Part shown: positions 1 to 64,000 of the stretch, piece by piece
How positions within the stretch are numbered: the stretch's first letter is position 1
Layout: each line of letters starts with the position of its first letter
Source: Natronorubrum sediminis
GTDB lineage: Archaea > Halobacteriota > Halobacteria > Halobacteriales > Natrialbaceae
Direction: 5' to 3'
DNA: 64,000 nucleotides
Assembly: GCF_900108095.1 (NCBI RefSeq)
Contig: NZ_FNWL01000001.1
Coordinates: forward strand, 806,001 to 870,000
Notes under the pieces: model-generated
Told to the model about the DNA's origin: nothing
Seen by the model: only the letters and a program-made list of their open reading frames with translations
Databases searched by the model: none
Translations under genes and position numbers: made by a program

Positions 1-42
1 GTGCTCGAGGAGAAGCCCTCCCCCGTCACCGCCTGCGTGTAG
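1..42 (+). CDS. possible C-terminal tail of a gene cut by the window edge
   Basis: Frame 1 is open from the first base to a TAG at 40-42 and would encode a 13-residue tail ending in PSPVTACV. Nothing in so short a tail identifies a family. The stretch 43-232 up to the end of nadE has no convincing gene; I see no clear terminator or repeat in it. Confidence 0.25.
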   Translation: MLEEKPSPVTACV

Positions 43-232
43 GCGGCGAGACTGATACAGCCGATACGTCGACAACCGCGAGCCAGCGGATGTGTGGCTC
101 GATTCGATAGTCGAAGGTTAGTGTATGGATACTTCAACCTGCGGCGTTAGCACTCCAGCCGGTCTTATCAGGGGTATCTTCATTTACGGGTTTACGCAGG
201 GTCCTCGAGCCCCAACGCTGTTCGCGACACGA

Positions 233-1087
233 TCAGAACAGCGGTTCCGGCTCCGTCGGCGCCGTTCGTTTGTGGTCGCTCTCCTCGTGGAGCGACGCGA
301 CGTGCTCGACGCTCTCGACGGTGGTGTTCGTGAGTCGAGCGACGACCGACGCCGGGAGGTTGCCGTCGATGTAGAACGCCAGGACGGCGTCGAGCGTGTC
401 GTAGTCCATCCCGAGTTCCTCCTCGTCGGTTCCGTAGTCGACCATTCCGCCGGTCGGCGTCTTCCGGACGAGCGACTCCGAAACACCGAGGTGGGCCGCA
501 ACCTGCCGGACTTGCTGTTTGTAGAGGTTCGCGAGCGGATTACAGTCGACGCCGCCGTCACCGTACTTCGTCACGTAGCCCGTCGCGAGCTCCGCGCGGT
601 TGCCGGTCCCGAGGACGATCCGGTTCTCCCGGTTGGCGACGAGGTACGTCATCGTCATCCGGACGCGGGCGCTCGTGTTACCGACGTAACGGCCCTCCCA
701 CCGGTCCTCGGAGGCGTTGTAATTCTCGGCGTCGGCCCGACTCAACGTCTCCTCGACGACCGAATCGATGCCGATCACGTCGTAGTCGATGCCGAGATCT
801 TCGGCGACCCGCTCGGCGTCGCTCATGTTTTCGTCTTCGTTTACCTCCTTCGGGAGGATGATCCCGTGGACCGCGTCGGTACCGAGCGCCTCGACGGCGA
901 GGTAGGCGGTCGTCGTGCTGTCGATCCCGCCCGAGAGCGCGATCTCGACGCCGTCGGCATCCGCGGCCCCGACGCGGTCGCGGATGAACTCGGTGAGATG
1001 ATCGACCTGAGCTTCGATCTCCGCCGCCGAAAACCGGAGGTCGGCCGGATCGATCTCAGTCTGGGTCTGCTCGTAGAGATTTGCCAT
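233..1087 (-). CDS. nadE: NH3-dependent NAD+ synthase
   Basis: This 284-residue protein adenylates nicotinate adenine dinucleotide and amidates it to NAD+, the last step of NAD synthesis in the cytoplasm. The PP-loop ATP motif SGGIDS is at about residues 52-57, and the conserved blocks GTGNRAELATGYVTKYGDGG and KTPTGGM follow in family order. There is no glutaminase domain, so ammonia should be the direct donor. The ORF is open further upstream, but that part is low-complexity Arg/Ser sequence; I chose the ATG beginning MANLYEQ, with an in-frame ATG 30 bases earlier as the alternative. NadM, which acts earlier in the pathway, is encoded at 24.0-24.6 kb. Confidence 0.93.
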   Translation of the reverse strand: MANLYEQTQTEIDPADLRFSAAEIEAQVDHLTEFIRDRVGAADADGVEIALSGGIDSTTTAYLAVEALGTDAVHGIILPKEVNEDENMSDAERVAEDLGIDYDVIGIDSVVEETLSRADAENYNASEDRWEGRYVGNTSARVRMTMTYLVANRENRIVLGTGNRAELATGYVTKYGDGGVDCNPLANLYKQQVRQVAAHLGVSESLVRKTPTGGMVDYGTDEEELGMDYDTLDAVLAFYIDGNLPASVVARLTNTTVESVEHVASLHEESDHKRTAPTEPEPLF

Positions 1088-1172
1088 CTGGACTGGCACG
1101 TAACCGGAAGCGGCCATAAAAGCCGTACGCTTTCGAAAGCACGTGGTCAGACGATAATTCGAGGGCGCTCGC

Positions 1173-1568
1173 TCAGACGGGCGCAAACGAAAGGACCCGT
1201 TCACCCGTCGTCTCCGAGACCGTGATCTCGATTTCGACCTCGAGACCGTTTTCGATGGCCTCGAGGTCGATCCCGACGATCTGTCCGGTGATGCGCACGG
1301 ACCCGAAGCTCGCGACGGCCGTCGCGTAGGGGGCGTCCTCCTCGAAGGCCGGCGTCGGAACGTGCGTGACGGTGAACGTTTGGACCTCGCCGGTGTCGGG
1401 AAGGTCGACCTCCTCGAGGTCAGTCGCGCCGCAGTCGGGACAGACGCGTCGCGGCGGCAGCGAGCCGTGGCCCTCCGGACACGACAAGTAGTACGCTTCC
1501 TCTTTTTCGGCGGCGTCGAGCCACTCGTCGAAGCCGGCATCTCGTGGGTTCGTCTCGTTCTCGCTCAT
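1173..1568 (-). CDS. DUF35-type Zn-ribbon/OB-fold protein, thiolase partner
   Basis: A 131-residue protein with an N-terminal rubredoxin-like zinc ribbon (C30, then CPDC at 43-46) followed by an OB-fold (DUF35), the layout of small partners of archaeal thiolases and acyl-CoA ligases. In methanogens such a protein bridges acetoacetyl-CoA thiolase and HMG-CoA synthase. Its ATG overlaps the end of the thiolase gene by four bases (ATGA), so the two are translationally coupled and probably form a complex. The exact acyl-CoA substrate cannot be read from the sequence. Confidence 0.85.
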   Translation of the reverse strand: MSENETNPRDAGFDEWLDAAEKEEAYYLSCPEGHGSLPPRRVCPDCGATDLEEVDLPDTGEVQTFTVTHVPTPAFEEDAPYATAVASFGSVRITGQIVGIDLEAIENGLEVEIEITVSETTGERVLSFAPV

Positions 1569-2740
1569 GCGTCACTCACCTCCAGAACGTGAACGGTTGC
1601 ACTCGCGACGGTGCCACCCGCGTTGTGCGCGAGGGCCGTCGTCGCGTCTTCGACGAACTCGCTGTTGGGGTGTTTGCCGGAGAGGAGCTTCGTGACCTCG
1701 GCGATCTGTGACGCGCCGGTCGCGCCTACCGGATGGCCCTTCGCTTTCAGCCCACCGGAGAGATTGATCGGCGTCTCGCCGTCGGCCGTCGTTCGCCCGT
1801 CTCGAGCGGCGGAGATTCCCTCGCCGATCTGGAAGAGGTCGAGCGACTCGATCGCGAGCACTTCCGCGATGGTGAAACAGTCGTGGACCTCGGCAAAATC
1901 GACGTCTGCGGGCCCGATTCCCGAATCGGCGTACGCCTCCTCGCCGGCGTTGCGGGCGGCAGGCGAACGCGCGAGGTACTCGCGATCGTGCAAGGCCATT
2001 CGGTCGCCGCCCTGTCCGGTACCCGTGATCGACACCGCGCTCTCGAGGTTGTGTTCCTCGGCGTAGGATTCGCTGGTCAAGACGAGTGCTGCCGCCCCGT
2101 CGGAGAGCGGACAAGCGTCGTAGAGACCGAGCGGCGAGGAAACCTGTGGCGCCTCGAGGACGTCCTCGACATCGATCGCGCGCTGGTACTGCGCCTTGTC
2201 GTTCGGCAGCGCATTCTCGTGGTTCTTGACGGCGATGTGAGCGAGATCCTCGTGCACGCCGCCGTACTCCTCGAAGTACGCCTGTGCCATCAACGCGTAC
2301 GCGCCAGGGAACGTCGTCCCGGCCCGAACCTCCCAGAGGTCGTCCGCGGCGATGGCGAGTGCTTCCGTCGCCCCCGCCGTCCCGAGGTTGGTCATCCGCT
2401 CGGCACCGCCGACGAGGATCACGTCGTCCTCGCCGTTTCGAAGGCGCAAGACCGCGTCCCGAACGGCCGTCCCGCTCGAGGCACACGCCGACTCGTATCG
2501 GGTCGCCGGGGCCTGAATCCCGGCGGCCTCGGCCATAAGCGGCCCTTGATGACCCTGATGTTCCGATAGTTCGCCCATGAAATTGCCATAGAGGAGCGCG
2601 TCGACGTCCTCGCGGGGAACTCCGCTGTCTTCGAACGCTTCGATGCTTGCCGTCGCGAAGAGTTCCCGGCCGGTTTTCTCGGGCATGTTCCCGAAGGAAG
2701 TCACGCCAACACCTGCAACACGTACGTCACTCATACGCAC
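1565..2740 (-). CDS. thiolase-family acetyl-CoA acyltransferase
   Basis: A 391-residue SCP-x/archaeal-type thiolase. The nucleophilic cysteine lies in ESACASSG at about residue 86, and the C-terminal catalytic region shows KAKGHPVGATG and HNAGGTVASA. The fold length matches the family. Haloarchaeal members condense or cleave acyl-CoAs, in the mevalonate route or in beta-oxidation; context (a DUF35 partner overlapping by 4 nt) favours the archaeal condensing-complex type. MRMSD could also start at the second Met. The gene is first in a two-gene operon read leftward. Confidence 0.88.
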   Translation of the reverse strand: MRMSDVRVAGVGVTSFGNMPEKTGRELFATASIEAFEDSGVPREDVDALLYGNFMGELSEHQGHQGPLMAEAAGIQAPATRYESACASSGTAVRDAVLRLRNGEDDVILVGGAERMTNLGTAGATEALAIAADDLWEVRAGTTFPGAYALMAQAYFEEYGGVHEDLAHIAVKNHENALPNDKAQYQRAIDVEDVLEAPQVSSPLGLYDACPLSDGAAALVLTSESYAEEHNLESAVSITGTGQGGDRMALHDREYLARSPAARNAGEEAYADSGIGPADVDFAEVHDCFTIAEVLAIESLDLFQIGEGISAARDGRTTADGETPINLSGGLKAKGHPVGATGASQIAEVTKLLSGKHPNSEFVEDATTALAHNAGGTVASATVHVLEVSDA

Positions 2741-2845
2741 ACTCCTAGTCGATCGCTCCGTTAATACTCCGCGGTTGCAGTCGTGACAAGTTTCGAAAGT
2801 GAGTGACTATTCAGCTGAGTCTCGGACACGTGTCGGAGCCCGTAC

Positions 2846-2854
2846 GTTTATTTT
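2846..2854 (+). promoter_or_regulatory. TATA box of the M42 peptidase gene
   Basis: The AT word gtttatttt stands about 27 nt before the ATG at 2876 in otherwise GC-rich DNA. That is the spacing for a leaderless haloarchaeal transcript. Confidence 0.55.
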
Positions 2855-2875
2855 CACGTCGCAACGAGTGCCAGT

Positions 2876-3943
2876 ATGGAATCGACTCCCTTCGACTTCG
2901 ATCACCTCACAGAATTGACTGAAACGAGTGGCGTCCCCGGTTACGAGGACCGAATTCGCGACCTCGTCATCGAGGACCTCGAGGAGAGCGTCGATCGGGT
3001 CCGAACCGACGCGATGGGGAACGTCGTCGGGACGCTCGAGGGCGAGTCCGATCACTCCATTGCCGTCGCGGCGCACATGGACGAGATCGGATTTATGGTT
3101 CGCCACCTCAAGGGCGGCGAGGACGGCTTCGGATTCGTCGAACTCGACGCGCTCGGGGGCTGGGATGCGCGAATTCTCAAAGCCCAGCGGGTGACGATCC
3201 ACACGGACGACGGCGACCTGCCGGGAGTGATCGGCTCACCGCCACCGCACACGCTGACCGACGAGCAACGCGAGAAGACCCCTGACGTAGAAGACGTCGT
3301 CGTCGACGTGGGCCTCCCCTACGAGGATCTCGAGGAACGCGTCTCGCCGGGCGACCTCGTCACGATGGATCAAACGACCGAACGCGTCGGTGAGACGGTC
3401 ACGGGCAAAGCCTTGGACGACCGCGTCTGCCTGTTCGCGATGCTCGAGGCCGCGCGCCGACTCGAGAACCCGGACGCGACGATCCACTTCTGTGCGACGG
3501 TTCAGGAGGAAGTCGGCCTCCGCGGTGCGCGGGCACTCGGCGTCGACGTCGACCCAGACCTCGCCATCGCACTGGACGTGACCGTCGCGAACGATGTCCC
3601 CGGATTCGAAGACGGCAAGCACGTCACCGACCTCGGTGAGGGGACGGCGATCAAACTCAAAGACGGCAGCGTCATCACGAACCCGAAGGTCCACAAGCGA
3701 CTGCAGTCGGTCGCCGAAGACGAGGGTATCGACTATCAACACGAGATTCTACCCGCCGGGGGCACCGATACGGCCGGCTTCCAGTTCCCCGCCGGAGCCA
3801 AGCCCGTCGGCGCGATTTCGGTGCCGACACGTTATCTCCACACCCCGACCGAAGCCGCCCACGTCGACGACGTCGCGGCGACGATCGACCTGCTCGAGGC
3901 GTTCCTCGCCAGCGAGGACGGTGAACACGAGTACACGCTGTGA
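2876..3943 (+). CDS. M42 family zinc aminopeptidase
   Basis: A 355-residue tetrahedral-aminopeptidase (TET/glutamyl aminopeptidase) homologue of the cytoplasm that trims peptides after proteasome or Lon cleavage. Zinc and catalytic residues are visible: AAHMDEIG (H67, D69), the VQEEVGLRGA block with the catalytic Glu pair near residues 211-212, GGTDTAG near 295, and the final His in LHTPTEAAH. Full length for the family. A TATA box at the right distance suggests leaderless monocistronic transcription. Sugar-hydrolysing (endoglucanase-like) annotation of M42 members is historic and less likely. Confidence 0.92.
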   Translation: MESTPFDFDHLTELTETSGVPGYEDRIRDLVIEDLEESVDRVRTDAMGNVVGTLEGESDHSIAVAAHMDEIGFMVRHLKGGEDGFGFVELDALGGWDARILKAQRVTIHTDDGDLPGVIGSPPPHTLTDEQREKTPDVEDVVVDVGLPYEDLEERVSPGDLVTMDQTTERVGETVTGKALDDRVCLFAMLEAARRLENPDATIHFCATVQEEVGLRGARALGVDVDPDLAIALDVTVANDVPGFEDGKHVTDLGEGTAIKLKDGSVITNPKVHKRLQSVAEDEGIDYQHEILPAGGTDTAGFQFPAGAKPVGAISVPTRYLHTPTEAAHVDDVAATIDLLEAFLASEDGEHEYTL

Positions 3944-3986
3944 TAGTGGATCGACGGAGAGAGTACCGACGGAAAAAAGACATCGA

Positions 3987-4508
3987 CTACGGCGTTTCGT
4001 GAACCGTCAGTTCGACGGGTCGTCGCTTTCCTTCGATGTCTGCGACGAGGCGTTCGACGACCGTCTCGGCTTCCCCGACCAGTTTGGGCTGGACCTTCTT
4101 GATAACCCACTCCAGTGAGACGAATCGCGGGAGCGAGAGCGAACTCGTATCCGCCGTATGCGGGTCGTACACCGCCTCGAAGTAGACCCGACTCGCCGTC
4201 TCCTCGCCGTCGGGAGCCGACTCGGGTTCCGCTTCGATGCGCCACTCGCCGCGCGCGTCGACGCGGTTCGTCAGTCGCCACTCGAGTGACTCGGGTTCGG
4301 AGATGTCCGTGACCCTCGAGCGAGCCGTGTAGGTCAGTTTCCACCAGGCGAACCTGAGGTCGTACCGAGAGCCGACGCCGCCGTCGCCGTGGACGGTTAC
4401 GTCTTTGAGGTGCTCGGTGTAACGAGGATAGTTCGTAAACGCCTGCACGTACGGGAAAACCTCCTCGGGAGAGCGATAGACGAGCGTACTGAGGAGAATT
4501 CTGTCCAC
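3987..4508 (-). CDS. SRPBCC (START/polyketide-cyclase-like) ligand-binding protein
   Basis: A 173-residue single-domain protein of the SRPBCC superfamily, recognisable from SPEEVFPYVQAFTNYPRYTEHL near the N-terminus and the long C-terminal helix EWVIKKVQPKLVGEAETVVERLV. The fold makes a hydrophobic cavity; the ligand is unknown. I chose the GTG start (VDRILLSTLVYRS) because conserved sequence begins there; an upstream ATG would add 13 residues. It stands alone, convergent with the M42 gene. Confidence 0.78.
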   Translation of the reverse strand: MDRILLSTLVYRSPEEVFPYVQAFTNYPRYTEHLKDVTVHGDGGVGSRYDLRFAWWKLTYTARSRVTDISEPESLEWRLTNRVDARGEWRIEAEPESAPDGEETASRVYFEAVYDPHTADTSSLSLPRFVSLEWVIKKVQPKLVGEAETVVERLVADIEGKRRPVELTVHETP

Positions 4509-4646
4509 GCCCACCGGTACGATGCGTTCGAAAGTAAGGATTGTCATCCAGAGAGTGTTGGTAGATGACAGCCGCCGAATCGAACATGAGGGGCACTCGA
4601 GACTCGAGTCGCCACCTTCTATACCGACCGAAAACTACCTCGTGGC

Positions 4647-5393
4647 ATGCGAGACGTCTGTATCGTCGGTGGCGGCGTCGCCGGCCTCGCCGCATCGATC
4701 TTCACCGCCCGTGCCGGACTGGACACCCTCGTCATTGACGGGGGCGAATCGATACTCGCGCGCAACGCGAGCCTCGAGAACTACCCCGGCTATCCCGATG
4801 GCATCGACGCGCGACGCTATCTGCAACTGAGCCGTGAACAGGCCCGGAACGCGGGCGCGACGTTCGAACTCGGCCACGTGACGCGAATCGAAGCGATCGA
4901 CGAAACTGATCTCGAGCAGGGATTCGTCCTCGAGACCGACGGTGGCGACCCCCTCGAGGCGCAGCGAGTGATCGCAGCGTCGTGGTCGGACAGCGAGTAC
5001 CTGGTTCCGCTCGACGTGGGTCGACTCCAACGCGGGAGCAAGCACTACGTCTCGGTCGACGACGGCGGCCGAACGGCCGTCGACGGCATCTACGCGGCCG
5101 GGCGACTGGCCAACGAACCCCACCAGTCCATCGTCGCGGCGGGCCACGGCGCGAAAGTCGGTCTCGCGGTGATCCACGACTCCGACGCGAACTTCTACCA
5201 CGACTGGGTCGCCCCTGAGGGCTACTTCACTGGCCGCAGCCGTGAGGTGCCGCCGGGCTGTGAGGAAATTTCCGACGACGAACGTCTCGAGCGTGACGAA
5301 CAGGCAAGAGCGCGGATGCTCGAGGCGTTTTCGGAGCCGTTGGATGAGAAGCCGACGATGCACCCGAGCGTCGCGGAGAGCAAAACGCGCTAA
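4647..5393 (+). CDS. FAD/NAD(P)-dependent thioredoxin-reductase-like oxidoreductase
   Basis: A 248-residue protein with an N-terminal dinucleotide-binding motif (VGGGVAGLAASIFTARAG, residues 7 on) and the C-terminal FAD motif GIYAAGRL followed by HQSIVAAGHGAKVG, as in thioredoxin reductase. It is shorter than canonical TrxR (about 310), and I see no redox CxxC pair, so it is probably not a true thioredoxin reductase. The last 40 residues are a charged tail. Substrate unknown. Confidence 0.82.
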   Translation: MRDVCIVGGGVAGLAASIFTARAGLDTLVIDGGESILARNASLENYPGYPDGIDARRYLQLSREQARNAGATFELGHVTRIEAIDETDLEQGFVLETDGGDPLEAQRVIAASWSDSEYLVPLDVGRLQRGSKHYVSVDDGGRTAVDGIYAAGRLANEPHQSIVAAGHGAKVGLAVIHDSDANFYHDWVAPEGYFTGRSREVPPGCEEISDDERLERDEQARARMLEAFSEPLDEKPTMHPSVAESKTR

Positions 5394-5609
5394 ACACTGA
5401 TTTTCGTCCGTCCAACGGTTCTTTCGACCGTTATCGGTAGTCGTCTACACGTCGATGTCCCCTCTGCCTCGCCGTTGGTATCTGTGCCGTCGGTCTCGAT
5501 CGTGTTCTCGCTGACGACAGCACTGTCGATCTCGCTTACATCGGGATCGAGTGAGCATACTGACCGTCTCCGGTACACGTAAGCCACCAACGTCCGAAGA
5601 CAGTGACGA

Positions 5610-6824
5610 ATGCTCGAGGGAGTTAACGTCGCACTCGGGGTTACGGGCTCGATCGCGGCCGTCAAGACGGTCGAGTTGGCCCACGAATTGCGACGACAGG
5701 GTGCCAACGTCCGGGCCGTGATGTCCGAAAGCGCGACGGGTATTATCCATCCGTGGGCTGTCGAGTTCGCGACCGACAACGACGTCGTCACCGAGATTAC
5801 GGGCCGCGTCGAACACGTCGAACTGTGCGGGTACGACGGCTGGGCGGACGTCTTCGTGATCGCCCCCGCAACGGCCAACACCGTCGGCAAGATCGCCGGG
5901 GCCGTCGACGACACGCCCGTCACGACGACGGCGACAACGGCTCTCGGTGCCGATACGCCCGTCGTCATCGCGCCCGCGATGCACGAACCGATGTACGACC
6001 ATCCCGGCGTACTCGAGGCCATCGACACCGTCTCGGCGTGGGGCGTCGAGTTCGTCGATCCGCGCGTCGAGGAGGGGAAAGCCAAAATCGCGAGCGAAGA
6101 CGCCATCGTCACCGACATCGCTCGAGCGGCGGGTGATCGGCCCCTCGAGGGCGACCACGTTGTCGTCACAAGCGGTGCGACGGGTGAAGCGATCGACCCC
6201 GTTCGCGTCCTGACGAACCGATCGTCGGGGAAGATGGGCAGAGCAGTCGCCAAGGCCTGCTACGTCCGCGGTGCCGACGTGACACTCGTCCACGGACTGG
6301 TCGGTCCGCGTTCGATCACCAGCGACGGCGCGGTGGCCCAAACGAACCCCGACGGGACGGTGTCCTACGCGACGCTTCGATCCGTCGAAAGTGCCGACGC
6401 GATGCTCGAGGTAACCCGCGAGGCGTGTACGGACGCGGACACGCTGGTTTCGGTCGCCGCAATCGGCGACTACACCGTCGACTCGAGCGACGAGAAGATT
6501 CGCTCGGGTCAGGACCTCTCGTTGTCGCTCGAGCCGACCCCGAAACTCATCGACGAGATTCGAGACGACCACCCCGAGTTGCCGATCGTCGGCTTCAAAA
6601 CCGAGACGTCGGGCGACGAAGCGGCGATGATCGAGCAAGCGCGCGAGACACTCGAGCGCGCAGAATTGGCCTTCGTCGTCGCGAACGACGCGAGTGTGAT
6701 GGGTGCCGAGCAAACGAACGCCCTGTTGGTCCACGACGCCGATGCAGCCAGATTCTCTGGCTCGAAGGCGGGATTAGCCGGAGAGATTGCGGATTCGATC
6801 GCCACACTTTTTGGAGTAAACTGA
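5610..6824 (+). CDS. coaBC: bifunctional phosphopantothenoylcysteine decarboxylase / phosphopantothenate-cysteine ligase
   Basis: A 404-residue Dfp protein for two consecutive steps of CoA synthesis. The N-terminal flavoprotein CoaC half shows GSIAAVKTVELAHEL, the catalytic His in VEHVEL, PATANTVGKIAG and APAMHEPMYDHP. The CoaB half begins near residue 180 with TSGATGEAIDPVRVLTNRSS. In archaea the ligase normally uses 4'-phosphopantothenate made by the PoK/PPS route. The beta-alanine supplier MfnA is encoded at 53-54 kb. A long antisense ORF here (5445-6734) is a shadow. Confidence 0.94.
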   Translation: MLEGVNVALGVTGSIAAVKTVELAHELRRQGANVRAVMSESATGIIHPWAVEFATDNDVVTEITGRVEHVELCGYDGWADVFVIAPATANTVGKIAGAVDDTPVTTTATTALGADTPVVIAPAMHEPMYDHPGVLEAIDTVSAWGVEFVDPRVEEGKAKIASEDAIVTDIARAAGDRPLEGDHVVVTSGATGEAIDPVRVLTNRSSGKMGRAVAKACYVRGADVTLVHGLVGPRSITSDGAVAQTNPDGTVSYATLRSVESADAMLEVTREACTDADTLVSVAAIGDYTVDSSDEKIRSGQDLSLSLEPTPKLIDEIRDDHPELPIVGFKTETSGDEAAMIEQARETLERAELAFVVANDASVMGAEQTNALLVHDADAARFSGSKAGLAGEIADSIATLFGVN

Positions 6825-6854
6825 CAGATACCGCTTGAGGGAACGTCAAGAGAA

Positions 6855-6861
6855 TTATATA
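6855..6861 (+). promoter_or_regulatory. TATA box upstream of the DUF7344 gene
   Basis: The word ttatata lies in the 181-base gap after coaBC, with an expected transcription start near 6882-6886. The next annotated gene begins at 7006, leaving a leader of about 120 nt. That leader contains a 6-bp hairpin (6892-6911) and a 45-codon frame starting at 6891. Confidence 0.5.
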
Positions 6862-7005
6862 GGTGGCGTTCATGCCTTGAATTACCAACTATGCGACCGG
6901 TTTCAGTCGCACGTCCCTCTCTGTCGTCGATCCCCCGTGCTGGGTATCGGTGGCGGTTCGAACGCGAATTAGCGGGCAGTCTCGACCGGCGTAGTGAGGT
7001 GATCT

Positions 7006-7593
7006 GTGGTGCAAAAACAACAATCTGATAGTATCGATTCCGGAGACTCACTATCGAAGGGTGAAGTTTTCGAAGTATTACGTAACCAGCGACGACGCTA
7101 CGTCCTGCAGTATCTCCAGCAGGATTCCCGCCCCGTCGAACTCGGTGATCTCGCCCAGCAAGTCGCCGCCTGGGAGTACGAAACCACGCTCGAGGAAGTC
7201 ACGCCTGAACAACGAAAGCGCGTGTACACGACCCTCCAGCAGACGCACTTACCGAAGATGGACAAATCGGGGATTCTCGAGTTCGACTCCGACGACGGCG
7301 TCATCGAAGCGACGGATCGGGCCCAGGATATCAGCATCTACCTCGAGATCGTTCCCGGCCACGAGTTCGCCTGGCGCGAACTCTACCTCTCCCTCGGTGC
7401 GATTTCTGGCGCGCTCGTCGCTGCACTCTGGCTCGAGATTTACCCGCTGACGATCTTTTCAGATCTCGCGTGGCTGGGGATCACCGCTGCAACGTTCACG
7501 GTGACGGCGATCGTCCACAGTTATTACGAACGAAATATGCGACTCGGCCACGGTGATCAGCCTCCGGAACTCAGCTACGGAAGCGACAACTAA
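7006..7593 (+). CDS. DUF7344-type winged-helix membrane protein
   Basis: A 195-residue protein with an N-terminal winged helix ([20 protein letters not shown], then the alpha-helical region ending near [17 protein letters not shown]) of the haloarchaeal DUF7344 kind. Two hydrophobic segments follow in the C-terminal half (about residues 126-145 and 148-167), so the DNA-binding part may be membrane-anchored. The start is one of two consecutive GTG codons (7006/7009). It is probably a regulator; neither target nor signal is visible. There is no obvious operon partner. Confidence 0.75.
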
Positions 7594-7757
7594 GGCGGAC
7601 TGTTGTCCCTGTTTACCGGTGGAACTGCGGATGGATCGCGGTTGCACCAGTACCGACTGTTAGGAAACCGTATGACACTACGTCGCGATATCACGATCGA
7701 TCATCCGTGGCTCGAGTGTATCGTCAAGTTTTACTCGACGACCACCAGACCCACGAC

Positions 7758-8327
7758 ATGGATCAGTTGAAGCGGTCGCTTCTCGACGCCCCGATCATCG
7801 AGAAAAACGGTTATCACTACTTCGTCCACCCGATTAGCGACGGCGTACCAAAACTCGACCCCGGCTTGCTTCGGGAGATCGTCATTCGAATCATCCGAAA
7901 AGCGAAACTTGAGGAAGTCGATCGAATCGTCACGCCGGCCGCGATGGGCATCCACATTTCGACGGCCGTCTCGCTGATGACGGACATTCCACTGACGGTC
8001 ATCCGAAAGCGCCAGTACGGACTCGACGATGAGGTCGCTATCTCCCAACAGACGGGCTACTCGGAGAACGAGATGTACATCAACGACGTCCGCGAGGGCG
8101 AACGCGTGCTCGTCCTCGACGACGTGCTCTCGACGGGCGGAACGCTCGCGTCCGTGCTCGAGGCCCTCGATGGGATCGGTGCCGAAGTCGTAGACACCGT
8201 TGCGGTGATCAAGAAAGTCGGTGGCGAAAACAAGGTCGCAGACGAAGGTTATCGCGTCAAAACGCTGATCAACGTCGACGTCGTCGACGGTGAGGTCGTC
8301 ATCGTCGACGAGAACGGCGACTCGTAA
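7758..8327 (+). CDS. hpt: hypoxanthine/guanine phosphoribosyltransferase
   Basis: A 189-residue archaeal-type PRTase that converts purine bases plus PRPP to nucleotides (purine salvage, cytoplasm). The PRPP loop [14 protein letters not shown] lies near residues 118-131, and the family N-terminus [20 protein letters not shown] marks the start at 7758, rather than the in-frame ATG 51 bases upstream. Sequence and length fit the haloarchaeal Hpt group, which resembles adenine PRTases; the exact base preference (Hx/Gua) is assigned from the family. Confidence 0.9.
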
Positions 8328-8597
8328 TCGAAGCCCGCTAAGCGCGTTCTCTCGCCGACAGTTCACCGGCTATAGCAGTATATAAGGGTACTGGCCAACC
8401 CGAAATGTCGGCGCAAAATGTTCAAAATACCACATTTATATACGATCAATATTGGGGAAATTAGCCCATTAATGAGCTATCATTCTCGTTAATAACTTGA
8501 AGATCGTATCGAATAAACTCGCTTTCCTACAAAGTGAGTTTCCGTTCTTCGCGTAAAAATACAGACAGAAGTTGCCGGGAACGTACCAATCATAACT
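8328..8597. other. AT-rich intergenic region before the peptide ABC operon
   Basis: These 270 bases are clearly AT-richer than the surroundings. They hold two further TATA-like words (8379-8386 tatataag, 8434-8441 tttatata) and an imperfect 10-bp hairpin at 8516-8540 (aactcgcttt / aaagtgagtt around cctac). No ORF fits. The TATA words are too far from the transporter gene to be its start-proximal promoter, so a small RNA or alternative long leader is possible. Confidence 0.4.
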
Positions 8598-8606
8598 CAT
8601 ATAACA
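8598..8606 (+). promoter_or_regulatory. TATA box of the peptide ABC transporter operon
   Basis: The AT word tcatataac is centred 27 nt before the ATG at 8629, the spacing expected for a leaderless transcript of the substrate-binding protein gene. Confidence 0.55.
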
Positions 8607-8628
8607 TCCTGGTAGATATAGCAAAGAC

Positions 8629-10293
8629 ATGCCATCACACGGATCGAATGATGACGGCGATATTAGTCGGCGACCATTACTCAAAGGTCTCGGTGCAGCG
8701 GGTCTAATCGGTCTCGCTGGCTGTATCTCCGAAGAAGGTGACGTCGAAGCAGACAATGCAGCAGAGGAACTCATCGCGGAAGGGTTCGAAGAAGAAGGTG
8801 TCGAGCCACCGTTCGAGACGACGGTGTACGCGAACTCGGACAGTTCCGACCGAATCGCCTACGGCGAACTCATTCAAAACGAACTGAACGAGACCGGATT
8901 CTTCGACGTTTCCTTCGAAGATATGGAGTGGGGCTCATATCTCGACTTCATGAACAGCGTTGCTGAAGAGGAAGAAAATGCCCTCCTCTGTAGCGGTCAC
9001 GCCGCGGACTGGGACCCACACGTGTTCATGAACAACCCGTATCACTCGAGTGCGCACTCGCCAAGTGGGATCAACACGAATCACTTCGAGGACGAAGAGT
9101 ACGACGACCTGGTCGACGAAGGAGTCGAAGAGTCGGACCAGGAAGCGCGACAAGATATCTATGCAGATGCACAGGAACGACTCGTCGAACTCTCCCCCGT
9201 TGCACTCATTCAATTCGGCGAACAGGTAACTGCCTGGAACGACGACGAAGTGAGCGGGTTCAAGACGCATCCGATGGCGGGACGTGAGTTCACCGCAGTG
9301 TACGCGCCACACGAGGGAGTGTACACGGAAGTCGACAACGATGATGACGAGCTTCGTGTCGATCTCGGCTCCGACGTCCCCGACTTCGATCCGATCAGTC
9401 AGGAGGACACGGTCTCGCTCATGGCGACCACGCTCGTGTACGAGAGCCTCATCGCCGTCGATTTCGCCGGTAATCCACAACCCGGTCTTGCGACGGATTG
9501 GGAGCAAGAAGACGACACGACCTGGCGGTTCTACCTCCGCGAAGGCGTCGAGTTCCACAACGGTGACGAGTTCACCGCACACGACGTCCAGACATCCTAC
9601 GAGCGCTACGAGGGCGAATTTCGCGAGTCGGACGTTTACGACTGGTACGAAGGCAGCGAGATCGTCAACGACCACGAAATCGTCATTGAACACCACCGAG
9701 ACTACAGTGGACCGTTCGAGGCGACTGGTGCCGGTGACGTCCCAATCGTCCCAGAAGGTGCCGAAGATGGCGACGTCGACCTCTCCGACGGCCCGGTCGG
9801 GACCGGTCCGTACCAATTCGACGAACATCAAGAAGACGACCGATTCGTGATCGAACGCTACGACGACCACTGGTACTCGGGCGACGAGTACGACAACGAT
9901 GTCCCCGAAACCCCACCGGTCGAAACGGTCGTCATGGAAGTTATTCCGGAAGGCTCCTCTCGTCACCAGGCACTGGAGGTTGGCGACATCGACCTCAGCC
10001 AAGGACTTCCAGCCGAAAGTGTCGCCGAGTTCGAAGACGACGACGACTTCGACATCGACGGCGCACTCGGCCTCACGAACGAATACCTGACCTTCCCACT
10101 CTGGCAGGAGCCGTTCAACAATCCGAAAGTCCGCCGCGGAATCAGCGGTCTGATTCCACGCGAGACGATTATGGACAACGTGTTCCACGACGTCGGAGAA
10201 CTGGCGTACACGCCAATTTCCCCGATTCTGGAAGACTTCACTGGAACGGACTATCAGGACGATCTCGCTGAGGAATACCTCGAAGTACAGTAA
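8629..10293 (+). CDS. peptide/oligopeptide ABC transporter substrate-binding lipoprotein, apparently circularly permuted
   Basis: A 554-residue family-5 solute-binding protein (DppA/OppA-like) exported by Tat and lipid-anchored: twin arginine R14-R15 in DISRRPLLKGLG and lipobox LAGC at 29-32. The order of the mature domain is unusual. Residues 44-227 (AEELIAEGFEEEG ... MEWGSYLD ... DWDPHVF ... AVYAPHEG) correspond to the part that ends normal DppA proteins. Residues 241-554 (LRVDLGSDVPDFDP ... GVEFHNGDEFTAHDV ... PVGTGPYQF ... NPKVRRGI ... PISPILEDF) correspond to the part that begins them, and stop where the C-lobe would follow. It heads a five-gene Dpp operon. Recognition of the family is secure; the permutation is a by-eye alignment. 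Confidence 0.9.
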   Translation: MPSHGSNDDGDISRRPLLKGLGAAGLIGLAGCISEEGDVEADNAAEELIAEGFEEEGVEPPFETTVYANSDSSDRIAYGELIQNELNETGFFDVSFEDMEWGSYLDFMNSVAEEEENALLCSGHAADWDPHVFMNNPYHSSAHSPSGINTNHFEDEEYDDLVDEGVEESDQEARQDIYADAQERLVELSPVALIQFGEQVTAWNDDEVSGFKTHPMAGREFTAVYAPHEGVYTEVDNDDDELRVDLGSDVPDFDPISQEDTVSLMATTLVYESLIAVDFAGNPQPGLATDWEQEDDTTWRFYLREGVEFHNGDEFTAHDVQTSYERYEGEFRESDVYDWYEGSEIVNDHEIVIEHHRDYSGPFEATGAGDVPIVPEGAEDGDVDLSDGPVGTGPYQFDEHQEDDRFVIERYDDHWYSGDEYDNDVPETPPVETVVMEVIPEGSSRHQALEVGDIDLSQGLPAESVAEFEDDDDFDIDGALGLTNEYLTFPLWQEPFNNPKVRRGISGLIPRETIMDNVFHDVGELAYTPISPILEDFTGTDYQDDLAEEYLEVQ

Positions 10294-10314
10294 GACGCAC
10301 CATCTAACAGGTCA

Positions 10315-11262
10315 ATGTCTCTTTCACGCTATATACTAAAGCGGGTTCTCGTCACGATACCAGTTCTGTTCGGTGTCTCAGCGATTACGTTCTCGTTCAT
10401 TCACATCGCACCGGGCGACCCGGTCGACATGATCGCTGGTTTCGGTGACGTCGACGAAGAGGTCCTCGATGGAATTCGAGAGGATTACAACCTCCATCTT
10501 CCTCTTTGGGAACAGTACCTGCTCTGGTTACAGGACGCGTTGTTGCTCGATTTCGGTGAATCGCCAATCACTGGTAGAGATGTCGGCGCATCGATCGCCG
10601 CTCGACTGCCACACACGATTCTCCTCGGTGTCTCGGCGTGGGTTCTCGCACTCGGGATCGGTATCCCGACGGGGATCATCGCCGCAGTCAAGCAGGGCGA
10701 AACTGCAGACGAAGTCAGCCGAATCGCTGCACTCGCTGGTATCGCAACGCCGAACTTCTGGCTCGGTCTCGTGTTGTTGTGGATCTTCAGCGTTCACTTC
10801 GGGTGGTTCAGCGTTATTCCGCCGGACGCGCCGCTGTTGAGTTTCAGCACGCTCTGGTTCATGATCCTCCCGACCATCACACTCGGGACAGCATCCGCCG
10901 CACTCATCACGCGACTGATGCGGTCGTCGATGCTCCAGGAACTGAACAAGGACTACGTCCGAACCGCACGAGCGAAAGGGTTGCGCGAGCGGACGGTCAT
11001 CCTCAAACACGTGCTGCGTAATTCGTTGATCGCAGTCGTGACCGTCGCCGGATTACAGATCGCGTTCCTCATCGACGGCGCAGTCGTCGTCGAGGAGGTC
11101 TTCGCCTGGCCGGGAATGGGGCGATTGCTCGTCGGCGCGATCTTCGAGCGTGACTTCCCCATCATCCAAGCCGGCGTATTGTTGATCGCAGTCACGATCA
11201 TCGTCGCCAACCTGATCGTCGATATCATCTACTCGTATCTCGATCCACGAATTCGATATTAA
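10315..11262 (+). CDS. peptide ABC transporter permease, DppB type
   Basis: A 315-residue membrane subunit with an N-terminal transmembrane segment (LSRYILKRVLVTIPVLFGVS), the family word FIHIAPGDPVDMIAG, and five further helices. The cytoplasmic EAA-like loop is in the DYVRTARAKGLRERTVILKHVLRN region near residue 220, where it would dock on the ATPases. It pairs with the next gene to form the channel. It lies 21 nt after the binding-protein gene in the same operon. Confidence 0.92.
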   Translation: MSLSRYILKRVLVTIPVLFGVSAITFSFIHIAPGDPVDMIAGFGDVDEEVLDGIREDYNLHLPLWEQYLLWLQDALLLDFGESPITGRDVGASIAARLPHTILLGVSAWVLALGIGIPTGIIAAVKQGETADEVSRIAALAGIATPNFWLGLVLLWIFSVHFGWFSVIPPDAPLLSFSTLWFMILPTITLGTASAALITRLMRSSMLQELNKDYVRTARAKGLRERTVILKHVLRNSLIAVVTVAGLQIAFLIDGAVVVEEVFAWPGMGRLLVGAIFERDFPIIQAGVLLIAVTIIVANLIVDIIYSYLDPRIRY

Positions 11263-11264
11263 TT

Positions 11265-12290
11265 ATGAGCCAACGACAACCAACGACACAACGTGGTCGA
11301 ATCCGCATTACTGGGTTCGACGAAGCGGTCGCCGACCAGACGGACACCGAGGTCTGGGACGGCGAATCGGAAAGTAGCGGACGCAGTCGCCTCGAGTACG
11401 CCTGGCTCCGATTCAAATCGAATCGAACGGCGTTATTCGGGATGCTAATTATTGCCGTGATGGCGGTTCTCGCCATCTTCGCCCGTCCGATCGAGGTGTC
11501 GACGATGGGCTATCAGATCACGCTGCAGCCGATTTCGCTCGCACCGTTCGGTCCGAACGAGATGTACGTCGGCGAGGCGAACGAGGCACCGTCGTTCGCA
11601 CATCCGTTCGGGACGGACTGGGCAGGGCGTGATATCTTCTCCCGCGTCCTCGTCGGCGGACGACTCAGTCTGAGCATCGGATTTATCGCCGTCGTGCTCG
11701 CGTTAGTCGTCGGAATCCCGCTTGGCGCAGTTGCGGGCTACTTCGGCGGCTGGATCGACGAGGTCATCATGCGAATGATCGACATGCTCTACGCGTTCCC
11801 GTTCCTGGTCCTGGCAATCGCCATCGTCGCGATTTTCGGATCCGGATTCTGGGTGATTATCTTCGCGCTCGTCGTCACGGGGTGGCTGAGTTACGCCAGA
11901 CTCTTACGCGGGGAAATACTCTCCGTCAAAGAAAACGAGTACGTGCTGGCCGCGAAAGCACTCGGCTCCCCGGACCGAATTATCGTCTTCAAACACATCG
12001 TCCCCAACGCGATGGCACCCGTCATCGTTCAGGCAACGCTCAACATCGGGACGATCGTGCTCGCGGCCGCAGCGCTCGGATTCCTGGGCATCGGCCTCGA
12101 GCCAGGGAGCGCCGAATGGGGGTCGATGCTCTCGAACGGACGCGATTCGATCGTCTACGGCCACTGGCACATCACGCTCTTCCCCGGGGGTGCGATCTTC
12201 CTGTTCGTGATGGCCATCAACCTGGTCGGTGACGGTATCAACGACGCACTCGATCCGCAAGGAAACGCAGCAAAAGAGAGGATGCGATAA
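11265..12290 (+). CDS. peptide ABC transporter permease, DppC type
   Basis: A 341-residue permease with a longer cytoplasmic N-terminus (about 55 residues) before the first membrane helix and a roughly 45-residue extracytoplasmic loop holding HPFGTDWAGRDIFSRVLVGGR, the DppC/OppC signature. The EAA loop is ENEYVLAAKALGSPDRIIVFKHIVPN near residue 235. The gene begins two bases after the stop of the DppB gene, so the two are probably coupled. Confidence 0.92.
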   Translation: MSQRQPTTQRGRIRITGFDEAVADQTDTEVWDGESESSGRSRLEYAWLRFKSNRTALFGMLIIAVMAVLAIFARPIEVSTMGYQITLQPISLAPFGPNEMYVGEANEAPSFAHPFGTDWAGRDIFSRVLVGGRLSLSIGFIAVVLALVVGIPLGAVAGYFGGWIDEVIMRMIDMLYAFPFLVLAIAIVAIFGSGFWVIIFALVVTGWLSYARLLRGEILSVKENEYVLAAKALGSPDRIIVFKHIVPNAMAPVIVQATLNIGTIVLAAAALGFLGIGLEPGSAEWGSMLSNGRDSIVYGHWHITLFPGGAIFLFVMAINLVGDGINDALDPQGNAAKERMR

Positions 12291-12292
12291 CA

Positions 12293-13336
12293 ATGTCACT
12301 ACTCGAAGTGGAAGATCTCGTCGTACAGTTCTACACCGAAGACGGGGTGGTCCGCGCAGTCGACGAACTCAGCTACGAGATCGAACGCGGCGAAAAGTAC
12401 GGTATCGTCGGCGAAAGTGGCGCCGGAAAGAGCGTCACGAGCCTCTCGCTGATGCAACTGATCGAGAGCCCCGGCGAAATCGTCAGCGGCGAGATTCGAT
12501 TCAAGGGGCAAAATCTCCTCGAACTGTCCGAGAGCGAGTTGCGGGACATCCGCGGGAACGACATCGCGATGGTGTTCCAGGACGCAGAAACCGCACTCAA
12601 CCCCGTCTACTCGGTTGGCGAACAGATCGCCGAAGCGATCCGCACGCACAAGGACGTAACCGACGAGGAGGCCAAAGAAGAGACGATCGAACTCCTCGAG
12701 CGCGTCGGCATTCCCGACGCGTCGGCGCGCTACTCGGACTATCCCCACGAGTTCTCCGGCGGGATGCAACAGCGAGCCGTCATCGCGATGGCGCTGTCGT
12801 GCGACCCGGATCTCCTGATCTGTGACGAACCGACGACGGCACTCGACGTGACGATCGAAGCCCAGATTCTCGAGTTACTCGACGAACTCGCGTCGGACTT
12901 CGATACGGCGATCCAACTGATCACGCACGACCTCGGCGTCGTCGCCGAGCTCTGCGATCGAGTGATGGTCCTCTATGCAGGACAGGCCGTCGAGCGAGCG
13001 CCCGTCGAGGAGCTCTACTACGAGCCAAAACACCCCTATACGGTTGGGTTGATGGCGTCGATTCCGCGAATTGGAGACGAACGCGAGGAGTTAACGACGA
13101 TTCCCGGGGCGATGCCCGACCTCATCGACGTGCCGACGGGGTGTCGGTTCCATCCGAGATGTCCCTACGCCGAAGACGTCTGTATGAAGCGCGAACCGCC
13201 ACTCATGGACACGGACGAAGAGGTAGTCGCCGACGACGCAGAAAACACCGATCACGTGGCGTCCTGTCACGAATACACCGGCGAACTCGCGACCGGATTG
13301 GATTACGATATCGACGTCCGAGGTGAGTCCCAATGA
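12293..13336 (+). CDS. peptide ABC transporter ATP-binding protein, DppD type
   Basis: A 347-residue ATPase with Walker A GESGAGKS, signature FSGGMQQR, Walker B LLICDEPTTALD and the H-loop ITHDLGVV. The C-terminal oligopeptide-transporter domain carries four cysteines, C284, C290, C297 and C325 (CRFHPRCPYAEDVC ... SCHE). In a mycobacterial homologue such a set binds a 4Fe-4S cluster. The gene starts two bases after the DppC stop and overlaps the following ATPase gene by four bases. Confidence 0.93.
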   Translation: MSLLEVEDLVVQFYTEDGVVRAVDELSYEIERGEKYGIVGESGAGKSVTSLSLMQLIESPGEIVSGEIRFKGQNLLELSESELRDIRGNDIAMVFQDAETALNPVYSVGEQIAEAIRTHKDVTDEEAKEETIELLERVGIPDASARYSDYPHEFSGGMQQRAVIAMALSCDPDLLICDEPTTALDVTIEAQILELLDELASDFDTAIQLITHDLGVVAELCDRVMVLYAGQAVERAPVEELYYEPKHPYTVGLMASIPRIGDEREELTTIPGAMPDLIDVPTGCRFHPRCPYAEDVCMKREPPLMDTDEEVVADDAENTDHVASCHEYTGELATGLDYDIDVRGESQ

Positions 13337-14676
13337 GTGAGCATTCGGGAGAGCCACTCCTCGAGATCGAAGGGTTAGAGAAGTACTACACGACCAATGA
13401 CGGCTTCCTCGATCGGTTCCTCGGAGGCCAAGAGGAAGTCAAGGCCGTCGACGGCGTCGACCTCGAGATTCACGAGGGGGAGACCCTCGGCCTTGTCGGC
13501 GAGAGTGGCTGTGGAAAGAGTTCGCTCGGTCGCTCGCTCGTGCAACTCACCGAGCCGACAGGTGGATCGGTCAAATACCGCGGCACCGAGTTGACCGAAC
13601 TCTCGCGAAGGGAGATGCGAGATATGCGGACGAACATCCAGTATATCTTCCAGAATCCGTTCGCGAGTCTGAACCCGCGGCTGACGATCAACGACATCGT
13701 CGGCGAAGCGCTCGACGTCCACGACATCCTCGAGAGCGACGACGAAGACGATCGATCGCAGTCTGAGCGACGAAACGAACGAGTCGAAGAACTCCTCGAG
13801 ACCGTCGGCCTCAAAGCGAGTCACGCCAACCGGTATCCACACGAGTTCTCCGGCGGGCAGCGCCAGCGGATCGGAATCGCCCGCGCGCTGGCCGTCGAAC
13901 CGGAGTTCATCGTCTGTGACGAGCCGGTTTCCGCACTCGACGTCTCGGTTCAGGCGCAGATCCTGAACCTGCTCAACGAGCTTCAAGAAGAGTTCAACCT
14001 CTCGTATCTCTTCATCGCACACGACCTCTCGGTCGTCGAGCACGTCGCGGATCGGATCGCCGTGATGTACCTCGGTAACATCGTTGAAACCGGCGACCCG
14101 GAGGAGGTGTTCTCCGGCGACTCACACCCCTACACGGAGGCGTTGCTCTCCGCGATTCCCGAACCCGACCCGCTGTGGGAAGGCGACCGCGTCATCCTCG
14201 AGGGAACCGTTCCCTCGCCGATCGACCCGCCATCGGGCTGTCGCTTCCACACTCGCTGTCCGAAAGTCATTCCGCCAGCGGAGTTCGAGTTCGACCAGGA
14301 CGCCTTCCACAGCGTGTTCACCTTGCGACTCCGACTCGCCGACGCCGAAGCCGGCCTCGAGTCGGTCCTCTCAGAGCCTGCGGAGGCAGCGGACGTTCCG
14401 ACGGCGATTCGCGACGAATTCGGAATTCCACATCAACTTCAGGACGCGCGTGCGGAAGAAATCGTCTCGGAGACGCTCGAGGAGATCGCCACAGACGACA
14501 TCGAGCGCGCACGGGAACGACTCGAGTCGGCGTTTACGACGCCGTGTGAGACGGACCGTCCGACCCTCGAAGCGGGGGAGAAACACCATCCGATCGCGTG
14601 CCACCGGTTCGACGCTGCGTACGCGGACGCCGTCGACGAACCACCGGAAGCACTCGCTCCAGAAATCGACCGATGA
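13333..14676 (+). CDS. peptide ABC transporter ATP-binding protein, DppF type, with inserted helical segment
   Basis: A 447-residue ATPase, about 100 residues longer than typical DppF. Walker A GESGCGKS, signature FSGGQRQR and Walker B FIVCDEPVSALD are intact. The C-terminal cysteine motif is split: C303 and C309 (CRFHTRCP) are separated from C405 and C423 by about 95 charged, probably helical residues that contain no cysteine. It starts within the DppD stop (ATGA overlap) and is itself overlapped by the next gene, so all are co-translated. Confidence 0.92.
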   Translation: MSEHSGEPLLEIEGLEKYYTTNDGFLDRFLGGQEEVKAVDGVDLEIHEGETLGLVGESGCGKSSLGRSLVQLTEPTGGSVKYRGTELTELSRREMRDMRTNIQYIFQNPFASLNPRLTINDIVGEALDVHDILESDDEDDRSQSERRNERVEELLETVGLKASHANRYPHEFSGGQRQRIGIARALAVEPEFIVCDEPVSALDVSVQAQILNLLNELQEEFNLSYLFIAHDLSVVEHVADRIAVMYLGNIVETGDPEEVFSGDSHPYTEALLSAIPEPDPLWEGDRVILEGTVPSPIDPPSGCRFHTRCPKVIPPAEFEFDQDAFHSVFTLRLRLADAEAGLESVLSEPAEAADVPTAIRDEFGIPHQLQDARAEEIVSETLEEIATDDIERARERLESAFTTPCETDRPTLEAGEKHHPIACHRFDAAYADAVDEPPEALAPEIDR

Positions 14677-15200
14677 GACGAATTTACGAATCGCGAGCGC
14701 TCGAGCGCGGGGATGAACCCTTCACGCCCTCGAAAGCGGACGACGACAAGAACAGTCGTCGGACGATCAACTGGGACGCGTTCAGTCACGCGTTCATGCC
14801 GAAGGCGCTTCGAAATCGAGCGATCGACGTCTCGGTCACGACGAATCGAGACACCTACGAACTCGGCGAACCGGTTCGGATCGGAGTCGAGTTCCGCAAT
14901 CGGATTCCGTTTCCCGTCCGATTGCGAACCGAGTCGCCGAACGTCTGGACGTGGTCGGTCGACGGGCTCGAAGCAGCCTCACGGGTGCCTCGAGCGGTGC
15001 CAGAGCGACCGGACGCCTTCTCGTTTTCGCGCAGCGAGCGAAAGCGGTTTCGCCGCGAGTGGCCACAGCGAATCCAGGTCACACCGGGCGAGTGGGAATC
15101 CGTCGACCCGGGAACGTACACCATCGAAGTCAGTATCGCCTGTAAAAACGGCGAGCAGCGCGGCCTGACCGACCGAACCGAAATCGAGATTCGGGACTGA
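14673..15200 (+). CDS. conserved hypothetical protein at the end of the peptide ABC operon
   Basis: A 175-residue protein whose ATG overlaps the DppF stop, so it belongs to the operon. The middle and C-terminus (SVTTNRDTYELGEPVRIGVE ... FRNRIPFPVRL ... VTPGEWESVDPGTYTIEVS) read like a beta-sandwich of the BsuPI/intracellular proteinase inhibitor or DUF-type immunoglobulin-like kind. There is no signal peptide and no membrane segment, so it should be cytoplasmic. A role in controlling peptide breakdown or transporter assembly would be a guess. An ORF start 75 bases upstream lies inside DppF and is not favoured. Confidence 0.75.
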   Translation: MRRIYESRALERGDEPFTPSKADDDKNSRRTINWDAFSHAFMPKALRNRAIDVSVTTNRDTYELGEPVRIGVEFRNRIPFPVRLRTESPNVWTWSVDGLEAASRVPRAVPERPDAFSFSRSERKRFRREWPQRIQVTPGEWESVDPGTYTIEVSIACKNGEQRGLTDRTEIEIRD

Positions 15201-15499
15201 CCCGAGGCCGTTCTTCTTTCCTCGTTCCCAGTCACCCTCTCGCCAGCGACCCCGATTGCCGGTGGTTGTACTCGAGAATACGGTGGCTCAAAACAGAGAG
15301 TGGACCGATTCCGATCTCGGGTTCATTCCCGCTAAAACACTGGAAGGGCGCTGTTAAAACCCTCTTCTTAGACATCTACGTTGGTGAAACTACACACCAC
15401 TACATCCACGGACATGATTCCGCCAGTTTGCCAATATTGAAGACTTCTCTTTCATTGTTTTGAGCCTACTATTGGAATGACTTCAAAAGGCGGTGACCG
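15201..15499. other. AT-rich gap without a supported gene
   Basis: Between the peptide ABC operon and the orphan lipoprotein the composition becomes distinctly AT-rich. One 65-codon frame exists (15266-15463), but its product has no recognisable features. I see no inverted repeats or transposase remnant. Confidence 0.4.
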
Positions 15500-15889
15500 T
15501 TAGTCCTCCCGTTCGTAGAACACCGCGGCCGCATCGTCGTTCCGAGTTACGTAACTGGCGGGCTCAAACTCGTCGTCACCCTCATATCCGGGTAGTTCGT
15601 CGATTCGATCGGTTACCGCTTCTCGTTCCGCCTCGTCGAGTCGCTGCGTCGCCGTTCTGTTTGTCTCGATCGCTTCGACGACAACCTCCTCGACAGGCCC
15701 CTCAACTTTTGGATCGTCAATGCTTGTCGTCGATGCCTTAGGTGGAGCGGTGTCGTACGGACCAGCAACGACGAGGTAATCGCTGCTGCCTCCACCGTCG
15801 CGATCTTCATCGTCGTTGCCCCCGAGACAGCCTGCAAGAACCAATGACGTGACACAGCCACACCCGACAAGGAACTTCCGACGCTTCAT
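15500..15889 (-). CDS. small Tat-like lipoprotein of unknown function
   Basis: A 129-residue secreted lipoprotein: MKRRKFLVGCG start with a twin-arginine-like KRRKFL, hydrophobic stretch and lipobox LAGC near residues 18-21. A Gly/Asp-rich linker follows and then a small acidic domain (YLVVAGPYDTAPPKAS ... EREAVTDRIDELPG). I recognise no family. It lies in an AT-rich patch beside the initiator tRNA with no operon partner, which suggests accessory DNA. Confidence 0.75.
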   Translation of the reverse strand: MKRRKFLVGCGCVTSLVLAGCLGGNDDEDRDGGGSSDYLVVAGPYDTAPPKASTTSIDDPKVEGPVEEVVVEAIETNRTATQRLDEAEREAVTDRIDELPGYEGDDEFEPASYVTRNDDAAAVFYERED

Positions 15890-16169
15890 ATCCCATCATT
15901 TTCAGTAGAATGATAAATGTCTTCGTCACGTTAAAACCGCTCTTTGTTCTATCCCGTTCTCGCTCAGTTCGCAACTGTAGTTATCGAACTGCCGAATTCC
16001 GTTTCAGGTGTGATTCTAAATAACGAAACAGTGCTACTATCTACTGTTATTGTTCGTCTCGAAAAGTACCTGGAGGGTGATTTGAACTACGGTCACAGCA
16101 GAGCTGTTCCCTGATTCAAATCTCCTTCATGCTATGGATGGCGCTCACGTACTTGTTCGCGCCAAAACA
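15890..16169. other. AT-rich spacer with tRNA T-arm-like fragments
   Basis: No gene fits this stretch. At 16072-16094 the sequence resembles the 3' part of the neighbouring tRNA gene (the word gatttgaactac is shared exactly), and at 16113-16125 a TTCAAATCTCC-like word occurs in the opposite orientation. These could be worn tRNA fragments left by integration events. Confidence 0.35.
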
Positions 16170-16244
16170 TAGCGGGAGGTAGATTTGAACTACCGGTCTG
16201 CGGGTTATGAGCCCGCCGGAATCTCCTGGCTATCCCATCCCGCT
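16170..16244 (-). tRNA. initiator tRNA-Met (CAU)
   Basis: The minus strand folds as a complete cloverleaf: acceptor AGCGGGA / TCCCGCT with discriminator A, anticodon arm GCGGG-CTCATAA-CCCGC and T-arm GGTAG-TTCAAAT-CTACC. The A1-U72 pair and the three consecutive G-C pairs at the bottom of the anticodon stem are hallmarks of the archaeal initiator rather than the elongator. CCA is not encoded and no intron is present. It lies 66 nt downstream of the GtrA-family gene on the same strand. Confidence 0.93.
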
Positions 16245-16310
16245 ATCACTTCATAACCGAGTGTGCTAGATAAGGGTTGTGATTCAACTGCCGTATGGGG
16301 GTTTCTACCG

Positions 16311-16760
16311 TTAGTCCCGGTGGACTTTCCACGTATAGAGGCTCTCGCAGGTGTAGTTGACGAAGAAACCGATTCCGGTGCCGATGATATTCGCTGCGAC
16401 GTACCAGACGTCGAACCATTCGACCAGCACGGCGAGGACCAACATCGTCACCAGAAAGCCTCCGAATCGGACCGCGTTCGAGCGAACGAATCGGGTACCG
16501 AACGCTCGAGGTGTCATCGATCCGTAGTCGGCGAAGGTCCACCACTCGTTAATCAGAAAGATGACGACGATCGACAGCTCCCACGAGATGACTTTCGCGG
16601 AGAGCGGGCCGAGAACCGTCAGTTCGACCAACAAGATGAGAACGAGGTTGTCTACCGCCGCGCCGACGAATCCGACGCCGGCGAACTGGGTGAATCGCGA
16701 TGCCGAACACAGCGCTCGAAAGCGCGTCCGAATCGCCTCAGAGAGCGAATTTTGGGTCAT
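16311..16760 (-). CDS. GtrA family membrane protein
   Basis: A 149-residue protein with four hydrophobic segments and the GtrA pattern (FAGVGFVGAAVDNLVLILL, then NEWWTFADYG and a final NYTCESLYTWKV). GtrA-like proteins are thought to move lipid-linked sugars across membranes, often next to glycosyltransferases. No glycosyltransferase is adjacent here, so the substrate is unknown. Length is typical. Confidence 0.85.
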   Translation of the reverse strand: MTQNSLSEAIRTRFRALCSASRFTQFAGVGFVGAAVDNLVLILLVELTVLGPLSAKVISWELSIVVIFLINEWWTFADYGSMTPRAFGTRFVRSNAVRFGGFLVTMLVLAVLVEWFDVWYVAANIIGTGIGFFVNYTCESLYTWKVHRD

Positions 16761-17078
16761 ATACTACCTCGATAGGCTCGCGTGACGATGCGGTGTGGTG
16801 CGTCGGCCGTATCGACCACTGGCTTCGGCATCCGTATCCGTGTTGCGATTCGCCGACAGGTTTGCGTGTCATCGAGACGGCGTTGTCCGATATCGACGTG
16901 CAAAACGGTTCCGTTTGGTAAGTGGTTCCGAAGTGAAACGACGCGCCGGCGAAAGACGACGACGTGTCCGGAGAAGTGTCGGAGAGGGGTTACAGTACGC
17001 ATAGATTGTACGGCTCGAGGTCGACGACCGGAAACCGACGGAGAGAAGGGAACGTCGCCCGGCGTCAGCAAGTTCGAG
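16761..17078. other. intergenic region, nothing recognised
   Basis: About 318 bases between the GtrA-family gene and the HAH_0734-family gene. Composition is like the rest of the genome. Long frames cross it on both strands, but they run as antisense shadows into neighbouring genes and their Arg-rich translations look non-coding. Confidence 0.4.
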
Positions 17079-17345
17079 TCAGATCGCGAGATCGGCCGAC
17101 GGCCGAACGACGGTGACGTCGCCGGCGTCGACGCGTTCGACGTCGAGGAAGTGCGGGGTGAAATTTCGCTTTTCGAAGTCCTCGTACTCGTCTTCGCTCC
17201 CGACGGTACACCACAACTGGACGGTTTCGGGACCGTGCCACTCGCCGTTGCGGTTGATCCCGAAGCAGACCAGTTCCTCGCCGTCGTACTCGACGATAGC
17301 CCCCTTCCGAATGCCCGGATCGCCGTGAATGATGAGGCGCTTCAT
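17079..17345 (-). CDS. HAH_0734 family protein
   Basis: An 88-residue cytoplasmic protein beginning MKRLIIHGDPGIRKGAIVEY, a small haloarchaea-specific family found near translation genes. It contains no catalytic motif I recognise; the body is mixed alpha/beta with a WCTVGSEDEYEDFEKRNFTPHFL segment. The open frame extends 19 codons upstream, but conserved sequence starts at this Met. It is divergent from the L44e operon. Confidence 0.8.
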   Translation of the reverse strand: MKRLIIHGDPGIRKGAIVEYDGEELVCFGINRNGEWHGPETVQLWCTVGSEDEYEDFEKRNFTPHFLDVERVDAGDVTVVRPSADLAI

Positions 17346-17480
17346 ACCTCTTCCTTCACAGGAGAGCCGATTAAACGCTTCGAAGGGGTCCTCGAGACGC
17401 ACTCACTACGCACGATCGTGTACACAAAACGCTCACTCCGAGCCCACGAGGAACTCCCGGCACGAGAGCGAACCAAACGG

Positions 17481-17490
17481 GTTTTAAACA
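17481..17490 (+). promoter_or_regulatory. TATA box of the L44e translation operon
   Basis: The word gttttaaaca stands about 38 nt before the L44e start in a GC-rich surround. It implies a short 5' leader of roughly 10 nt. Confidence 0.5.
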
Positions 17491-17523
17491 GTGCTGCCCT
17501 ACCCCACGCCAAGTGAATTAACA

Positions 17524-17805
17524 ATGCAGATGCCACGCCGATTCAACACGTACTGCCCGCACTGTAACGAACACCACGAGCACGAAGTCGAGAAGGCCCG
17601 ATCCGGCCGTTCCAGCGGAATGAAATGGGACGCTCGCCGTACGCGACGCAACAGCGCAACGATCGGTAACTCCGGTCGCTTCTCGAAGGTTCCTGGTGGC
17701 GAGAAGCCAACCAAGAAAACCGACCTCAAGTACCGCTGTGGCGAATGTGGCAAGGCCCACCTCCGCGAGGGATGGCGCGCCGGCCGACTCGAGTTCCAGG
17801 AGTGA
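17524..17805 (+). CDS. rpl44e: 50S ribosomal protein L44e
   Basis: A 93-residue zinc-ribbon protein of the large ribosomal subunit. The motif C11-PH-C14 and the C-terminal [10 protein letters not shown] provide four cysteines for zinc, and the basic middle ([20 protein letters not shown]) contacts rRNA near the E site. The start is the ATG giving [14 protein letters not shown]. First gene of a tightly packed translation operon; S27e follows five bases later. Confidence 0.96.
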
Positions 17806-17810
17806 TTCCA

Positions 17811-17984
17811 ATGGCAGGAAATTTCTACAGTGTCCGATGCAGTGACTGCGAGAACGAACAGACCGTCTTCGGCAAAGCCTCCTCGGAGGTCGCCTGTGCC
17901 GTCTGTGGCACGACGCTCGCGCGACCGACCGGCGGCAAAGCCGAGATCGAACACGAGATCTTAGAAACTGTCGAGTCACGATGA
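17811..17984 (+). CDS. rps27e: 30S ribosomal protein S27e
   Basis: A 57-residue C4 zinc-ribbon protein of the small subunit, with C10-SD-C13 and C29-AV-C32. The length is typical of archaeal S27e. Its stop overlaps the aIF2-alpha start by four bases. The order L44e-S27e-aIF2-alpha-Nop10-PAC2 is conserved in Euryarchaeota. Confidence 0.96.
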
Positions 17985-18781
17985 AATACAGCGGCTGGCC
18001 CGAACCCGGCGAACTCGTCGTCGGTAAGATCGACGAGATCGAAGACTTCGGTGTCTTCGTCGATCTCGAGGAGTATCAGGACAAACGCGGCCTGATTCAC
18101 ATCTCCGAGGTCGCGAGCGGATGGATCAAAAACGTCCGCGACCACGTCCGCGAGGGTCAGATCGTCGTCTGCAAAGTCCTCGACATCGACGAGAGTTCCC
18201 AGCAGATCGATCTCTCGTTGAAAGACGTCAACGACCACCAGCGCTCCGACAAGATTCAGGAGTGGAAAAACGAGCAAAAGGCAGACAACTGGATGGGTAT
18301 CGCCCTCGGCGAGGACGCCGACGACGAGACCTACACCGCAATCGCGAACGAACTGATCGCGGCCCACGGCAGCCTCTACAACGGCTTCAAGCAGGCGGCG
18401 ATCCACGGTGTCGAAGCACTCGAGGACACCGATCTCTCCGACGACGAAATCGACTCGCTCGTCGAGACTGCTCGCGAAAACGTCTCGGTTCCGTACGTCA
18501 ACGTCACCGGCTACGTCGACCTCGAGAACGCCTCGCCAAGTGGCGTCGACGGCATTCGCGAGGCGCTTGCGGCCGCCGAAGGAAACGGCGAGGTCCCCGA
18601 GGAAGTCGACCTCGAGGTGAGCTACGTCGGTGCACCGGAGTATCGAATCAAAGTTCGTGCGCCGAACTACAAGACCGCCGAATCCCACCTCGAGGAGAGC
18701 GCACAGCGAGCGATCACCGCGATCGAAGGTGAAGGTGGCGACGGCGAGTACCACCGCGATCGACGAACCGACGACGAGTAA
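17981..18781 (+). CDS. translation initiation factor aIF2 subunit alpha
   Basis: A 266-residue subunit of the heterotrimeric factor that brings initiator Met-tRNA to the ribosome. An N-terminal S1 domain (residues about 8-82: [20 protein letters not shown] ... [15 protein letters not shown] ... DLSLKDV) is followed by a helical domain and the C-terminal alpha/beta domain ([19 protein letters not shown]). It overlaps S27e by four bases; Nop10 begins three bases after its stop. Confidence 0.96.
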
Positions 18782-18784
18782 GCC

Positions 18785-18964
18785 ATGAAATCGGACATCC
18801 GGGTGTGTTCGGCGTGGCGCGACGCACACGACCGCCCGGTGTACACGCTTTCTGAGACGTGTCCTGACTGTGGGAGCGAGACCGAGAATACCGCGCCTGC
18901 GCCGTTCGATCCGAACGATCCACACGGAGAGTACCGACGCGCTCTTAAACGTCGCCGGCGCTGA
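18785..18964 (+). CDS. nop10: H/ACA ribonucleoprotein protein Nop10
   Basis: A 59-residue protein beginning MKSDIRVC with a zinc-ribbon remnant (C8, CPDCG at 26-30), followed by FDPNDPHGEYRRALKRRRR, the clear archaeal Nop10 pattern. It binds the pseudouridine synthase Cbf5 in H/ACA guide-RNA particles that modify rRNA. It starts three bases after aIF2-alpha and ends six bases before PAC2, within the operon. Confidence 0.95.
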   Translation: MKSDIRVCSAWRDAHDRPVYTLSETCPDCGSETENTAPAPFDPNDPHGEYRRALKRRRR

Positions 18965-18970
18965 TACGGT

Positions 18971-19747
18971 ATGGACGAACTCGAGATCGATGCAGTCGCC
19001 GAGGCCGACCTCACCGACCCTGTCCTCGTCGAGGGACTGCCGGGCGTCGGACACGTCGGGAGTCTCGCCGTCGAACACCTGCTCGAAGAACTCGAGGGCG
19101 ACAGTACGCTCGTCCGCCGAGTGTACTCCGAAGAGTTTCCACCGCAGGTGAGTCTCGAGGACGGCGTTGCCGAACTCACCTGTGCGGAACTACACGCCGT
19201 CTCGGTTCCCGACGGCAGGGATTTACTCGTTTTGACCGGCGATCACCAGGCCCAGACGAACGAGGGCCACTACACGTTGACTAACGCGTTTCTCGATATC
19301 GCCGAGGAGTTCGGCGTGAGCGAGGTGTACGCACTCGGCGGTGTTCCGACTGGCGAACTCATCGACGAGTACGCCGTCATCGGCGCCGTTAGCGACGAGT
19401 CGCTGCTCGAGGAACTCGAGGACGCCGGTGTCGAGTTTCGCGAGGACGAACCCGCTGGTGGGATCGTCGGCGTGTCGGGACTCTTACTCGGATTGGGCGA
19501 GCGCCGCGGATTCGACGCGGCCTGTCTGATGGGCGAAACCAGTGGCTATCTCGTCGATCCGAAGAGTGCACGCGCAGTGCTCGAGGTACTCGAGGAACTC
19601 CTCGAGTTCGATCTCGAGTACGACTCGCTCGACGAGCGCGCAGACGAGATGGAGGACGTGATCGGCAAGATTCAGGAGATGGAACAACAACAGCAACAAC
19701 AGCAGATGGACGTGCCGACCGACGAGGATCTTCGGTACATCGGTTGA
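18971..19747 (+). CDS. PAC2 family proteasome assembly chaperone-like protein
   Basis: A 258-residue PAC2-family protein (VLVEGLPGVGHVGSLAVEHLLEEL at the N-terminus, LTGDHQAQTNEGHY and EVYALGGVPTGE in the middle, ASGLLLGLGERRGFDAACLMGETSG-like end). Archaeal members resemble eukaryotic 20S assembly chaperones. A C-terminal coiled segment contains a run of seven Gln in a row near residue 240, encoded by CAA/CAG repeats. Last gene of the translation operon. Its 3' end is overlapped antisense by the readthrough tail of the neighbouring amidohydrolase frame. Confidence 0.88.
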   Translation: MDELEIDAVAEADLTDPVLVEGLPGVGHVGSLAVEHLLEELEGDSTLVRRVYSEEFPPQVSLEDGVAELTCAELHAVSVPDGRDLLVLTGDHQAQTNEGHYTLTNAFLDIAEEFGVSEVYALGGVPTGELIDEYAVIGAVSDESLLEELEDAGVEFREDEPAGGIVGVSGLLLGLGERRGFDAACLMGETSGYLVDPKSARAVLEVLEELLEFDLEYDSLDERADEMEDVIGKIQEMEQQQQQQQMDVPTDEDLRYIG

Positions 19748-20689
19748 TCGGGCGTCCACGGTCGATTTTTTGAGAGTACTCTCGTCGGTTCGACAGCGGT
19801 GAGCTCGTCCAGTGCGTGTCCCACTCGTGAGAAGGGAGTCTGCTAACTGAGAGGGGTGCCTGCTACCGTTCCCCGCTGGAGACAGGGCCTCGAACACGCG
19901 ACAGGCGTTCTTCGAAAAGACACGCCAGAGTTTGTCCTCGGAGACGTCGAGCGTCAGGATTTCCATCACGGCGACGTTTGGGTGACGGGCTGGAACGCCG
20001 CTGCCGAAGAGCACGCGATCCGGGTGTTCGAGTAGCGCGCGCTCGAGAACCTCGCGATACTGGACGAAACTCGTCTCGACGTAGCACTCGTCGTAGCGCT
20101 CGAGTAACGTTATCATCTCGTGCATGCGCGGGCGCTCGAGGGGGTAGCCGCCGAAGTGTGCGACGACGACGGGAAACGATCGCTCGAGGAGGGTGGCTTC
20201 GAGGTGAGCGGGACGAACGTCACCATTGCCGCAGACGAGAACGGGGAGTCCGACCGTTTCGAGCGTCTCGAGGACGGCTTCGTCGGGGTAGTCGTCAACG
20301 CTGGGATCGATGACGAAGCCGTGGAATCGGTCGTCGTAGGCGTACTTTTCGATATCGTCCGGAGTCGTGTGATACGGGTTTGGGCTACTGACGGCGTTTC
20401 GGAGTCGTCCGGTCGAGGAGGTTCCTGGTCGTCGTGTTCCGTTGATTCGAGCGAGTGCGATAAACGGCCGGTCGACGCTGTGGCGGGCGACGCCGTTGTT
20501 CGCACCGACGTAACTCGTGTCGGCACTCGCCGGCGGAAAGACGACCGATCTGGTGATTCCCGCTTGGTGCATCTCTCGCTCGAGTCGATCCGGGGTACTC
20601 GTGAAGTCCCTTCCGCCGGGAGACGCCCCATCCGGTGGCAGTCCCGCATAGACGTCGACGACGCGAAATCCGTGTTCGAGTTCCAGCAT
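19484..20689 (-). CDS. amidohydrolase family protein with an aberrant C-terminal readthrough
   Basis: The first 270 or so residues are a TIM-barrel amidohydrolase (amidohydrolase 2 type: VVDVYAGLPPDG start, FHGFVIDPSVDDY, VVVAHFGGYPLERPRM, YVETSFVQY, RVLFGSGVPARHPNVAVMEIL, FSKNACRVFEAL). Normal members end soon after the NACRVF word. Here the frame continues for over 120 low-complexity residues antisense to PAC2 (including a poly-Leu opposite the poly-Gln). A single-base loss near 19884-19890 would explain it, since the alternative frame stops at 19863-19865. The DNA coordinates given are those of the open frame; the functional protein probably ends near 19865. The expected first HxH is not obvious, so activity is uncertain. 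Confidence 0.65.
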   Translation of the reverse strand: MLELEHGFRVVDVYAGLPPDGASPGGRDFTSTPDRLEREMHQAGITRSVVFPPASADTSYVGANNGVARHSVDRPFIALARINGTRRPGTSSTGRLRNAVSSPNPYHTTPDDIEKYAYDDRFHGFVIDPSVDDYPDEAVLETLETVGLPVLVCGNGDVRPAHLEATLLERSFPVVVAHFGGYPLERPRMHEMITLLERYDECYVETSFVQYREVLERALLEHPDRVLFGSGVPARHPNVAVMEILTLDVSEDKLWRVFSKNACRVFEALSPAGNGSRHPSQLADSLLTSGTRTGRAHRCRTDESTLKKSTVDARSTDVPKILVGRHVHLLLLLLLFHLLNLADHVLHLVCALVERVVLEIELEEFLEYLEHCACTLRIDEIATGFAHQTGRVESAALAQSE

Positions 20690-20812
20690 CCCTGCCGGGA
20701 CTTTCTAGCCGACCCATATTTTGCTACCGGCCACGAGGGACTCGAGTGGCGACGACTCGCGGCGTTGAGTCGAGCGAGCAATCGCCAGACGGGAGGGGTT
20801 CTGGAGCGTAAT

Positions 20813-20820
20813 ATTTATAT
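20813..20820 (+). promoter_or_regulatory. TATA box of the thermosome gene
   Basis: The AT-rich word atttatat, preceded by the BRE-like gcgtaat, lies about 40 nt before the thermosome ATG and predicts a leader of roughly 14 nt. Strong, heat-inducible promoters of haloarchaeal chaperonin genes have this form. Confidence 0.6.
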
Positions 20821-20856
20821 AGAAGTGCTGACGACATAGTTAGTGAGGATTCAATT

Positions 20857-22434
20857 ATGGCACAACAGCGACGCATGGGCGGACAGCCGATGTTTATCAT
20901 GAGCGAGGATAGTCAGCGAACGCAGGGTCGCGATGCCCAGTCGTCGAATATCATGGCCGGGAAGGCCGTGGCGGAAGCGGTACGGACGACACTCGGCCCC
21001 CGTGGGATGGACAAGATGCTCGTCGACTCCGGTGGAGAGGTCGTCATCACCAACGACGGAGCGACGATTCTCAACGAGATGGACATCGAACACCCTGCAG
21101 CCCAGATGATCGTCGAAGTCGCCGATTCCCAAGAGGAAGAAGTCGGGGACGGAACGACGACGGCTGCGGTCGTCGCCGGGAACCTCCTCGGTGAAGCCGA
21201 AGACCTCATCGAACAGGACGTTCACGCGACGACGATCGTCGAAGGCTATCACGAGGCGTCCGAAATCGCACTCGAGGCAATCGCCGAGCAGGTCAACGAG
21301 GACGGCGTCGACGACGACGTGCTCAAACAAGTCGCCGAGTCGAGCATGACCGGCAAGGGCACCGGCGGCCTCACTGCAGCGTCGCTGGCCGAAACGGTCG
21401 TCGAAGCGATTCGCCACGTCGAAACCGACGCGGCAGTCGCCCGCGACAACGTCGCCGTTCACACCCAGGTCGGAGCCTCCTCGAACGCGACGGAGCTCGT
21501 TCCCGGAATCGTCTTCGACGAGGAGCCTGCCCACGACGGCATGCCTGCGGAGATCGAAGATGCCTCGATTGCCGTGCTCGACGTCGAACTCGGCGTCCGT
21601 ACGGGAGAGCTCGATGCCGAGTACGCTATCGACTCCATCGACCAGCTCAACACGGCGATCGACGCCGAGGAGAGCGAGGTCCGTGGCTACGCGGAAACGG
21701 TCGCCGAAAGCGGTGCTGACGTCGTCATCACGACCGACGACGTCGACGACCGCGTCAGTTCCTATCTCGCGAGCGAGGGCATCTTGCTCTTCGAAAACAT
21801 CGGTAGCAGCGACGCGAAAGACGTCGTCTCCGCGACCGGTGCGACGCGAGTCGGTGCGCTCGACGACCTCGAGGAGTCCGACTTCGGCGAGGCAGACCGA
21901 GTTCGCTCGGCGAACTACGGCGACAACGACCTCGCGTTCATCGAAGGCGGCGCGGCCGCAGAGACCGTCACGGTCTTCGTCCGCGGTGGGACAGAACATG
22001 TCGTCGACGAACTCGAGCGAGCGATCGGTGACGCACTGGACGTCGTCGCGACGGCGCTCGATTCCGGCGAAGTCGTTCCCGGTGCCGGTGCGACTGAGAT
22101 CGCCATCGCGGACAAGATCCGTCAGGAGGCAGCGGGTATCGAAGGCCGCAAACAACTCGCCGTGACGGCCTTCGCCGACGCCCTCGATATCGTCCCCCGA
22201 ACGCTCGCGGCGAACACCGGCCAGGACCCAATCGACGCGCTCGTGGACCTTCGTTCCGCCCACGAGTCCGAGGGTCGCGCAGGCCTGATTACCGACGGCG
22301 AGGACGTCACCATCGACGACCCGCTCGAGTACGGCGTTGTCGACCCGGCAGACGTCAAGCGTGAAGCTGTCGAGAGTGCGACCGAAGCCGCAACGATGAT
22401 TGTCCGCATCGACGACGTCATCGCCGCCGAATAA
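20857..22434 (+). CDS. thermosome (group II chaperonin) subunit
   Basis: A 525-residue CCT/thermosome subunit that folds proteins in an ATP-driven double ring. Equatorial motifs are clear: [34 protein letters not shown] near residue 97, and [14 protein letters not shown] in the C-terminal equatorial half. The usual Gly-Met-rich tail is absent; the protein ends [10 protein letters not shown], like the third chaperonin paralogue of Haloferax. Other subunits would have to be encoded elsewhere. It is monocistronic with a strong TATA box. Confidence 0.95.
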
Positions 22435-22566
22435 CGACGCCGAGTCAGTTTTCTACCGTTTTTCTGCGCGGTAACGTCGAAGCACACCGATAATCGATCA
22501 GTCAGTAATCGTACACGGTACAAGATATTTCAACAGAAAGGAGTTACCTGCAGCCAATAATGTTAA

Positions 22567-22576
22567 GTGTTAACAC
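22567..22576. promoter_or_regulatory. palindrome before the HalOD1 gene
   Basis: gtgttaacac is a perfect 10-bp palindrome centred about 25 nt before the HalOD1 ATG, where a leaderless promoter would bind TBP. It could be an operator; no regulator is evident. Confidence 0.25.
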
Positions 22577-22596
22577 ACATAATTGTATCCTGTATC

Positions 22597-22977
22597 ATGT
22601 CCAAAACCACTCGAGATCGCCTGACGCAGGTCAACGAACAGACCGGGCGTCCGGTGTACTACGACGACAGTCGGGGGACGTATCACGTCTGGTGCCAGAC
22701 CAGTGATTACGAACCAGTAAGTACAGCGCTCGTTCTCGCCGTCTCGTCGATACTCGGTGTCGAAACCGAGGATCTCGAGTCGCTCTCGAGACGGGTTGAT
22801 CCAGACGCGTTGAACGGTCTCGTGAGCCACTGGGACGAAATTGACCCGCGTACATCGAGTGGATCGGTTGGCTTTCGGTACGCGTCGTGTCGAATTACCG
22901 TCTACGCCGATGGCGAGATCGTCATCGACCCCGATCATCACCTGCGCGAACGACGGTCGGCGTCGAGCATCGGATAA
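22597..22977 (+). CDS. HalOD1 output domain protein
   Basis: A 126-residue protein with the haloarchaeal HalOD1 domain (STALVLAVSSILGVETEDLESLSRRVDPDALNGLV ... GSVGFRYASCRITVYADGEI). These stand-alone domains are thought to be outputs of bacterio-opsin-type or signal-transduction regulators, but their biochemical role is not established. I chose the ATG of MSKTTRD rather than the GTG/ATG frame upstream. Monocistronic. Confidence 0.85.
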   Translation: MSKTTRDRLTQVNEQTGRPVYYDDSRGTYHVWCQTSDYEPVSTALVLAVSSILGVETEDLESLSRRVDPDALNGLVSHWDEIDPRTSSGSVGFRYASCRITVYADGEIVIDPDHHLRERRSASSIG

Positions 22978-23015
22978 GGACGATCCGGTCCCGGAGCGGC
23001 GCTTTCGGTTCCGTC

Positions 23016-23912
23016 TCAGTCGTCTTCAGTCGTCTCGAGCGTCACCTGCTTCCCACCCTCGAGGCCGAACGCCTCGTCGCCACGGCCCTGATTTACGTCG
23101 AGTTCGACGTAGCCGTGGCTGCCGACGGTCGCGAGTCGCTCACCGACCGGAACGGATGCGAACGTCTCGCCGACAGGGACGACCTCGTCGTTTACGCTCA
23201 CGTGGTCACACCCTGTGAGAAATCCGCCGGGAACGTTCGTGATCGCGTTCCCAAAGTCGTCGACGGCCAGCACTTCACCCGCCGCGCGTTCGTCCTCGAG
23301 CGTCGGTTCTGGAAGACGACAGTCGACGGGGTCGTCGACGAGCGGTGTGAGCCACTCGAGGTCGGCGACTCCCTCGAGTCCAGTTTCGTGGACCTCGCCC
23401 GCGGCGGGGGCAAAGACGTCCCGGCCGTGGAAGGTCGCACTGGCAGGACCGTCGGGGCGGCCAGTATCGTCCTCGCTCGGGCAGAGTGCCGTCGCGTCCG
23501 GACCGTTCGCAATCGTGCCGGTATTGGTTCCGGCAGGCTCGGCCGACTCGAGGGCGGATTCGTCGATCACGTAGCACTCGTAGTCGACGTCGGTGTCTCC
23601 GTCACGACCGCTATCGGCGAGTCGTCGTGTGGCTGGCAAGAGTACGCCGTTGTCGGGACCGACGAGGAGGTGTTCGCCAGCACGGACGACGATCGCCCGT
23701 CGATCGGTTCCAACGCCGGGGTCGACGACCACGAGGTGTGTCGCTGGCGGAAAGTAGGGGAGCACTTCTCGAAGCCAGAAGGCACTCGCTCGCACGTCCT
23801 GTCGCGGAAAGTCGTGTGCGACGTCGACCAATCGGGCATCCGTTCGTCGGGCCAGGACGCCTTTCATCGCCGCGGGGTACGGCGTCCCAAAATCCGATGC
23901 GAGCGTGATCAT
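23016..23912 (-). CDS. SAM hydroxide adenosyltransferase (DUF62 family)
   Basis: A 298-residue DUF62 protein. These enzymes split S-adenosylmethionine with hydroxide into adenosine and methionine and are related to fluorinase/chlorinase. The start MITLASDFGTPYPAAMKG contains the conserved Asp of the active site; VDPGVGTDRRAIVVRAGEHLLVGPDNGVL is the other signature; the C-terminal barrel includes DDFGNAITNVPGG. An upstream ATG would add 15 residues. It is followed leftward by no partner; NadM is upstream on the same strand with 127 nt between. Confidence 0.88.
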   Translation of the reverse strand: MITLASDFGTPYPAAMKGVLARRTDARLVDVAHDFPRQDVRASAFWLREVLPYFPPATHLVVVDPGVGTDRRAIVVRAGEHLLVGPDNGVLLPATRRLADSGRDGDTDVDYECYVIDESALESAEPAGTNTGTIANGPDATALCPSEDDTGRPDGPASATFHGRDVFAPAAGEVHETGLEGVADLEWLTPLVDDPVDCRLPEPTLEDERAAGEVLAVDDFGNAITNVPGGFLTGCDHVSVNDEVVPVGETFASVPVGERLATVGSHGYVELDVNQGRGDEAFGLEGGKQVTLETTEDD

Positions 23913-24038
23913 AGCCGACGGTATGAGGCGGTCACAGAAATGAAATACGCTCGCCAATCGACGTATTTCGGCCGCTGATCGTTTGAGTCGTGGGCGTCCA
24001 CCGCTCGAGATTCCTTCGCCTTCAGGTGGAGTGGAATA

Positions 24039-24557
24039 TCAAGCGCCGTTCGAGTCCGAATCGCTGATCATCTGGAGGCGTTCGATCCCGTTCATCTCGT
24101 CGACGACGTCGACGACGGCTTCGGGGACGAGCGTCTTCCAGTCACCGTCGTTGATCATCCGTTCACGGACCTCAGTCCCCTCTAAGACCTCGCGATTGAA
24201 CATCGGTGATTGTCGGATTTCGATGCCGGCCTCGCGAAAGAGTTGGATGACGAGTGGATTGTTCGAGTAGGCGACGTCGAAGTCCGGGCTCATACTCTGG
24301 ACGTGGCTCACCCAGACCGAATTCCGCTCGAGGTCCTCGATTGGGACGGCGTAGGTGACGAGGTCGAACTCGACCAGTGACTTCGTGATCATCATGATCC
24401 GTTCGCCGGCCGTGAACGGGTTTCGGACCGTGTGCGAGTCGTCGGCGCTGCCGATCCCGAGGACGAGTTCGTCGACGTCCTCGGCAATTTGCTCGATCAT
24501 ACTGAGGTGGCCGTTGTGGAACGGCTGGAAACGCCCGATGTAAAACCCCCTGCTCAT
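24039..24557 (-). CDS. nadM: nicotinamide-nucleotide adenylyltransferase
   Basis: A 172-residue archaeal-type NMN adenylyltransferase: GRFQPFHNGHLS carries the nucleotidyl-transferase HxGH (H14-N-G-H17), and the TVRNPFTAGERIMMI, PIEDLERNSVWVSHV and SPMFNREVLEGTEVR blocks match the family. It joins ATP and NMN (or NaMN) to the dinucleotide; NadE at the left end of the window completes the pathway. A short acidic tail ends the protein. Confidence 0.93.
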   Translation of the reverse strand: MSRGFYIGRFQPFHNGHLSMIEQIAEDVDELVLGIGSADDSHTVRNPFTAGERIMMITKSLVEFDLVTYAVPIEDLERNSVWVSHVQSMSPDFDVAYSNNPLVIQLFREAGIEIRQSPMFNREVLEGTEVRERMINDGDWKTLVPEAVVDVVDEMNGIERLQMISDSDSNGA

Positions 24558-24822
24558 GCGGGAAATTCCTCGGGCGGTATGCTTAAGCGTGGCGAGTTTC
24601 CCAACAGTTGCGAGCGACTAAAGCGAGTTACACGTGTAGAATAGTTCAGTGTGTTATCACTGCACATAAGTTGGAGATCTCATCGCTGAATCGAACCGAC
24701 GGGAAACGCTGACCCGGGTTTATAGCAGTCGAGTCCCCGTATATCTGGAGTTTTTGCTATCCGCCGCATGGAGAAAGTATATCAGTGCCAGTCCCTTCGA
24801 ATCAGGTACTGAACAGAGTTCT
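24558..24822. other. divergent promoter region of nadM and lonB
   Basis: This 265-base gap holds AT words tttatag (24719-24725), atatc (24741-24745) and agtatatcag (24776-24785). The last stands about 43 nt before the LonB ATG and is the best candidate for its TATA box. The cttaag word near 24580 could serve nadM on the minus strand. Confidence 0.4.
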
Positions 24823-27102
24823 ATGAGCAACGATACGAACGTTGACGATCCTCCCAAAGACGAACCCGACGCTGAGCCTGAGTCAGACCAGACTCAGTCA
24901 CGGCCCCGCGATGAGGAGCCGGCGTCGGATCGTCAGGGAGAACGGTCGCTCCTCGAAGAAGAAGGTGACCGGCGCGACGACGTCGACGACGATGACCAAC
25001 GCAACGATATCGACGATTCGAACGCCGATACCGGCGAACTCGACGATAGTGACGAGTTCGACGATCCGATCGCGGACCCGAACGACGAACTCGAGTCGGA
25101 TTCGACGACCGAGGAAGCAGAAGACGACATCGAAACTGTCGAAGACCTCGGGAGCACGGTCGAAGTCGATCCGGGTGTCGAAGTAGACGAAGAGAACGCC
25201 GAAGACGATCTTCTCGGCGGGCTCAAAGTCGATTCGACCGCCGATATCGAGGTCCCAGACCGGCTCGTCGACCAGGTCATCGGTCAGGACGAAGCACGAG
25301 ACATCATTATCAAAGCGGCCAAGCAGCGCCGACACGTGATGATGATTGGCTCCCCGGGTACCGGGAAGTCGATGCTGGCGAAGGCGATGAGCCAGTTGCT
25401 CCCGCGAGAGGATCTTCAGGATGTCTTAGTCTACCACAATCCGGACGACGGCAACGAGCCGAAGGTCCGAACCGTCCCCGCCGGGAAGGGTGAACAGATT
25501 ATCGACGCCCACAAGGAAGAAGCGCGCAAGCGAAACCAGATGCGCTCGATCTTGATGTGGGTCATCATCGCGATCATTATCGGCTACACGCTGCTCAGCC
25601 CGACCAGTATCCTGCTTGGCATCATCGCCGCAGGTATCGTCTGGCTGATCTTCCGCTACACGTCCCGCGGCACGGACGCGATGGTTCCGAACATGATCGT
25701 CAACAACGGCGATCAGCGCACCGCGCCGTTCGAGGACGCAACCGGTGCCCACGCCGGTGCACTGCTCGGTGACGTCCGCCACGACCCGTTCCAGTCCGGT
25801 GGGATGGAGACGCCGAGCCACGACCGCGTCGAACCCGGCTCGATTCACCAGTCTAACAAGGGCGTGTTGTTCGTCGACGAGATGAACACGCTCGACGTCC
25901 GCACCCAGCAGAAGCTGATGACCGCGATTCAGGAGGGCGAGTTCGCCATCACAGGCCAGTCCGAGCGCTCCTCGGGCGCGATGGTCCAGACCGAACCCGT
26001 CCCCTGTGACTTCATCATGATCGCCGCGGGGAACCTCGACGCGATGGAGAACATGCACCCCGCACTGCGCTCGCGGATCAAGGGATACGGGTACGAAGTG
26101 TACATGGACGACACCATCGAGGACACGGCCGAGATGCGGCGCAAGTACGCCCGCTTCATCGCCCAGGAGGTCGAACGCGATGGACGTCTCCCACACTTCG
26201 AGCGCGAAGCCGTCGAGGAGCTTATCCTCGAGGCCAAGCGCCGGGCGGGCCGGAAGGATCACCTGACGCTCCTGTTCCGGGACCTCGGCGGTCTCGTCCG
26301 CGTCGCGGGTGACATCGCCCGTTCCGAGGACCGCGAATACACGACACGCGACGACGTGTTGCAGGCCAAGAGCCGCTCCCGGTCGATCGAGCAACAACTC
26401 GCCGACGACTACATCGAGCGGCGCAAGGACTACGAACTACAGGTCACCGACGACGGCGTCGAGGGCCGCGTCAACGGGCTCGCCGTCATGGGCGAGGACT
26501 CCGGGATCATGCTCCCCGTCATGGCTGAAATCGCCCCCGCACAGGGCGGTGGACAGGTCATCGCCACGGGACAGCTCAAAGAAATGGCCGAGGAATCCGT
26601 CCAGAACGTCTCCGCGATCATCAAGAAGTTCTCGGACGTCGACCTCTCGGAGAAGGACATCCACATCCAGTTCGTCCAGGCCGGCCAACAGGGCGTCGAC
26701 GGCGACTCCGCCTCCATCACGGTGGCGACGGCCGTCATCAGCGCACTCGAGGACATTCCGGTCGATCAGTCGATTGCGATGACCGGTTCGCTCTCGGTTC
26801 GCGGGGACGTCCTCCCCGTTGGGGGAGTCACCCACAAGATCGAGGCTGCGGCGAAAGCCGGCTGTAGCAAGGTTATCATCCCCGAGGCGAACGAACAGGA
26901 CGTGATGATCGAGGAGGAGTACGAAGAGATGATCGAGATCATCCCGTGTTCGAACATCAGCGAAGTGTTAGACGTCGCCCTCGAGGGCGAGCCGAAGAAA
27001 GACTCGCTGGTCGATCGCCTCAAATCGATTACCGGCTCGGCGTTCGAAGGCGGTCAGGGTGCCGTCGGCTCCGCCAGCGGCTCGAACCCGAACCCACAAT
27101 AG
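24823..27102 (+). CDS. lonB: membrane-anchored ATP-dependent protease LonB
   Basis: A 759-residue archaeal Lon. A very acidic, Asp/Glu-rich N-terminal extension of about 130 residues precedes the AAA+ domain (Walker A GSPGTGKS near residue 176). Two transmembrane helices (about 243-276) are inserted in the AAA+ domain, as in archaeal LonB. The protease domain has the Ser-Lys dyad: S629 in GDSASIT and K672 in GGVTHK. LonB is essential in Haloferax and degrades, among others, phytoene synthase. A CPBP protease gene starts at the base after its stop. Confidence 0.96.
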   Translation: MSNDTNVDDPPKDEPDAEPESDQTQSRPRDEEPASDRQGERSLLEEEGDRRDDVDDDDQRNDIDDSNADTGELDDSDEFDDPIADPNDELESDSTTEEAEDDIETVEDLGSTVEVDPGVEVDEENAEDDLLGGLKVDSTADIEVPDRLVDQVIGQDEARDIIIKAAKQRRHVMMIGSPGTGKSMLAKAMSQLLPREDLQDVLVYHNPDDGNEPKVRTVPAGKGEQIIDAHKEEARKRNQMRSILMWVIIAIIIGYTLLSPTSILLGIIAAGIVWLIFRYTSRGTDAMVPNMIVNNGDQRTAPFEDATGAHAGALLGDVRHDPFQSGGMETPSHDRVEPGSIHQSNKGVLFVDEMNTLDVRTQQKLMTAIQEGEFAITGQSERSSGAMVQTEPVPCDFIMIAAGNLDAMENMHPALRSRIKGYGYEVYMDDTIEDTAEMRRKYARFIAQEVERDGRLPHFEREAVEELILEAKRRAGRKDHLTLLFRDLGGLVRVAGDIARSEDREYTTRDDVLQAKSRSRSIEQQLADDYIERRKDYELQVTDDGVEGRVNGLAVMGEDSGIMLPVMAEIAPAQGGGQVIATGQLKEMAEESVQNVSAIIKKFSDVDLSEKDIHIQFVQAGQQGVDGDSASITVATAVISALEDIPVDQSIAMTGSLSVRGDVLPVGGVTHKIEAAAKAGCSKVIIPEANEQDVMIEEEYEEMIEIIPCSNISEVLDVALEGEPKKDSLVDRLKSITGSAFEGGQGAVGSASGSNPNPQ

Positions 27103-28059
27103 ATGACTGCGTGGGCGACGTTCGCCGGGATTACGGGCGTCGTCCTCGTCGTGTTGCTCGTTTTATCGCAGTTGACGCAGGACGCTTTCGAGGGTTCCGA
27201 CTCCGACTCTGACCCTGATTCTAACTCTAACTCTGACTCCGACTCCGACACTCGCCAGTCGACGGTATCCGATAGAACCGAAGCCATTCAGACTCCCGCG
27301 GATTCGCCGACCCCTGGGAACCTCCCTCCGTCGGAAACGTCCTCGCTCGAGGCGGATTCGGACGCGAGTCCCCCAGGTGAGAACGAACGGCCATCGAGTC
27401 ACACCGACGCCGAATCGGCCTCCGGTGAGCCAGCGCAAGTCGATCCCAGATCGCTGTCGACGATGGCGTTGCTGGCGAACGTGGCGTTCTCGCAGGGGCT
27501 GTTCGCGCTCGTCTTACTGGGCGCGGTGATCTACACAGGAATTCCTGCCGACGCACTCGGGATCGAGTTCTCGTGGCGTTACCTCGAGCAGGGGCTCCTG
27601 TTGGGAACGGTCTTCGGAATCGGCCTCTACGTGGCGAACGAAGTCGCTGCGGCGCTGGCCACGCGCTTCGGATTCGATCACGACGAGGAACTGCGAGAGC
27701 TGTTAGGTCCGGACTCGGTGACGGAGTGGGGCGTGTTGCTCGTCGTCGTGTTGCCGATCATCGCAATCTTCGAGGAACTGCTCTTTCGGGCCGCGATGAT
27801 CGGCGCGATGGAAGCCGGGTTCGGCGTTTCGCCGTGGCTCCTCGCCATCGTCTCCTCCGTCGCGTTCGCGGTGGGACACGGTATTCAGGGGTCGGTCGGT
27901 ATCGTCGTGACGGGCGCGCTCGGATTCGTCCTCGCGGCGATTTTCGTCGTCACGGGGAGCTTTCTGGTCGTCGTCGTCGCACACTACCTGATCAACGCCT
28001 TCGAGTTCGTCGTCCACGAGGGATTCGAACTCGAGTGGGCGCGAATCCTCGAAGGCTAA
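27103..28059 (+). CDS. CPBP family intramembrane metalloprotease with Ser/Asp repeat segment
   Basis: A 318-residue CAAX-protease/bacteriocin-processing (Abi) family protein. After a first membrane helix comes a roughly 110-residue soluble segment; its first part (about residues 30-50) is an almost pure Ser/Asp/Asn repeat. Catalytic motifs follow in the membrane domain: EELLFR (E224, E225, R229), GHGIQG near 258 and HYLINAFEF. The ATG immediately follows the lonB stop, so the two are co-transcribed and may act together in membrane protein control. Confidence 0.88.
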   Translation: MTAWATFAGITGVVLVVLLVLSQLTQDAFEGSDSDSDPDSNSNSDSDSDTRQSTVSDRTEAIQTPADSPTPGNLPPSETSSLEADSDASPPGENERPSSHTDAESASGEPAQVDPRSLSTMALLANVAFSQGLFALVLLGAVIYTGIPADALGIEFSWRYLEQGLLLGTVFGIGLYVANEVAAALATRFGFDHDEELRELLGPDSVTEWGVLLVVVLPIIAIFEELLFRAAMIGAMEAGFGVSPWLLAIVSSVAFAVGHGIQGSVGIVVTGALGFVLAAIFVVTGSFLVVVVAHYLINAFEFVVHEGFELEWARILEG

Positions 28060-28084
28060 GAGGACGGACCTGTTCGAATTCAGT

Positions 28085-28438
28085 ATGGATACACGTGAAG
28101 CGATTCCGGACGCGGTGTATCGGGCGATCTTCTACGGCATACTCGGGTACTTCGCGCTCCTCTTGTACGGGCAAAGCGCGGGCGAGCCGTTGGCGATTCT
28201 CGCAGCGGAGTTCGTTTTCGGGGTAATCGCCATCGGCGTCGGGACGGTGTTGTTCATCCAGACGAGAGAGACGACGACATCGCCGGCGCTGCTCGGGGCA
28301 GCCGTCTGTCTCGTGGCCGGCGGAATGTTCCAGTTTGGCTACCTCTTCACGCGCGTTCTCGTCCTCGATCAGGTCTCGTCCATCGTCGTCTTCGCCGGCA
28401 TCGGGTTGTACCTCTATGCGGTCTGGTACGCCGAGTGA
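28085..28438 (+). CDS. four-helix membrane protein of unknown function
   Basis: A 117-residue protein with four hydrophobic segments (about residues 15-32, 38-57, 68-88, 93-113) and short charged ends. I recognise no family. It lies 25 nt after the CPBP protease gene on the same strand, and so may belong to the lonB transcript. Confidence 0.7.
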   Translation: MDTREAIPDAVYRAIFYGILGYFALLLYGQSAGEPLAILAAEFVFGVIAIGVGTVLFIQTRETTTSPALLGAAVCLVAGGMFQFGYLFTRVLVLDQVSSIVVFAGIGLYLYAVWYAE

Positions 28439-28468
28439 GGAGAGATGTTTCCGTCGGGTAAGGGCGGT

Positions 28469-28939
28469 TTAGAGTTCCTCGAGCGACCGGAGCTTCTGTT
28501 CGACGGTCGGCGGTGCAGCACTCGGACCGTCACGAACGCGGTGGTCCGGGATCAAAAGCGGGGCCGGATTCTCATCTAAGGCGGTTCGGACGAGGATAAT
28601 GTCGTCTTCGTCCTCCGGGTCCAGTTCGGGAGTCATCCGCGCGAGCGCCTCGACGCTCACCTGGTCGCCGTAGGGGATCTCGCGAACCTGCTCGAGGACG
28701 GCCCGCTGGTCGGTCGGCACGGTCAACGCGATCTGAATATCGTCGAAGCGTACCTCCTCGAGACCGTCGAGGTATTCGAATATCTCCTCGAGGACGGGGT
28801 GTTCGTCTTCGGCGTCCGCGTCGGGGGTCGTGGGAAACGAGACGCTCAAGACCCGGCCGCTCGCGGCACCGAGCTGGACGTATCGGTCGAGATACGTTGA
28901 CTCGCGCGCGTAGATTCCTGCGTCCGTGACGTCCTCCAT
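28469..28939 (-). CDS. MGMT-family protein lacking the acceptor cysteine
   Basis: A 156-residue protein of the O6-alkylguanine-DNA alkyltransferase fold: the C-terminal domain shows REIPYGDQVSVEALARM, the ALDENPAP helix region and IPDHRVRDG. In active enzymes the motif is PCHRV; here the acceptor position is Asp132 (codon GAC). It therefore cannot take the alkyl group in the normal way. Alkyltransferase-like (ATL) proteins that bind damage and recruit repair replace Cys by Trp or Ala; this may be an analogous binder. Convergent with the four-helix membrane protein gene. Confidence 0.82.
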   Translation of the reverse strand: MEDVTDAGIYARESTYLDRYVQLGAASGRVLSVSFPTTPDADAEDEHPVLEEIFEYLDGLEEVRFDDIQIALTVPTDQRAVLEQVREIPYGDQVSVEALARMTPELDPEDEDDIILVRTALDENPAPLLIPDHRVRDGPSAAPPTVEQKLRSLEEL

Positions 28940-29118
28940 ACGTGGGCCTAGGTGATGCGGGGTTGAATAATCGCCGGTCGATCACTATCGACTGACGCGA
29001 TGAACGAGTCGCCGATCGACGATCGGACTGATCACCCGTTAGCAGCCGGATTCGTCCGGCACGACCACGTCCCGCGTCCGCTGGACGCCCGTTCGTTCGC
29101 GACGATGGCGGAAGCCTT

Positions 29119-29146
29119 TTGTACATATGAGTACGTCGATGTACAA
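29119..29146. promoter_or_regulatory. inverted repeat with two TGTACA words before trpC
   Basis: ttgtacat (29119-29126) and atgtacaa (29139-29146) form a perfect 8-bp inverted repeat with a 12-base spacer, ending three bases before the trpC ATG. Each arm contains TGTACA, the TRP-box word bound by TrpY in Methanothermobacter. A standard TATA box is not evident, so the site probably overlaps the core promoter. Probable tryptophan operator (inference). Confidence 0.6.
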
Positions 29147-29148
29147 TA

Positions 29149-29985
29149 ATGAACTCCAAAACGGAGCTCGCTCCGGCGGTGGCGTCGATCCTCGAGGCCG
29201 CCAGAGAGCGCCCGGGTGGTGACGCCCCCGTCGACGTCGACGCGCGCTCGTTACCCGACGCGCTGGCGCGAGCGGAGGCGGACGGTCGCGTGCCAATAAT
29301 CGCGGAGGTAAAGCCGACGAGCCCGACAGCCGACGGGACGCGTTCGGACGACCCGGTCGAACTGGCCCGGGCGATGGTCGAGGGTGGCGCAGCGGCGATT
29401 TCCGTCCTCACCGAGCCGACGCACTTCGGTGGCTCATCCGAGTCACTGACGCGAGTCCGAGAGGCCGTTTCGGTCCCCGTGCTTCGCAAGGACTTCCTCG
29501 TCCGCGAGGACCAACTCGACGTCGTCGAAGCCGACCTCGCCTTGCTCATCGCACGCTTCGTCGGCGATCAGAAATCGAACGATTCGCGAGCGAGTCAGAA
29601 TACGTCGAGGTCTGACGCTGACCTCGAGGAACTCGTCGTCGCGGCTCGAGAGCGAGGGTTCCAGGCGCTCGTCGAGGTCCACGACCAGGAGGAACTCGAG
29701 GACGCGCTCGCAGCCGGGGCGAACATCATCGGGGTCAACAACCGCGATCTGGCGAAACTCGAGGTCGACCTCGAAACCTTCGAGTCCGTCGCGCCCCACG
29801 TCCCTGACGACGTAACGTTGATCGCCGAAAGTGGCGTCTCCTCGCCAGACGATGTTCGGCGAATGCGCGAGGCGGGTGCCGACGCCCTCCTGGTCGGCAG
29901 CGCCATCATGGACCACGGCGCGGGTGACAGTGACGTGACGGAGAACACCCGACGGCTGGTCACCGCGACGGAGGAAGACGAATGA
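29149..29985 (+). CDS. trpC: indole-3-glycerol phosphate synthase
   Basis: A 278-residue TIM-barrel enzyme that closes CdRP to indole-3-glycerol phosphate, the step before tryptophan synthase. Signature segments: [11 protein letters not shown] (catalytic Lys), [47 protein letters not shown] and [16 protein letters not shown]. An acidic/polar insertion (about residues 142-158) is haloarchaeal decoration. First gene of trpCBA; the remaining trp genes must be elsewhere. Confidence 0.95.
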
Positions 29986-30016
29986 TCGACGACCCAGACA
30001 GCCACGGAGACGAGAG

Positions 30017-31339
30017 ATGAGCACGAGCGACCACGACCACGAACGAAACCGAGAGCGCGACAGCGACGCCACCTTCGGCGACTACGGTGGCCAGTACGTC
30101 CCCGAGGCACTGATGCCGGCCGTCCAGGAACTCGAGGACGCCTACGAGCGCTACGTATTGAACAACGAAGACGGCTTCATGGATGAGTTCCGCGAGCGCA
30201 TGCGCGAGTTCGGCGGCCGGCCGACGCCGCTCCAGCGCGCGGATCGATTGAGCGAGCGCTACGACCGCGAGATCTACCTCAAACGCGAGGATCTCGTCCA
30301 CGGCGGCGCACACAAGCTGAACAACGCGCTCGGGCAGGTCCTGCTCGCGAAGTACATGGGCAAAGAGCGAATCGTCGCCGAGACCGGCGCGGGCCAACAC
30401 GGCACCGCGACGGCGATGGCCGCGGCCCACCTCGAGATGCCCTGTGAGATCTACATGGGTCGAACAGACGTCAACCGCCAGCGCCCGAACGTCTACCGGA
30501 TGCGGATGAACGGGGCCGAGGTCAACTCCGTCGAGGCCGGCAGCGGAACCCTAAAGGAGGCGATCAACGAGACGATGCGCGACTGGGCGACGACGGTCGA
30601 ACGAACCCACTACGTCATCGGATCGGTCGTCGGGCCCCACCCGTTCCCGAAACTGGTTCGTGACTTTCAGGCCGTTATCGGGCGAGAAACCCGCGAGCAG
30701 ATCCGCGAGCAGGCGGGTCGACTCCCCGACAGCGTCGTCGCCTGCGCCGGCGGCGGGTCGAACACGATGGGTGCGTTCCACGAGTTCGTGCCGGACTGCG
30801 CGGACCCACGGTTCGCGAATGAATCGAGCGGACGGAGTCCGCGAGACGAAGACGTGGGACTGTACGCAGTCGAGGCCGGCGGCTCGAGCCTCGAGATCGA
30901 CGCCGAGAACGCTGTCGCCCCGAACTCGGCGACGCTGTCGACGGGGACGAACGGCGTGCTTCACGGCGCGATGACGAAGCTGTTACAGAGCGAGGAGGGC
31001 CAGATCATGGAATCACACAGCGTGAGTGCCGGACTCGACTACGCGGGCGTCGGTCCCGAACTCTCGCACCTCGTCGACAGCGGACGGGTTACCCCCGTGA
31101 GCGTCGACGACGAGGCCGCACTCGAGGGCTTTCACCGACTGTCGCGACTCGAGGGGATCATCCCCGCACTCGAGTCGAGTCACGCGTTGGGCTATCTCGA
31201 AGAGGCGCACGAAGACCTCGGCGACCTCGTCGTCGTCAACGTCTCCGGCCGGGGCGACAAGGATCTGGAGACTGTGTTGGAGGAGACCGAAAAGCGTGAT
31301 CTTGAGGCAGCCCCCGACGTGGAGGTGTTCGACGGATGA
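30017..31339 (+). CDS. trpB: tryptophan synthase beta subunit
   Basis: A 440-residue PLP enzyme that joins indole and serine to tryptophan. The Schiff-base lysine is K100 in [12 protein letters not shown], the [12 protein letters not shown] and [13 protein letters not shown] motifs bind PLP and serine, and SGRGDKD ends the domain. It is about 40 residues longer than bacterial TrpB, because of acidic ends and a short insertion near residue 270. It overlaps trpA by four bases, which fits the alpha-beta complex. Confidence 0.96.
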
Positions 31340-32217
31340 GCGGCGATTCGACGGCGTCCGAGTACGACAGCGACGTCGAAGCCGCCATTCGAGAGAACCA
31401 CCCCGCCCTCATCACGTACATCACGGCGGGCGACCCGTCGCTCGAGGACACCAAAGCGTACGTCGAGGCCCTCGACCGCGGCGGTTCGGACCTGATCGAA
31501 CTGGGCCTTCCCTTCTCGGAACCGATCGCCGAGGGGCCGACGATTCAGGCTGCGATCAACCGCGCACTCGAGGCTGGAACGACGCCCGAGGGCTTTTTCG
31601 AACTGATCGACGACCTCGACACGGAGGCGCCGCTGCTGGTGATGACGTACTACAACATGATCCTGCAGTACGGGCCGTCTGCGGCCGTCCGGCCCTTCGT
31701 CGAGCGCGCCGCCGAGACCGGACTCTCGGGGATCATCGTTCCGGACCTCCCCGCCGAGGAAGCCGATCCCCTCCGCGAGGCCTGTGACGATCACGGCCTC
31801 GACCTCGTCTTCATCGTCGCGCCGACGACCGAAGGCGAACGCCTCGAGCGAATCATGTCGCAGGTGTCGGGCTTCGCTTACGTGCAGGCTCGCCTCGGGA
31901 CGACCGGCGCGCGCGCAGACGTCTCGAACGCGACCCACGACAGCCTCTCGCGACTCGACGACTACGACGTGCCCAAGGCCGTCGGCTTCGGCGTCAGCGA
32001 GGGCGACCACGCGGCCGAGATCATCGAAGCCGATGCCGACGGCGTCATCGTGGGCAGCGCGCTCGTCGACATCGTTGCCGAACACGGTTCGGCGGGTGCT
32101 GCCCCTGCGGCCGACGCTCTCGAGGCCAAAGCCCGGGAGCTCAAACGCGGCGCACTTCGGGGAGGCGAGACCCTCACGAACGATACGGAAGATACACCGG
32201 AACCAGAACAGCCATAA
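31336..32217 (+). CDS. trpA: tryptophan synthase alpha subunit
   Basis: A 293-residue TIM barrel that cleaves indole-3-glycerol phosphate to indole. The catalytic Glu is E55 in [19 protein letters not shown]; the second acid, usually Asp in SDPxADGP, is Glu62 here. Later blocks [23 protein letters not shown] and [14 protein letters not shown] are family-typical. The C-terminal 30 residues are an acidic tail. Overlap with trpB is ATGA. Confidence 0.95.
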
Positions 32218-32241
32218 CTGCAAGCTTGCTACACACTCGCA

Positions 32242-33039
32242 ATGACTACCACAGGAATCGACGCCAGACTCGACAGAATCGGTACAGACGGCTCCTACGT
32301 GATCGTTCCGATGGATCACGGCACTACGATCGGTGCCGTACAGGGGCTCAAAGACATCGAATCGACGATCGACGGTGTCACCAGCGGCGGTGCGGACGCG
32401 GTCCTCACGCAGAAGGGCATCGCACCCCGCGTTCACGAACACAAAAACGACAAGGGTTACATCGTCCACCTCAATGGATCGACGGCGATCGGTCCCGACG
32501 AGAACGAGAAACGGTTGACCGGAACCGTCGAGGAAGCCGTTCGAGTCGGTGCTGACGCCGTCTCCTTTCATATCAACGTCGGATCGAATCACGAACCCGA
32601 CCAGATCACCCAACTCGCCGACGTAACCGAGCAGGCGACGCGCCTGGGCATGCCAGTGCTCGCGATGGCCTACGCGCGTGGCCCCGACATCGACTCCGCG
32701 GATCCCGACGCGCTCGGTCACGCCGTCCGGCTCGCGGAGGAACTCGGCGCGGATATCGTCAAAACGGGCTACAGCGGCGACGCAGATAGCTTCGAGCACG
32801 TCTGTGAGTCGACTCGACTCCCAGTCGTCATCGCCGGTGGCTCGAGAGGTACCGACCGACAGACCATCGAAATGGTACGCGGGGCGATGGACGCCGGTGG
32901 TGCTGGCGTCTCGATGGGTCGATCGATCTTCCAACACGAGAATCCTCAAGCGATCGCAAACGCCGTCTCCGGCGTCGTTCATCACGATCTCTCGACGGAC
33001 GACGCACTGGCGAAATCAGGACTGGCACTCGAGGCCTAA
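32242..33039 (+). CDS. 2-amino-3,7-dideoxy-D-threo-hept-6-ulosonate synthase
   Basis: A 265-residue class I aldolase (FbaB/DeoC-like) that makes ADH, the first compound of the archaeal shikimate route. The start GTDGSYVIVPMDHGTTIGAVQGL and the Schiff-base Lys in ADIVKTGYSGD (about residue 174) with VVIAGGSRGTDRQTIEMV are characteristic. Placement 24 nt after trpA and near DHQ synthase II (37.8 kb) and AroD (39.7 kb) supports the aromatic role rather than fructose-bisphosphate cleavage. Confidence 0.9.
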   Translation: MTTTGIDARLDRIGTDGSYVIVPMDHGTTIGAVQGLKDIESTIDGVTSGGADAVLTQKGIAPRVHEHKNDKGYIVHLNGSTAIGPDENEKRLTGTVEEAVRVGADAVSFHINVGSNHEPDQITQLADVTEQATRLGMPVLAMAYARGPDIDSADPDALGHAVRLAEELGADIVKTGYSGDADSFEHVCESTRLPVVIAGGSRGTDRQTIEMVRGAMDAGGAGVSMGRSIFQHENPQAIANAVSGVVHHDLSTDDALAKSGLALEA

Positions 33040-33346
33040 CGCGGATCTATTTGGCGCTCGAGGAAGACAACCGATAGTCGACGGTCAACGTTCTCGACTG
33101 CTCGCGTAACTGTACTGTTTCTTCTCCCCCCGTATTGGGGGCGATCTGATCAGAGTGGCACGCTCGAGCCGTCTCTGCTGATAGTCGAAATGATACGTCG
33201 CGCACACTCACAGGTCATTCACACAGCAGTGGCTGTTGCAGGCCGAACCCACTCCCCGCTCATACCTGATTAGTCTGACATGGTCCAACGATCTGTCGCT
33301 GTCGCAACTGTCAACATCCAAGTTCGCGGTGTCGAGGTGGTTCTCG
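33040..33346. other. intergenic region with hairpin and palindrome
   Basis: A C5/G5 hairpin with loop cgtatt-like bases lies at 33126-33141 after a T-rich run and could end transcription from the trp/ADH unit. A 10-bp palindrome tctgatcaga is at 33145-33154. No gene is visible; the frame that runs in from 33236 is the upstream extension of the Nramp-like gene. Confidence 0.4.
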
Positions 33347-34588
33347 ATGGCGAGTAGAAATTACGAAATCGGTGGCGTACAGTCGCGGATTTCGGATTTA
33401 TTGGAATCGTACGGTCTCGGAGTATTGTTCGCAGCAAACGTCTTCGGTGCTGGCTCGGTCTACATTCTTGCAGATACTGGCGCGAACTTTGCGTTCGCAC
33501 TCCTGTGGGTGCTCCCGCTGGCGTTTCTCATCGATATCGCACTCCACGACATGTCCGCGCGGCTGGCCGTCTCTCGAGAACCGCTGACCGACTATATCGT
33601 CGACCGACTTCCCGGTCCGAGCGGACAATTAGTCATCATCGCGATGGCGTTGATGAGCGCGTTCTGGTCCATCGCGAATTACGCGATCGCCGGCGCGGCG
33701 TTAGCCTGGCTCGTTCCCGGGCTGGACAACGTCATTATCGGCATCCTGCTCGCGAGCGGCGTCGGAATCGCCCTCGTCGAGTTGCGCGTGTACGAACGCA
33801 TCGAGGGCGCGATCGCCGCGATGGTGATCACCGTCTTCGCGTCCTACGGCCTCCTGCTGCTCGGTCTCGACATTCCCGTCGGTGACGTCGTCGCCGGCCT
33901 CATGCCAGCCTTAGAGAGCGACGTCGGCTACCTCACGGCCATCATCGCGTTACTCGGGACGACGGTTTATTGGCCGAACTTCTTCATCCAGTCAAGCATC
34001 GGACCGACGAAGGAGTGGTCCGACGTGAACACCTATCGCCGCGACAACGCCGCTGGCATCATCACGACGCTCACGATCGGCGCGTTCGTGATGATCGTCT
34101 CCGCAATTACGCTGACCGAGGGCCCGACGACGCTCACCGGGCCCGGCGAACCCCTCGCAGCACTCCTCGGAAGCGGCGCGCTCTACATCTTCCTGTTCGC
34201 CGCGTTGCTCGCCAGTTTCAGTTCGGCGACCGGGACGCTGTTCGGCGCTGGCTACATGGTCCCACAGGCGTTCGGCCATCACACCCGATTCGGAGACACG
34301 AAGTTCAGAGCGACCGTCGTCGGCCTCATCATCTTCTCGGCAGTCGCCGCATTCTGGTTGCTCGCGAACACCGGGCTCACGCCCGTCAGAATGGCCATCA
34401 TCATGCCCGCGATCAACGGTCTCATCGCCCTGCCGATCACCGTCCTAGCGCTCATCGGCGCGGTCAACCGCTACCGAGACGTGTCGCGGGCCGAAAATAT
34501 CGCGTTCGCCCTCGTCGCGCTCGTCTTGTTGCTCGGCAGCATCACGACGGCCGACTCGCTCGCAACCACCATCTCCGGATGGCTCTAA
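33347..34588 (+). CDS. Nramp-family-like transporter without the canonical metal-binding motifs
   Basis: A 413-residue protein with 11 or so membrane helices and overall Nramp/APC (LeuT-fold) layout: first helix AANVFGAGSVYILADTGANF near residues 29-48, and a sixth-helix region GTTVYWPNFFIQSS near 204. Canonical Nramp transporters have DPGN in TM1 and MPH in TM6; neither is present. Substrate is therefore uncertain and need not be a divalent metal. I chose the ATG of MASRNYE; a longer frame upstream is unlikely. Convergent and overlapping by four bases with the next gene. Confidence 0.82.
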   Translation: MASRNYEIGGVQSRISDLLESYGLGVLFAANVFGAGSVYILADTGANFAFALLWVLPLAFLIDIALHDMSARLAVSREPLTDYIVDRLPGPSGQLVIIAMALMSAFWSIANYAIAGAALAWLVPGLDNVIIGILLASGVGIALVELRVYERIEGAIAAMVITVFASYGLLLLGLDIPVGDVVAGLMPALESDVGYLTAIIALLGTTVYWPNFFIQSSIGPTKEWSDVNTYRRDNAAGIITTLTIGAFVMIVSAITLTEGPTTLTGPGEPLAALLGSGALYIFLFAALLASFSSATGTLFGAGYMVPQAFGHHTRFGDTKFRATVVGLIIFSAVAAFWLLANTGLTPVRMAIIMPAINGLIALPITVLALIGAVNRYRDVSRAENIAFALVALVLLLGSITTADSLATTISGWL

Positions 34589-35553
34589 CGCGAGGAGGTC
34601 GCCTCGAGACCGAGCGGATCTACCGTCACGAGTCCCTCGACGACGGCCTCGCCGACGCGGGCGGCGTTGGTAATCCCCAGCGTGAGACTCGCGGGATTAC
34701 CGTCGAAACTCTCGGCGACCGACTGGCTGGGTGCCGGCCGATCGTAGTTGGCGACCGACCGAACGCTCAGGTACTGCTCGCGCAGGCCGAATCGCTCGAG
34801 TGCGCGCGCCGTCGCCGCGTCTTCCATCTGAGTGGTCACGTACGGTTCCACCTCGTACTCCGCACAGAGCCACTCGACTTCTCGGGCGTAGCGCGTCCCG
34901 TGCCAGAACTCGTCGCCACAGACGGTCGTTCCGCGTTCGATCGTCGGCCCTGCGTCCGGCACGTCCGGATACGTTCGCTGGTACGCACGGGCGTCCTCGT
35001 CTTTCTCGAGGGCGACATCCCGGGCAGCCTCGAGTGCGCACTCGACGACGCTCTCTTCGAGACGGTGAACGTAGTCTCGGGGACGGTAGGCGAGAAGGTC
35101 GATGGGGCGATCCGTGGAAGTTTCGCCGGCTGCATCGGCGGAACTCGAGTCCGGTCTGTGGTCCCAGCGGTGTTTTCGGTCCCAATCGACGACCGCGTCG
35201 GCGATAGCGACCGACCCGAGCGCAGTCGTCTCGGGGGACGAACCCGCGATACCACTCGAGACGACGTAGGTCGACTCGAGATCGACTCCCGGCGTGGCGA
35301 GTAATGCGGTCGTCGTCGTCGCCGCGTCGCTCTTGCCGATCCCCGTCGTCGTGATCGCAACGTCGTCTTCGGTGAGGTACACCGGCGTGTCAGTCCCGGG
35401 AACCAAGAGCGCGTCGACGAGCGTGGCGCGCTCGAGCCACGGCCGTCGTTCGTCGAGTGGGGCTTCGCACGCGGCCGTGAGAACCAGCGCAGCAGGGGAA
35501 ACCGGCGCAGTTGGATCCGGTGCACGTGGCTCGGGTCGTGACGGCTCGCTCAT
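34585..35553 (-). CDS. purine nucleoside permease-like (NUP) nucleoside phosphorylase-fold protein
   Basis: A 322-residue protein with features of the NUP family: VAITTTGIGKSDAATTTTALL, YVVSSGIAGSSPETTALGSVAIADAVVDWD, GDEFWHGTRYAREVEWL and YVTTQMEDAATARAL. The name comes from a yeast transporter, but the fold is that of purine nucleoside phosphorylases and no membrane helix or secretion signal is present here. A cytoplasmic nucleoside-cleaving role is therefore likelier than transport. The N-terminal 20 residues are a Pro-rich linker. Confidence 0.8.
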   Translation of the reverse strand: MSEPSRPEPRAPDPTAPVSPAALVLTAACEAPLDERRPWLERATLVDALLVPGTDTPVYLTEDDVAITTTGIGKSDAATTTTALLATPGVDLESTYVVSSGIAGSSPETTALGSVAIADAVVDWDRKHRWDHRPDSSSADAAGETSTDRPIDLLAYRPRDYVHRLEESVVECALEAARDVALEKDEDARAYQRTYPDVPDAGPTIERGTTVCGDEFWHGTRYAREVEWLCAEYEVEPYVTTQMEDAATARALERFGLREQYLSVRSVANYDRPAPSQSVAESFDGNPASLTLGITNAARVGEAVVEGLVTVDPLGLEATSSR

Positions 35554-35685
35554 GGAATTCAGTTCCCGATAGCCAGGGCACTCGCATAGAACCCCCGTAT
35601 CGACTTCCAGACGAGGTGTCTCCGTCCAACTGCGGCGTTGAATCCAACCGTAACAGCTTCAAAATCCGCCTGCGTTGGCCGGCCT

Positions 35686-36255
35686 GTGACCGACGCCGAC
35701 CTCACGATCGACGACGAAATCGTCGCTCGCGCCCGGATTCACGCCCGCGAGGTCTGCCGCGAGTACGATCTCGAGATCGATCGCGAGGCCCTCGAGTGGG
35801 AGGTGTCGACTCGCGCGCGCCGACGTGCCGGGGCCTGTCGGTGGAACCGTTCGCGCGAGGTCGCGACGATCGTGTTGACCCGGCAAGCGTACGAACGCTA
35901 CGAGTGGGAAACGTTCGCCGGCGTCGTCAGACACGAACTCGTTCACGCCTGGGAGTTCCAACACTTCGGCGAGTCCGGCCACGGCACCCGGTTTCGAGAG
36001 CAGGCGACGCGACTCGAGGCCCCTCGCCACTGCGAGACGTTCTCCGAGCCACGATACGTCCTGCGGTGTCTCGCCTCGGCGTGTGAGTGGTCGGCGCGGC
36101 GACACCGCGCGTCCAAACCGGTGAAAGCACCCGACCAGTATCGCTGTGGCCAGTGCGGACACGACTACGAGGTCGAACACGCCGAGAGCGGGCGGACCTG
36201 GACGAGTGCGAGTGAGTACGGCGGCGTGAAAGCAGCCCTCGGCGAGACGTGGTAA
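35686..36255 (+). CDS. SprT-family zinc metalloprotease
   Basis: A 189-residue SprT-like protein with HELVH at residues 83-87 (zinc ligands H83, H87, catalytic E84) and a third His in the downstream SGHGTRF region. A C-terminal zinc ribbon begins YRCGQCGHDYEV. Relatives include Spartan/Wss1, which digest DNA-protein crosslinks; a matching role here is inference. The GTG at 35686 is the likely start; an ATG 48 bases upstream is possible. Divergent from the NUP-like gene. Confidence 0.85.
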   Translation: MTDADLTIDDEIVARARIHAREVCREYDLEIDREALEWEVSTRARRRAGACRWNRSREVATIVLTRQAYERYEWETFAGVVRHELVHAWEFQHFGESGHGTRFREQATRLEAPRHCETFSEPRYVLRCLASACEWSARRHRASKPVKAPDQYRCGQCGHDYEVEHAESGRTWTSASEYGGVKAALGETW

Positions 36256-36357
36256 GCCCAAGCGAATCGACGACGACCGACGCGAGACACTCGCTCGCCA
36301 CAGCGCTCGCGAGAGCGCCGCGGAACACTTATTCGAGTCCCACGTACTGATTCATCT

Positions 36358-36894
36358 ATGGGACTACTCGAGTTGATGCTGGGCCAATCAGGCCCCGGCG
36401 AGCAGGGCGTCGAGGGACGGTCGTACAAACTGCCAAAAGACACGCACGACTTCGTCTACCCGGTCGCCGTCCGACGCGTCGAACTCGAGGGATTTCTCGA
36501 CCTCCTCGAGGCGGAAGCCGACGCCCCGTCGCTCGAGGTCGATACCGACGATGTCCAGGACGTGTTCGACGAGGTGCTCGGTGAAGTTGACATCGACGCC
36601 GAAGACCTGACCGATCGCCAGCGAAAACCGCGACAGGAGGCCCAGGCCATCCTCGACACCTGGAGCGAGCACGTCACCGACGATATCGGAATCGTCTACG
36701 CCCGCCCAGACACCTACCCGACGCTCCTCTCGTTCGTCAAACGGTGCAAACAGCGAGACGACAACGTCGACGATCAGTTCGAACTGCCCGACACCTTCAA
36801 CGACGGTGCAGCCCTGCTCAAACGACTCGAGGAGGCGACCGACGAACAGTATCGTGCCGTCGTCCACACGGACGTGTTGCCGCCTGAACCCTGA
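36358..36894 (+). CDS. conserved haloarchaeal protein of unknown function
   Basis: A 178-residue acidic, soluble protein beginning MGLLELMLGQSGPGEQG. There is no signal peptide, membrane segment or catalytic motif. It seems all-helical in the middle (DDVQDVFDEVLGEVDIDAED) with a terminal alpha/beta portion. I cannot assign a family. It stands alone; the upstream AT word near 36330 could be its TATA box (leaderless). Confidence 0.75.
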   Translation: MGLLELMLGQSGPGEQGVEGRSYKLPKDTHDFVYPVAVRRVELEGFLDLLEAEADAPSLEVDTDDVQDVFDEVLGEVDIDAEDLTDRQRKPRQEAQAILDTWSEHVTDDIGIVYARPDTYPTLLSFVKRCKQRDDNVDDQFELPDTFNDGAALLKRLEEATDEQYRAVVHTDVLPPEP

Positions 36895-36962
36895 ACTCTA
36901 CGCCAGATGTCTGAGTTTCGCGCTCGTCCTCCGTTTTCGGCTGCCGTTCAAAGACCCGCCGG

Positions 36963-37640
36963 CTACACAATCGTCTCGAAGGCCTCGAGCGACGCGAGTT
37001 CGTACGTCGGTTCGTGACCGACGTTTGCGGGGTCGTCGTGGCCCAAATCGAGCCAGGCCGAATCGAGCCCCATCGCGTTCGCCCCCGCGACATCCGCGTG
37101 CAGTGAGTCACCAATGTGAAGCGCCGCGTCGGGCGTCGCCTCGAGTTCTCTCAACGCGTATTCGAAGGGAGCAGCGTCCGGCTTCGGATGAATGCCCTTG
37201 CTTGGTTCCGTAAACACCCGCACGTCGAACGCGTCCGCGATGTCGAGTGCCTCGAGTTTCTGCGTCTGTGTCGGGCGGCCACCGTTCGTGATCAAGCCGA
37301 CCGGGCCGCGCTCGCGGGCGTGCTCGAGTGCCGCCTTTGCCCCGGGGCGAAACCGAACGGCAGACGGGTCCTGTGCCTCGAGATAGCGCTCTGCGAGCGT
37401 CGACGTGTGAGTCGGTTCGACGTCGGCATTTGCAGCGACTGCTGTAAAGAGATTCTCGTAGAACTCGAGAGCCGTCTCGGCGGTCGGAACCGACGGGACG
37501 GCCGCTCTGAGATCACCCGGCGTGCAAAACGGCTCGAGGTGAGCCTGATCGAACGCGGACTCGAGAAGCGCCTCGGGGTCCTGGGTCGACTCACAGAGCG
37601 TTCGATCGAGATCGAAACAGATCGCATCGTACGCACTCAT
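36963..37640 (-). CDS. HAD family hydrolase (subclass IA)
   Basis: A 225-residue phosphatase-type HAD: motif I FDLDRTLC (D10, D12), motif II LITNGG near 117, and motif IV IGDSLHADVAGANAMGLDSAWL. The four-helix cap between motifs I and II places it in subclass I, close to phosphoglycolate-phosphatase-like or REG-2-like enzymes. The substrate is not deducible. A second, distinct HAD protein is at 42.9 kb. Confidence 0.85.
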   Translation of the reverse strand: MSAYDAICFDLDRTLCESTQDPEALLESAFDQAHLEPFCTPGDLRAAVPSVPTAETALEFYENLFTAVAANADVEPTHTSTLAERYLEAQDPSAVRFRPGAKAALEHARERGPVGLITNGGRPTQTQKLEALDIADAFDVRVFTEPSKGIHPKPDAAPFEYALRELEATPDAALHIGDSLHADVAGANAMGLDSAWLDLGHDDPANVGHEPTYELASLEAFETIV

Positions 37641-37848
37641 TGTTCAGATGATGGGGCGCGAACGTTCTCAACGTTTCGACAGTGTGTCATAGTGAAGCAC
37701 GTTCTGTGGGCCGCCTCCGGCGGTCGCTCGAGCGAACGGGAGCGTGCCGTCTCTCTCGAACCGAGGTAACGACACCGAATGACGCGACAACGACAGGTCG
37801 TCTGTGGCATTCGCCACGTTCAAGCCAATCCCCTTCGACGGTGAACTC

Positions 37849-39048
37849 ATGACGCGATCTGTCTGGGTCAAAGCCGACGACACCGTCGGCGACTGGGATG
37901 ACCAACGCGAACGGATTACCGCTGCACTCGAGGCGGGTGCAGACTGGGTACTGGTCGACGAAGACGACGTTGCACGGGTCCGAGAACTGGGCGATATCAA
38001 CGTCGCAGCCTACCGAACCGACGGCGACGTGACGCTCGTCGACGACATCGACGACGCCGAAGCCGACGGCGACGATGAGCCGACCGCACAACCCGACGCT
38101 ATCATCGTCGGGAAGGAAGGCGAAGGCGACGCGACGATCGACCTGCCCGAGGATCTCTCGGGCTCTGCCGATCTCTCGACACTCCGCCGGCGTGACGGCG
38201 ACATCGACCGCGGCGCGTACATCCGCATCCTCGCGAAGGAGTACGAACACTTCGCCGAAACCGCCGCTGTAGACGCCGACTACACCATCGTCGTCGGCGA
38301 AGACTGGACGATCATCCCCCTCGAGAACCTGATCGCTCGTATCGGCGAGGAAACCGATCTCGTGGCCGGCGTCACGAGTGCCGAGGAGGCGAAGACGGCG
38401 TTCGAAACGCTCGAGATCGGTGCTGACTCAGTCCTACTCGACTCCGACGATCCAGACGAGATCCGACAGACGGTCGAGGTTCGCGACGACGCCGATCGGG
38501 AATCGCTCGACCTTCAGTACGCGGAAGTCCTCGACGTCGAACGCATCGGCAGCGCCGACCGCGTCTGCGTCGATACGGGCACCCTCCTCGAGCACGAGGA
38601 AGGCATGCTCGTCGGCTCGATGTCTCGCGGCCTCGTGTTCGTCCACGCCGAAACGGCGGAGTCGCCTTACGTTGCATCTCGACCGTTCCGCGTCAACGCC
38701 GGTGCCGTCCACGCTTACGTCCGGACGCCCGACGGCGGCACGAAGTACCTCTCGGAACTCCAGAGCGGCGACGAAGTGCAGGTCGTCGATACCGACGGAA
38801 ACACGCGCGAAGCGATCGTCGGGCGGGTCAAAATCGAAAAGCGACCGATGTTCCGGGTCGCCCTCGAGACCGAAGACGGCGACCGCATCGAGACCCTCCT
38901 CCAGAACGCAGAGACGATCAAAGTTGCGACGTCCGACGGTCGAACTGCGATTACCGATCTCGAGGCCGGCGACGAACTCCTTCACTACTACGAGGATACG
39001 GCCCGACACTTCGGCGAACCGGTCGAAGAGAGCATCATCGAGAAGTAA
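37849..39048 (+). CDS. 3-dehydroquinate synthase II
   Basis: A 399-residue archaeal enzyme (AroB') that makes 3-dehydroquinate from ADH by oxidative deamination with NAD+. It begins MTRSVWVKADDTVGDWDDQR; the block EEGMLVGSMSRGLVFVHAET and HAYVRTPDGGTKYLSELQSG is diagnostic. An acidic loop near residues 67-80 is haloarchaeal. It works directly after the ADH synthase (32.2 kb) and before AroD (39.7 kb), although unrelated genes separate them. Confidence 0.93.
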   Translation: MTRSVWVKADDTVGDWDDQRERITAALEAGADWVLVDEDDVARVRELGDINVAAYRTDGDVTLVDDIDDAEADGDDEPTAQPDAIIVGKEGEGDATIDLPEDLSGSADLSTLRRRDGDIDRGAYIRILAKEYEHFAETAAVDADYTIVVGEDWTIIPLENLIARIGEETDLVAGVTSAEEAKTAFETLEIGADSVLLDSDDPDEIRQTVEVRDDADRESLDLQYAEVLDVERIGSADRVCVDTGTLLEHEEGMLVGSMSRGLVFVHAETAESPYVASRPFRVNAGAVHAYVRTPDGGTKYLSELQSGDEVQVVDTDGNTREAIVGRVKIEKRPMFRVALETEDGDRIETLLQNAETIKVATSDGRTAITDLEAGDELLHYYEDTARHFGEPVEESIIEK

Positions 39049-39126
39049 GTCGCTCCGTTCCTTTTCTCCCCGGTTTCGGCTTCGGCGGGTCCGCCCGTTC
39101 TCGACTCGAGGGTTACAGAGGAGGAA

Positions 39127-39573
39127 TTAGTTGTGAACGGGCTCTTCCCGTTCCGTCTCGTCGACGTCTTCGGCCTCTGAGTCTACTGGCTCGAGGCGAG
39201 TCGTACACCAGTGACAGAACCCGAGGTCTTCGTCGAGCCCTTTGCCACACTCGGGACAGGACGGGCCATCAGTCTGGTCGTTACTTTCTGGCGGAAAGCC
39301 GAGCGCTCTGAAGGTGGCGTCGATCGCCGCAAAGAGCGCGATGAACATGATGAAGAACTGTGACATCGTGTCCGTCTCCGTGTTGACGACGTCCATCATC
39401 CCCGAGAACGAGCTCGCGGAAGCCATTTGTTCGACCGGGAAGAAGAACCAAACCGCCGAGAAGTACAGCCCGGCAAAGACGAGTGCACGAAACCAATCGC
39501 GAAGTAAGGCGTGACCTGCCCCCGGAAAAAAGAGCGAAAGACCGGCGGCGGCCATCGCACGAAGCCATGTCAT
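39127..39573 (-). CDS. membrane protein with C-terminal zinc ribbon
   Basis: A 148-residue protein with two or three hydrophobic segments (MAAAGLSLFFPGAGHALLRDW ... ALVFAGLYFSAVWFFF, and FFIMFIALFAAIDATF) followed by a zinc ribbon (CPECG ... CHWC) and an acidic tail. The zinc-ribbon-after-membrane layout is common in haloarchaea (DUF7575-like), with unknown role. Monocistronic, convergent with DHQ synthase II. Confidence 0.75.
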   Translation of the reverse strand: MTWLRAMAAAGLSLFFPGAGHALLRDWFRALVFAGLYFSAVWFFFPVEQMASASSFSGMMDVVNTETDTMSQFFIMFIALFAAIDATFRALGFPPESNDQTDGPSCPECGKGLDEDLGFCHWCTTRLEPVDSEAEDVDETEREEPVHN

Positions 39574-39663
39574 CGTACGTGGTGATTGGGGACCCGGGCC
39601 CTTAACATTCCGATTTTATACTCACCGCGGACCAATCGCGAGTTTCGAGCCAGCCACGCGGCG

Positions 39664-40356
39664 TTAGGCCTCTAACTGCGAGACGAGCCTCGAGAGCGTC
39701 TCGAGGTCGTATTGTCCCGGCGCAGTCGCGTCTGGCGCTTCGACGGGGGCGTAGCCGATTTTCGAACCGTACACCGGCGCGACAGCACGCGTGTGACTTC
39801 CCAACTCGCCCATCGCCATCGTCGCCACGCGGTCGCCGTGGGCCGTCATTTGCTCGGTCGCGGCGAGGACCGCGAGCGTATCGGCGTGCGATTCGGCGGT
39901 GACGGCCAGTTTCGAGACGTCGGCGTACTTGCCTGCCTCGGTCAGCGTCGAAACCATCTCACCGCGAGTCGGCGTCCCCTCGAAATCGTGTGCCGACGCG
40001 ACGACCGTGACGTCTCGCTCGCGTGCAGTCTCGAGAAGGTCCTCGGCGTCACCCTCGAGAATCGACTCGAGTTCGATATCGATCGCGCCGACGGCTTCGA
40101 AGCGCGTCGCCTCGGCGAGCGCCTCGAGACGGGCAGCGTCGTCGCCGTTCCATTCGCCGCCCTCCCACTCGGCGCGGTTCGTCGCCAAGACGGGCAACTC
40201 GCCGTCACCATCGTCGTAGGACTCGAGGGCCTCGAGGGATTCCTCTGCGAGGTCCATTCGGAATTCGATCGCGTCGGCGTGGTCTCGAGCGACTGGTTCC
40301 GTCGAGAGATCGGCGGTCGATGCGGCGAGTACGAACGAGTCGAAGTCGAGTCCCAT
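39664..40356 (-). CDS. aroD: type I 3-dehydroquinate dehydratase
   Basis: A 230-residue Schiff-base enzyme of the shikimate route: catalytic His123 in ASAHDFEGTP and Lys149 in DVSKLAVTA, and the end motif SHTRAVAPVYGSKIGYAPV. It converts 3-dehydroquinate to 3-dehydroshikimate. The protein is of usual length. It lies 78 nt downstream of TFB on the same strand, so could share its transcript. Confidence 0.93.
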   Translation of the reverse strand: MGLDFDSFVLAASTADLSTEPVARDHADAIEFRMDLAEESLEALESYDDGDGELPVLATNRAEWEGGEWNGDDAARLEALAEATRFEAVGAIDIELESILEGDAEDLLETARERDVTVVASAHDFEGTPTRGEMVSTLTEAGKYADVSKLAVTAESHADTLAVLAATEQMTAHGDRVATMAMGELGSHTRAVAPVYGSKIGYAPVEAPDATAPGQYDLETLSRLVSQLEA

Positions 40357-40434
40357 CAGTAGCGATGTAGAGTACGAGAACGGGAAAAACGGTGTCGATT
40401 TAGCGAGTTTGCGACGGCGTCGATACGGGGCTTC

Positions 40435-41415
40435 TTACGCCAGTCCGAGCGTCTCCTCGGCCTCGAGGAGTTCGTGGTAACGGTTGCGGATCGTCACTTC
40501 GGAGATGTCCGCGACGTCGCTGACTGCGGCCTGCGTGGTTTTCTCGTTGGTGAGCAAGGCGGCGGCGTAGACGGCGGCGGCGGCGAGACCGACCGGCGAC
40601 TTGCCGCTGTGGACGCCTTTCTCCTTGGCGTTCTGGAGGAGGCCGCGTGCGCGGTGTTCGGCCTCATCGGAGAGGTCGAGTCCGGACGCGAAGCGTGGGA
40701 CGTAGCTCTCGGGGTCAGCCGGCTGGACCTCGAGACCGAGTTCTCGGACGACGTAGCGGTAGGTTCGGGCGATTTCGTTTTTCTCGACGCGCGAGACGTC
40801 TGCAATCTCGTCGAGACTTCGAGGGACGCCGGCCTGGCGAGCGGCGGCGTAGACACAGGATGTCGAGACGCCTTCGATCGAGCGGCCGGGGAGGAGGTCC
40901 TCGTCGAGTGCGCGTCGGTAGATCACGCTGGCCGTCTCACGGACGTTCGTCGGCAGTCCGAGTGCACTTGCCATCCGGTCGATTTCGCCGAGTGCCTGCT
41001 TGAGGTTGCGCTCTTTCGAGTCGCGCGTCCGGAAGCGTTCGTTCCACTTGCGCAGGCGCTGCATCTTCTCGCGCTGGCGGGAACCAAGCGAGTTACCGTA
41101 GGCGTCTTTGTTTCGCCAGTCGATGTTCGTCGAGAGGCCCTTGTCGTGCATCGTGTTCGTCGTCGGTGCACCGACGCGAGACTTCTCGTTCTTCTCGGCG
41201 GCGTCGAATGCTCGCCACTCCGGGCCGCGGTCGACCGAATCCTCTTCGACGACGAGGCCACAGTCCTCACAAACGGTTTCGCCGTGTTCGTCGTCGACGA
41301 CCAGGTGTCCCGTACATTCGGGACACGAGAGGTCGCTGTCTTCCGTTTCGGTCGTCTCTTGGTCCGATTCGCGTTCGGTACGTCGTACTCTGGTGCTCGA
41401 TGTTGAGTTGGTCAT
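40435..41415 (-). CDS. tfb: transcription initiation factor TFB
   Basis: A 326-residue TFIIB homologue. The N-terminal zinc ribbon uses C31, C34, C49, C52; the B-reader/linker contains WRAFDAAEKNEKSRVGAP; two cyclin folds follow, with ERNLKQALGEIDRMASALGLP and the C-terminal HTH that contacts BRE (KTTQAAVSDVADISEVTIRNRY). Haloarchaea encode many TFB paralogues, so this may be one of several. Start chosen at MTNSTSS; an upstream in-frame ATG at 41451 adds 12 residues. Confidence 0.95.
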   Translation of the reverse strand: MTNSTSSTRVRRTERESDQETTETEDSDLSCPECTGHLVVDDEHGETVCEDCGLVVEEDSVDRGPEWRAFDAAEKNEKSRVGAPTTNTMHDKGLSTNIDWRNKDAYGNSLGSRQREKMQRLRKWNERFRTRDSKERNLKQALGEIDRMASALGLPTNVRETASVIYRRALDEDLLPGRSIEGVSTSCVYAAARQAGVPRSLDEIADVSRVEKNEIARTYRYVVRELGLEVQPADPESYVPRFASGLDLSDEAEHRARGLLQNAKEKGVHSGKSPVGLAAAAVYAAALLTNEKTTQAAVSDVADISEVTIRNRYHELLEAEETLGLA

Positions 41416-41632
41416 ACGATGGCAAATGCTGACCGGCCGAACTGACTGCAAAAGCCCGGACGGATTCGTTACCTACCTCGTTCTTAGACTCGAGGGTTAA
41501 GGGTTTCGGAATCGCGTCCCGATACCGCTCGAAAGCGGGTAATTCGTTGGATCGAGCATGATCGATCAAAACATTGAAGCAGAGAAGTGTCGGATCGGAG
41601 CGATCAAACCACACCCACCCGAACGACGACGT

Positions 41633-42160
41633 ATGCACGTCGCCGTCGGGAGCACGAACCCCGTCAAAGTCAGGGCAGTCGAGCAGACACTCGAGCGATT
41701 TCAGCCGGCAGTCACCGCGCACGCGGTCGACTCTGGGGTGGCCGAACAGCCACGGTCGATCGACGAAACCGTCACCGGTGCACAAAACCGCGCCCGACGA
41801 GCGCTCGAGACGGCCGGTGGCGACTACGGCGTCGGACTTGAGGGAGGCGTCGCTCGAATCGACGGCATCGACGGACTCTCCTTGATCATGTGGGCCGCCG
41901 TCACCGACGGGACACGTCTGGAATACGGTGGCGGACCCACGCTGTCACTTCCCGACGACGTCACTCGCCGCCTCGAGGCCGGAGACGAATTGGGCCCGAT
42001 TATGGACGACCGTCACGACGCGGATGACATCGCGAAAGGAGAGGGCGCTGCGGGGGTGCTCACCGCCGGCTTGACCAATCGGTCACAGGCACTCGGCGAA
42101 GCGCTCGCCGGTGCGTTCGGTCCGTTCGTCGTCGACGGAATTTCCACCGAACACAGATAG
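41633..42160 (+). CDS. yjjX: inosine/xanthosine triphosphatase (YjjX/DUF84)
   Basis: A 175-residue house-cleaning NTPase that hydrolyses non-canonical ITP/XTP. MHVAVGSTNPVKVRAVEQTL is the signature start; GVGLEGGV and the acidic segment DRHDADDIAKGEGAAGVLT complete the site. I place the start at the ATG of MHVAV; the preceding 25 codons are unconserved. Divergent from tfb. Confidence 0.9.
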   Translation: MHVAVGSTNPVKVRAVEQTLERFQPAVTAHAVDSGVAEQPRSIDETVTGAQNRARRALETAGGDYGVGLEGGVARIDGIDGLSLIMWAAVTDGTRLEYGGGPTLSLPDDVTRRLEAGDELGPIMDDRHDADDIAKGEGAAGVLTAGLTNRSQALGEALAGAFGPFVVDGISTEHR

Positions 42161-42427
42161 GGGACGGTCGTCGTCATCGCATCACCGGAAGTGATTTTCA
42201 CGCTTCGAATCGTTCGAATGCGACATCGTCAGCCGGTACTGAGACTCACCGTTTCTCGATAGTCGTCGAATTTATATTGTACTCCGTCAGTATGTATTAA
42301 CCTCCCGTACCAACGGAACGTTTCTGCCGGGTTATCCACGGATTACTTCCGAGGGAAATCGCAAGCAGGCAGCGGGTTAACCGCGCGTACCAAACCCCAT
42401 AAGGGCATTCTTGCCATCAACTGGGCC
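42161..42427. other. intergenic region before the DUF7123 gene
   Basis: A 267-base gap with AT words aatttatattg (42269-42279) and tatgtattaa (42291-42300). These could start a leadered transcript for the DUF7123-like gene, while cataagg near 42399 would suit a leaderless one. No ORF or repeat stands out. Confidence 0.35.
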
Positions 42428-42661
42428 ATGAGCACCGCAGTAACCACGGACCTCACCGGTAAACAACGCCAGATCCTCCAGTACCTCCGCAAGAATGCCG
42501 GAACGAAGACGTACTTCAAATCGCGACTGATCGGCAAAGAACTCGGCATGACGGCAAAGGAGGTCGGCTCGAACATCGCCGCCTTGCAGGATGGCGAGTA
42601 CGACATCGAGATCGAAAAGTGGGGCTACTCTTCGAGTACGACGTGGAAAGTGATTACGTAG
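42428..42661 (+). CDS. DUF7123-type small winged-helix protein
   Basis: A 77-residue protein with a clear helix-turn-helix/winged-helix plan (LTGKQRQILQYLRKNA, SRLIGKELGMTAKEVGSNI, then a beta wing IEIEKWGYSSSTTWKVI). Small haloarchaeal proteins of this sort (DUF7123) are common. It may bind DNA, but no partner or target is adjacent. Confidence 0.82.
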   Translation: MSTAVTTDLTGKQRQILQYLRKNAGTKTYFKSRLIGKELGMTAKEVGSNIAALQDGEYDIEIEKWGYSSSTTWKVIT

Positions 42662-42850
42662 GACCAGACCCCTCGAGCAGCCAATAACCCTCCGTTCAAT
42701 CCCGTGTTTACCCGCTCGCAGACGCACCAACGAATTCACTATCTATACCATTCGTGTGTGTCTTCCTCTACCAACTAGTTCGTGTTAGCTAGTGTCTCAC
42801 ACAAATCGTCGGACAGTTTTTGATTGCTGTTGACCTATTCGAGACACGTA

Positions 42851-43519
42851 ATGACACCGCCAGTGCTGTTCGACATGGATGGCGTCATCCTCGAGGGACC
42901 GCGGACCGCTCCGGGCATTTACGCGGACGCGGCCGACGCTGCACTCGCCGAACTCGGCGTCGAACCCACGCCGGGACAGCGACGAGACCTCAGACGCCAC
43001 GACCTCGAGCACGTCGTCGAACACTGCGAGACGCTGGGAATCGACGCCGCCGACTTCTGGCAACTAAAGGATCGATTCGCCTCAGAACGGACTCACGAGC
43101 GCGTTCGAACGGGCGAACGCGGTCTGTACGACGACGTCCACGCACTCGAGGAATTGGCTGCAGAAACGACGCTCGGTCTCGTCACGAACAATCGCCACGC
43201 TACTGGCGAGTTCGTTGCCGACTACCTCCCCGTCGACTTCGCAGTCGTCCGCGGCCGCCAGCCGACGTTCGAGGACTACCGACGTCGAAAGCCCGATCCC
43301 ACCTTTCTCGAGGACGCCTGCGAGCACCTTGCCGTCGACGACGCACTCTACGTCGGCGACTCGCTCAAAGACGTCACGGCCGGGAACGCGGCCGGCCTCG
43401 AGACGGCGTACCTTCGTCGACCCCACAATCTCGACGTCGAGCGACCTGCCGACGCGACGACGGTCGTCGAGTCGCTGACCGAACTGCCGGCGATCCTCGA
43501 GACGCTCGACGCGCGATAG
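42851..43519 (+). CDS. HAD family hydrolase
   Basis: A 222-residue HAD subclass I protein: motif I FDMDGV (D8, D10), motif II LVTNN near residue 108, Lys in RKPDPTFL and motif IV YVGDSLKDVTAGNAAGLETAYL. Probably a small-molecule phosphatase of the phosphoglycolate-phosphatase type; substrate unknown. The start at MTPPVLF places motif I at the usual depth; upstream codons in the frame are unconserved. Confidence 0.88.
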   Translation: MTPPVLFDMDGVILEGPRTAPGIYADAADAALAELGVEPTPGQRRDLRRHDLEHVVEHCETLGIDAADFWQLKDRFASERTHERVRTGERGLYDDVHALEELAAETTLGLVTNNRHATGEFVADYLPVDFAVVRGRQPTFEDYRRRKPDPTFLEDACEHLAVDDALYVGDSLKDVTAGNAAGLETAYLRRPHNLDVERPADATTVVESLTELPAILETLDAR

Positions 43520-43637
43520 TCGTCGCTGACCGAGTCGTGTTAGATGTAAGCCAGGAATACCACCGAAAAGAGGCCGTCAATACGTGATTACCAGCCGCGT
43601 CGGACGCGACGTGGCTCTCGAGTGAGCGACATGGGCG

Positions 43638-44270
43638 TTACTGATCGTTCAGTGAACCGTCGTACTCAATGAGTTGATCGGCACGCTGGGCGAGTTGGCG
43701 GGCCGTCTCGCCGAAGGAATCGGCGTGGCGAACGACCAGAACGAGGACCGTCTCCGGGCGTTCGACGGCGTAGCCGTCTTCGCGCGACAGTAACCCGGCC
43801 TCCTCGAGTTCACCAGCGTATTTGCTCACCGTCGGTGCCGAAACGTCGAGTGAGGTAGCGAGTTCGCCGGCGCTCGCGTCCGGCGTCAATAGGAGTTCGA
43901 TCAACATTCCGCGAGGGGTCTCCCGGCGGAGGTATCCGAGCGCGTGCTTTTCGTACTCGTCGAATCGCCCGGCCGGGACGAATCGCTTGTAATCGCCGTC
44001 GCGAAATCGCTCGATTGCATCGAGTTCCTCGAGTCGGCGAAGATGATGTTGGGTTTCACCGGTGCCGAGTTGAAGGTCGTCTCTGATCTTCGAGAAGTGA
44101 GCACCGGGGGTCGTCGAGAGATACCCGACGATCGCATCGCGGGCATCGCTCTCACCCGTATCGGCAGCTGCAGAGGGAGAAAGGCCGGCAAGCGGTGTCG
44201 CGGCCCCGAGAGCCGCGAATCGTCGCAGGGTCGCTCGCTTCTCGTCGTCGACCCCGTCGGAACCCGTCAT
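43638..44270 (-). CDS. two-winged-helix regulator with a Tat-like N-terminus
   Basis: A 210-residue protein with two ArsR/MarR-like winged helices: FSKIRDDLQLGTGETQHHLRRLEELDAIER near residue 60 and ASAGELATSLDVSAPTVSKYAGELEEAGLL near 140. Pairs of this sort occur in haloarchaeal regulators. Residues 11-36 (KRATLRRFAALGAATPLAGL and a following Ala run) look like a Tat signal peptide or a short membrane helix, which is odd for a DNA-binding protein. Target unknown. Confidence 0.8.
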   Translation of the reverse strand: MTGSDGVDDEKRATLRRFAALGAATPLAGLSPSAAADTGESDARDAIVGYLSTTPGAHFSKIRDDLQLGTGETQHHLRRLEELDAIERFRDGDYKRFVPAGRFDEYEKHALGYLRRETPRGMLIELLLTPDASAGELATSLDVSAPTVSKYAGELEEAGLLSREDGYAVERPETVLVLVVRHADSFGETARQLAQRADQLIEYDGSLNDQ

Positions 44271-44360
44271 GTGATGTGTATCAATCGAACGGGGCCGTAC
44301 GTAAAACAGGTTTCGCTCCGCTTTCTTCTCCGAGAATTGAGTGTCTGCGTGCGGTGAGCG

Positions 44361-45494
44361 TTAGCTGGACTTGGAGTCGCCGGCGAACTCCTGATCCATC
44401 TCTTCGATGACGTCGTCGGGATCGGAGATCTCCGCCGCGTCCTTGCCCTCTTTGATCGCCTGCGCTTCCTGTTCCATCGCCTCGAGGTCCATCTCGGCTT
44501 CCTCGTCGATCTCGCCGATGATCTCGGCGATATCGTCGAGACCGATCAGTTCGCGCGTCTCCTCGTCGAAATCGAGACTCTCGAGTTCGGTATCGGACTC
44601 CTGCACGTCGCTGCCCGAGAGGTGCTTGCCGTAGCGCCCGACCATCGAGGAGAGTTCCTGTGGCAGGACGAACGTCGTGGACTCGCTCTGGCCGATTTCG
44701 GAGAGCGTCTCCATGCCCTGGTCGATGATCGCGCGTTCGCCCATCGATTCGGCCGAACGTGCGCGAAGCACGGTCGAGATGGAGTCACCCTGCGCTTCGA
44801 GGATCTGACTCTGTTTTTCACCCTGTGCGCGGATGATCTCACTCTGTTTGTCACCTTCTGCCTTCTCGACGGCGCTGCGACGTTCACCCTGTGCCTCGAG
44901 AATCATGGCGCGGCGTTTACGCTCTGCGGAGGTCTGTTGTTCCATCGCACGCTGGACGTCCTTCGATGGGTTGACCTCGCGGACCTCGACGCTCTCGACG
45001 CGGATCCCCCACTCGTCGGTGGGTTCGTCGAGTTCCTGGCGGATTCGCGCGTTGATCTCCTGGCGCTTGTTGAGCGTGTCGTCGAGTTCCATGTCACCCA
45101 GAACGGCACGCAGGGTCGTCTGGGCGAGATTCGACGTGGCTCGCTTGTAGTCGTCGACCTGGAGGAACGCCTTCTTGGCGTCCATCACTTTGATGTAGAC
45201 GACGGCGTCGGCCGTCACGGGCGAGTTGTCGCGCGTGATGGCTTCCTGTCGTGGCACGTCGAGCGTCTGCGTACGCATGTCGAAACGATACGTATTCGAG
45301 ACGAACGGCGGCACGAAGTTGATACCCGGTTCGAGCAGTTTGCGGTACTCACCGAAGACGGTGAGCGCTCGTTTCTCGTACGCGTCGACGATTTCGATCG
45401 CACTGAGCAGTGCGGCGACGACGACGAGGAGAACGAGCGCACCGAGGAACAACAATGCACCACCGGTTTGCAACGGGAGTACTTCTACGACCAT
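44361..45494 (-). CDS. SPFH/stomatin-like membrane protein
   Basis: A 377-residue slipin/stomatin homologue: N-terminal membrane helix (residues about 10-33), the SPFH domain (YEKRALTVFGEYRKLLEPGINFVPPF ... TLDVPRQEAITRDNSPVTADAVVYIKV), then a coiled-coil Ala/Glu-rich heptad region with repeats around AQGEKQSQILEAQGD, and an acidic tail. Such proteins build oligomeric rings in membrane microdomains. The adjacent upstream NfeD gene is its usual partner, which supports a two-protein membrane scaffold. Confidence 0.92.
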   Translation of the reverse strand: MVVEVLPLQTGGALLFLGALVLLVVVAALLSAIEIVDAYEKRALTVFGEYRKLLEPGINFVPPFVSNTYRFDMRTQTLDVPRQEAITRDNSPVTADAVVYIKVMDAKKAFLQVDDYKRATSNLAQTTLRAVLGDMELDDTLNKRQEINARIRQELDEPTDEWGIRVESVEVREVNPSKDVQRAMEQQTSAERKRRAMILEAQGERRSAVEKAEGDKQSEIIRAQGEKQSQILEAQGDSISTVLRARSAESMGERAIIDQGMETLSEIGQSESTTFVLPQELSSMVGRYGKHLSGSDVQESDTELESLDFDEETRELIGLDDIAEIIGEIDEEAEMDLEAMEQEAQAIKEGKDAAEISDPDDVIEEMDQEFAGDSKSS

Positions 45495-45605
45495 GGTACC
45501 GTCTTACGGTGGTGAGGGGAAAAGCGTTCCCTTATTTTCACGACATATTGTTTCCGGAGAGTGTCACAAGCCCGTGTGACTCGAGTCGGCTGTCAGCTCT
45601 GACAC

Positions 45606-46208
45606 TCAACTCGACTTCTCGGTTTCCGTTTCCGGTTCGGCCTCGCTATCGGTCGTCTCAATCGAGTCGCCGGTTTCGTCGGTCTCAGAATCAGCGTCTC
45701 TATCGTGCTGTGCTAGCGCGCGGTCGATTTCGTCGTCACCGATCGCGCCGAGGGATTCGACGGTGAGGACGTTCCCGCCACCCGGATCCAGGACGATGAT
45801 CTCTTCGCCCTCTTCGATCGTTCCACTTGTCGAGCGAGCGCTGTAAAAGGGTGCGAACCCGCCGTCGTCGAGTTTGACTTCGCCGTCACGAGACGTGACG
45901 GCCTCCGTGACGTAGCCCGTCGACCCGGCCAGCGAACTCGAGTCCGACGTCTGGGCCGTTCCCTTCCCACCGTAGAAGTCGAACTCGTTGTAGACGTACG
46001 CCGCGGCGAGTCCGATGACGAGCGTCAGCGCCGAGAGGACGAACACGTCGGCGACCGGCGGGAAGATCAGTCCGATGAACCCTGCGCCAGCGAGCGCGAC
46101 GCCGACGACGATGAGGTGTGCGCCCGGCGAGAGGGCCTCGAGTGCCATCAGAATGAGCCCCACCGAGAGGAGCGCAAGTGGCATGTTGCCAAAGAGGAGT
46201 TCGAGCAT
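45606..46208 (-). CDS. NfeD-family membrane protein
   Basis: A 200-residue short NfeD: three transmembrane segments (MPLALLSVGLILMALEAL, HLIVVGVALAGAGFIGLIF, DVFVLSALTLVIGLAAAYVY), then an OB-fold (GSTGYVTEAVTSRDGEVKLDDGGFAPFYSA ... EEIIVLDPGGGNVLTVE) and an acidic tail. It lies 111 nt upstream of the SPFH gene on the same strand. The ATG of MLELLFGNM is preferred; the frame upstream is unconserved. Confidence 0.88.
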   Translation of the reverse strand: MLELLFGNMPLALLSVGLILMALEALSPGAHLIVVGVALAGAGFIGLIFPPVADVFVLSALTLVIGLAAAYVYNEFDFYGGKGTAQTSDSSSLAGSTGYVTEAVTSRDGEVKLDDGGFAPFYSARSTSGTIEEGEEIIVLDPGGGNVLTVESLGAIGDDEIDRALAQHDRDADSETDETGDSIETTDSEAEPETETEKSS

Positions 46209-46293
46209 ACCTCGAGCTAAGTTCTCACCCAAATTAAAGGTTGTCGAGGGTCGACCGCGGCTTTCGCGAGACGGCGGAATTTCGACGTTGCCC

Positions 46294-46752
46294 TTAGAAG
46301 ACGAGCGCCCCGAGCTGGAACATGACGAGAACCATCGCGACGACGCCGAGCACGACGAACAGCGCGTGCTCGAGGCTTGGATCGCCGGGTTCGATCGGCG
46401 TCGAACTGGGCTCCGGTGCGTACGGATCGTCTTCAGCGTCGTTCGCCGAGGCGTCTGCCTCGTCGGCTCCCCAGTCGTCGTCAGCGACTGATCCCGAGAG
46501 GTCGAGTGGCACACGATACGCATCGTCGTCGCGACGGCCGCGTTCGGAGTCGGATCCGGGGTCGCGAACGTCGTCTCGAGACACCCGAATCTCGTCTGCC
46601 AGCGTGTCATCACGATCGGTGTCGACAACGGGATCGTCCCACCGGTCGCGCTCTCGCTCGAATTCGGAGGCCTCCTCGCGGGTGTGAGCCGTCGAATCCG
46701 ACGTCCCCTCCCGATGTGCGTCCTCCTCAGGTTCGGACGCGTCGTCTGTCAT
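46294..46752 (-). CDS. acidic tail-anchored membrane protein (DUF7312-like)
   Basis: A 152-residue protein: about 120 very acidic, disordered residues followed by a single C-terminal membrane helix (HALFVVLGVVAMVLVMFQLG). This is the tail-anchored layout of a haloarchaeal family of unknown function. It is 85 nt upstream of NfeD on the same strand, so may belong to the NfeD-SPFH unit. Confidence 0.72.
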   Translation of the reverse strand: MTDDASEPEEDAHREGTSDSTAHTREEASEFERERDRWDDPVVDTDRDDTLADEIRVSRDDVRDPGSDSERGRRDDDAYRVPLDLSGSVADDDWGADEADASANDAEDDPYAPEPSSTPIEPGDPSLEHALFVVLGVVAMVLVMFQLGALVF

Positions 46753-46828
46753 GATCGGATCCTAATCGCCGCGCCATCAAAAAGCCGCGGTCCCGAATCG
46801 AACAGCGAACGAGTGACTGTCCACAACG

Positions 46829-48595
46829 TTACTCGAGTTCCGAACGGTTCGTCCGGTCGCCGATCTCTCCGCCGTAGACGACGCCGCGTTCGGCGTCGAG
46901 CGTGACGACGTTCCCTTCGATACCCCCTGGAAGCGAGGCGCCGCTGACCATCGGAATGTCCATCTCTCGAGCGACCAGTGCGGGGTAGCCCGTCAGTCCC
47001 CGCTGGGCGTCGACGATGCCGCCGATCGTGGACAGGTCACCCTCGAACTCGCCGTCGAACTCCGCCGGTAACGAGAGTATCGCCCCGTCGGGAACCCTCG
47101 AAAGGTCGCCGTCATCCACTCGCACAACGGGGCCCGTCACGCGCCCGTCGACGACGACACGGCCGGTCGTCAGCGCCTCGGCGGCGACGTGTACCTTGAG
47201 CATGTTCGTCGTGTTCGCGCCCTCGAGTTCGGTCATCATGCCACAGAGGACGACGACGGTATCACCGCTCTCTGCGACGCCGGCGTCCAGTGCAGCCTGA
47301 ACGGCCTTCTCGACGACGGCGTCGGCTCCCTGATCCGACACGCGGGCGTAGAGCGGCGTCACGCCCCACGAGAGCGCGAGTCGCCGGCGGACCTCGTGAG
47401 TCGGCGTGGAGGCGACGACCGGGACCCCCGGACGGTACTTCGCCGTCTTCAGCGCCGTGTAGCCGGACTCGGTGACGGCGACGACCGCGTCCGCACCGAT
47501 GTCGCGCGCGAGGAAGCGGGCGGATCGAGCCAGCGCGTCCGTCCGCGCCTCGCCAGCCGACGGAACGCGTTGCTCGAGCAGTTCGTCGTACTCCTCGGAG
47601 GCTTCGACCTCGCTGACGATGCTATCCATCGCGTCGACGACCGCAACGGGATGGTCGCCGATGGCGGTTTCCGCGGAGAGCATCACCGCGTCGGTGCCGT
47701 CGAGGACGGCGTTCGCCACGTCCGACGCCTCCGCTCGAGTCGGACGGCGAGCGTGCACCATGGAGTCGAGCATCTCCGTCGCCGTGATGACCGGTGAGCC
47801 GTCGTTTCGGCACTTGCGGATAATCCGCTTTTGGATCATCGGCACGTCCTCCATCGGACACTCGACGCCGAGGTCGCCACGAGCGACCATGATTCCGTAG
47901 GACGCTTCGATGATCTCGTCGAGATTTTCGACCGCGCCCGCGCGTTCGATTTTCGAGATGATCGGAATTTCGACATCCAGTTCCTCGAGCACCTCGCTGA
48001 CCTCGTAGACGTCCTCCGCGTCGCGGACAAAACTCGCGGCGACGAAGTCGACGTCCCTCTCGGCCGCCAACTCGAGGTCCTTTCGATCCGATTCGGTGAC
48101 GATGTCCAGATCCAGATCGACGCCGGGAACGTTGACACCCTTTCGGCCGCCGAGTTCGCCGCCGGTATCGACCCGGGCGCGAACGGCGTCTCCCTCGCGT
48201 TCGAGGACGGTCGTCTCGATCAGTCCGTCGTCGAGCAAGATCGTATCGCCCTCTTCGACGGCGTCGATGGGAAGCGAGAGGCCCACCGTCTCGGGAGAGA
48301 CCTCCTCGCCTTCGACGAAGTGAACTCTCGATCCCGTCTCGAGTGTGACCGTCTCGCCCTCGGGAAGCGTCGCGGTCCGAATTTCCGGTCCCTGCATGTC
48401 GAGCATGACGGCGACCGGTTCCTCCCGTGACTCGTCGACGGCGCGAACCCGGTCGATCAACTCGGCGCGGTCCGCTCGAGTGCCATGGCTGGCGTTCAAC
48501 CGAGCGACGGAGAGGCCAGCGTCGGCGAGGTCCTCGATCGTGTCGCGGTCGCTCGAGGCCGGCCCGAGCGTACAGACGATCTTCGCGTTTCTCAT
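46829..48595 (-). CDS. pyk: pyruvate kinase with C-terminal PEP-utiliser-like domain
   Basis: A 588-residue enzyme that makes ATP and pyruvate from PEP. Substrate and metal motifs: KIVCTLGPASSD, LNASHGTRADRAEL, SKIERAGAVENLDEI and MVARGDLGVECP, then the A and C domains. The last roughly 115 residues form an additional domain like the phosphohistidine domain of PEP synthase (GLTGYPALVAREMDIPMVSGA), but without the phospho-accepting His. Similar extensions occur in Bacillus-type pyruvate kinases. Confidence 0.95.
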   Translation of the reverse strand: MRNAKIVCTLGPASSDRDTIEDLADAGLSVARLNASHGTRADRAELIDRVRAVDESREEPVAVMLDMQGPEIRTATLPEGETVTLETGSRVHFVEGEEVSPETVGLSLPIDAVEEGDTILLDDGLIETTVLEREGDAVRARVDTGGELGGRKGVNVPGVDLDLDIVTESDRKDLELAAERDVDFVAASFVRDAEDVYEVSEVLEELDVEIPIISKIERAGAVENLDEIIEASYGIMVARGDLGVECPMEDVPMIQKRIIRKCRNDGSPVITATEMLDSMVHARRPTRAEASDVANAVLDGTDAVMLSAETAIGDHPVAVVDAMDSIVSEVEASEEYDELLEQRVPSAGEARTDALARSARFLARDIGADAVVAVTESGYTALKTAKYRPGVPVVASTPTHEVRRRLALSWGVTPLYARVSDQGADAVVEKAVQAALDAGVAESGDTVVVLCGMMTELEGANTTNMLKVHVAAEALTTGRVVVDGRVTGPVVRVDDGDLSRVPDGAILSLPAEFDGEFEGDLSTIGGIVDAQRGLTGYPALVAREMDIPMVSGASLPGGIEGNVVTLDAERGVVYGGEIGDRTNRSELE

Positions 48596-48715
48596 GGCTC
48601 GAGGTAGCGCGAGTACACGCAAAAAGATAGGTGGCTAACTCGGAGACGAGTTGCTTTTCACGTCCCGTCCTGTGCCACGTGAATCGTTTTCCGTTACTCA
48701 ACCGTTTTCTGATAT

Positions 48716-49003
48716 ATGGTAACCGACGCATCGCTCGTCCAAGTCGATGACCGAGAGGTCCAGAACGCGCAGGAACTTTCGTCGATCTGGGGCGAGATAC
48801 GAGGCGAGTTCGAAGAACACGAAGCCGAGGTGCTCGAGTCGTATGCCATCCTCGGCGAACACGATTTTTTAGTGACGTTCGAGGCACCCGACCGTGAATC
48901 GGCGTTCAAATCGGCGTTGACGCTCCGCCGACATGGATTATCCGCCCAGACGATGGAAATCGTCGATACCGACGATTTCGCACACCTAGTCGACGAGGTA
49001 TAG
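48716..49003 (+). CDS. GYD domain protein
   Basis: A 95-residue single-domain protein resembling the GYD (alpha/beta ferredoxin-like) family: VQNAQELSSIWGEIRGEFEE, ILGEHDFLVTFEAPDRESA, TLRRHGLSAQTMEIVD. It has no catalytic motif and is cytoplasmic. It lies between the divergent pyruvate kinase gene and the convergent MetRS gene. Function unknown. Confidence 0.8.
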   Translation: MVTDASLVQVDDREVQNAQELSSIWGEIRGEFEEHEAEVLESYAILGEHDFLVTFEAPDRESAFKSALTLRRHGLSAQTMEIVDTDDFAHLVDEV

Positions 49004-49023
49004 TCGCTCGAAACGACGCGTGG

Positions 49024-51138
49024 TTAGCGAACTTTCTCGCCGACGTCGGCGTCGTCGTGGGTCGTCAACAGGTCGGCCTCCTCGCCTGCCGCGAGGATCA
49101 TCCCGTTGGACTCGACGCCGAACAGTTCGGCCTTCGCCATGTTCGCCAGTAGGATGCACTTCTCGCCTGGAAGTTCCTCGAGGTCGTGGAGCTGTTTGAT
49201 CCCCGCAACAACCTGTCGCGTCTCGAAGCCGATGTCGACCTCGAGACGGGCGAGGTCGTCCGCTCCGTCGATTCCCTCAGCGGTCTCGATGCGTCCGACG
49301 CGGATGTCGACGTCCTGGAAGTCCTCGAACTCGATGCGCTCGTCGGTGAGTGGCTCGAGGTCGTCTGCGCCTGCCATATCGGTCGCTTCGCCCGCATCTG
49401 TGTCGTCGCTTTCGGTTGCCGCGGCAGAATCGTCACCGTCCTCGTCGTCTGCTGTGGCAGCGACGCGCTCCTCGAGTTTCTCGTTCAACTCGTCGACGCG
49501 GTCGTCTTCGATCTTTTCGAAGAGTTCGCCGGGTTCCGCGAAGTTTCGCGGTGGGGCCTCGAGCGCGTCCTCGAGGTGAGCGTCTGCAACCGACCCGTCC
49601 TCGCCCAACTGTTCCCACAGAGCCTGAGCTTTGTCGGGCGCGATCGGTTCCAAGAGGACGCCGACGGCTTTCGCGATCTGCACGCAGTCGCGGATGACCT
49701 GCGCGGCTTCCTCGGGTTCGTCGTCGGTGAGTTTCCAGGGCTCGTTGCGCTGGATGTACTCGTTGCCAAACTGCGCGAGTTGGGTCGCGGCGCGGCCGAC
49801 TTCCCGAAGGTCGTAGTCGTTGACCGCGTCGCGGGTTTGCCCGATCGCGCCTTCGATTCGTTCGCTGACTCCCTCGGAGACGCCAACCTCCGGCGTTCCC
49901 TCGTAGTTTCGGTACGCGAAGAGCAGCGAGCGATACCAGAAGTTGCCGACCGTGCCCACGAGTTCGCCGTTGACCTTCTCCTGGAAGGCGTCCCAGGAGA
50001 AGTCGACGTCCTGTTGAAGGCCGCCGGTCGTCGTCAGGTAGTAGCGAAGCAGGTCTGGGTGAAAGCCTTCCTCGAGGTACTCTTTCGCCCAGATGGCGCG
50101 GTTTCGACTCGTCGAGAGGCCCTTCCCGTTGATCGTGATGAAGCCGGTCGCCGCGACGGCGCGGGGGGCGTTGTAGTTCGCCCCTTCGAGCATCGCGGGC
50201 CAGAAGATGGTGTGGTGTTGGATGATGTCCCGGCCGATGATGTGGACGATCTCTCCCTCGCCCTTCCAGGGCTGTTCCCAGTCGTACTCGTCCGTCCCGA
50301 CGCGTTCTGTGTACTGCTTCGTCGAGGCGATGTACTCGATGGGTGCGTCGACCCAGACGTAGAGGACGAGGTCCTCACCGTCTCCATCTCCGCCGTTGGG
50401 GTAGTCGATCCCCCAGTCCATGTCGCGGGTGATACACCAGTCTTGCAGGCCATCTTCGATCCACTGGCGAGGCTGGTTGCGCGCGTTCGAGGTTCCCTCG
50501 AGACCGTCTAAGAACTCGGTGAGGTACTCCTCGAACTCGGAGACCTCGAAGAACTTGTGTGGACGCTCGCGGTACTCGGCGGGGTTGCCCGTGATCGTGC
50601 TCGTCGGGTCCTCGACCTCGCCGGGCTCTAAGTGGCGCTGGCACCCTTCGTCACACTCGTCGCCACGGGCTTTCTCTCCGCAGTAGGGACAGGTGCCGAC
50701 GACGTAGCGGTCGGGGAGGTACTGGTCGGCGTCGGGGTCGTAGGCGACCTGAATCTCCTTCTCGTAGATGTAGCCCTCCTCGTCTAAGGTGCGAACGACC
50801 TCCTGGGTCAGTTCGGTGTTCGTCTCGTCGTGGGTGTGACCGTAGTTGTCGAAGTCGACGTTGAACTTCGGGAACGTCTCCTCGTACTGGTCGTGCCACT
50901 CGAGTGCGAAGTCTTCCGGATCGACGCCTTCTTGCTCGGCGTTGACGGCGACGGGCGTGCCGTGCATGTCCGAGCCACAGACGTAGGCGGTTTGTTGACC
51001 CAGCGTCTCGAGTGCGCGGTCGAACGCGTCGGCTCCGATGTACCCCCGCAGGTGGCCGATGTGCAAGTCGCCGTTTGCATACGGCAACCCACAGGTCACG
51101 ACCGCGGGCGTGTCGGTCGGAAACTCGTCGTTGCTCAT
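49024..51138 (-). CDS. metG: methionyl-tRNA synthetase with C-terminal tRNA-binding domain
   Basis: A 704-residue class I synthetase. HIGH is at residues 26-29 (LHIGHLRG), zinc Cys motifs CPYCGEKARGDECDEGC follow, and the KMSKS loop reads KGLSTS. After the anticodon domain and an acidic linker (about residues 545-595) comes an EMAP-II/Trbp111-type OB-fold (FEDFQDVDIRVGRIETAE). The start MSNDEFPTDT is 33 codons inside a longer frame. It ends only 21 nt from the convergent GYD-domain gene. Confidence 0.96.
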   Translation of the reverse strand: MSNDEFPTDTPAVVTCGLPYANGDLHIGHLRGYIGADAFDRALETLGQQTAYVCGSDMHGTPVAVNAEQEGVDPEDFALEWHDQYEETFPKFNVDFDNYGHTHDETNTELTQEVVRTLDEEGYIYEKEIQVAYDPDADQYLPDRYVVGTCPYCGEKARGDECDEGCQRHLEPGEVEDPTSTITGNPAEYRERPHKFFEVSEFEEYLTEFLDGLEGTSNARNQPRQWIEDGLQDWCITRDMDWGIDYPNGGDGDGEDLVLYVWVDAPIEYIASTKQYTERVGTDEYDWEQPWKGEGEIVHIIGRDIIQHHTIFWPAMLEGANYNAPRAVAATGFITINGKGLSTSRNRAIWAKEYLEEGFHPDLLRYYLTTTGGLQQDVDFSWDAFQEKVNGELVGTVGNFWYRSLLFAYRNYEGTPEVGVSEGVSERIEGAIGQTRDAVNDYDLREVGRAATQLAQFGNEYIQRNEPWKLTDDEPEEAAQVIRDCVQIAKAVGVLLEPIAPDKAQALWEQLGEDGSVADAHLEDALEAPPRNFAEPGELFEKIEDDRVDELNEKLEERVAATADDEDGDDSAAATESDDTDAGEATDMAGADDLEPLTDERIEFEDFQDVDIRVGRIETAEGIDGADDLARLEVDIGFETRQVVAGIKQLHDLEELPGEKCILLANMAKAELFGVESNGMILAAGEEADLLTTHDDADVGEKVR

Positions 51139-51352
51139 ACCTGTACGCTGTCGCTGGCGGGCGTAAAACCCGCCGGTTTTCGGTCGCGAACGCGAGCGCG
51201 CCACATTCAGCTCCAAGCCGCCCCATTGCGTCGCCACGGACGGTAATTCGAGACTCGAGTGAGAGTATCGTCACGATACGGGACAAAATATCTAATTTCT
51301 CTACCGAGACTGTCATGCATTGTTTTGACATGCCATCCGAACGTAACGAGGT

Positions 51353-52714
51353 ATGAGCAGCGGTGGCCAACGCGAACAGTGGGCGACCCGAATCGGGTTC
51401 ATTTTCGCGGCAGTCGGTAGCGCCGTCGGCCTGGGGAACATCTGGCGGTTCCCGTTTCAGGTCGGTCAGGAAGGTGGCGCGGCGTTTCTCGTCATCTACC
51501 TCCTGTTTATCGTCGTCATCGGCTTTCCGGCGATGCTCATCGAGTTCGTCGTCGGTCGTCACACCGAACGCAACCCAGTCGGCGCCCTCCAGGAAATCGG
51601 CGCTGGCGTGTGGAAGTACGTCGGCTGGATCTTCATCGCGACCGGGTTCGTGATCCTTTCGTACTACAGCGTCGTCGCCGGCTGGACGATTCGCTACACG
51701 CTCCTCGGCTTACAGGACGACTACATCGCCGACGCCGCCGAAGCGGAAGCGCAGTTCGTCACGCTCGCGAGCGGCCTCGATGCCATCTTCCTTCACGCGA
51801 TTTTCATGGTCGCAGTCATCGTCATCGTCGCCTACGGCATCGAACGCGGGATCGAACTCGCCGTGAAGGTGATGATTCCGGCGATCATCGTCATCATGCT
51901 TGGTCTCGCCGTCTACGTCGCGACGCTCGAGGGCGCGAGCGAAGCCTACAGCTACTACCTCTCGCCGGAGTGGGGAGTGATCGCCGCCGAGTGGCAAAGC
52001 ATCCTACCCGCGGCCGCCGGACAGGCCTTCTTCACGCTCTCGCTCGGGATGGGCGTGATGATCACCTACGCGTCGTACCTCGGCGAGGACCGAAATCTCG
52101 CGGAAGACAGTGCGATCATCATCGGCTTCGACACGGCAATCGCGTTCGTCACCGGCCTGATCGTCTTCCCCATCCTCTTTACGGCCGGCGTCGCCCCCGG
52201 CGATCCCGGGGCCGGTGCGATCTTCGTCTCGCTCGCCGCCGCGTTCGGCGACCTCACGTTCGGCTGGCTCATCGGCGCAATTTTCTTCGCCACCGTCGCA
52301 ATCGCCGCGCTCTCGAGTGCGATCAGTCTCATGGAGGTGGTCGTCTCCTACGCGATCGACGAGTTAGACGTCGACCGGGTAACGGCCACCCTCGCCATCG
52401 GCGGCGCAATCTTCCTGCTCGGCATCCCCTCGGCGTACGACCTCGTCTTGCTCGACCTGTTCGACCTCTTCGCCGACCAAATCCTGCTCGTCCTCGGCGG
52501 ACTGTTGCTCGCCATACTCGTCAGTTGGTCGCTGTCGACGCTCGCCATCGAAGAACTCGAGCGCGGAATCGGCGACCTCGGCTCGCTTGGAACGGCGTGG
52601 ATCTGGGCCGTCAGGATCCCCGTCGTCCTCGTGCTCATCGTCGCCCTCGTCCTCGGTATCCTCGACTACTACGAGTTCCTCAGCGGGGACTTCGCGGCGT
52701 GGCTCGAGGAGTGA
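51353..52714 (+). CDS. sodium-dependent neurotransmitter:sodium symporter (SNF/NSS) family transporter
   Basis: A 453-residue LeuT-fold transporter with 11 or 12 membrane helices. TM1 carries IGFIFAAVGSAVGLGNIWRFPF, the signature of the NSS family (sodium and substrate binding), and TM8-region Ala/Ser-rich ALSSAISLMEVVVSY also contributes to the Na+ site. It probably takes up an amino acid or organic osmolyte with sodium. A TATA-like aaaatatct lies about 60 nt before the start. Confidence 0.92.
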   Translation: MSSGGQREQWATRIGFIFAAVGSAVGLGNIWRFPFQVGQEGGAAFLVIYLLFIVVIGFPAMLIEFVVGRHTERNPVGALQEIGAGVWKYVGWIFIATGFVILSYYSVVAGWTIRYTLLGLQDDYIADAAEAEAQFVTLASGLDAIFLHAIFMVAVIVIVAYGIERGIELAVKVMIPAIIVIMLGLAVYVATLEGASEAYSYYLSPEWGVIAAEWQSILPAAAGQAFFTLSLGMGVMITYASYLGEDRNLAEDSAIIIGFDTAIAFVTGLIVFPILFTAGVAPGDPGAGAIFVSLAAAFGDLTFGWLIGAIFFATVAIAALSSAISLMEVVVSYAIDELDVDRVTATLAIGGAIFLLGIPSAYDLVLLDLFDLFADQILLVLGGLLLAILVSWSLSTLAIEELERGIGDLGSLGTAWIWAVRIPVVLVLIVALVLGILDYYEFLSGDFAAWLEE

Positions 52715-52731
52715 CGCCACTCGCGGGAAGA

Positions 52732-53067
52732 TTAGTCCTCGCCGCCGGCGGACGGGGCGTGCCAGATATCCGGGAGCCACTCGAGGCGAGCACCGAACAA
52801 CAGGCCGATTCCCACCAGGAGACAGCCGAAGAAGGCGACGAGGAACGCGCCGCCGCTGGGAACGACGACGATCGACACCGCCGCACCGACCCACGCGATC
52901 CAGGCCAGCGCCTCCCACGGCCGGCCGTCGTACAGTCGCCAACTCGACAGCGAGAGGGCGAATCCGCCCAGTGCGGCCGCGACCAGTACTCCCTCGAGAA
53001 CCGCCGAAGCCCCGACCAGTCCGACGAAACCGACGATTGCGACCACGTCGAAGCGATCCAGCGCCAT
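52732..53067 (-). CDS. small membrane protein of unknown function
   Basis: A 111-residue protein with four hydrophobic segments (about residues 8-25, 27-43, 53-68, 73-90) and a short soluble C-terminus. I recognise no family. It is convergent with the SNF-family transporter and shares its strand with the MfnA gene, 74 nt upstream. Confidence 0.7.
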   Translation of the reverse strand: MALDRFDVVAIVGFVGLVGASAVLEGVLVAAALGGFALSLSSWRLYDGRPWEALAWIAWVGAAVSIVVVPSGGAFLVAFFGCLLVGIGLLFGARLEWLPDIWHAPSAGGED

Positions 53068-53141
53068 ACTCGAGTCTCGAAGCGGGAGGGCAAACCGCTA
53101 CCGATCCGATCCATCGGTATCTCGACGGCGGCGACGGAGCG

Positions 53142-54227
53142 TCAGCCGTCACTCGCGACTGGAACGCTCGCCCCTCGCTCGAGTCGATCGAGATCCTCGA
53201 GAAACGACGCGAGCATCTCCCGAGTCACGTGTGGCATGCAGACGACGCGCAATTCGCCTCTCGCGGTTCGGGAGATCCGCCACCCCTCCTCGCGCAGCGA
53301 CTCGAACGTCGGTCCCGAAATATCGGCTGCGACCAGTGGTAGCGTCGGATCGACGACATCGTAGCCTCGCTGCTCGAGTTCCTCGGCGAGCCACTCGGCG
53401 TTTTCCTGAGAGCGACGGTACTGTTCGCGATACCCATCGGGCCACAACTCGTTCATCGCGGCGACGGCGCTCGCGACGCCCGCGCCGGAGCGCGTCCCTG
53501 TCAGCGTCGCCTGCGAGGTCGACTCGAGGTAAGGCGTGTCGACGGCGAGTTCGTCGAGCAGGTCGTCCGAGCGAGCGAGCAGACCGCCCGCGGGGACGGC
53601 GGCTTGGCCCATCTTGTGTGGATCGATCGCCATCGTATCGACGGCCGCGTGACCAAAGTGCCACTCGTCCCCGCTGAATGGGAGGACGAACCCGCCCCAG
53701 GCTGCGTCGACGTGGAGCATCGCTCCCGCGTCTCGAGCGATCTCACCGAGTGCCGGAATCGGATCGACGCGGCCGTACTCCGTCGATCCGGCCACGCCGA
53801 CGACGAGTGCGGTATCCGCATCGACGGACGCGCGAACGGCCTCGAGATCCGCCCGAAACCTCTCGTCGGTCGGTACGATTCGAAGGTCGACGCCCAACAC
53901 GCCGGCAGCCTTCTGAAAACTGAAATGTGCCGACTCGGGCATGACGACGTTCGGCGTCCGCGTCTCGGCCCGATTGCGGGCGATTCGCATCGCCTGCACG
54001 TTCGCTTCCGTCCCGCCGCTCGCGATGTACCCGGACGGATTCTCGAGACCGCCGATTTCGCCCAGCGTGGCGAGCGCCTCCTCCTCGAGGGCCGTCACAG
54101 TTGGATAGGTTCCCGGATCGCCGGGGTTCGTCGCGAGAAATCGTTCGGCCGCCTCGCGTGCGAGCGGATGTGGCTCGGAACACATCGAGGAGAGCACTCG
54201 ATCGAACGATTGCGGCTCGCGTTGCAT
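53142..54227 (-). CDS. mfnA: tyrosine/aspartate decarboxylase (MfnA type)
   Basis: A 361-residue group II PLP decarboxylase. The Schiff-base lysine is K205 in [30 protein letters not shown] binds PLP phosphate, and [14 protein letters not shown] contains the PLP-ring Asp. In methanogens MfnA decarboxylates tyrosine for methanofuran; haloarchaea lack methanofuran, and the homologue is expected to make beta-alanine from aspartate for CoA. CoaBC at 5.6 kb fits that role. Confidence 0.9.
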
Positions 54228-54312
54228 ACCACGACAGTCCCTACTCGCGAATTTATGCGTTACGTTTACTCGAAGTAGTGAAGAAAACTGTCCGAGGGTT
54301 CGCCGACTCGGT

Positions 54313-56649
54313 CTAGCGGACCGAATCGAGGAGCAACTTTTGCTCGACGCGCTTTACTTCGTGTTGGACGTCGCGAACGGCGTCGATGTTAGCCGAAATC
54401 GAGTTCACACCTTCGTTGACGAGGAACTGGGCCATCTCGGGCTTGGAACCGGCCTGCCCGCAGATACTCGTGTTCACGTCGTGTTCTCGACAGGTTTCGA
54501 TGACGTCACCGATGAGTCGCAAGATCGCCGGGTGGAGTTCGTCGAAGCGGTCGGCGACGTTCTCGTTGTTCCGGTCGACCGCGAGCGTGTACTGGGTGAG
54601 GTCGTTCGTCCCGAACGAAGCGAAGTCGATTCCCGCCTCGGCCATTCCCTCGACGGAGAGCGCCGACGCCGGCGTCTCGATCATCACGCCCCACTTTCGC
54701 TTCTCGGGGTCGATACCGGCGTCTTCCATGAGCGACTTCGCCCGGTAGACGTCCTCGGCATCGTTGACCAGCGGGAGCATGAGTTCGACGTTGTCGTAGC
54801 CCATCTCGTACAGGCGACGGAACGCCTCGAGTTCGTGGCCGAACACGTCGGGCCGGTCGAGCGAGCGCCGAATCCCTCGGTAGCCCAGCATCGGATTGTG
54901 CTCGCTCGGTTCGTTCTCGCCGCCCTCGAGTTGTCGGAACTCGTCGGTCGGGGCGTCGAGCGTGCGAACGCGGACCGGTCGCGGATAGAAGGCGTCGGCG
55001 ACGCCGCGGATGCCCTCGACGAGTTCGGTAATGTAGGCGTCCTCGCCGTTTTCCTCGATGAACTTCGCTGGCGTCTGATTCAGCGAGAGGATCATGTGCT
55101 CCATACGGAGCAAGCCGACGCCGTCGGCTCCCGTCGCCGCCGCGCGTTCTGCGGCTTCCGGAATGGAGACGTTGACTTTCACCTCGGTCGCGGTCATCGG
55201 TTTGACCGGCGACTGCGGACGCACCTCCTCGACGGGTTCGGTTTCCTCGTCGGGATCGACTTCCTGTCCCTCGAGCACCGCGCCCTTGTCACCGTCGAGC
55301 GTGACGACTTGGCCGTCCTCGAGCGTCGTCGTCGCGTTCGTCGTGCCGACGATGGCTGGAACGCCGAGTTCCCGGGAGACGATCGCGGCGTGGCTGGTCA
55401 TGCCGCCTTCGTCGGTGATGATCCCCGAGGCGCGTTTCATCGCCGGCACCATGTCGGGCATCGTCATCTCGGTGACGATGACGTCGCCCTCGCTGACTTT
55501 GTCGAGATCGTCGAGCTTTTTGACGATTCGCGCGGCGCCGCTGACGGTCCCCGGACTCGAGCCGAGTCCGTCGACGAGTACGTCACCGGACCCGCCGGGA
55601 CTTCCTGTGGCTGCGTTTCCGCCACCTGTCGCTTGGACGCTACCGCTGCCGTCGGTGATTCCAGTTGTCGGGTCGACGCTGCCCGTCTCTGCCGTGGCTC
55701 CGCCGTCCTCGTCGATGGTCGTGATCGGTCGGGACTGGAGCATGAAGACCTCTTCGTCGACGATCGCCCACTCGACGTCCTGTGGTTCGCCGTAGTGGTC
55801 CTCGACGCGCTCGCCGAGGTCCATGAGCGCGTTGATCTCCTCGTCGGAGACGACTCGCTCGTTGCGTTTTTCCTGGGTAACCTCACGTTCGACGGTCTCG
55901 CCGGTCTCCTCGTCCTTTTCGTGCATCACCTTCTTCTCGGCGACGGTGACGTCGACCTCGCGATCCTCGCGCTCGATGACGTAGTTATCCGGCGAGACGG
56001 CGCCCGAGACGACGGCTTCGCCGAGTCCCCACGCGGCCTCGATGATCATCGTCGGGTCACCCGTCGAGGGATGACTCGTGAACATCACGCCCGATTTCTC
56101 GGCGTCGACCATCTGCTGGACGACGACGGCGATGTTGACCGCTGAGTGGTCGAATCCTTGCTCCTGACGGTAGTAGATCGCTCGCTGCGTAAAGAGCGAC
56201 GCCCAACACTCCCGAACGCGGTCGAGGAGTGCCTCCTCGGTGACGTTCAGGAACGTCTCCTGTTGGCCCGCGAAGGAGGCGTCTGGCAGATCCTCCGCCG
56301 TCGCCGAGGATCGAACGGCGACGAACGCCTCGCCGTCGCCGACTTCCTGGTACGACGCGAGAATCTCCTCGCGCAGGTCGTCCGGAAACGGCGTCTCGAG
56401 AATGAGTTCCTGTGCGCGGTCGGCCGCGCTCGCGAGCGCGCTCGAGTCGTCGACGTCGACATCGACGGCCTCGAACAGTTCTTCATCGATTTCGGCTTCT
56501 TCGATGAACGATCGGTAGGTCCCGGCGGTGACGACGAATCCCGGGGGGACGGGCAGCCCAGCACCCGTAAGTTCGCCCAGAGAGGCGCCTTTGCCGCCGA
56601 CCGTCTCGAGGTCGTCGGCACTGATCTCGTCCAGCCAGAGTACAGCCAT
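54313..56649 (-). CDS. ppsA: phosphoenolpyruvate synthase (pyruvate, water dikinase)
   Basis: A 778-residue enzyme that makes PEP from pyruvate and ATP. The N-terminal ATP-grasp domain ([12 protein letters not shown] ... [23 protein letters not shown]) is followed, after a roughly 40-residue Gly/Ser/Thr-rich linker (about residues 311-353), by the phosphohistidine domain (His near 420 in [15 protein letters not shown]). The PEP/pyruvate barrel comes next (ending [14 protein letters not shown]). The TATA word lies 29 nt before the ATG (leaderless). It reverses pyruvate kinase for gluconeogenesis. Confidence 0.96.
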
Positions 56650-56674
56650 TGCTATGTTCGTGGACACCCGAGCG

Positions 56675-56680
56675 AATAAA
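56675..56680 (-). promoter_or_regulatory. TATA box of the PEP synthase gene
   Basis: On the minus strand the word tttatt is centred 28-29 nt before the ATG at 56649. The spacing fits a leaderless transcript. Confidence 0.5.
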
Positions 56681-56791
56681 GAAGGTTGCGAACAGTTGCT
56701 GTGATTCGCTACTCACAACTGAATGAATATTTTTCGCGCGAGCGGCTGAGAGACGCGAAATCCGGTTGTCGACAGCCTTCGGTGGCAAGAA

Positions 56792-57640
56792 TTACACGTT
56801 ACGAGCGATCACGAGATAGCCCGTGTGGCCCACCGGTGCGGTCGACGGTCGCGAGCCGCGGTCGTCGAATTGCATCTCTCGTTGGATCGTCTCTCGAGTG
56901 CGGATGTTCGATAGTTCGGCCTCGCGCGCCGCCTCGACGGTCGCTTTCGTCGACTCGATAAACGGACTGTAGACCGCGAGGAAGCCGCCGTCGACGAGCA
57001 CGTCGGGTGCGTGCGTCACGATCGACGGCGCATCGCCCGTATCGAGCGTGAGCACGTCGAACGACGACTCGAAGCCAAGCGAGTCGGCGCCCTCCTCCTC
57101 GAGCAGCGTCGCCAAATCTCCCGTTCGAACGTCGACGGAGTCGGAAACGCCCCCCAACGACATGTTCGCTCGAGCGACGTCGGCGAACTCGCCCTTTCGT
57201 TCGTACGTTACTACTGACGCCCCAGCACGGGCCATCGAAGCCGCGAGGACCCCGGTTCCGGTGCCGGCGTCGAGGATCTGATCATCCTGCGAGACGCCCG
57301 TCTCACCGATCACCAGTCCGATGTCTCGCGGGACCATCGGGGCCCCGGTTCGCTCGAAGTGGTGAAAGAGATCCGGGCCGCGCAACGAGCGCACTCGGAA
57401 CGCCTCGCCCAGATGTGTCTCGACGATTTCACCCGGTTGCACGTCCGCCGGCACCTCGAGGACGCCCAGATCGGTGCCTTGCTCCGCGCCCGGTTCGATG
57501 AGGAACTCTCGATCCTCGCGGACGAGCAAGACGGGAACGCGGTCGCTCTCGGTGGATTCGTCGGACTCTTGGTCGTCGTGGTCGTGGTCGCGCCCGTGGT
57601 CGCTCTCGGTGTCGTCGTCGAGGGCAGTATCGTCCGTCAC
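56792..57640 (-). CDS. trmI: tRNA (adenine-N1)-methyltransferase TrmI
   Basis: A 282-residue SAM-dependent enzyme that methylates A57/A58 in the T-loop of archaeal tRNA. The SAM site is DAGTGTGVLAASMARAGASVVTYE near residue 135; LDTGDAPSIVTHAPDVLVDGG is the later motif. An N-terminal Asp/Glu/Ser/His-rich leader of about 35 residues is haloarchaeal. It is third of the group PUA-NAC-TrmI and begins three bases after the NAC stop. Confidence 0.92.
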   Translation of the reverse strand: MTDDTALDDDTESDHGRDHDHDDQESDESTESDRVPVLLVREDREFLIEPGAEQGTDLGVLEVPADVQPGEIVETHLGEAFRVRSLRGPDLFHHFERTGAPMVPRDIGLVIGETGVSQDDQILDAGTGTGVLAASMARAGASVVTYERKGEFADVARANMSLGGVSDSVDVRTGDLATLLEEEGADSLGFESSFDVLTLDTGDAPSIVTHAPDVLVDGGFLAVYSPFIESTKATVEAAREAELSNIRTRETIQREMQFDDRGSRPSTAPVGHTGYLVIARNV

Positions 57641-57643
57641 GCG

Positions 57644-58033
57644 TTACTCGAGGGATTCGACTGCAGCGGCGAGGTCGCCGTCGACGTCCTCGAGTGCTGC
57701 GCGCGCGTCGTCCTCGCTGACGCCGGTACGGGCCGCGACGAGTTCGACGTCGTCGTCGGGAATCGCGCCGCCAGCGTCTGCGTCGGCGTCGCCGCCGGTA
57801 CCGCCAGCACTACCGGCAGCGCCGGATTCGACTTGCTCGGGTGAGCCGATGACCTGGTAGGTTTCCTGGCCACGGGCGTCCATCTTCGTGACTTCGGCGT
57901 CGTTGAAGACGAGGTCGTACTCGTCGGTGCGGATAATGACCTCCTCGGCGTCGATATCCTCGACGTCGATCCCCATCTGTTCCATCATCTGTTCCATCTT
58001 GCGCGGGTTCAGTCCGCCGCCTCCTCCAAACAT
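57644..58033 (-). CDS. nac: nascent polypeptide-associated complex protein
   Basis: A 129-residue archaeal [25 protein letters not shown] begins the protein, the NAC beta-barrel covers residues 15-70 ([24 protein letters not shown]), and a Gly/Ala linker leads to a C-terminal UBA domain ([22 protein letters not shown]). It binds emerging chains at the ribosome. A start three codons earlier (MSGM) is possible. Confidence 0.94.
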
Positions 58034-58388
58034 ACCCGACACGTCGCTGTCAGCAACCTTTTATGCTGCGGTCCGAACTTTTGCTCTGTGTGCGGTCGCT
58101 TTGCGACCGCACTCGGCAAAATCTCGAGAGAGCAAAGCTCTCTCGGACCTCGCGGGATCGAAGATCCCGCTTAGCTTCGATGAAAAGCACTCCTCCCTCC
58201 GTTTCGACTCCTTCGGAGTCTTCACATCGGTCGTCGGCCCGCTCGCTCACTTCGTTCGTTCGCGGTAAGTATCGGTAAACAGCCTGCCCTTCCCCGGGTC
58301 GCGGGGCTCTCGCAGTGCTCGAGCCCCGCTCCCGGCCGTCGATGTGGACTCTCTCCGCGAATTTTGATTTTGACTCACTCCGTGGGTC
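58034..58388. repeat. array of tight triloop hairpins between the PUA-domain gene and NAC
   Basis: At least six dyads occur in 300 bases: 58090-58112 (10-bp perfect stem, loop TTT), 58125-58145 (9 bp, loop AAA), 58152-58170 (8 bp, loop GAA), 58206-58220 (6 bp, loop TTC), 58301-58329 (9 bp, 11-nt loop) and 58372-58388 (7 bp with one G-U, loop TCC) directly at the PUA stop. No gene is credible here; the frames present are shadows made by the palindromes. It might be transcribed as part of the PUA-NAC-TrmI message. Confidence 0.7.
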
Positions 58389-58880
58389 TCACTCCGCGGG
58401 CACGCCTTCGCGCACGCGAACTGCCATCCCCGTCTCGAAGTCCTCGATTCCCTCGGCGGCGAGGTCGGCCGTCCCGACGGCGATGAGTTCGCCGCGCTCG
58501 TGGACGACGAGGACCTCGTCACCGGGACGAATGTCGGGACCCGCCTCGAGGACGAACTTCGCGAAGACGTTCTTCTCGTCGCGGACGAACGGTTCGCTCT
58601 CGTCGTCGACGATGACGCGATAGGCCGGGAACTCGAGCGCCTCGTGTAGTCGTCGCCCGCCCTCGAGTCCGAGGGTGAACCGGCCGTCGATGCCGAAGGA
58701 GACGAGTCGCCCGCCGTCGGCGTGGACCTGCTGGGGCCGTCCAGAATTCGTTCGTTTGACCGTCACCGACTCCTCGCGCGGAAAGAGGGCCGACCCCGCG
58801 CCCGCCCCGAACTGGTAGTCCGCGATCGTTCGGAGTTCGGACACGCCGGCCAATCCGCCCTCGGTGGCTCCGTCGCTCAT
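58389..58880 (-). CDS. PUA domain RNA-binding protein
   Basis: A 163-residue protein with a C-terminal PUA domain (FVRDEKNVFAKFVLEAGPDIRPGDEVLVVHERGELIAVGTADL) and an N-terminal domain like that of the archaeosine transglycosylase C-terminal region (IADYQFGAGAGSALF ... TNSGRPQQVHADGGRLVSFGIDG). It probably binds tRNA or rRNA. Upstream of NAC and TrmI on the same strand. The start is the ATG of MSDGATEG. Confidence 0.88.
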   Translation of the reverse strand: MSDGATEGGLAGVSELRTIADYQFGAGAGSALFPREESVTVKRTNSGRPQQVHADGGRLVSFGIDGRFTLGLEGGRRLHEALEFPAYRVIVDDESEPFVRDEKNVFAKFVLEAGPDIRPGDEVLVVHERGELIAVGTADLAAEGIEDFETGMAVRVREGVPAE

Positions 58881-59128
58881 TACCCACCTCTTCTTCCGAG
58901 CGGTCGAAAGCCCTTCGACCTCGAGTTTCGTCTCAGTATCCGTTCTCGCGAAGGCCGTGGCCTGTCGTCTCAGAGTCAACTATCGCCAACTGAATCGAAT
59001 CAGACACCGATCGTCGAACCGTCTGGCAAGCAGGTGTGCACCGATGTGCAGTGGCTCCCAGAGAAAATAGCGTCATATTATGGATATGGTGAAGGTTATA
59101 AGACTCGATCCGAAAGTTCCATTATCTC

Positions 59129-59305
59129 ATGGACGCCACGCAAATCGGCCTCGGAACGGCACTGCTCGTTCTCGGGGGGCTAACGCTGGCTGGTCCGGCG
59201 ACGCTCGTCTCTGGCCCGGTAACCTATCTATTGACGGCCGCGACGCTGTGTGTGACGGGATACGCACTCCTGGTTGGCGTGGGACGCAACCAGTACCCGA
59301 ACTGA
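59129..59305 (+). CDS. small two-helix membrane protein
   Basis: A 58-residue protein: MDATQIGLGTALLVLGGLTL, then GPATLVSGPVTYLLTAATLC and YALLVGVGRNQYPN. It is highly hydrophobic with two helices. The codon use is that of the genome (GC-rich third positions), and an AT-rich stretch with tatt/ttataag words lies 20-45 nt before the ATG, suiting a near-leaderless promoter. Family not recognised with certainty. Confidence 0.65.
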   Translation: MDATQIGLGTALLVLGGLTLAGPATLVSGPVTYLLTAATLCVTGYALLVGVGRNQYPN

Positions 59306-59401
59306 TCTTCCTCGAGCAAGGCCGCGAGAAGAATTGAGACGAAATCCGCGAGATACGAAATCCGCGAGTGTCACGCAATCGGCTGAGCGGACGAACTCGA
59401 C

Positions 59402-59899
59402 CTACAGGAGGAACGTTTCATGACGGTCGCCGAGGTCGAGAAACGAATCGGCCGCGGCGATGAGGTCTTCTGCCGTCGAGGACTCGAAGGCCATCACTTC
59501 GACACGGACGCCCTCGTGGCGCAGGTGCGAACACAGCCGCGAGAAATCGCCATCACCCGTACAGAGGACGATCGTATCGACGTGGTTCGCGAGCGTCACC
59601 GCGTCGAGACTCATGCCGACGTCCCAGTCGGCCTTCTTCGTGCCGTCGGAAAACGTCTTGATCTCCTTAATCTTCGGCTCGAAGCCGATATCGACCAGAG
59701 CCTCGAAGAAACTCTCCTCTTCCGGTGCGTCCGCGCGAATGACGTATGAAATCGCTCGAGTAAGTTCGCGGTCCTGGACGGCCTTCTCGAGGAGCGCGGA
59801 GTAGTCGATGTTGCGGCTGTGGATGCTCTGTGCGGTGTGATAGAGGTTCTGGGCGTCGACGAGAACCGCGACGCGCTGACCGGGATGGATTTCCGTCAT
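59402..59899 (-). CDS. NYN domain (PIN-like) nuclease
   Basis: A 165-residue LabA/NYN-family protein: VAVLVDAQNLYHTAQSI contains the first acidic site, WDVGMSLDAVTLANHVDTIVLCTGDGDFSRL the others (Asp triads typical of PIN-like ribonucleases). It probably cleaves RNA; the substrate is unknown. Convergent with the small two-helix membrane protein and divergent from no one; next gene rightward is HtpX on the same strand. Confidence 0.86.
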   Translation of the reverse strand: MTEIHPGQRVAVLVDAQNLYHTAQSIHSRNIDYSALLEKAVQDRELTRAISYVIRADAPEEESFFEALVDIGFEPKIKEIKTFSDGTKKADWDVGMSLDAVTLANHVDTIVLCTGDGDFSRLCSHLRHEGVRVEVMAFESSTAEDLIAAADSFLDLGDRHETFLL

Positions 59900-60082
59900 A
59901 TGCTATACTGAATCGGCCACCGTTAAAAAGTCGCGGCGTTTCGACGGGGAGAGACGGCGCGTTTCGAGGGAAGCGAGATGATGTCGACCCCCCCTCCAGA
60001 GGTGGCACTCGAGGGGGTCGGCAACACTGTTAACGTATCGACGTCTGCAAAAGAGCCGACGGTATCGAATTGTCCGCGACGT

Positions 60083-60907
60083 TCAGCTACGGAGCTTCTG
60101 AATGCGCTTTTCGGTTGGAGGGTGGGTCGCGAACACCGTCTCGAGCAGTCCGCGCTCGGAGTTGAAGATACAGAGCGCGGCCTGACCGTCGTCGATGGTC
60201 GACTCGCGGTTTTCTGCGCCCTGCGAGATCTTTTCGAGGGCTCGCGCGAGCGGGTCACCGCTACCGATGTACTGGCGAGCGTCGTCGTCGGCGACGTACT
60301 CTCGGTAGCGCGAGATAGCCATCACGAGGATCGTCACGAGCATCTGGGCAATCATCGAGAGCACCATGCCCACGATGAAGCCGCCGGGGTTGTCCTCGCC
60401 GGCGAACACGTAGACGAAGTAGACGGCGTAACCGACCATCATCCCGATGGAGCTACCGACCGTCATCATGAGCACGTCACGGTTCTTGATGTGGGCGAGT
60501 TCGTGGGCGACGACGCCCTCGAGTTCGTCGCGGTCGAGTAGCCGGATGAGCTCCTCGCTGACGACGACGACGCCGTTGCCCTTGCGGCCGGTCGCGAAGG
60601 CGTTCGGGACCCCCATCTGCTGGACCATCAGTTTGGGCTTCTTGATACCCATGTCACGGGAGAGTGACTCAGTCATCCGGTGAATATCTGCGTACTGGCC
60701 CTCTTCGGGCATCTCCTGAGCTTTTCTGGTAGCGGCCCAGGTCCCGAGTTTGTACTGGAGGAACGGGAACGTCACCAACAACAACAGGACGATCGGCCAG
60801 GCCCCCGTACCCAAGAACGCCAGTCCGACGGCTCCGACGAACAGGTACAGCGCCGCCAGCATCGAGCCGACGACGAACATCCGTAGCTTCAGTCCGAAGT
60901 CTGTCAT
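60083..60907 (-). CDS. htpX: membrane zinc metalloprotease HtpX (M48)
   Basis: A 274-residue HtpX: two N-terminal membrane helices (about residues 10-30 and 34-50), the zinc motif HELAH (H135, E136, H139), two further helices (about 150-170 and 177-195), and the third zinc ligand Glu in YREYVADDDA. It degrades misfolded membrane proteins and complements LonB. A TATA word (60932-60940 minus strand) lies 29 nt before the ATG, suggesting leaderless transcription. Confidence 0.94.
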   Translation of the reverse strand: MTDFGLKLRMFVVGSMLAALYLFVGAVGLAFLGTGAWPIVLLLLVTFPFLQYKLGTWAATRKAQEMPEEGQYADIHRMTESLSRDMGIKKPKLMVQQMGVPNAFATGRKGNGVVVVSEELIRLLDRDELEGVVAHELAHIKNRDVLMMTVGSSIGMMVGYAVYFVYVFAGEDNPGGFIVGMVLSMIAQMLVTILVMAISRYREYVADDDARQYIGSGDPLARALEKISQGAENRESTIDDGQAALCIFNSERGLLETVFATHPPTEKRIQKLRS

Positions 60908-61407
60908 AGACGAGAATACGTAACCTGGCGGCATAAATATCGCGAAACGTGATGCTATCCGGTGGCACACATTCGACGAGCACGAAGCGAACCGCTCAGT
61001 CCTATCACAAACGTCTCACGGTCGGATCGACGGACGAGTTTGACTCGAGTAGCTACTCGAGTGGGCCGCGGATCGTCGAGGGGAACGAACGAACCAACGA
61101 ACAGTCGATCCAGTGAAGGCGAGGGATGAGTGACAGGAACGATCGTGGAATTCACAACCGATAAGTTCGTTCGGGGTGAACCGGCCTGATATGCGTCGCC
61201 TCGCTCACGAATCGACCAGCGTATCCACGAGCGTTGCGACCCTTCGTATTCTGAAAAAACGCGTCTGAGAGTGCTCGAGGCGGGCGTAGCGCCCCTGTCC
61301 CGGGTACGTTCCAGACGAACTCGGGTTGAAACCGTATTCGACCCCAACCGAGACGTACATCACCCATAACCAAGTAACCGCTATCCAACCAGCATACGAC
61401 ACCACCA
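60908..61407. other. 500-base intergenic region between htpX and dapA
   Basis: Both flanking genes are read outward. The HtpX TATA word lies at 60932-60940; dapA has at best a weak cataac word near 61366. The striking element is the 20-bp palindrome at 61043-61062. Short minus-strand frames (61152-61430) look like shadows. I looked for tRNA, RNase P RNA and SRP RNA signatures and found none. Confidence 0.4.
61043..61062. promoter_or_regulatory. 20-bp perfect palindrome
   Basis: actcgagtagctactcgagt equals its own reverse complement, with no loop. It lies 136 nt upstream of the htpX start and 346 nt before dapA. Such a dyad could be an operator for a dimeric regulator; only position and symmetry support this. 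Confidence 0.45.
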
Positions 61408-62349
61408 ATGACACGAGATATCGACTTCACGGGCGTCTTTCCGGCGATGTGTACGCCCTTCGACGAGGACGAACGGATCGACTTCGAAACCCTCCAGACC
61501 GACGCGCAGCGACTCGAGACCGCGGGCGTCGACGGCTTAGTCCCCGTCGGCTCGACTGGCGAATCGGCGACGCTGACTCACGACGAACACGTTCGCGTCG
61601 TCGAGAACGTCATCGACGCCGTCGAAGACGTCCCGGTCATCGCGGGCACGGGTTCGAACAACACCCGCGAGGCGCTCGAACTATCAGAGCGTGCCGCCGA
61701 AGCCGGCGCAGACGGACTGCTTCTCATCTCGCCGTACTACAACAAGCCAGAACAGCGCGGGCTGGTCGAACACTTCCAAACGATCGCGGACGCGGTCGAC
61801 CTCCCACAGATCGTCTACAACGTCCCCTCGCGAACGGGCCAGAACATCGAACCCGACACCGCCGTCGAACTGGCGAGCCACGAGAACATCGCGGGCTACA
61901 AGGCCGCCAGCGGCGACCTCGGCCAGATCGGCGAAATTGCAGAGCGGACGATGGACGAGGACTTCGCCGTCCTCTCGGGTGACGACGCGCTCACGCTCCC
62001 CACGATTTCGGTCGGCGGAACCGGAACGATCAGCGTCGCCGCGAACGTCGAACCCGAACTAACCTGTGCGATGGTCGGTGCCGCACTCGACGGGGATTAT
62101 GCACGGGCACAGAAAATTCACCACGAACTCGGCGACCTCTTTCGCGAACTCTTCGTCGAGACCAACCCCATTCCGGTCAAGGAAGCGATGGAGATCCGCG
62201 GCTATGGACCCGCCCGGATGCGTTCACCCCTCAGCCGACTCTCCGAAGAGTATCGCGACGACCTCGAGGCCGTCCTCGACGACCTCGAGACGACCGCGCC
62301 CGCGACGGCAGACGACTCCAGCGTCGAGCCCGCCGCGGAGGGTGAGTAA
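61408..62349 (+). CDS. dapA: 4-hydroxy-tetrahydrodipicolinate synthase
   Basis: A 313-residue TIM-barrel Schiff-base enzyme of lysine/DAP synthesis. The Lys is near residue 165 (IAGYKAASGD); the pyruvate-binding GSTGESATLTHDEH and the catalytic Tyr in YNVPSRTG are present. It condenses pyruvate and aspartate semialdehyde. The C-terminal 30 residues are an acidic tail. dapB begins at the base after its stop, in the same operon. Confidence 0.95.
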   Translation: MTRDIDFTGVFPAMCTPFDEDERIDFETLQTDAQRLETAGVDGLVPVGSTGESATLTHDEHVRVVENVIDAVEDVPVIAGTGSNNTREALELSERAAEAGADGLLLISPYYNKPEQRGLVEHFQTIADAVDLPQIVYNVPSRTGQNIEPDTAVELASHENIAGYKAASGDLGQIGEIAERTMDEDFAVLSGDDALTLPTISVGGTGTISVAANVEPELTCAMVGAALDGDYARAQKIHHELGDLFRELFVETNPIPVKEAMEIRGYGPARMRSPLSRLSEEYRDDLEAVLDDLETTAPATADDSSVEPAAEGE

Positions 62350-63117
62350 ATGACGGCGCGGGTCGGCGTCACCGGCGCAACCGGCCGGATGGGCCGTGAA
62401 GTCATCGACGCCGTCGGCGACCACCCAGAGTGCGAAGTCGTCTTCGCGGTCAACCGTGAGCCCGACGGCGAGACGGTCGCGGGCGTCGAAATCGAGCCAG
62501 CGAGCGAGTTCGGCTCCCTCGTCGACGAGCGCGAGCCAACCACTGTCGTCGACTTCACCGGTCCCGAGTCGGCCATCGAGTACCTCGAGACCTGTGCGGC
62601 CGCCGACGTCGCGTTCGTCACCGGGACGACGGGCTTTAGCGACGCCCAAGAAGGCGCGCTCGAGGAGGCGAGCACCGACATCCCCGTACTTCACGCGCCG
62701 AATTTCGCCCGCGGCGTACAGGCACTCTTGAACGTCGTCGGCGAGGCTGTCCAGAATCTTCCGGGCTACGACGTGGAACTCGTCGAGACCCACCACAACG
62801 CGAAGCGCGACGCCCCGAGTGGCACCGCGAATCGGTTGCTCGAAGAGATCGAGTCGAACGGCGAGTTCACCGAGCGCACGCACGGCCGCGAGGGAGACGA
62901 TCCCCGCGAAACGGGAGAAATCGGCGTCCACGCGCTCCGCGCAGGAAACGTCACGGGCGAACACGAGGTCGTCCTCGCGGGCAACCACGAGGAGGTTCGT
63001 CTCACTCACCGCGCCGAGGATCGCGGCGTCTTCGCCGCTGGCGCAGTCGACGCTGCGGTGTGGATCGCTGGACAAAAGGCAGGTCGCTACGAGTTTGCGG
63101 ACGTGATCAACGAATGA
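62350..63117 (+). CDS. dapB: 4-hydroxy-tetrahydrodipicolinate reductase
   Basis: A 255-residue NAD(P)H-dependent reductase, second step. GVTGATGRMGREVIDAV is the nucleotide motif; VTGTTGFS and the catalytic ETHHNAKRDAPSGTANRL are family signatures; HALRAGNVTGEHEV closes the domain. It starts at the base after the dapA stop and overlaps dapD by four bases (ATGA). Confidence 0.95.
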   Translation: MTARVGVTGATGRMGREVIDAVGDHPECEVVFAVNREPDGETVAGVEIEPASEFGSLVDEREPTTVVDFTGPESAIEYLETCAAADVAFVTGTTGFSDAQEGALEEASTDIPVLHAPNFARGVQALLNVVGEAVQNLPGYDVELVETHHNAKRDAPSGTANRLLEEIESNGEFTERTHGREGDDPRETGEIGVHALRAGNVTGEHEVVLAGNHEEVRLTHRAEDRGVFAAGAVDAAVWIAGQKAGRYEFADVINE

Positions 63118-63950
63118 GCACGCTCGAACGCGATATTTCGGAGCTGTGGAGCCGGTATCAGGACGACGAGATCGACGCCGATTCGGCCGACGAAGACGCC
63201 TATGCGACGCTCGAGGCGTTCCTCGAGGCGCTCGAGGCGGGCGACGCTCGCGCGGCCGAAAAGCAGGGTAACACCTGGGAAGCCAACGAGTGGGTCAAGC
63301 AGGGTATCTTGCTCAACTTCGGGCTGCGCTCGATCGGCCAGTACGAACACGGCAGCGTCACGTACAACGACGTCCTGCCCCTCGCGGACTCGAGTGAGTA
63401 TGGCGAGCGCGGCAGCCGAAACACGCCGGACGGCACCGTCGTCCGTCAGGGAGCCCACATCGGCTCGGACTGCATCCTGATGAGTCCGGCGTTCGTCAAC
63501 ATCGGCGCACACGTCGGCGACGGCACGCTCGTCGACTCCTGTGACACGGTCGGCTCCTGTGCACAGATCGGGGAGAACGTCAAACTCGGCGCGAACACCC
63601 TCATCGGCGGCGTCCTCGAGCCAGTCGAGAACGCCCCCGTCATCGTCGAGGACAACGTCTCCCTCGGCGCTGGCTGTCGGGTCACCTCCGGCTTCGTCGT
63701 CGGCGAGAACAGCGTCGTCGGCGAAAACACGCTGCTCACGCCGCGTATTCCCGTCTACGACCTCGTCGAAGAGGAGGTCGTCTACGGCGAACTGCCCGCG
63801 AACCGTCGGGCGTTCACCCGATTCGTCGAGTCCTCGATCAGCGACCACGACCTCTTCGAGGGCGGCGCCTACAAGCCCGCCGTCGTCGCCACTGACCTCG
63901 AGACGGAGACCCTCGAGGCGACCGAGCGCGAGGACGCGCTGCGCGAATAG
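63114..63950 (+). CDS. dapD: 2,3,4,5-tetrahydropyridine-2,6-dicarboxylate N-succinyltransferase
   Basis: A 278-residue left-handed beta-helix acyltransferase: hexapeptide repeats run from NTPDGTVVRQGAHIGSDCIL through VNIGAHVGDGTLVDSC to GFVVGENSVVGENTLL. It succinylates tetrahydrodipicolinate, so lysine synthesis here uses the succinylase branch (DapC, DapE, DapF must lie beyond). The start overlaps the end of dapB; a longer frame upstream lies inside dapB. The 50 bases after it hold no complete gene. Confidence 0.93.
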   Translation: MSTLERDISELWSRYQDDEIDADSADEDAYATLEAFLEALEAGDARAAEKQGNTWEANEWVKQGILLNFGLRSIGQYEHGSVTYNDVLPLADSSEYGERGSRNTPDGTVVRQGAHIGSDCILMSPAFVNIGAHVGDGTLVDSCDTVGSCAQIGENVKLGANTLIGGVLEPVENAPVIVEDNVSLGAGCRVTSGFVVGENSVVGENTLLTPRIPVYDLVEEEVVYGELPANRRAFTRFVESSISDHDLFEGGAYKPAVVATDLETETLEATEREDALRE

Positions 63951-64000
63951 CGACGTCGACGCATCGAATCCAAACGTTTGAATCAACACGATCACTTTGC

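Follow-up and report, generated by a model that had tools for sequence, protein, structure and literature searches.

The window, a 64,000-nucleotide stretch of the Natronorubrum sediminis genome, contains an intact operon in the order substrate-binding protein (SBP), permease, permease, ATPase, ATPase. The first gene encodes a predicted lipoprotein in which the two sections of a family-5 binding protein appear in exchanged order. The features are listed below, with the evidence for each in parentheses.

8629..10293, + strand: gene for a family-5 substrate-binding lipoprotein of 554 aa in circularly permuted form (Pfam and PDB matches; 35 of 391 genomes with a full-length permuted match)
8629..8724, + strand: Tat signal peptide (RR, residues 14-15) with the lipobox LAGC at its end (sequence; R14, R15, G31 and C32 unchanged across 14 orthologues)
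8758..9309, + strand: former C-terminal section, residues about 44-227, directly after the lipobox (Pfam, PDB, section models)
9310..9348, + strand: linker, residues 228-240, joining the old C-terminus to the old mature N-terminus (compared with the termini of ordinary-order orthologues, e.g. L140 and L142)
9349..10290, + strand: former N-terminal section, residues about 241-554, last residues PISPILEDFTGTDYQDDLAEEYLEVQ (Pfam, PDB, section models)
10315..11262, + strand: permease, DppB/OppB type (BPD_transp_1; used for the independent tree)
11265..12290, + strand: permease, DppC/OppC type (BPD_transp_1, OppC_N)
12293..13336, + strand: ATPase, OppD/DppD type (ABC_tran, oligo_HPY)
13333..14676, + strand: ATPase, OppF/DppF type, 447 aa

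The coordinates, the length of 554 residues, the Tat motif (RRPLLKG), the lipobox and the other motifs quoted in the sequence-only reading were all found as described there, and its section borders agreed with those obtained here to within a few residues. The protein met the criteria for a Tat-exported haloarchaeal lipoprotein, a twin arginine and a lipobox cysteine, and Cys32 is the expected site of lipid attachment. Two genes upstream of the operon, at 7006-7593, lies a gene for a DUF7344 (PF24035) protein, followed by a purine-type phosphoribosyltransferase gene (7707-8327).

The only Pfam match of the window protein was SBP_bac_5 (PF00496), with a score of 207.7 bits against a cut-off of 32.4. 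Residues 283-551 aligned with profile positions 2-273, while residues about 53-142, tested alone, aligned with positions 273-365. The same exchange was seen when PDB chains were searched with phmmer. Residues 247-537 matched positions 51-336 of 5u4o_A (i-E 4.8e-27) and residues 44-195 matched positions 349-488 of the same chain (i-E 1.5e-10); 6ofq_A, 8ay0_A and 3m8u_A also gave two-block matches in exchanged order. The arrangement of the SBP_bac_5 family, N-terminal before C-terminal section, was thus not met in either the Pfam or the PDB matches, which makes the protein a permuted variant of family 5 rather than a standard member. DppA, OppA, NikA and HbpA have both sections and the operon type in common with the window protein, but in ordinary family-5 members the N section comes first and here it comes last. 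The central claim of the sequence-only reading, that the C-terminal section precedes the N-terminal one, was therefore upheld. It would have been overturned by a complete binding protein within residues 241-554 or by an alignment of all segments in the ordinary order. Neither was found at the sequence level: residues 241-554 form an incomplete family-5 protein that stops at position 273 of 368 in the profile, residues 44-227 supply the C-terminal part that it lacks, and the blocks were exchanged in both databases.

The order was the same in a 97% identical copy from a second genome of the genus and held in 12 additional orthologues with 40-49% identity, so that neither chance nor an assembly fault can account for it. 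A search of haloarchaeal genomes for the same order had been proposed along with the original claim; in a class-wide draw of 391 genomes, at a threshold of E below 1e-180, the 35 with full-length matches to the permuted alignment A1 in a single open frame included the window's own. A single-protein search of genome contigs returned one distant homologue in ordinary order, and no usable relatives were found among viral contigs.

The criteria for a Dpp/Opp-type ABC importer were satisfied, the binder being adjoined by a pair of BPD_transp_1 permeases and a pair of oligo_HPY ATPases. Neither the binder nor the permeases nor the ATPases reached any of the NCBIfam equivalog cut-offs listed for named Dpp/Opp/Nik systems. 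The importer is inferred to be of the Dpp/Opp type from its operon, with no specific substrate assigned. Unpermuted counterparts exist in related families. Ordinary-order orthologues (L140-L149) occur in genera that belong to a different family within the order (f5), and L150-L155 are additional ordinary-order relatives. In genome G075 the entire operon is orthologous to that of the window (61% and 61% identity for the permeases, 73% and 64% for the ATPases), but its binder is in ordinary order, with an N section 44% identical to that of the window protein. The G075 proteins (L024 and L040) and L140-L149 are the closest ordinary relatives of the group of permuted proteins to which the window protein belongs and, unlike the window protein, have the canonical order and canonical termini. 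That permuted and ordinary binders are both found beside closely related permeases suggests that the importer may work with either form.

When proteins were sorted by section order, using two section models built from relatives of both orders, three recurring permuted groups were distinguished. In type A, which includes the window protein, a helix stands at the new N-terminus, and in types B and D (the latter about 650-700 aa long) it is found at the new C-terminus. In the window protein, the helix-like segment AAEELIAEGFEEEG opens the former C-terminal section; in ordinary proteins it follows the N-terminal section. Across the cut region the ordinary protein L140 reads ISPLLDDYSSESFQAEMREKYQGYDPERARELLADGFDALGISPPYETS, and its ISPLLDDYSSESFQAEMREKYQ-GYDPERARELLADGFDALGISPPYETS is uninterrupted at the site that is cut in type A. 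In the permuted protein L016, ISPLLEAYSDETFQETIADEYVRQN is at the C-terminus and AEKLIKAGFAETGVEPPFRTT is at the N-terminus behind the lipobox. Judged from these comparisons, type A is cut immediately ahead of the helix-like segment. In L041 (G074:C138), an open reading frame of 667 aa, the C-terminus is formed by the beginning of the N section, which implies a third kind of cut, inside an N-lobe insertion loop, although this is a single case from one incomplete genome.

The junctions were informative about the route of origin. The linker of L016, VYAPWAGTYTELDDGSEFVGDLGSDIATTDP, resembles an ordinary C-terminus, IYAPWADAYTTVGGG, followed by a mature ordinary N-terminus, ELVATLGADVKNYDP. The join in type D is plainer than in type A: L042 has YAPEDEQVSWLDRD...DLQEGGTLRIGAGANVDSFDP, and the matching ordinary ends are YSPTEEQVIYLERDE (L046) and DLQEGGTLRGAVGANVASFDP (L033). 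In the proposed route, an ordinary family-5 gene would have been duplicated in tandem and in frame, the C-terminus of the first copy fused to the mature N-terminus of the second, and the outer parts lost, with a signal peptide retained in front. Tandem duplication, fusion in frame and trimming would be expected to produce junctions of this kind, and to this extent the mechanism assumed in the sequence-only reading, duplication followed by loss of the outer halves, fits; this remains an inference, and neither a tandem gene nor a half-gene intermediate was found. Among the long stop-to-stop frames (800-1000 aa) for which matches were counted, each had one N and one C match and no tandem copies, except for L174, where the N match was in two pieces. 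A split gene, L158 (G212:C5), was considered as a half-gene intermediate and rejected; the break, at about 3088-3105, contains CTGTCTCTTATACACATN, which we take to be a transposase adapter sequence, so that an assembly fault has probably made one gene mimic two half genes. Separately, two family-5 matches had in-frame stops, G064:C1:410258-411382 (L172; TAG) and G043:C1:777943-778935 (TGA), and the N and C parts of L172 are in two separate frames.

Permutation was common. Of the 85 family-5 genes in 17 haloarchaeal genomes, 34 (about 40%) were permuted, as were four of the eight in the window's own genome. The sample was small, drawn by the tool, with six genomes from one genus, and the 85 genes were counted by hand. 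The 34 were genes that ended early in the profile; 18 had the C part upstream in the same frame, and the remaining 16, examined one by one with the two section models, proved to be permuted. The 51 ordinary genes were called from profile coordinates and not every one was read. Type B proteins also occur on alphaproteobacterial plasmids, classified directly in Nitratireductor, Maritalea, Neorhizobium and Ketogulonicigenium, and single-piece matches covered 92-98% of a permuted query in Roseomonas and Microvirga; the bacterial occurrence is based on plasmid records. A different arrangement was observed at G000:C1, about 406200-412400 (L006 and L007), and on a Natronorubrum bangense plasmid (L106), where tandem permuted binders alternate with PAP2-type phosphatase genes (SBP-PAP2-SBP-PAP2), with no permease or ATPase match within the fetched stretch. 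The PAP2 name was taken from the record in Natronorubrum and from motifs recognized by eye in the window's genome.

The number of origins was estimated from trees of the binder and of a neighboring gene that was not rearranged. In a 95-row tree of both sections, placed in canonical order, type B (34 rows) formed one clade (SH-aLRT 96), while types A and D and L041 were in another clade (100) together with ordinary proteins. The same mix of permuted and ordinary proteins was seen in trees of the N section only and the C section only. For the binder, AU tests rejected a single clade of A and D (p 1.3e-4; p 1.2e-12 with a set containing more ordinary relatives) and a single clade of A, B and D (p 7.2e-6). 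In the permease tree, A was one clade (88) and B was one clade (100); A+D (p 7.9e-4) and A+B+D (p 2.1e-8) were rejected, and B+D was weakly rejected (p 0.034). Type A as one clade gave an AU p of 0.025 and a difference of 9.6 log-likelihood units, leaving one versus two origins undecided. The AU tests were carried out on subsets smaller than the full 95 rows and, because the groups were named with the first tree already in view, the p values err somewhat on the optimistic side; despite this, the log-likelihood gaps in the two main tests were large (154 and 325 units). Parsimony on a 127-row tree required eight changes among four states, although seven may be nearer, since L157 was assigned to the after-helix state by a length threshold and its tail resembles the before-helix form. 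A permuted pair from other genera, L173 and L174 (G104 and G102), cut before the helix, stands beside the ordinary protein L171 on long branches and is possibly one more origin. It is well supported that permutation arose at least three times, in types A, D and B, and more than three origins are likely. With the roots uncertain, a few ordinary-order lineages could be reversions. The family-5 proteins of haloarchaea are thus inferred to have been rearranged repeatedly, mostly around one helix. Neither this recurrence nor the commonness of permutation in the family was foreseen in the sequence-only reading.

As the sequence shows, the product of the window gene has, in order, the Tat signal and lipobox, the helix-like segment and C-terminal section, the short linker and the N-terminal section. 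It would be exported via Tat, anchored through lipid at Cys32, fold into the usual two-lobed family-5 binder and pass its ligand on to the two adjacent permeases. These latter steps are inferred, and no three-dimensional model supports the fold; AlphaFold2 run on the single sequence without an alignment gave a pLDDT of 33. In family-5 structures, both old termini are on lobe 1. By the published family-5 topology the permutation cut should fall in domain III (lobe 2). In a product that keeps the fold, the new termini would therefore lie on lobe 2 and the lipid anchor would have shifted there from lobe 1, in keeping with the change of anchor position raised in the sequence-only reading. With high confidence, in the absence of expression or binding data, the window protein is interpreted as the permuted ligand-catching lipoprotein of a dipeptide/oligopeptide-type ABC importer, belonging to a family in which permutation has recurred, by inference through duplication.

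Several alternatives remain to be weighed. The first concerns only the cause and is compatible with this interpretation, namely that permutation is neutral: duplication and trimming are frequent, the fold tolerates new termini at this place and no advantage is needed. It is moderately favored, since closely related operons are served by ordinary and permuted binders and a short linker suffices for the old termini, but a permuted fraction of this size and the reuse of one region may point to a benefit. A recurrent adaptive permutation, in which selection in tethered Tat-exported lipoproteins favored the move of the anchor from lobe 1 to lobe 2, with one surface helix preferred for the new termini and convergence in several transporter lineages, can be advanced only tentatively. 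In the N-termini examined for the alphaproteobacterial type B proteins no lipobox was recognized, so that anchoring may not fully explain type B. A single ancient permutation, inherited by every permuted family-5 protein of haloarchaea, with some lineages going back to the ordinary order later, could draw on the monophyly of type B and on the proximity of every frequent cut to the same helix, yet it is very improbable: 1) it was rejected by the AU tests on both binder and permease, 2) the cuts differ, with the helix N-terminal in A, C-terminal in D and B, and the cut in the N-lobe insertion in L041, and 3) each return would have had to rebuild canonical termini. An ordinary-order family-5 protein with an unrelated additional N-terminal domain, which the low score of the C section alone (22.9 bits, under the Pfam gathering cut-off) might have allowed, is already refuted at the sequence level, because that section aligns with the C-terminal part of several PDB chains, scores 184 bits against the C-section model built from relatives of both orders, and is the missing part of the same family, profile positions 274-368 being absent from the N section.

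A natural permutation of an ABC-importer binding lipoprotein has a precedent in TpMglB-2 (Tp0684), the glucose-binding lipoprotein of Treponema pallidum, for which the designation 'Type Ic / Cluster Bc' was proposed; it has relatives in Gram-positive bacteria, and its authors raised tethering as a possible reason (PMC4990184). The two proteins differ in that TpMglB-2 is a Type I/cluster B sugar binder of treponemes and Gram-positive bacteria, cut elsewhere, with N-lobe strands moved, whereas the window protein is a haloarchaeal family-5 protein with a Tat signal. Membership of Cluster Bc, which requires Type I/cluster B homology, was not met, SBP_bac_5 being the only Pfam match. When three permuted proteins were used to query the PDB, none of the best 60 matches listed per query showed the permuted order, and a search of open-access literature, in which hits were judged by title and abstract and subscription papers were not covered, gave no report of a permuted binder of family 5, of the dipeptide-binding kind, of cluster C or from haloarchaea.

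Accounts of natural circular permutation usually treat it as a rare event that happened once. The recurrence found here is within one transporter family, in which closely related permeases are served by ordinary and permuted binders. Annotation is also affected, since a standard profile sees permuted family-5 proteins as truncated, the C section of the window protein alone falling below the Pfam cut-off. As a natural experiment, the family bears on protein topology, on folding and on the geometry of the tether, and the same importer may be tested with both forms of its binder.

Follow-up and report, generated by a model that had tools for sequence, protein, structure and literature searches.

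The trpC promoter region of Natronorubrum sediminis

The window, i.e., the whole 64-kb stretch of N. sediminis DNA that was analyzed, carries an operon of three tryptophan biosynthesis genes and an aldolase gene, preceded by a compact block of promoter elements and short repeated words. Positions with a minus sign are counted from the trpC start codon, "family" refers to the Natrialbaceae, and "other families" refers to a set of 40 further haloarchaeal genomes described below. The features are as follows.

29103 to 29148, plus strand: conserved block of promoter and putative operator, -46 to -1 of trpC (49.2 bits with a matrix derived from the 40 other-family genomes)
29109 to 29114, plus strand: BRE-like CGGAAG (family consensus CGCAAG; published haloarchaeal BRE, CGAAA)
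29117 to 29120, plus strand: TATA box TTTT, which fits TTWT, -32 to -29 (TTWT plus at least two words, 89/90 in the family)
29119 to 29146, no strand: putative operator, inverted repeat TTGTACAT-N12-ATGTACAA plus the middle GTAC
29121 to 29124, no strand: word 1, GTAC, -28 (GTAC in the family, 86/90; G..C in the other families, 38/40)
29131 to 29134, no strand: word 2, GTAC, -18 (GTAC in 82 of 90; G..C in 35 of 40, most commonly GTCC)
29141 to 29144, no strand: word 3, GTAC, -8 (GTAC in 89 of 90; G..C in 38 of 40)
29149 to 29985, plus strand: trpC, indole-3-glycerol phosphate synthase (IGPS) (PF00218, 230 bits)
30017 to 31339, plus strand: trpB, tryptophan synthase beta chain (PF00291; order next to trpA)
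31336 to 32217, plus strand: trpA, tryptophan synthase alpha chain (PF00290, 287 bits)
32242 to 33039, plus strand: DeoC/LacD-family aldolase, same operon (PF01791; compare trpCBA-OE1472F of Halobacterium salinarum)

The aldolase probably catalyzes the first step of the archaeal aromatic pathway, and the gene order corresponds to the operon trpCBA-OE1472F of H. salinarum (PMC4162585; this and the other papers cited here are quoted from the parts available). Published haloarchaeal promoter motifs are a BRE (CGAAA), a TATA box (TTWT), and a -10 element (WW), and 72% of the transcripts of Haloferax volcanii are leaderless (PMC4983044, in part). From the BRE/TATA spacing, we infer that transcription of trpC starts at or next to the ATG. 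An earlier note on this DNA had seen no obvious TATA box, which is wrong, since TTTT stands directly before word 1 and runs straight into it. The same note had suggested an overlap of operator and core promoter, and this agrees with the layout found here, in which the array of words occupies the stretch between the TATA box and the start codon.

The inverted repeat reads TTGTACAT-ATGAGTACGTCG-ATGTACAA; its 8-bp arms (29119 to 29126 and 29139 to 29146) are fully complementary, as the earlier note had described, are separated by a 12-nt spacer, and end two bases before the ATG at 29149. Chance expectation for motifs in the window was determined with 40 dinucleotide shuffles. For perfect inverted repeats of 8 bp (loop length, 4 to 20 nt), the count in the window was 78, compared to a mean of 48.6 and a maximum of 86 in the shuffles. 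Since repeats of this kind abound in the window, the trpC repeat alone is not significant, and it was dropped as evidence by itself. A different result was obtained for the words. A third GTAC sits between the repeat arms, which places the first letters of the three words at 29121, 29131, and 29141, in exact 10-bp steps. The window contains one such triple and the 40 shuffles contain none, and a pair of TGTACA at a distance of 20 bp was equally absent from the shuffles (0/40). A search of the whole N. sediminis genome for TGTACA-N5-GTAC-N5-TGTACA, allowing up to 3 mismatches, returned a single perfect match, namely, the trpC site, along with four matches that had 3 mismatches. In a scan of 145,861 bases of the genome with an operator matrix, the trpC site scored 51.6, the next site 13.6, and a site at trpD (minus strand) 13.1. 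The simple dimer-type inverted repeat of the earlier note is thus better described as an array phased at 10 bp, with three words at trpC and, as detailed below, four at trpD.

Several matches to these words were noted elsewhere. (i) TGTACA, the TRP-box word of Methanothermobacter, occurs 8 times in the window (2.9 expected), and the six copies outside the trpC site are scattered. (ii) Contig C1 of genome G256 (family f6) contains six matches to GTAC-N6-GTAC-N6-GTAC at four places, one of them locus L108, with a common CAGTAC flavour; these matches are perhaps another regulon or a repeat. (iii) In genus g10, a second conserved triple, GTACATCTATGTACG..CCGTAC, is located away from trpC (G023 C1:3561943-3561966; G027 and G028 are alike). 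(iv) A pattern search for a regulon in three genomes gave mostly scattered sites among the matches listed, which covered genomes other than that of N. sediminis, and yielded no lead.

Conservation of the block in haloarchaea

To follow the block across haloarchaea, we used three sets of trpC upstream regions: (i) those from 90 of the 124 Natrialbaceae genomes with a trpC match, covering 29 genera; (ii) those from 40 genomes, one per genus, of nine other families of Halobacteria; and (iii) 78 named haloarchaeal loci, of which 77 were scored, since L365 gave no start and was therefore left out. The named loci, whose species overlap with those of the unnamed sets, cover Haloferax, Haloarcula, Halorubrum, Halobacterium, and a Haloquadratum metagenome-assembled genome (MAG). 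We found TTWT together with two or more words, at a fixed distance from trpC, in 89/90 family genomes, 37/40 genomes of other families, and 73/77 named loci; all three words plus TTWT were present in 84/90, 34/40, and 69/77, respectively. When the anchor was slid 39 to 50 bases upstream, none of the three sets gave a match. Among the genomes that failed, G011 has three words with TATTT instead of TTWT, G132 and G155 have three words with TAAT, and in G142, one of the 40 genomes of other families, the element is absent before trpC. As to the named loci that failed, the starts of L363, L368, and L371 were miscalled, and their arrays can be seen ahead of an ATG further upstream; the match of L366 begins at residue 28. 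Neither of the outcomes that the earlier note had named as evidence against its reading, i.e., loss of the repeat in close relatives that retain trp regulation and a mapped start site excluding the region, was found.

Conservation per column is approximately 0.1 bit upstream of -60 and rises between -40 and -1 to 1.0 to 1.3 bits in the other families and 1.7 to 1.8 bits in the Natrialbaceae. A matrix built without any Natrialbaceae sequence nevertheless retrieved 29103 to 29148 with 49.2 bits, and the next-best site on either strand of the window scored -0.5. Outside the Natrialbaceae, the words relax to G-N-N-C at all three positions, whereas G..C elsewhere between -62 and -4 never occurs in more than half of the 40 genomes. 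Because of this relaxation, the perfect palindrome is, as judged from these alignments, the Natrialbaceae version of a wider array. In our estimate, the array very probably has an operator function.

During the retrieval of trpC, TrpC matches that cross one TGA were observed in G127, G134, G140, G144, G175, G196, and G220 (genus g32) and in G164, G216, and G225; this TGA is probably the gene's own stop, past which the alignment has run.

Related arrays before trpD and in Methanosarcina

The genes trpD, trpF, trpE, and trpG are grouped on a contig other than that of trpC (trpD is on C2), with trpD as the first gene. The earlier note had proposed a comparison of trp upstream regions among relatives, and this comparison revealed a related array before trpD as well. 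We read the trpD upstream region in 50 of the 123 Natrialbaceae genomes with a trpD match. Most of them contain GTAC-N6-GNNC-N6-AGAC-N6-GTAC-ATTGGTG with constant inner spacing, and the distance of this array to the ATG shifts by about a base among the 50 genomes. With the anchor placed nine bases before the ATG, GTAC was found at -38 in 38, AGAC at -18 in 39, and GTAC at -8 in 38 of the 50 regions. When the conserved GTG serves as the anchor instead, the four words fall at -38, -28, -18, and -8, which is the same phase as at trpC; this GTG is probably the transcription start. The alternative of reading the GTG, nine bases before the ATG, as the trpD start codon was abandoned, since the spacing between the two codons differs from genus to genus.

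The motif common to the two operons was also apparent in direct comparisons within the 46 genomes present in both sets. The best ungapped identity between the 20-bp trpC operator stretch and the trpD upstream region of the same genome was 12 to 17 of 20 positions; it reached at least 15/20 in 28 of the 46 genomes, compared to at most 14 in 920 shuffled regions. In most genomes, the trpD relative occupies the same position, with its orientation opposite to that at trpC (34/46). Additional trpD-like copies, 69 to 71% identical to N. sediminis TrpD, were noted in G027 (C3), G028 (C2), G070 (C27), and G078 (C3); both of the extra copies in G027 have an in-frame stop.

Two Methanosarcina trpC loci carry words shortly after a clear TATA box, namely, GTAC-N6-AGAC-N6-GTAC in L379 and GTAT-N6-AGAC-N6-GTAC in L378. 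Their AGAC-N6-GTACAT matches the haloarchaeal trpD array. A relationship between the Methanosarcina and haloarchaeal arrays is a lead provided by two closely related sequences.

A TrpY-family protein as candidate regulator

The TrpY homologue that the earlier note had proposed to look for is present. N. sediminis encodes a single TrpY-family protein (C1:1364360-1364848), which matches NF053754 (TrpY_fam; curated cut-off, 180 bits) with 240.3 bits. All 145 haloarchaeal genomes analyzed contain exactly one copy of TrpY_fam, and all 145 also contain TrpC. Phylum-wide, 119 of 120 genomes had a match, 116 of them over the cut-off, and Methanosarcina acetivorans has a TrpY_fam protein over the cut-off. 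The predicted model of the N. sediminis protein has a mean pLDDT of 89. Its residues 84 to 167 form a C-terminal ACT domain (Z scores of 10.8 and 9.5 against the ACT domains of PGDH and TyrR, respectively), for which the Pfam ACT profile gave 24.5 bits, slightly under its cut-off of 27 bits. The N-terminal part, where a TrpY protein would have its helix-turn-helix, is modelled with confidence (pLDDT of 92), and a fold search with this part in isolation returned nothing at an E value of ≤0.001.

The trpY gene is far from trpC (C1:835149) and from trpD, and the 200 nt upstream of it contain no GTAC; autoregulation of trpY through the words was dropped because its promoter lacks the array. In 20 non-haloarchaeal Halobacteriota genomes, a search with five queries found no relative of trpA, trpB, trpC, trpD, or the aldolase gene within approximately 3 kb of trpY. 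Since the protein is nearly universal in the phylum and has none of these neighbors in the 20 genomes, TrpY may have a role broader than trp control.

An aromatic regulon in Methanothermobacter was reportedly predicted by Gelfand et al. in 2000. According to the available part of PMC6737238, the trp genes of Methanothermobacter thermautotrophicus are repressed by TrpY, which binds TRP boxes there; the homologue of Thermococcus kodakarensis does not control trp; and haloarchaeal homologues are already in print, as an unexamined branch of unassigned function. In H. salinarum, both trpCBA-OE1472F and trpD1FE1G1 are induced in the absence of aromatic amino acids (PMC4162585, in part).

Proposed mechanism and alternatives

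We propose that the repeat is the operator of trpCBA and the aldolase gene, placed over the core promoter, for a repressor that responds to aromatic amino acids, most likely TrpY; in our estimate, this reading has an even chance of being correct. The three words would lie on one face of the helix between the TATA box and the start codon, where the array ends and where a leaderless mRNA would begin. With plentiful tryptophan or aromatic amino acids, sensed through the C-terminal ACT domain, TrpY molecules would bind the words side by side by means of their N-terminal part and shut out TBP/TFB or RNA polymerase. The related four-word array would place trpDFEG under the control of this protein as well. 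Binding of TrpY to the trpC and trpD words, taken as a separate claim, is about equally open to being right or wrong. Points that speak against the proposal are the near-universal presence of TrpY in the phylum, its lack of the queried trp neighbors, the promoter of trpY without the array, the T. kodakarensis homologue, the isolated N-terminal part without a significant fold match, the genome G142 without the element, and the trpCBA promoter of H. volcanii, for which loose regulation is cited (PMC13147458, in part). Of the TrpY-type idea in the earlier note, the conserved operator-like block over the core promoter and the encoded TrpY-family protein have held up, whereas the simple dimer repeat and the missing TATA box have not.

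A serious rival, although an unlikely one, is that a regulator of the Lrp/AsnC family similar to LrpA2 binds the operator in place of TrpY. Lrp oligomers sense amino acids and contact DNA at intervals of about one turn. The N. sediminis genome has ten Lrp/AsnC matches. At one locus (L265; C1, about 35.4 to 35.7 kb), an Lrp-family gene is divergent from an EamA-like transporter gene, and the promoter contains an exact triple of GTAC in 40-bp steps. The 10-bp array, however, is found in none of the ten promoters of Lrp genes, and the trpC words resemble the TRP box. When aromatic amino acids are lacking, LrpA2 of H. salinarum rises 14.9-fold, and it has been put forward as a regulator of their synthesis (PMC4162585, in part), but this rise may be an effect instead of a cause.

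That the block is instead an unusually strict core promoter of BRE, TATA, and initiator, perhaps for a particular TFB/TBP pair and with no operator, seems distinctly unlikely to us. It would fit the BRE- and TATA-like parts inside the block and the coincidence of its end with the start codon. Yet the haloarchaeal motifs in the available part of PMC4983044 comprise only BRE, TTWT, and the -10 WW; the other families retain G..C at -18 (35/40) and -8 (38/40); in addition, the half operator at trpD is turned around compared to the one at trpC, and a second comparable site is absent from the window and the N. sediminis genome. Binding of the words by an activator or another regulator is improbable. 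There is a precedent in Thermococcus, where the activator Tar controls the same genes, but Tar sites have the sequence TGGACA-N8-TGTCCA and lie upstream of the BRE (PMC6737238, in part), whereas the trpC array, downstream of the BRE and spanning the TATA box to the start codon, occupies a place suited to repression. Very improbable, finally, is a regulatory leader peptide encoded by the short upstream frame that begins with the ATG at 29127 and overlaps trpC out of frame. This ATG, at -22, occurs in 73/90 family genomes but in just 4/40 genomes of other families, where the words are retained, and the candidate was dropped because the ATG is not kept outside the Natrialbaceae.

Comparison with known systems

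The arrangement predicted here is closest to the TrpY/TRP-box circuit of M. thermautotrophicus, with which it shares TGTACA-type words over trp promoters and an ACT-domain TrpY-family protein. In M. thermautotrophicus, however, one promoter serves both trpY and the trp operon, and trpY is autoregulated through the boxes, whereas in N. sediminis trpY stands apart with a promoter devoid of words, the array has three or four words at 10-bp steps on two separate operons, and TrpY binding is predicted. In the bacterial TrpR operator, GTAC cores also lie over a trp promoter, but the protein family and the site layout are unrelated, so that this likeness is at most convergence. Tar (TK0271) of T. kodakarensis resembles the proposed haloarchaeal repressor in that it controls several aromatic amino acid operons via one shared palindromic site; it differs in being an activator (PMC6737238, in part), and the trpC words, with GTAC at 10-bp steps, do not fit its operator. 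LrpA2 of H. salinarum is likewise an amino-acid-linked regulator, with a transcript that responds strongly to aromatic amino acids (PMC4162585, in part), but is not known to have a site at trp, and its published link to these genes is a correlation in expression.

TRP-box-like control is already known from Methanothermobacter. Three things appear to be new, namely, the clade, the array with its 10-bp steps, and the employment of this array on two operons. In the literature searched, which left out most subscription papers, we found no description of such an array in haloarchaea, nor one of how their tryptophan synthesis is controlled, although the trp genes respond to aromatic amino acids. The occurrence of the array in nearly all haloarchaea examined, on two operons, and in Methanosarcina raises the possibility, which we advance tentatively, of an ancestral trp operator of the Halobacteriota, in which a TrpY-type ACT-domain repressor would bind G-N-N-C words in 10-bp steps along one face of the DNA from the TATA box to the start; this would be the function of the orphan haloarchaeal TrpY branch. 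If true, this uncharacterized branch gains a role. With a class-wide operator and a universal single-copy candidate regulator, the question is directly testable in Haloferax. The operator is also relevant to markers based on trp genes and to expression tools controlled by tryptophan.
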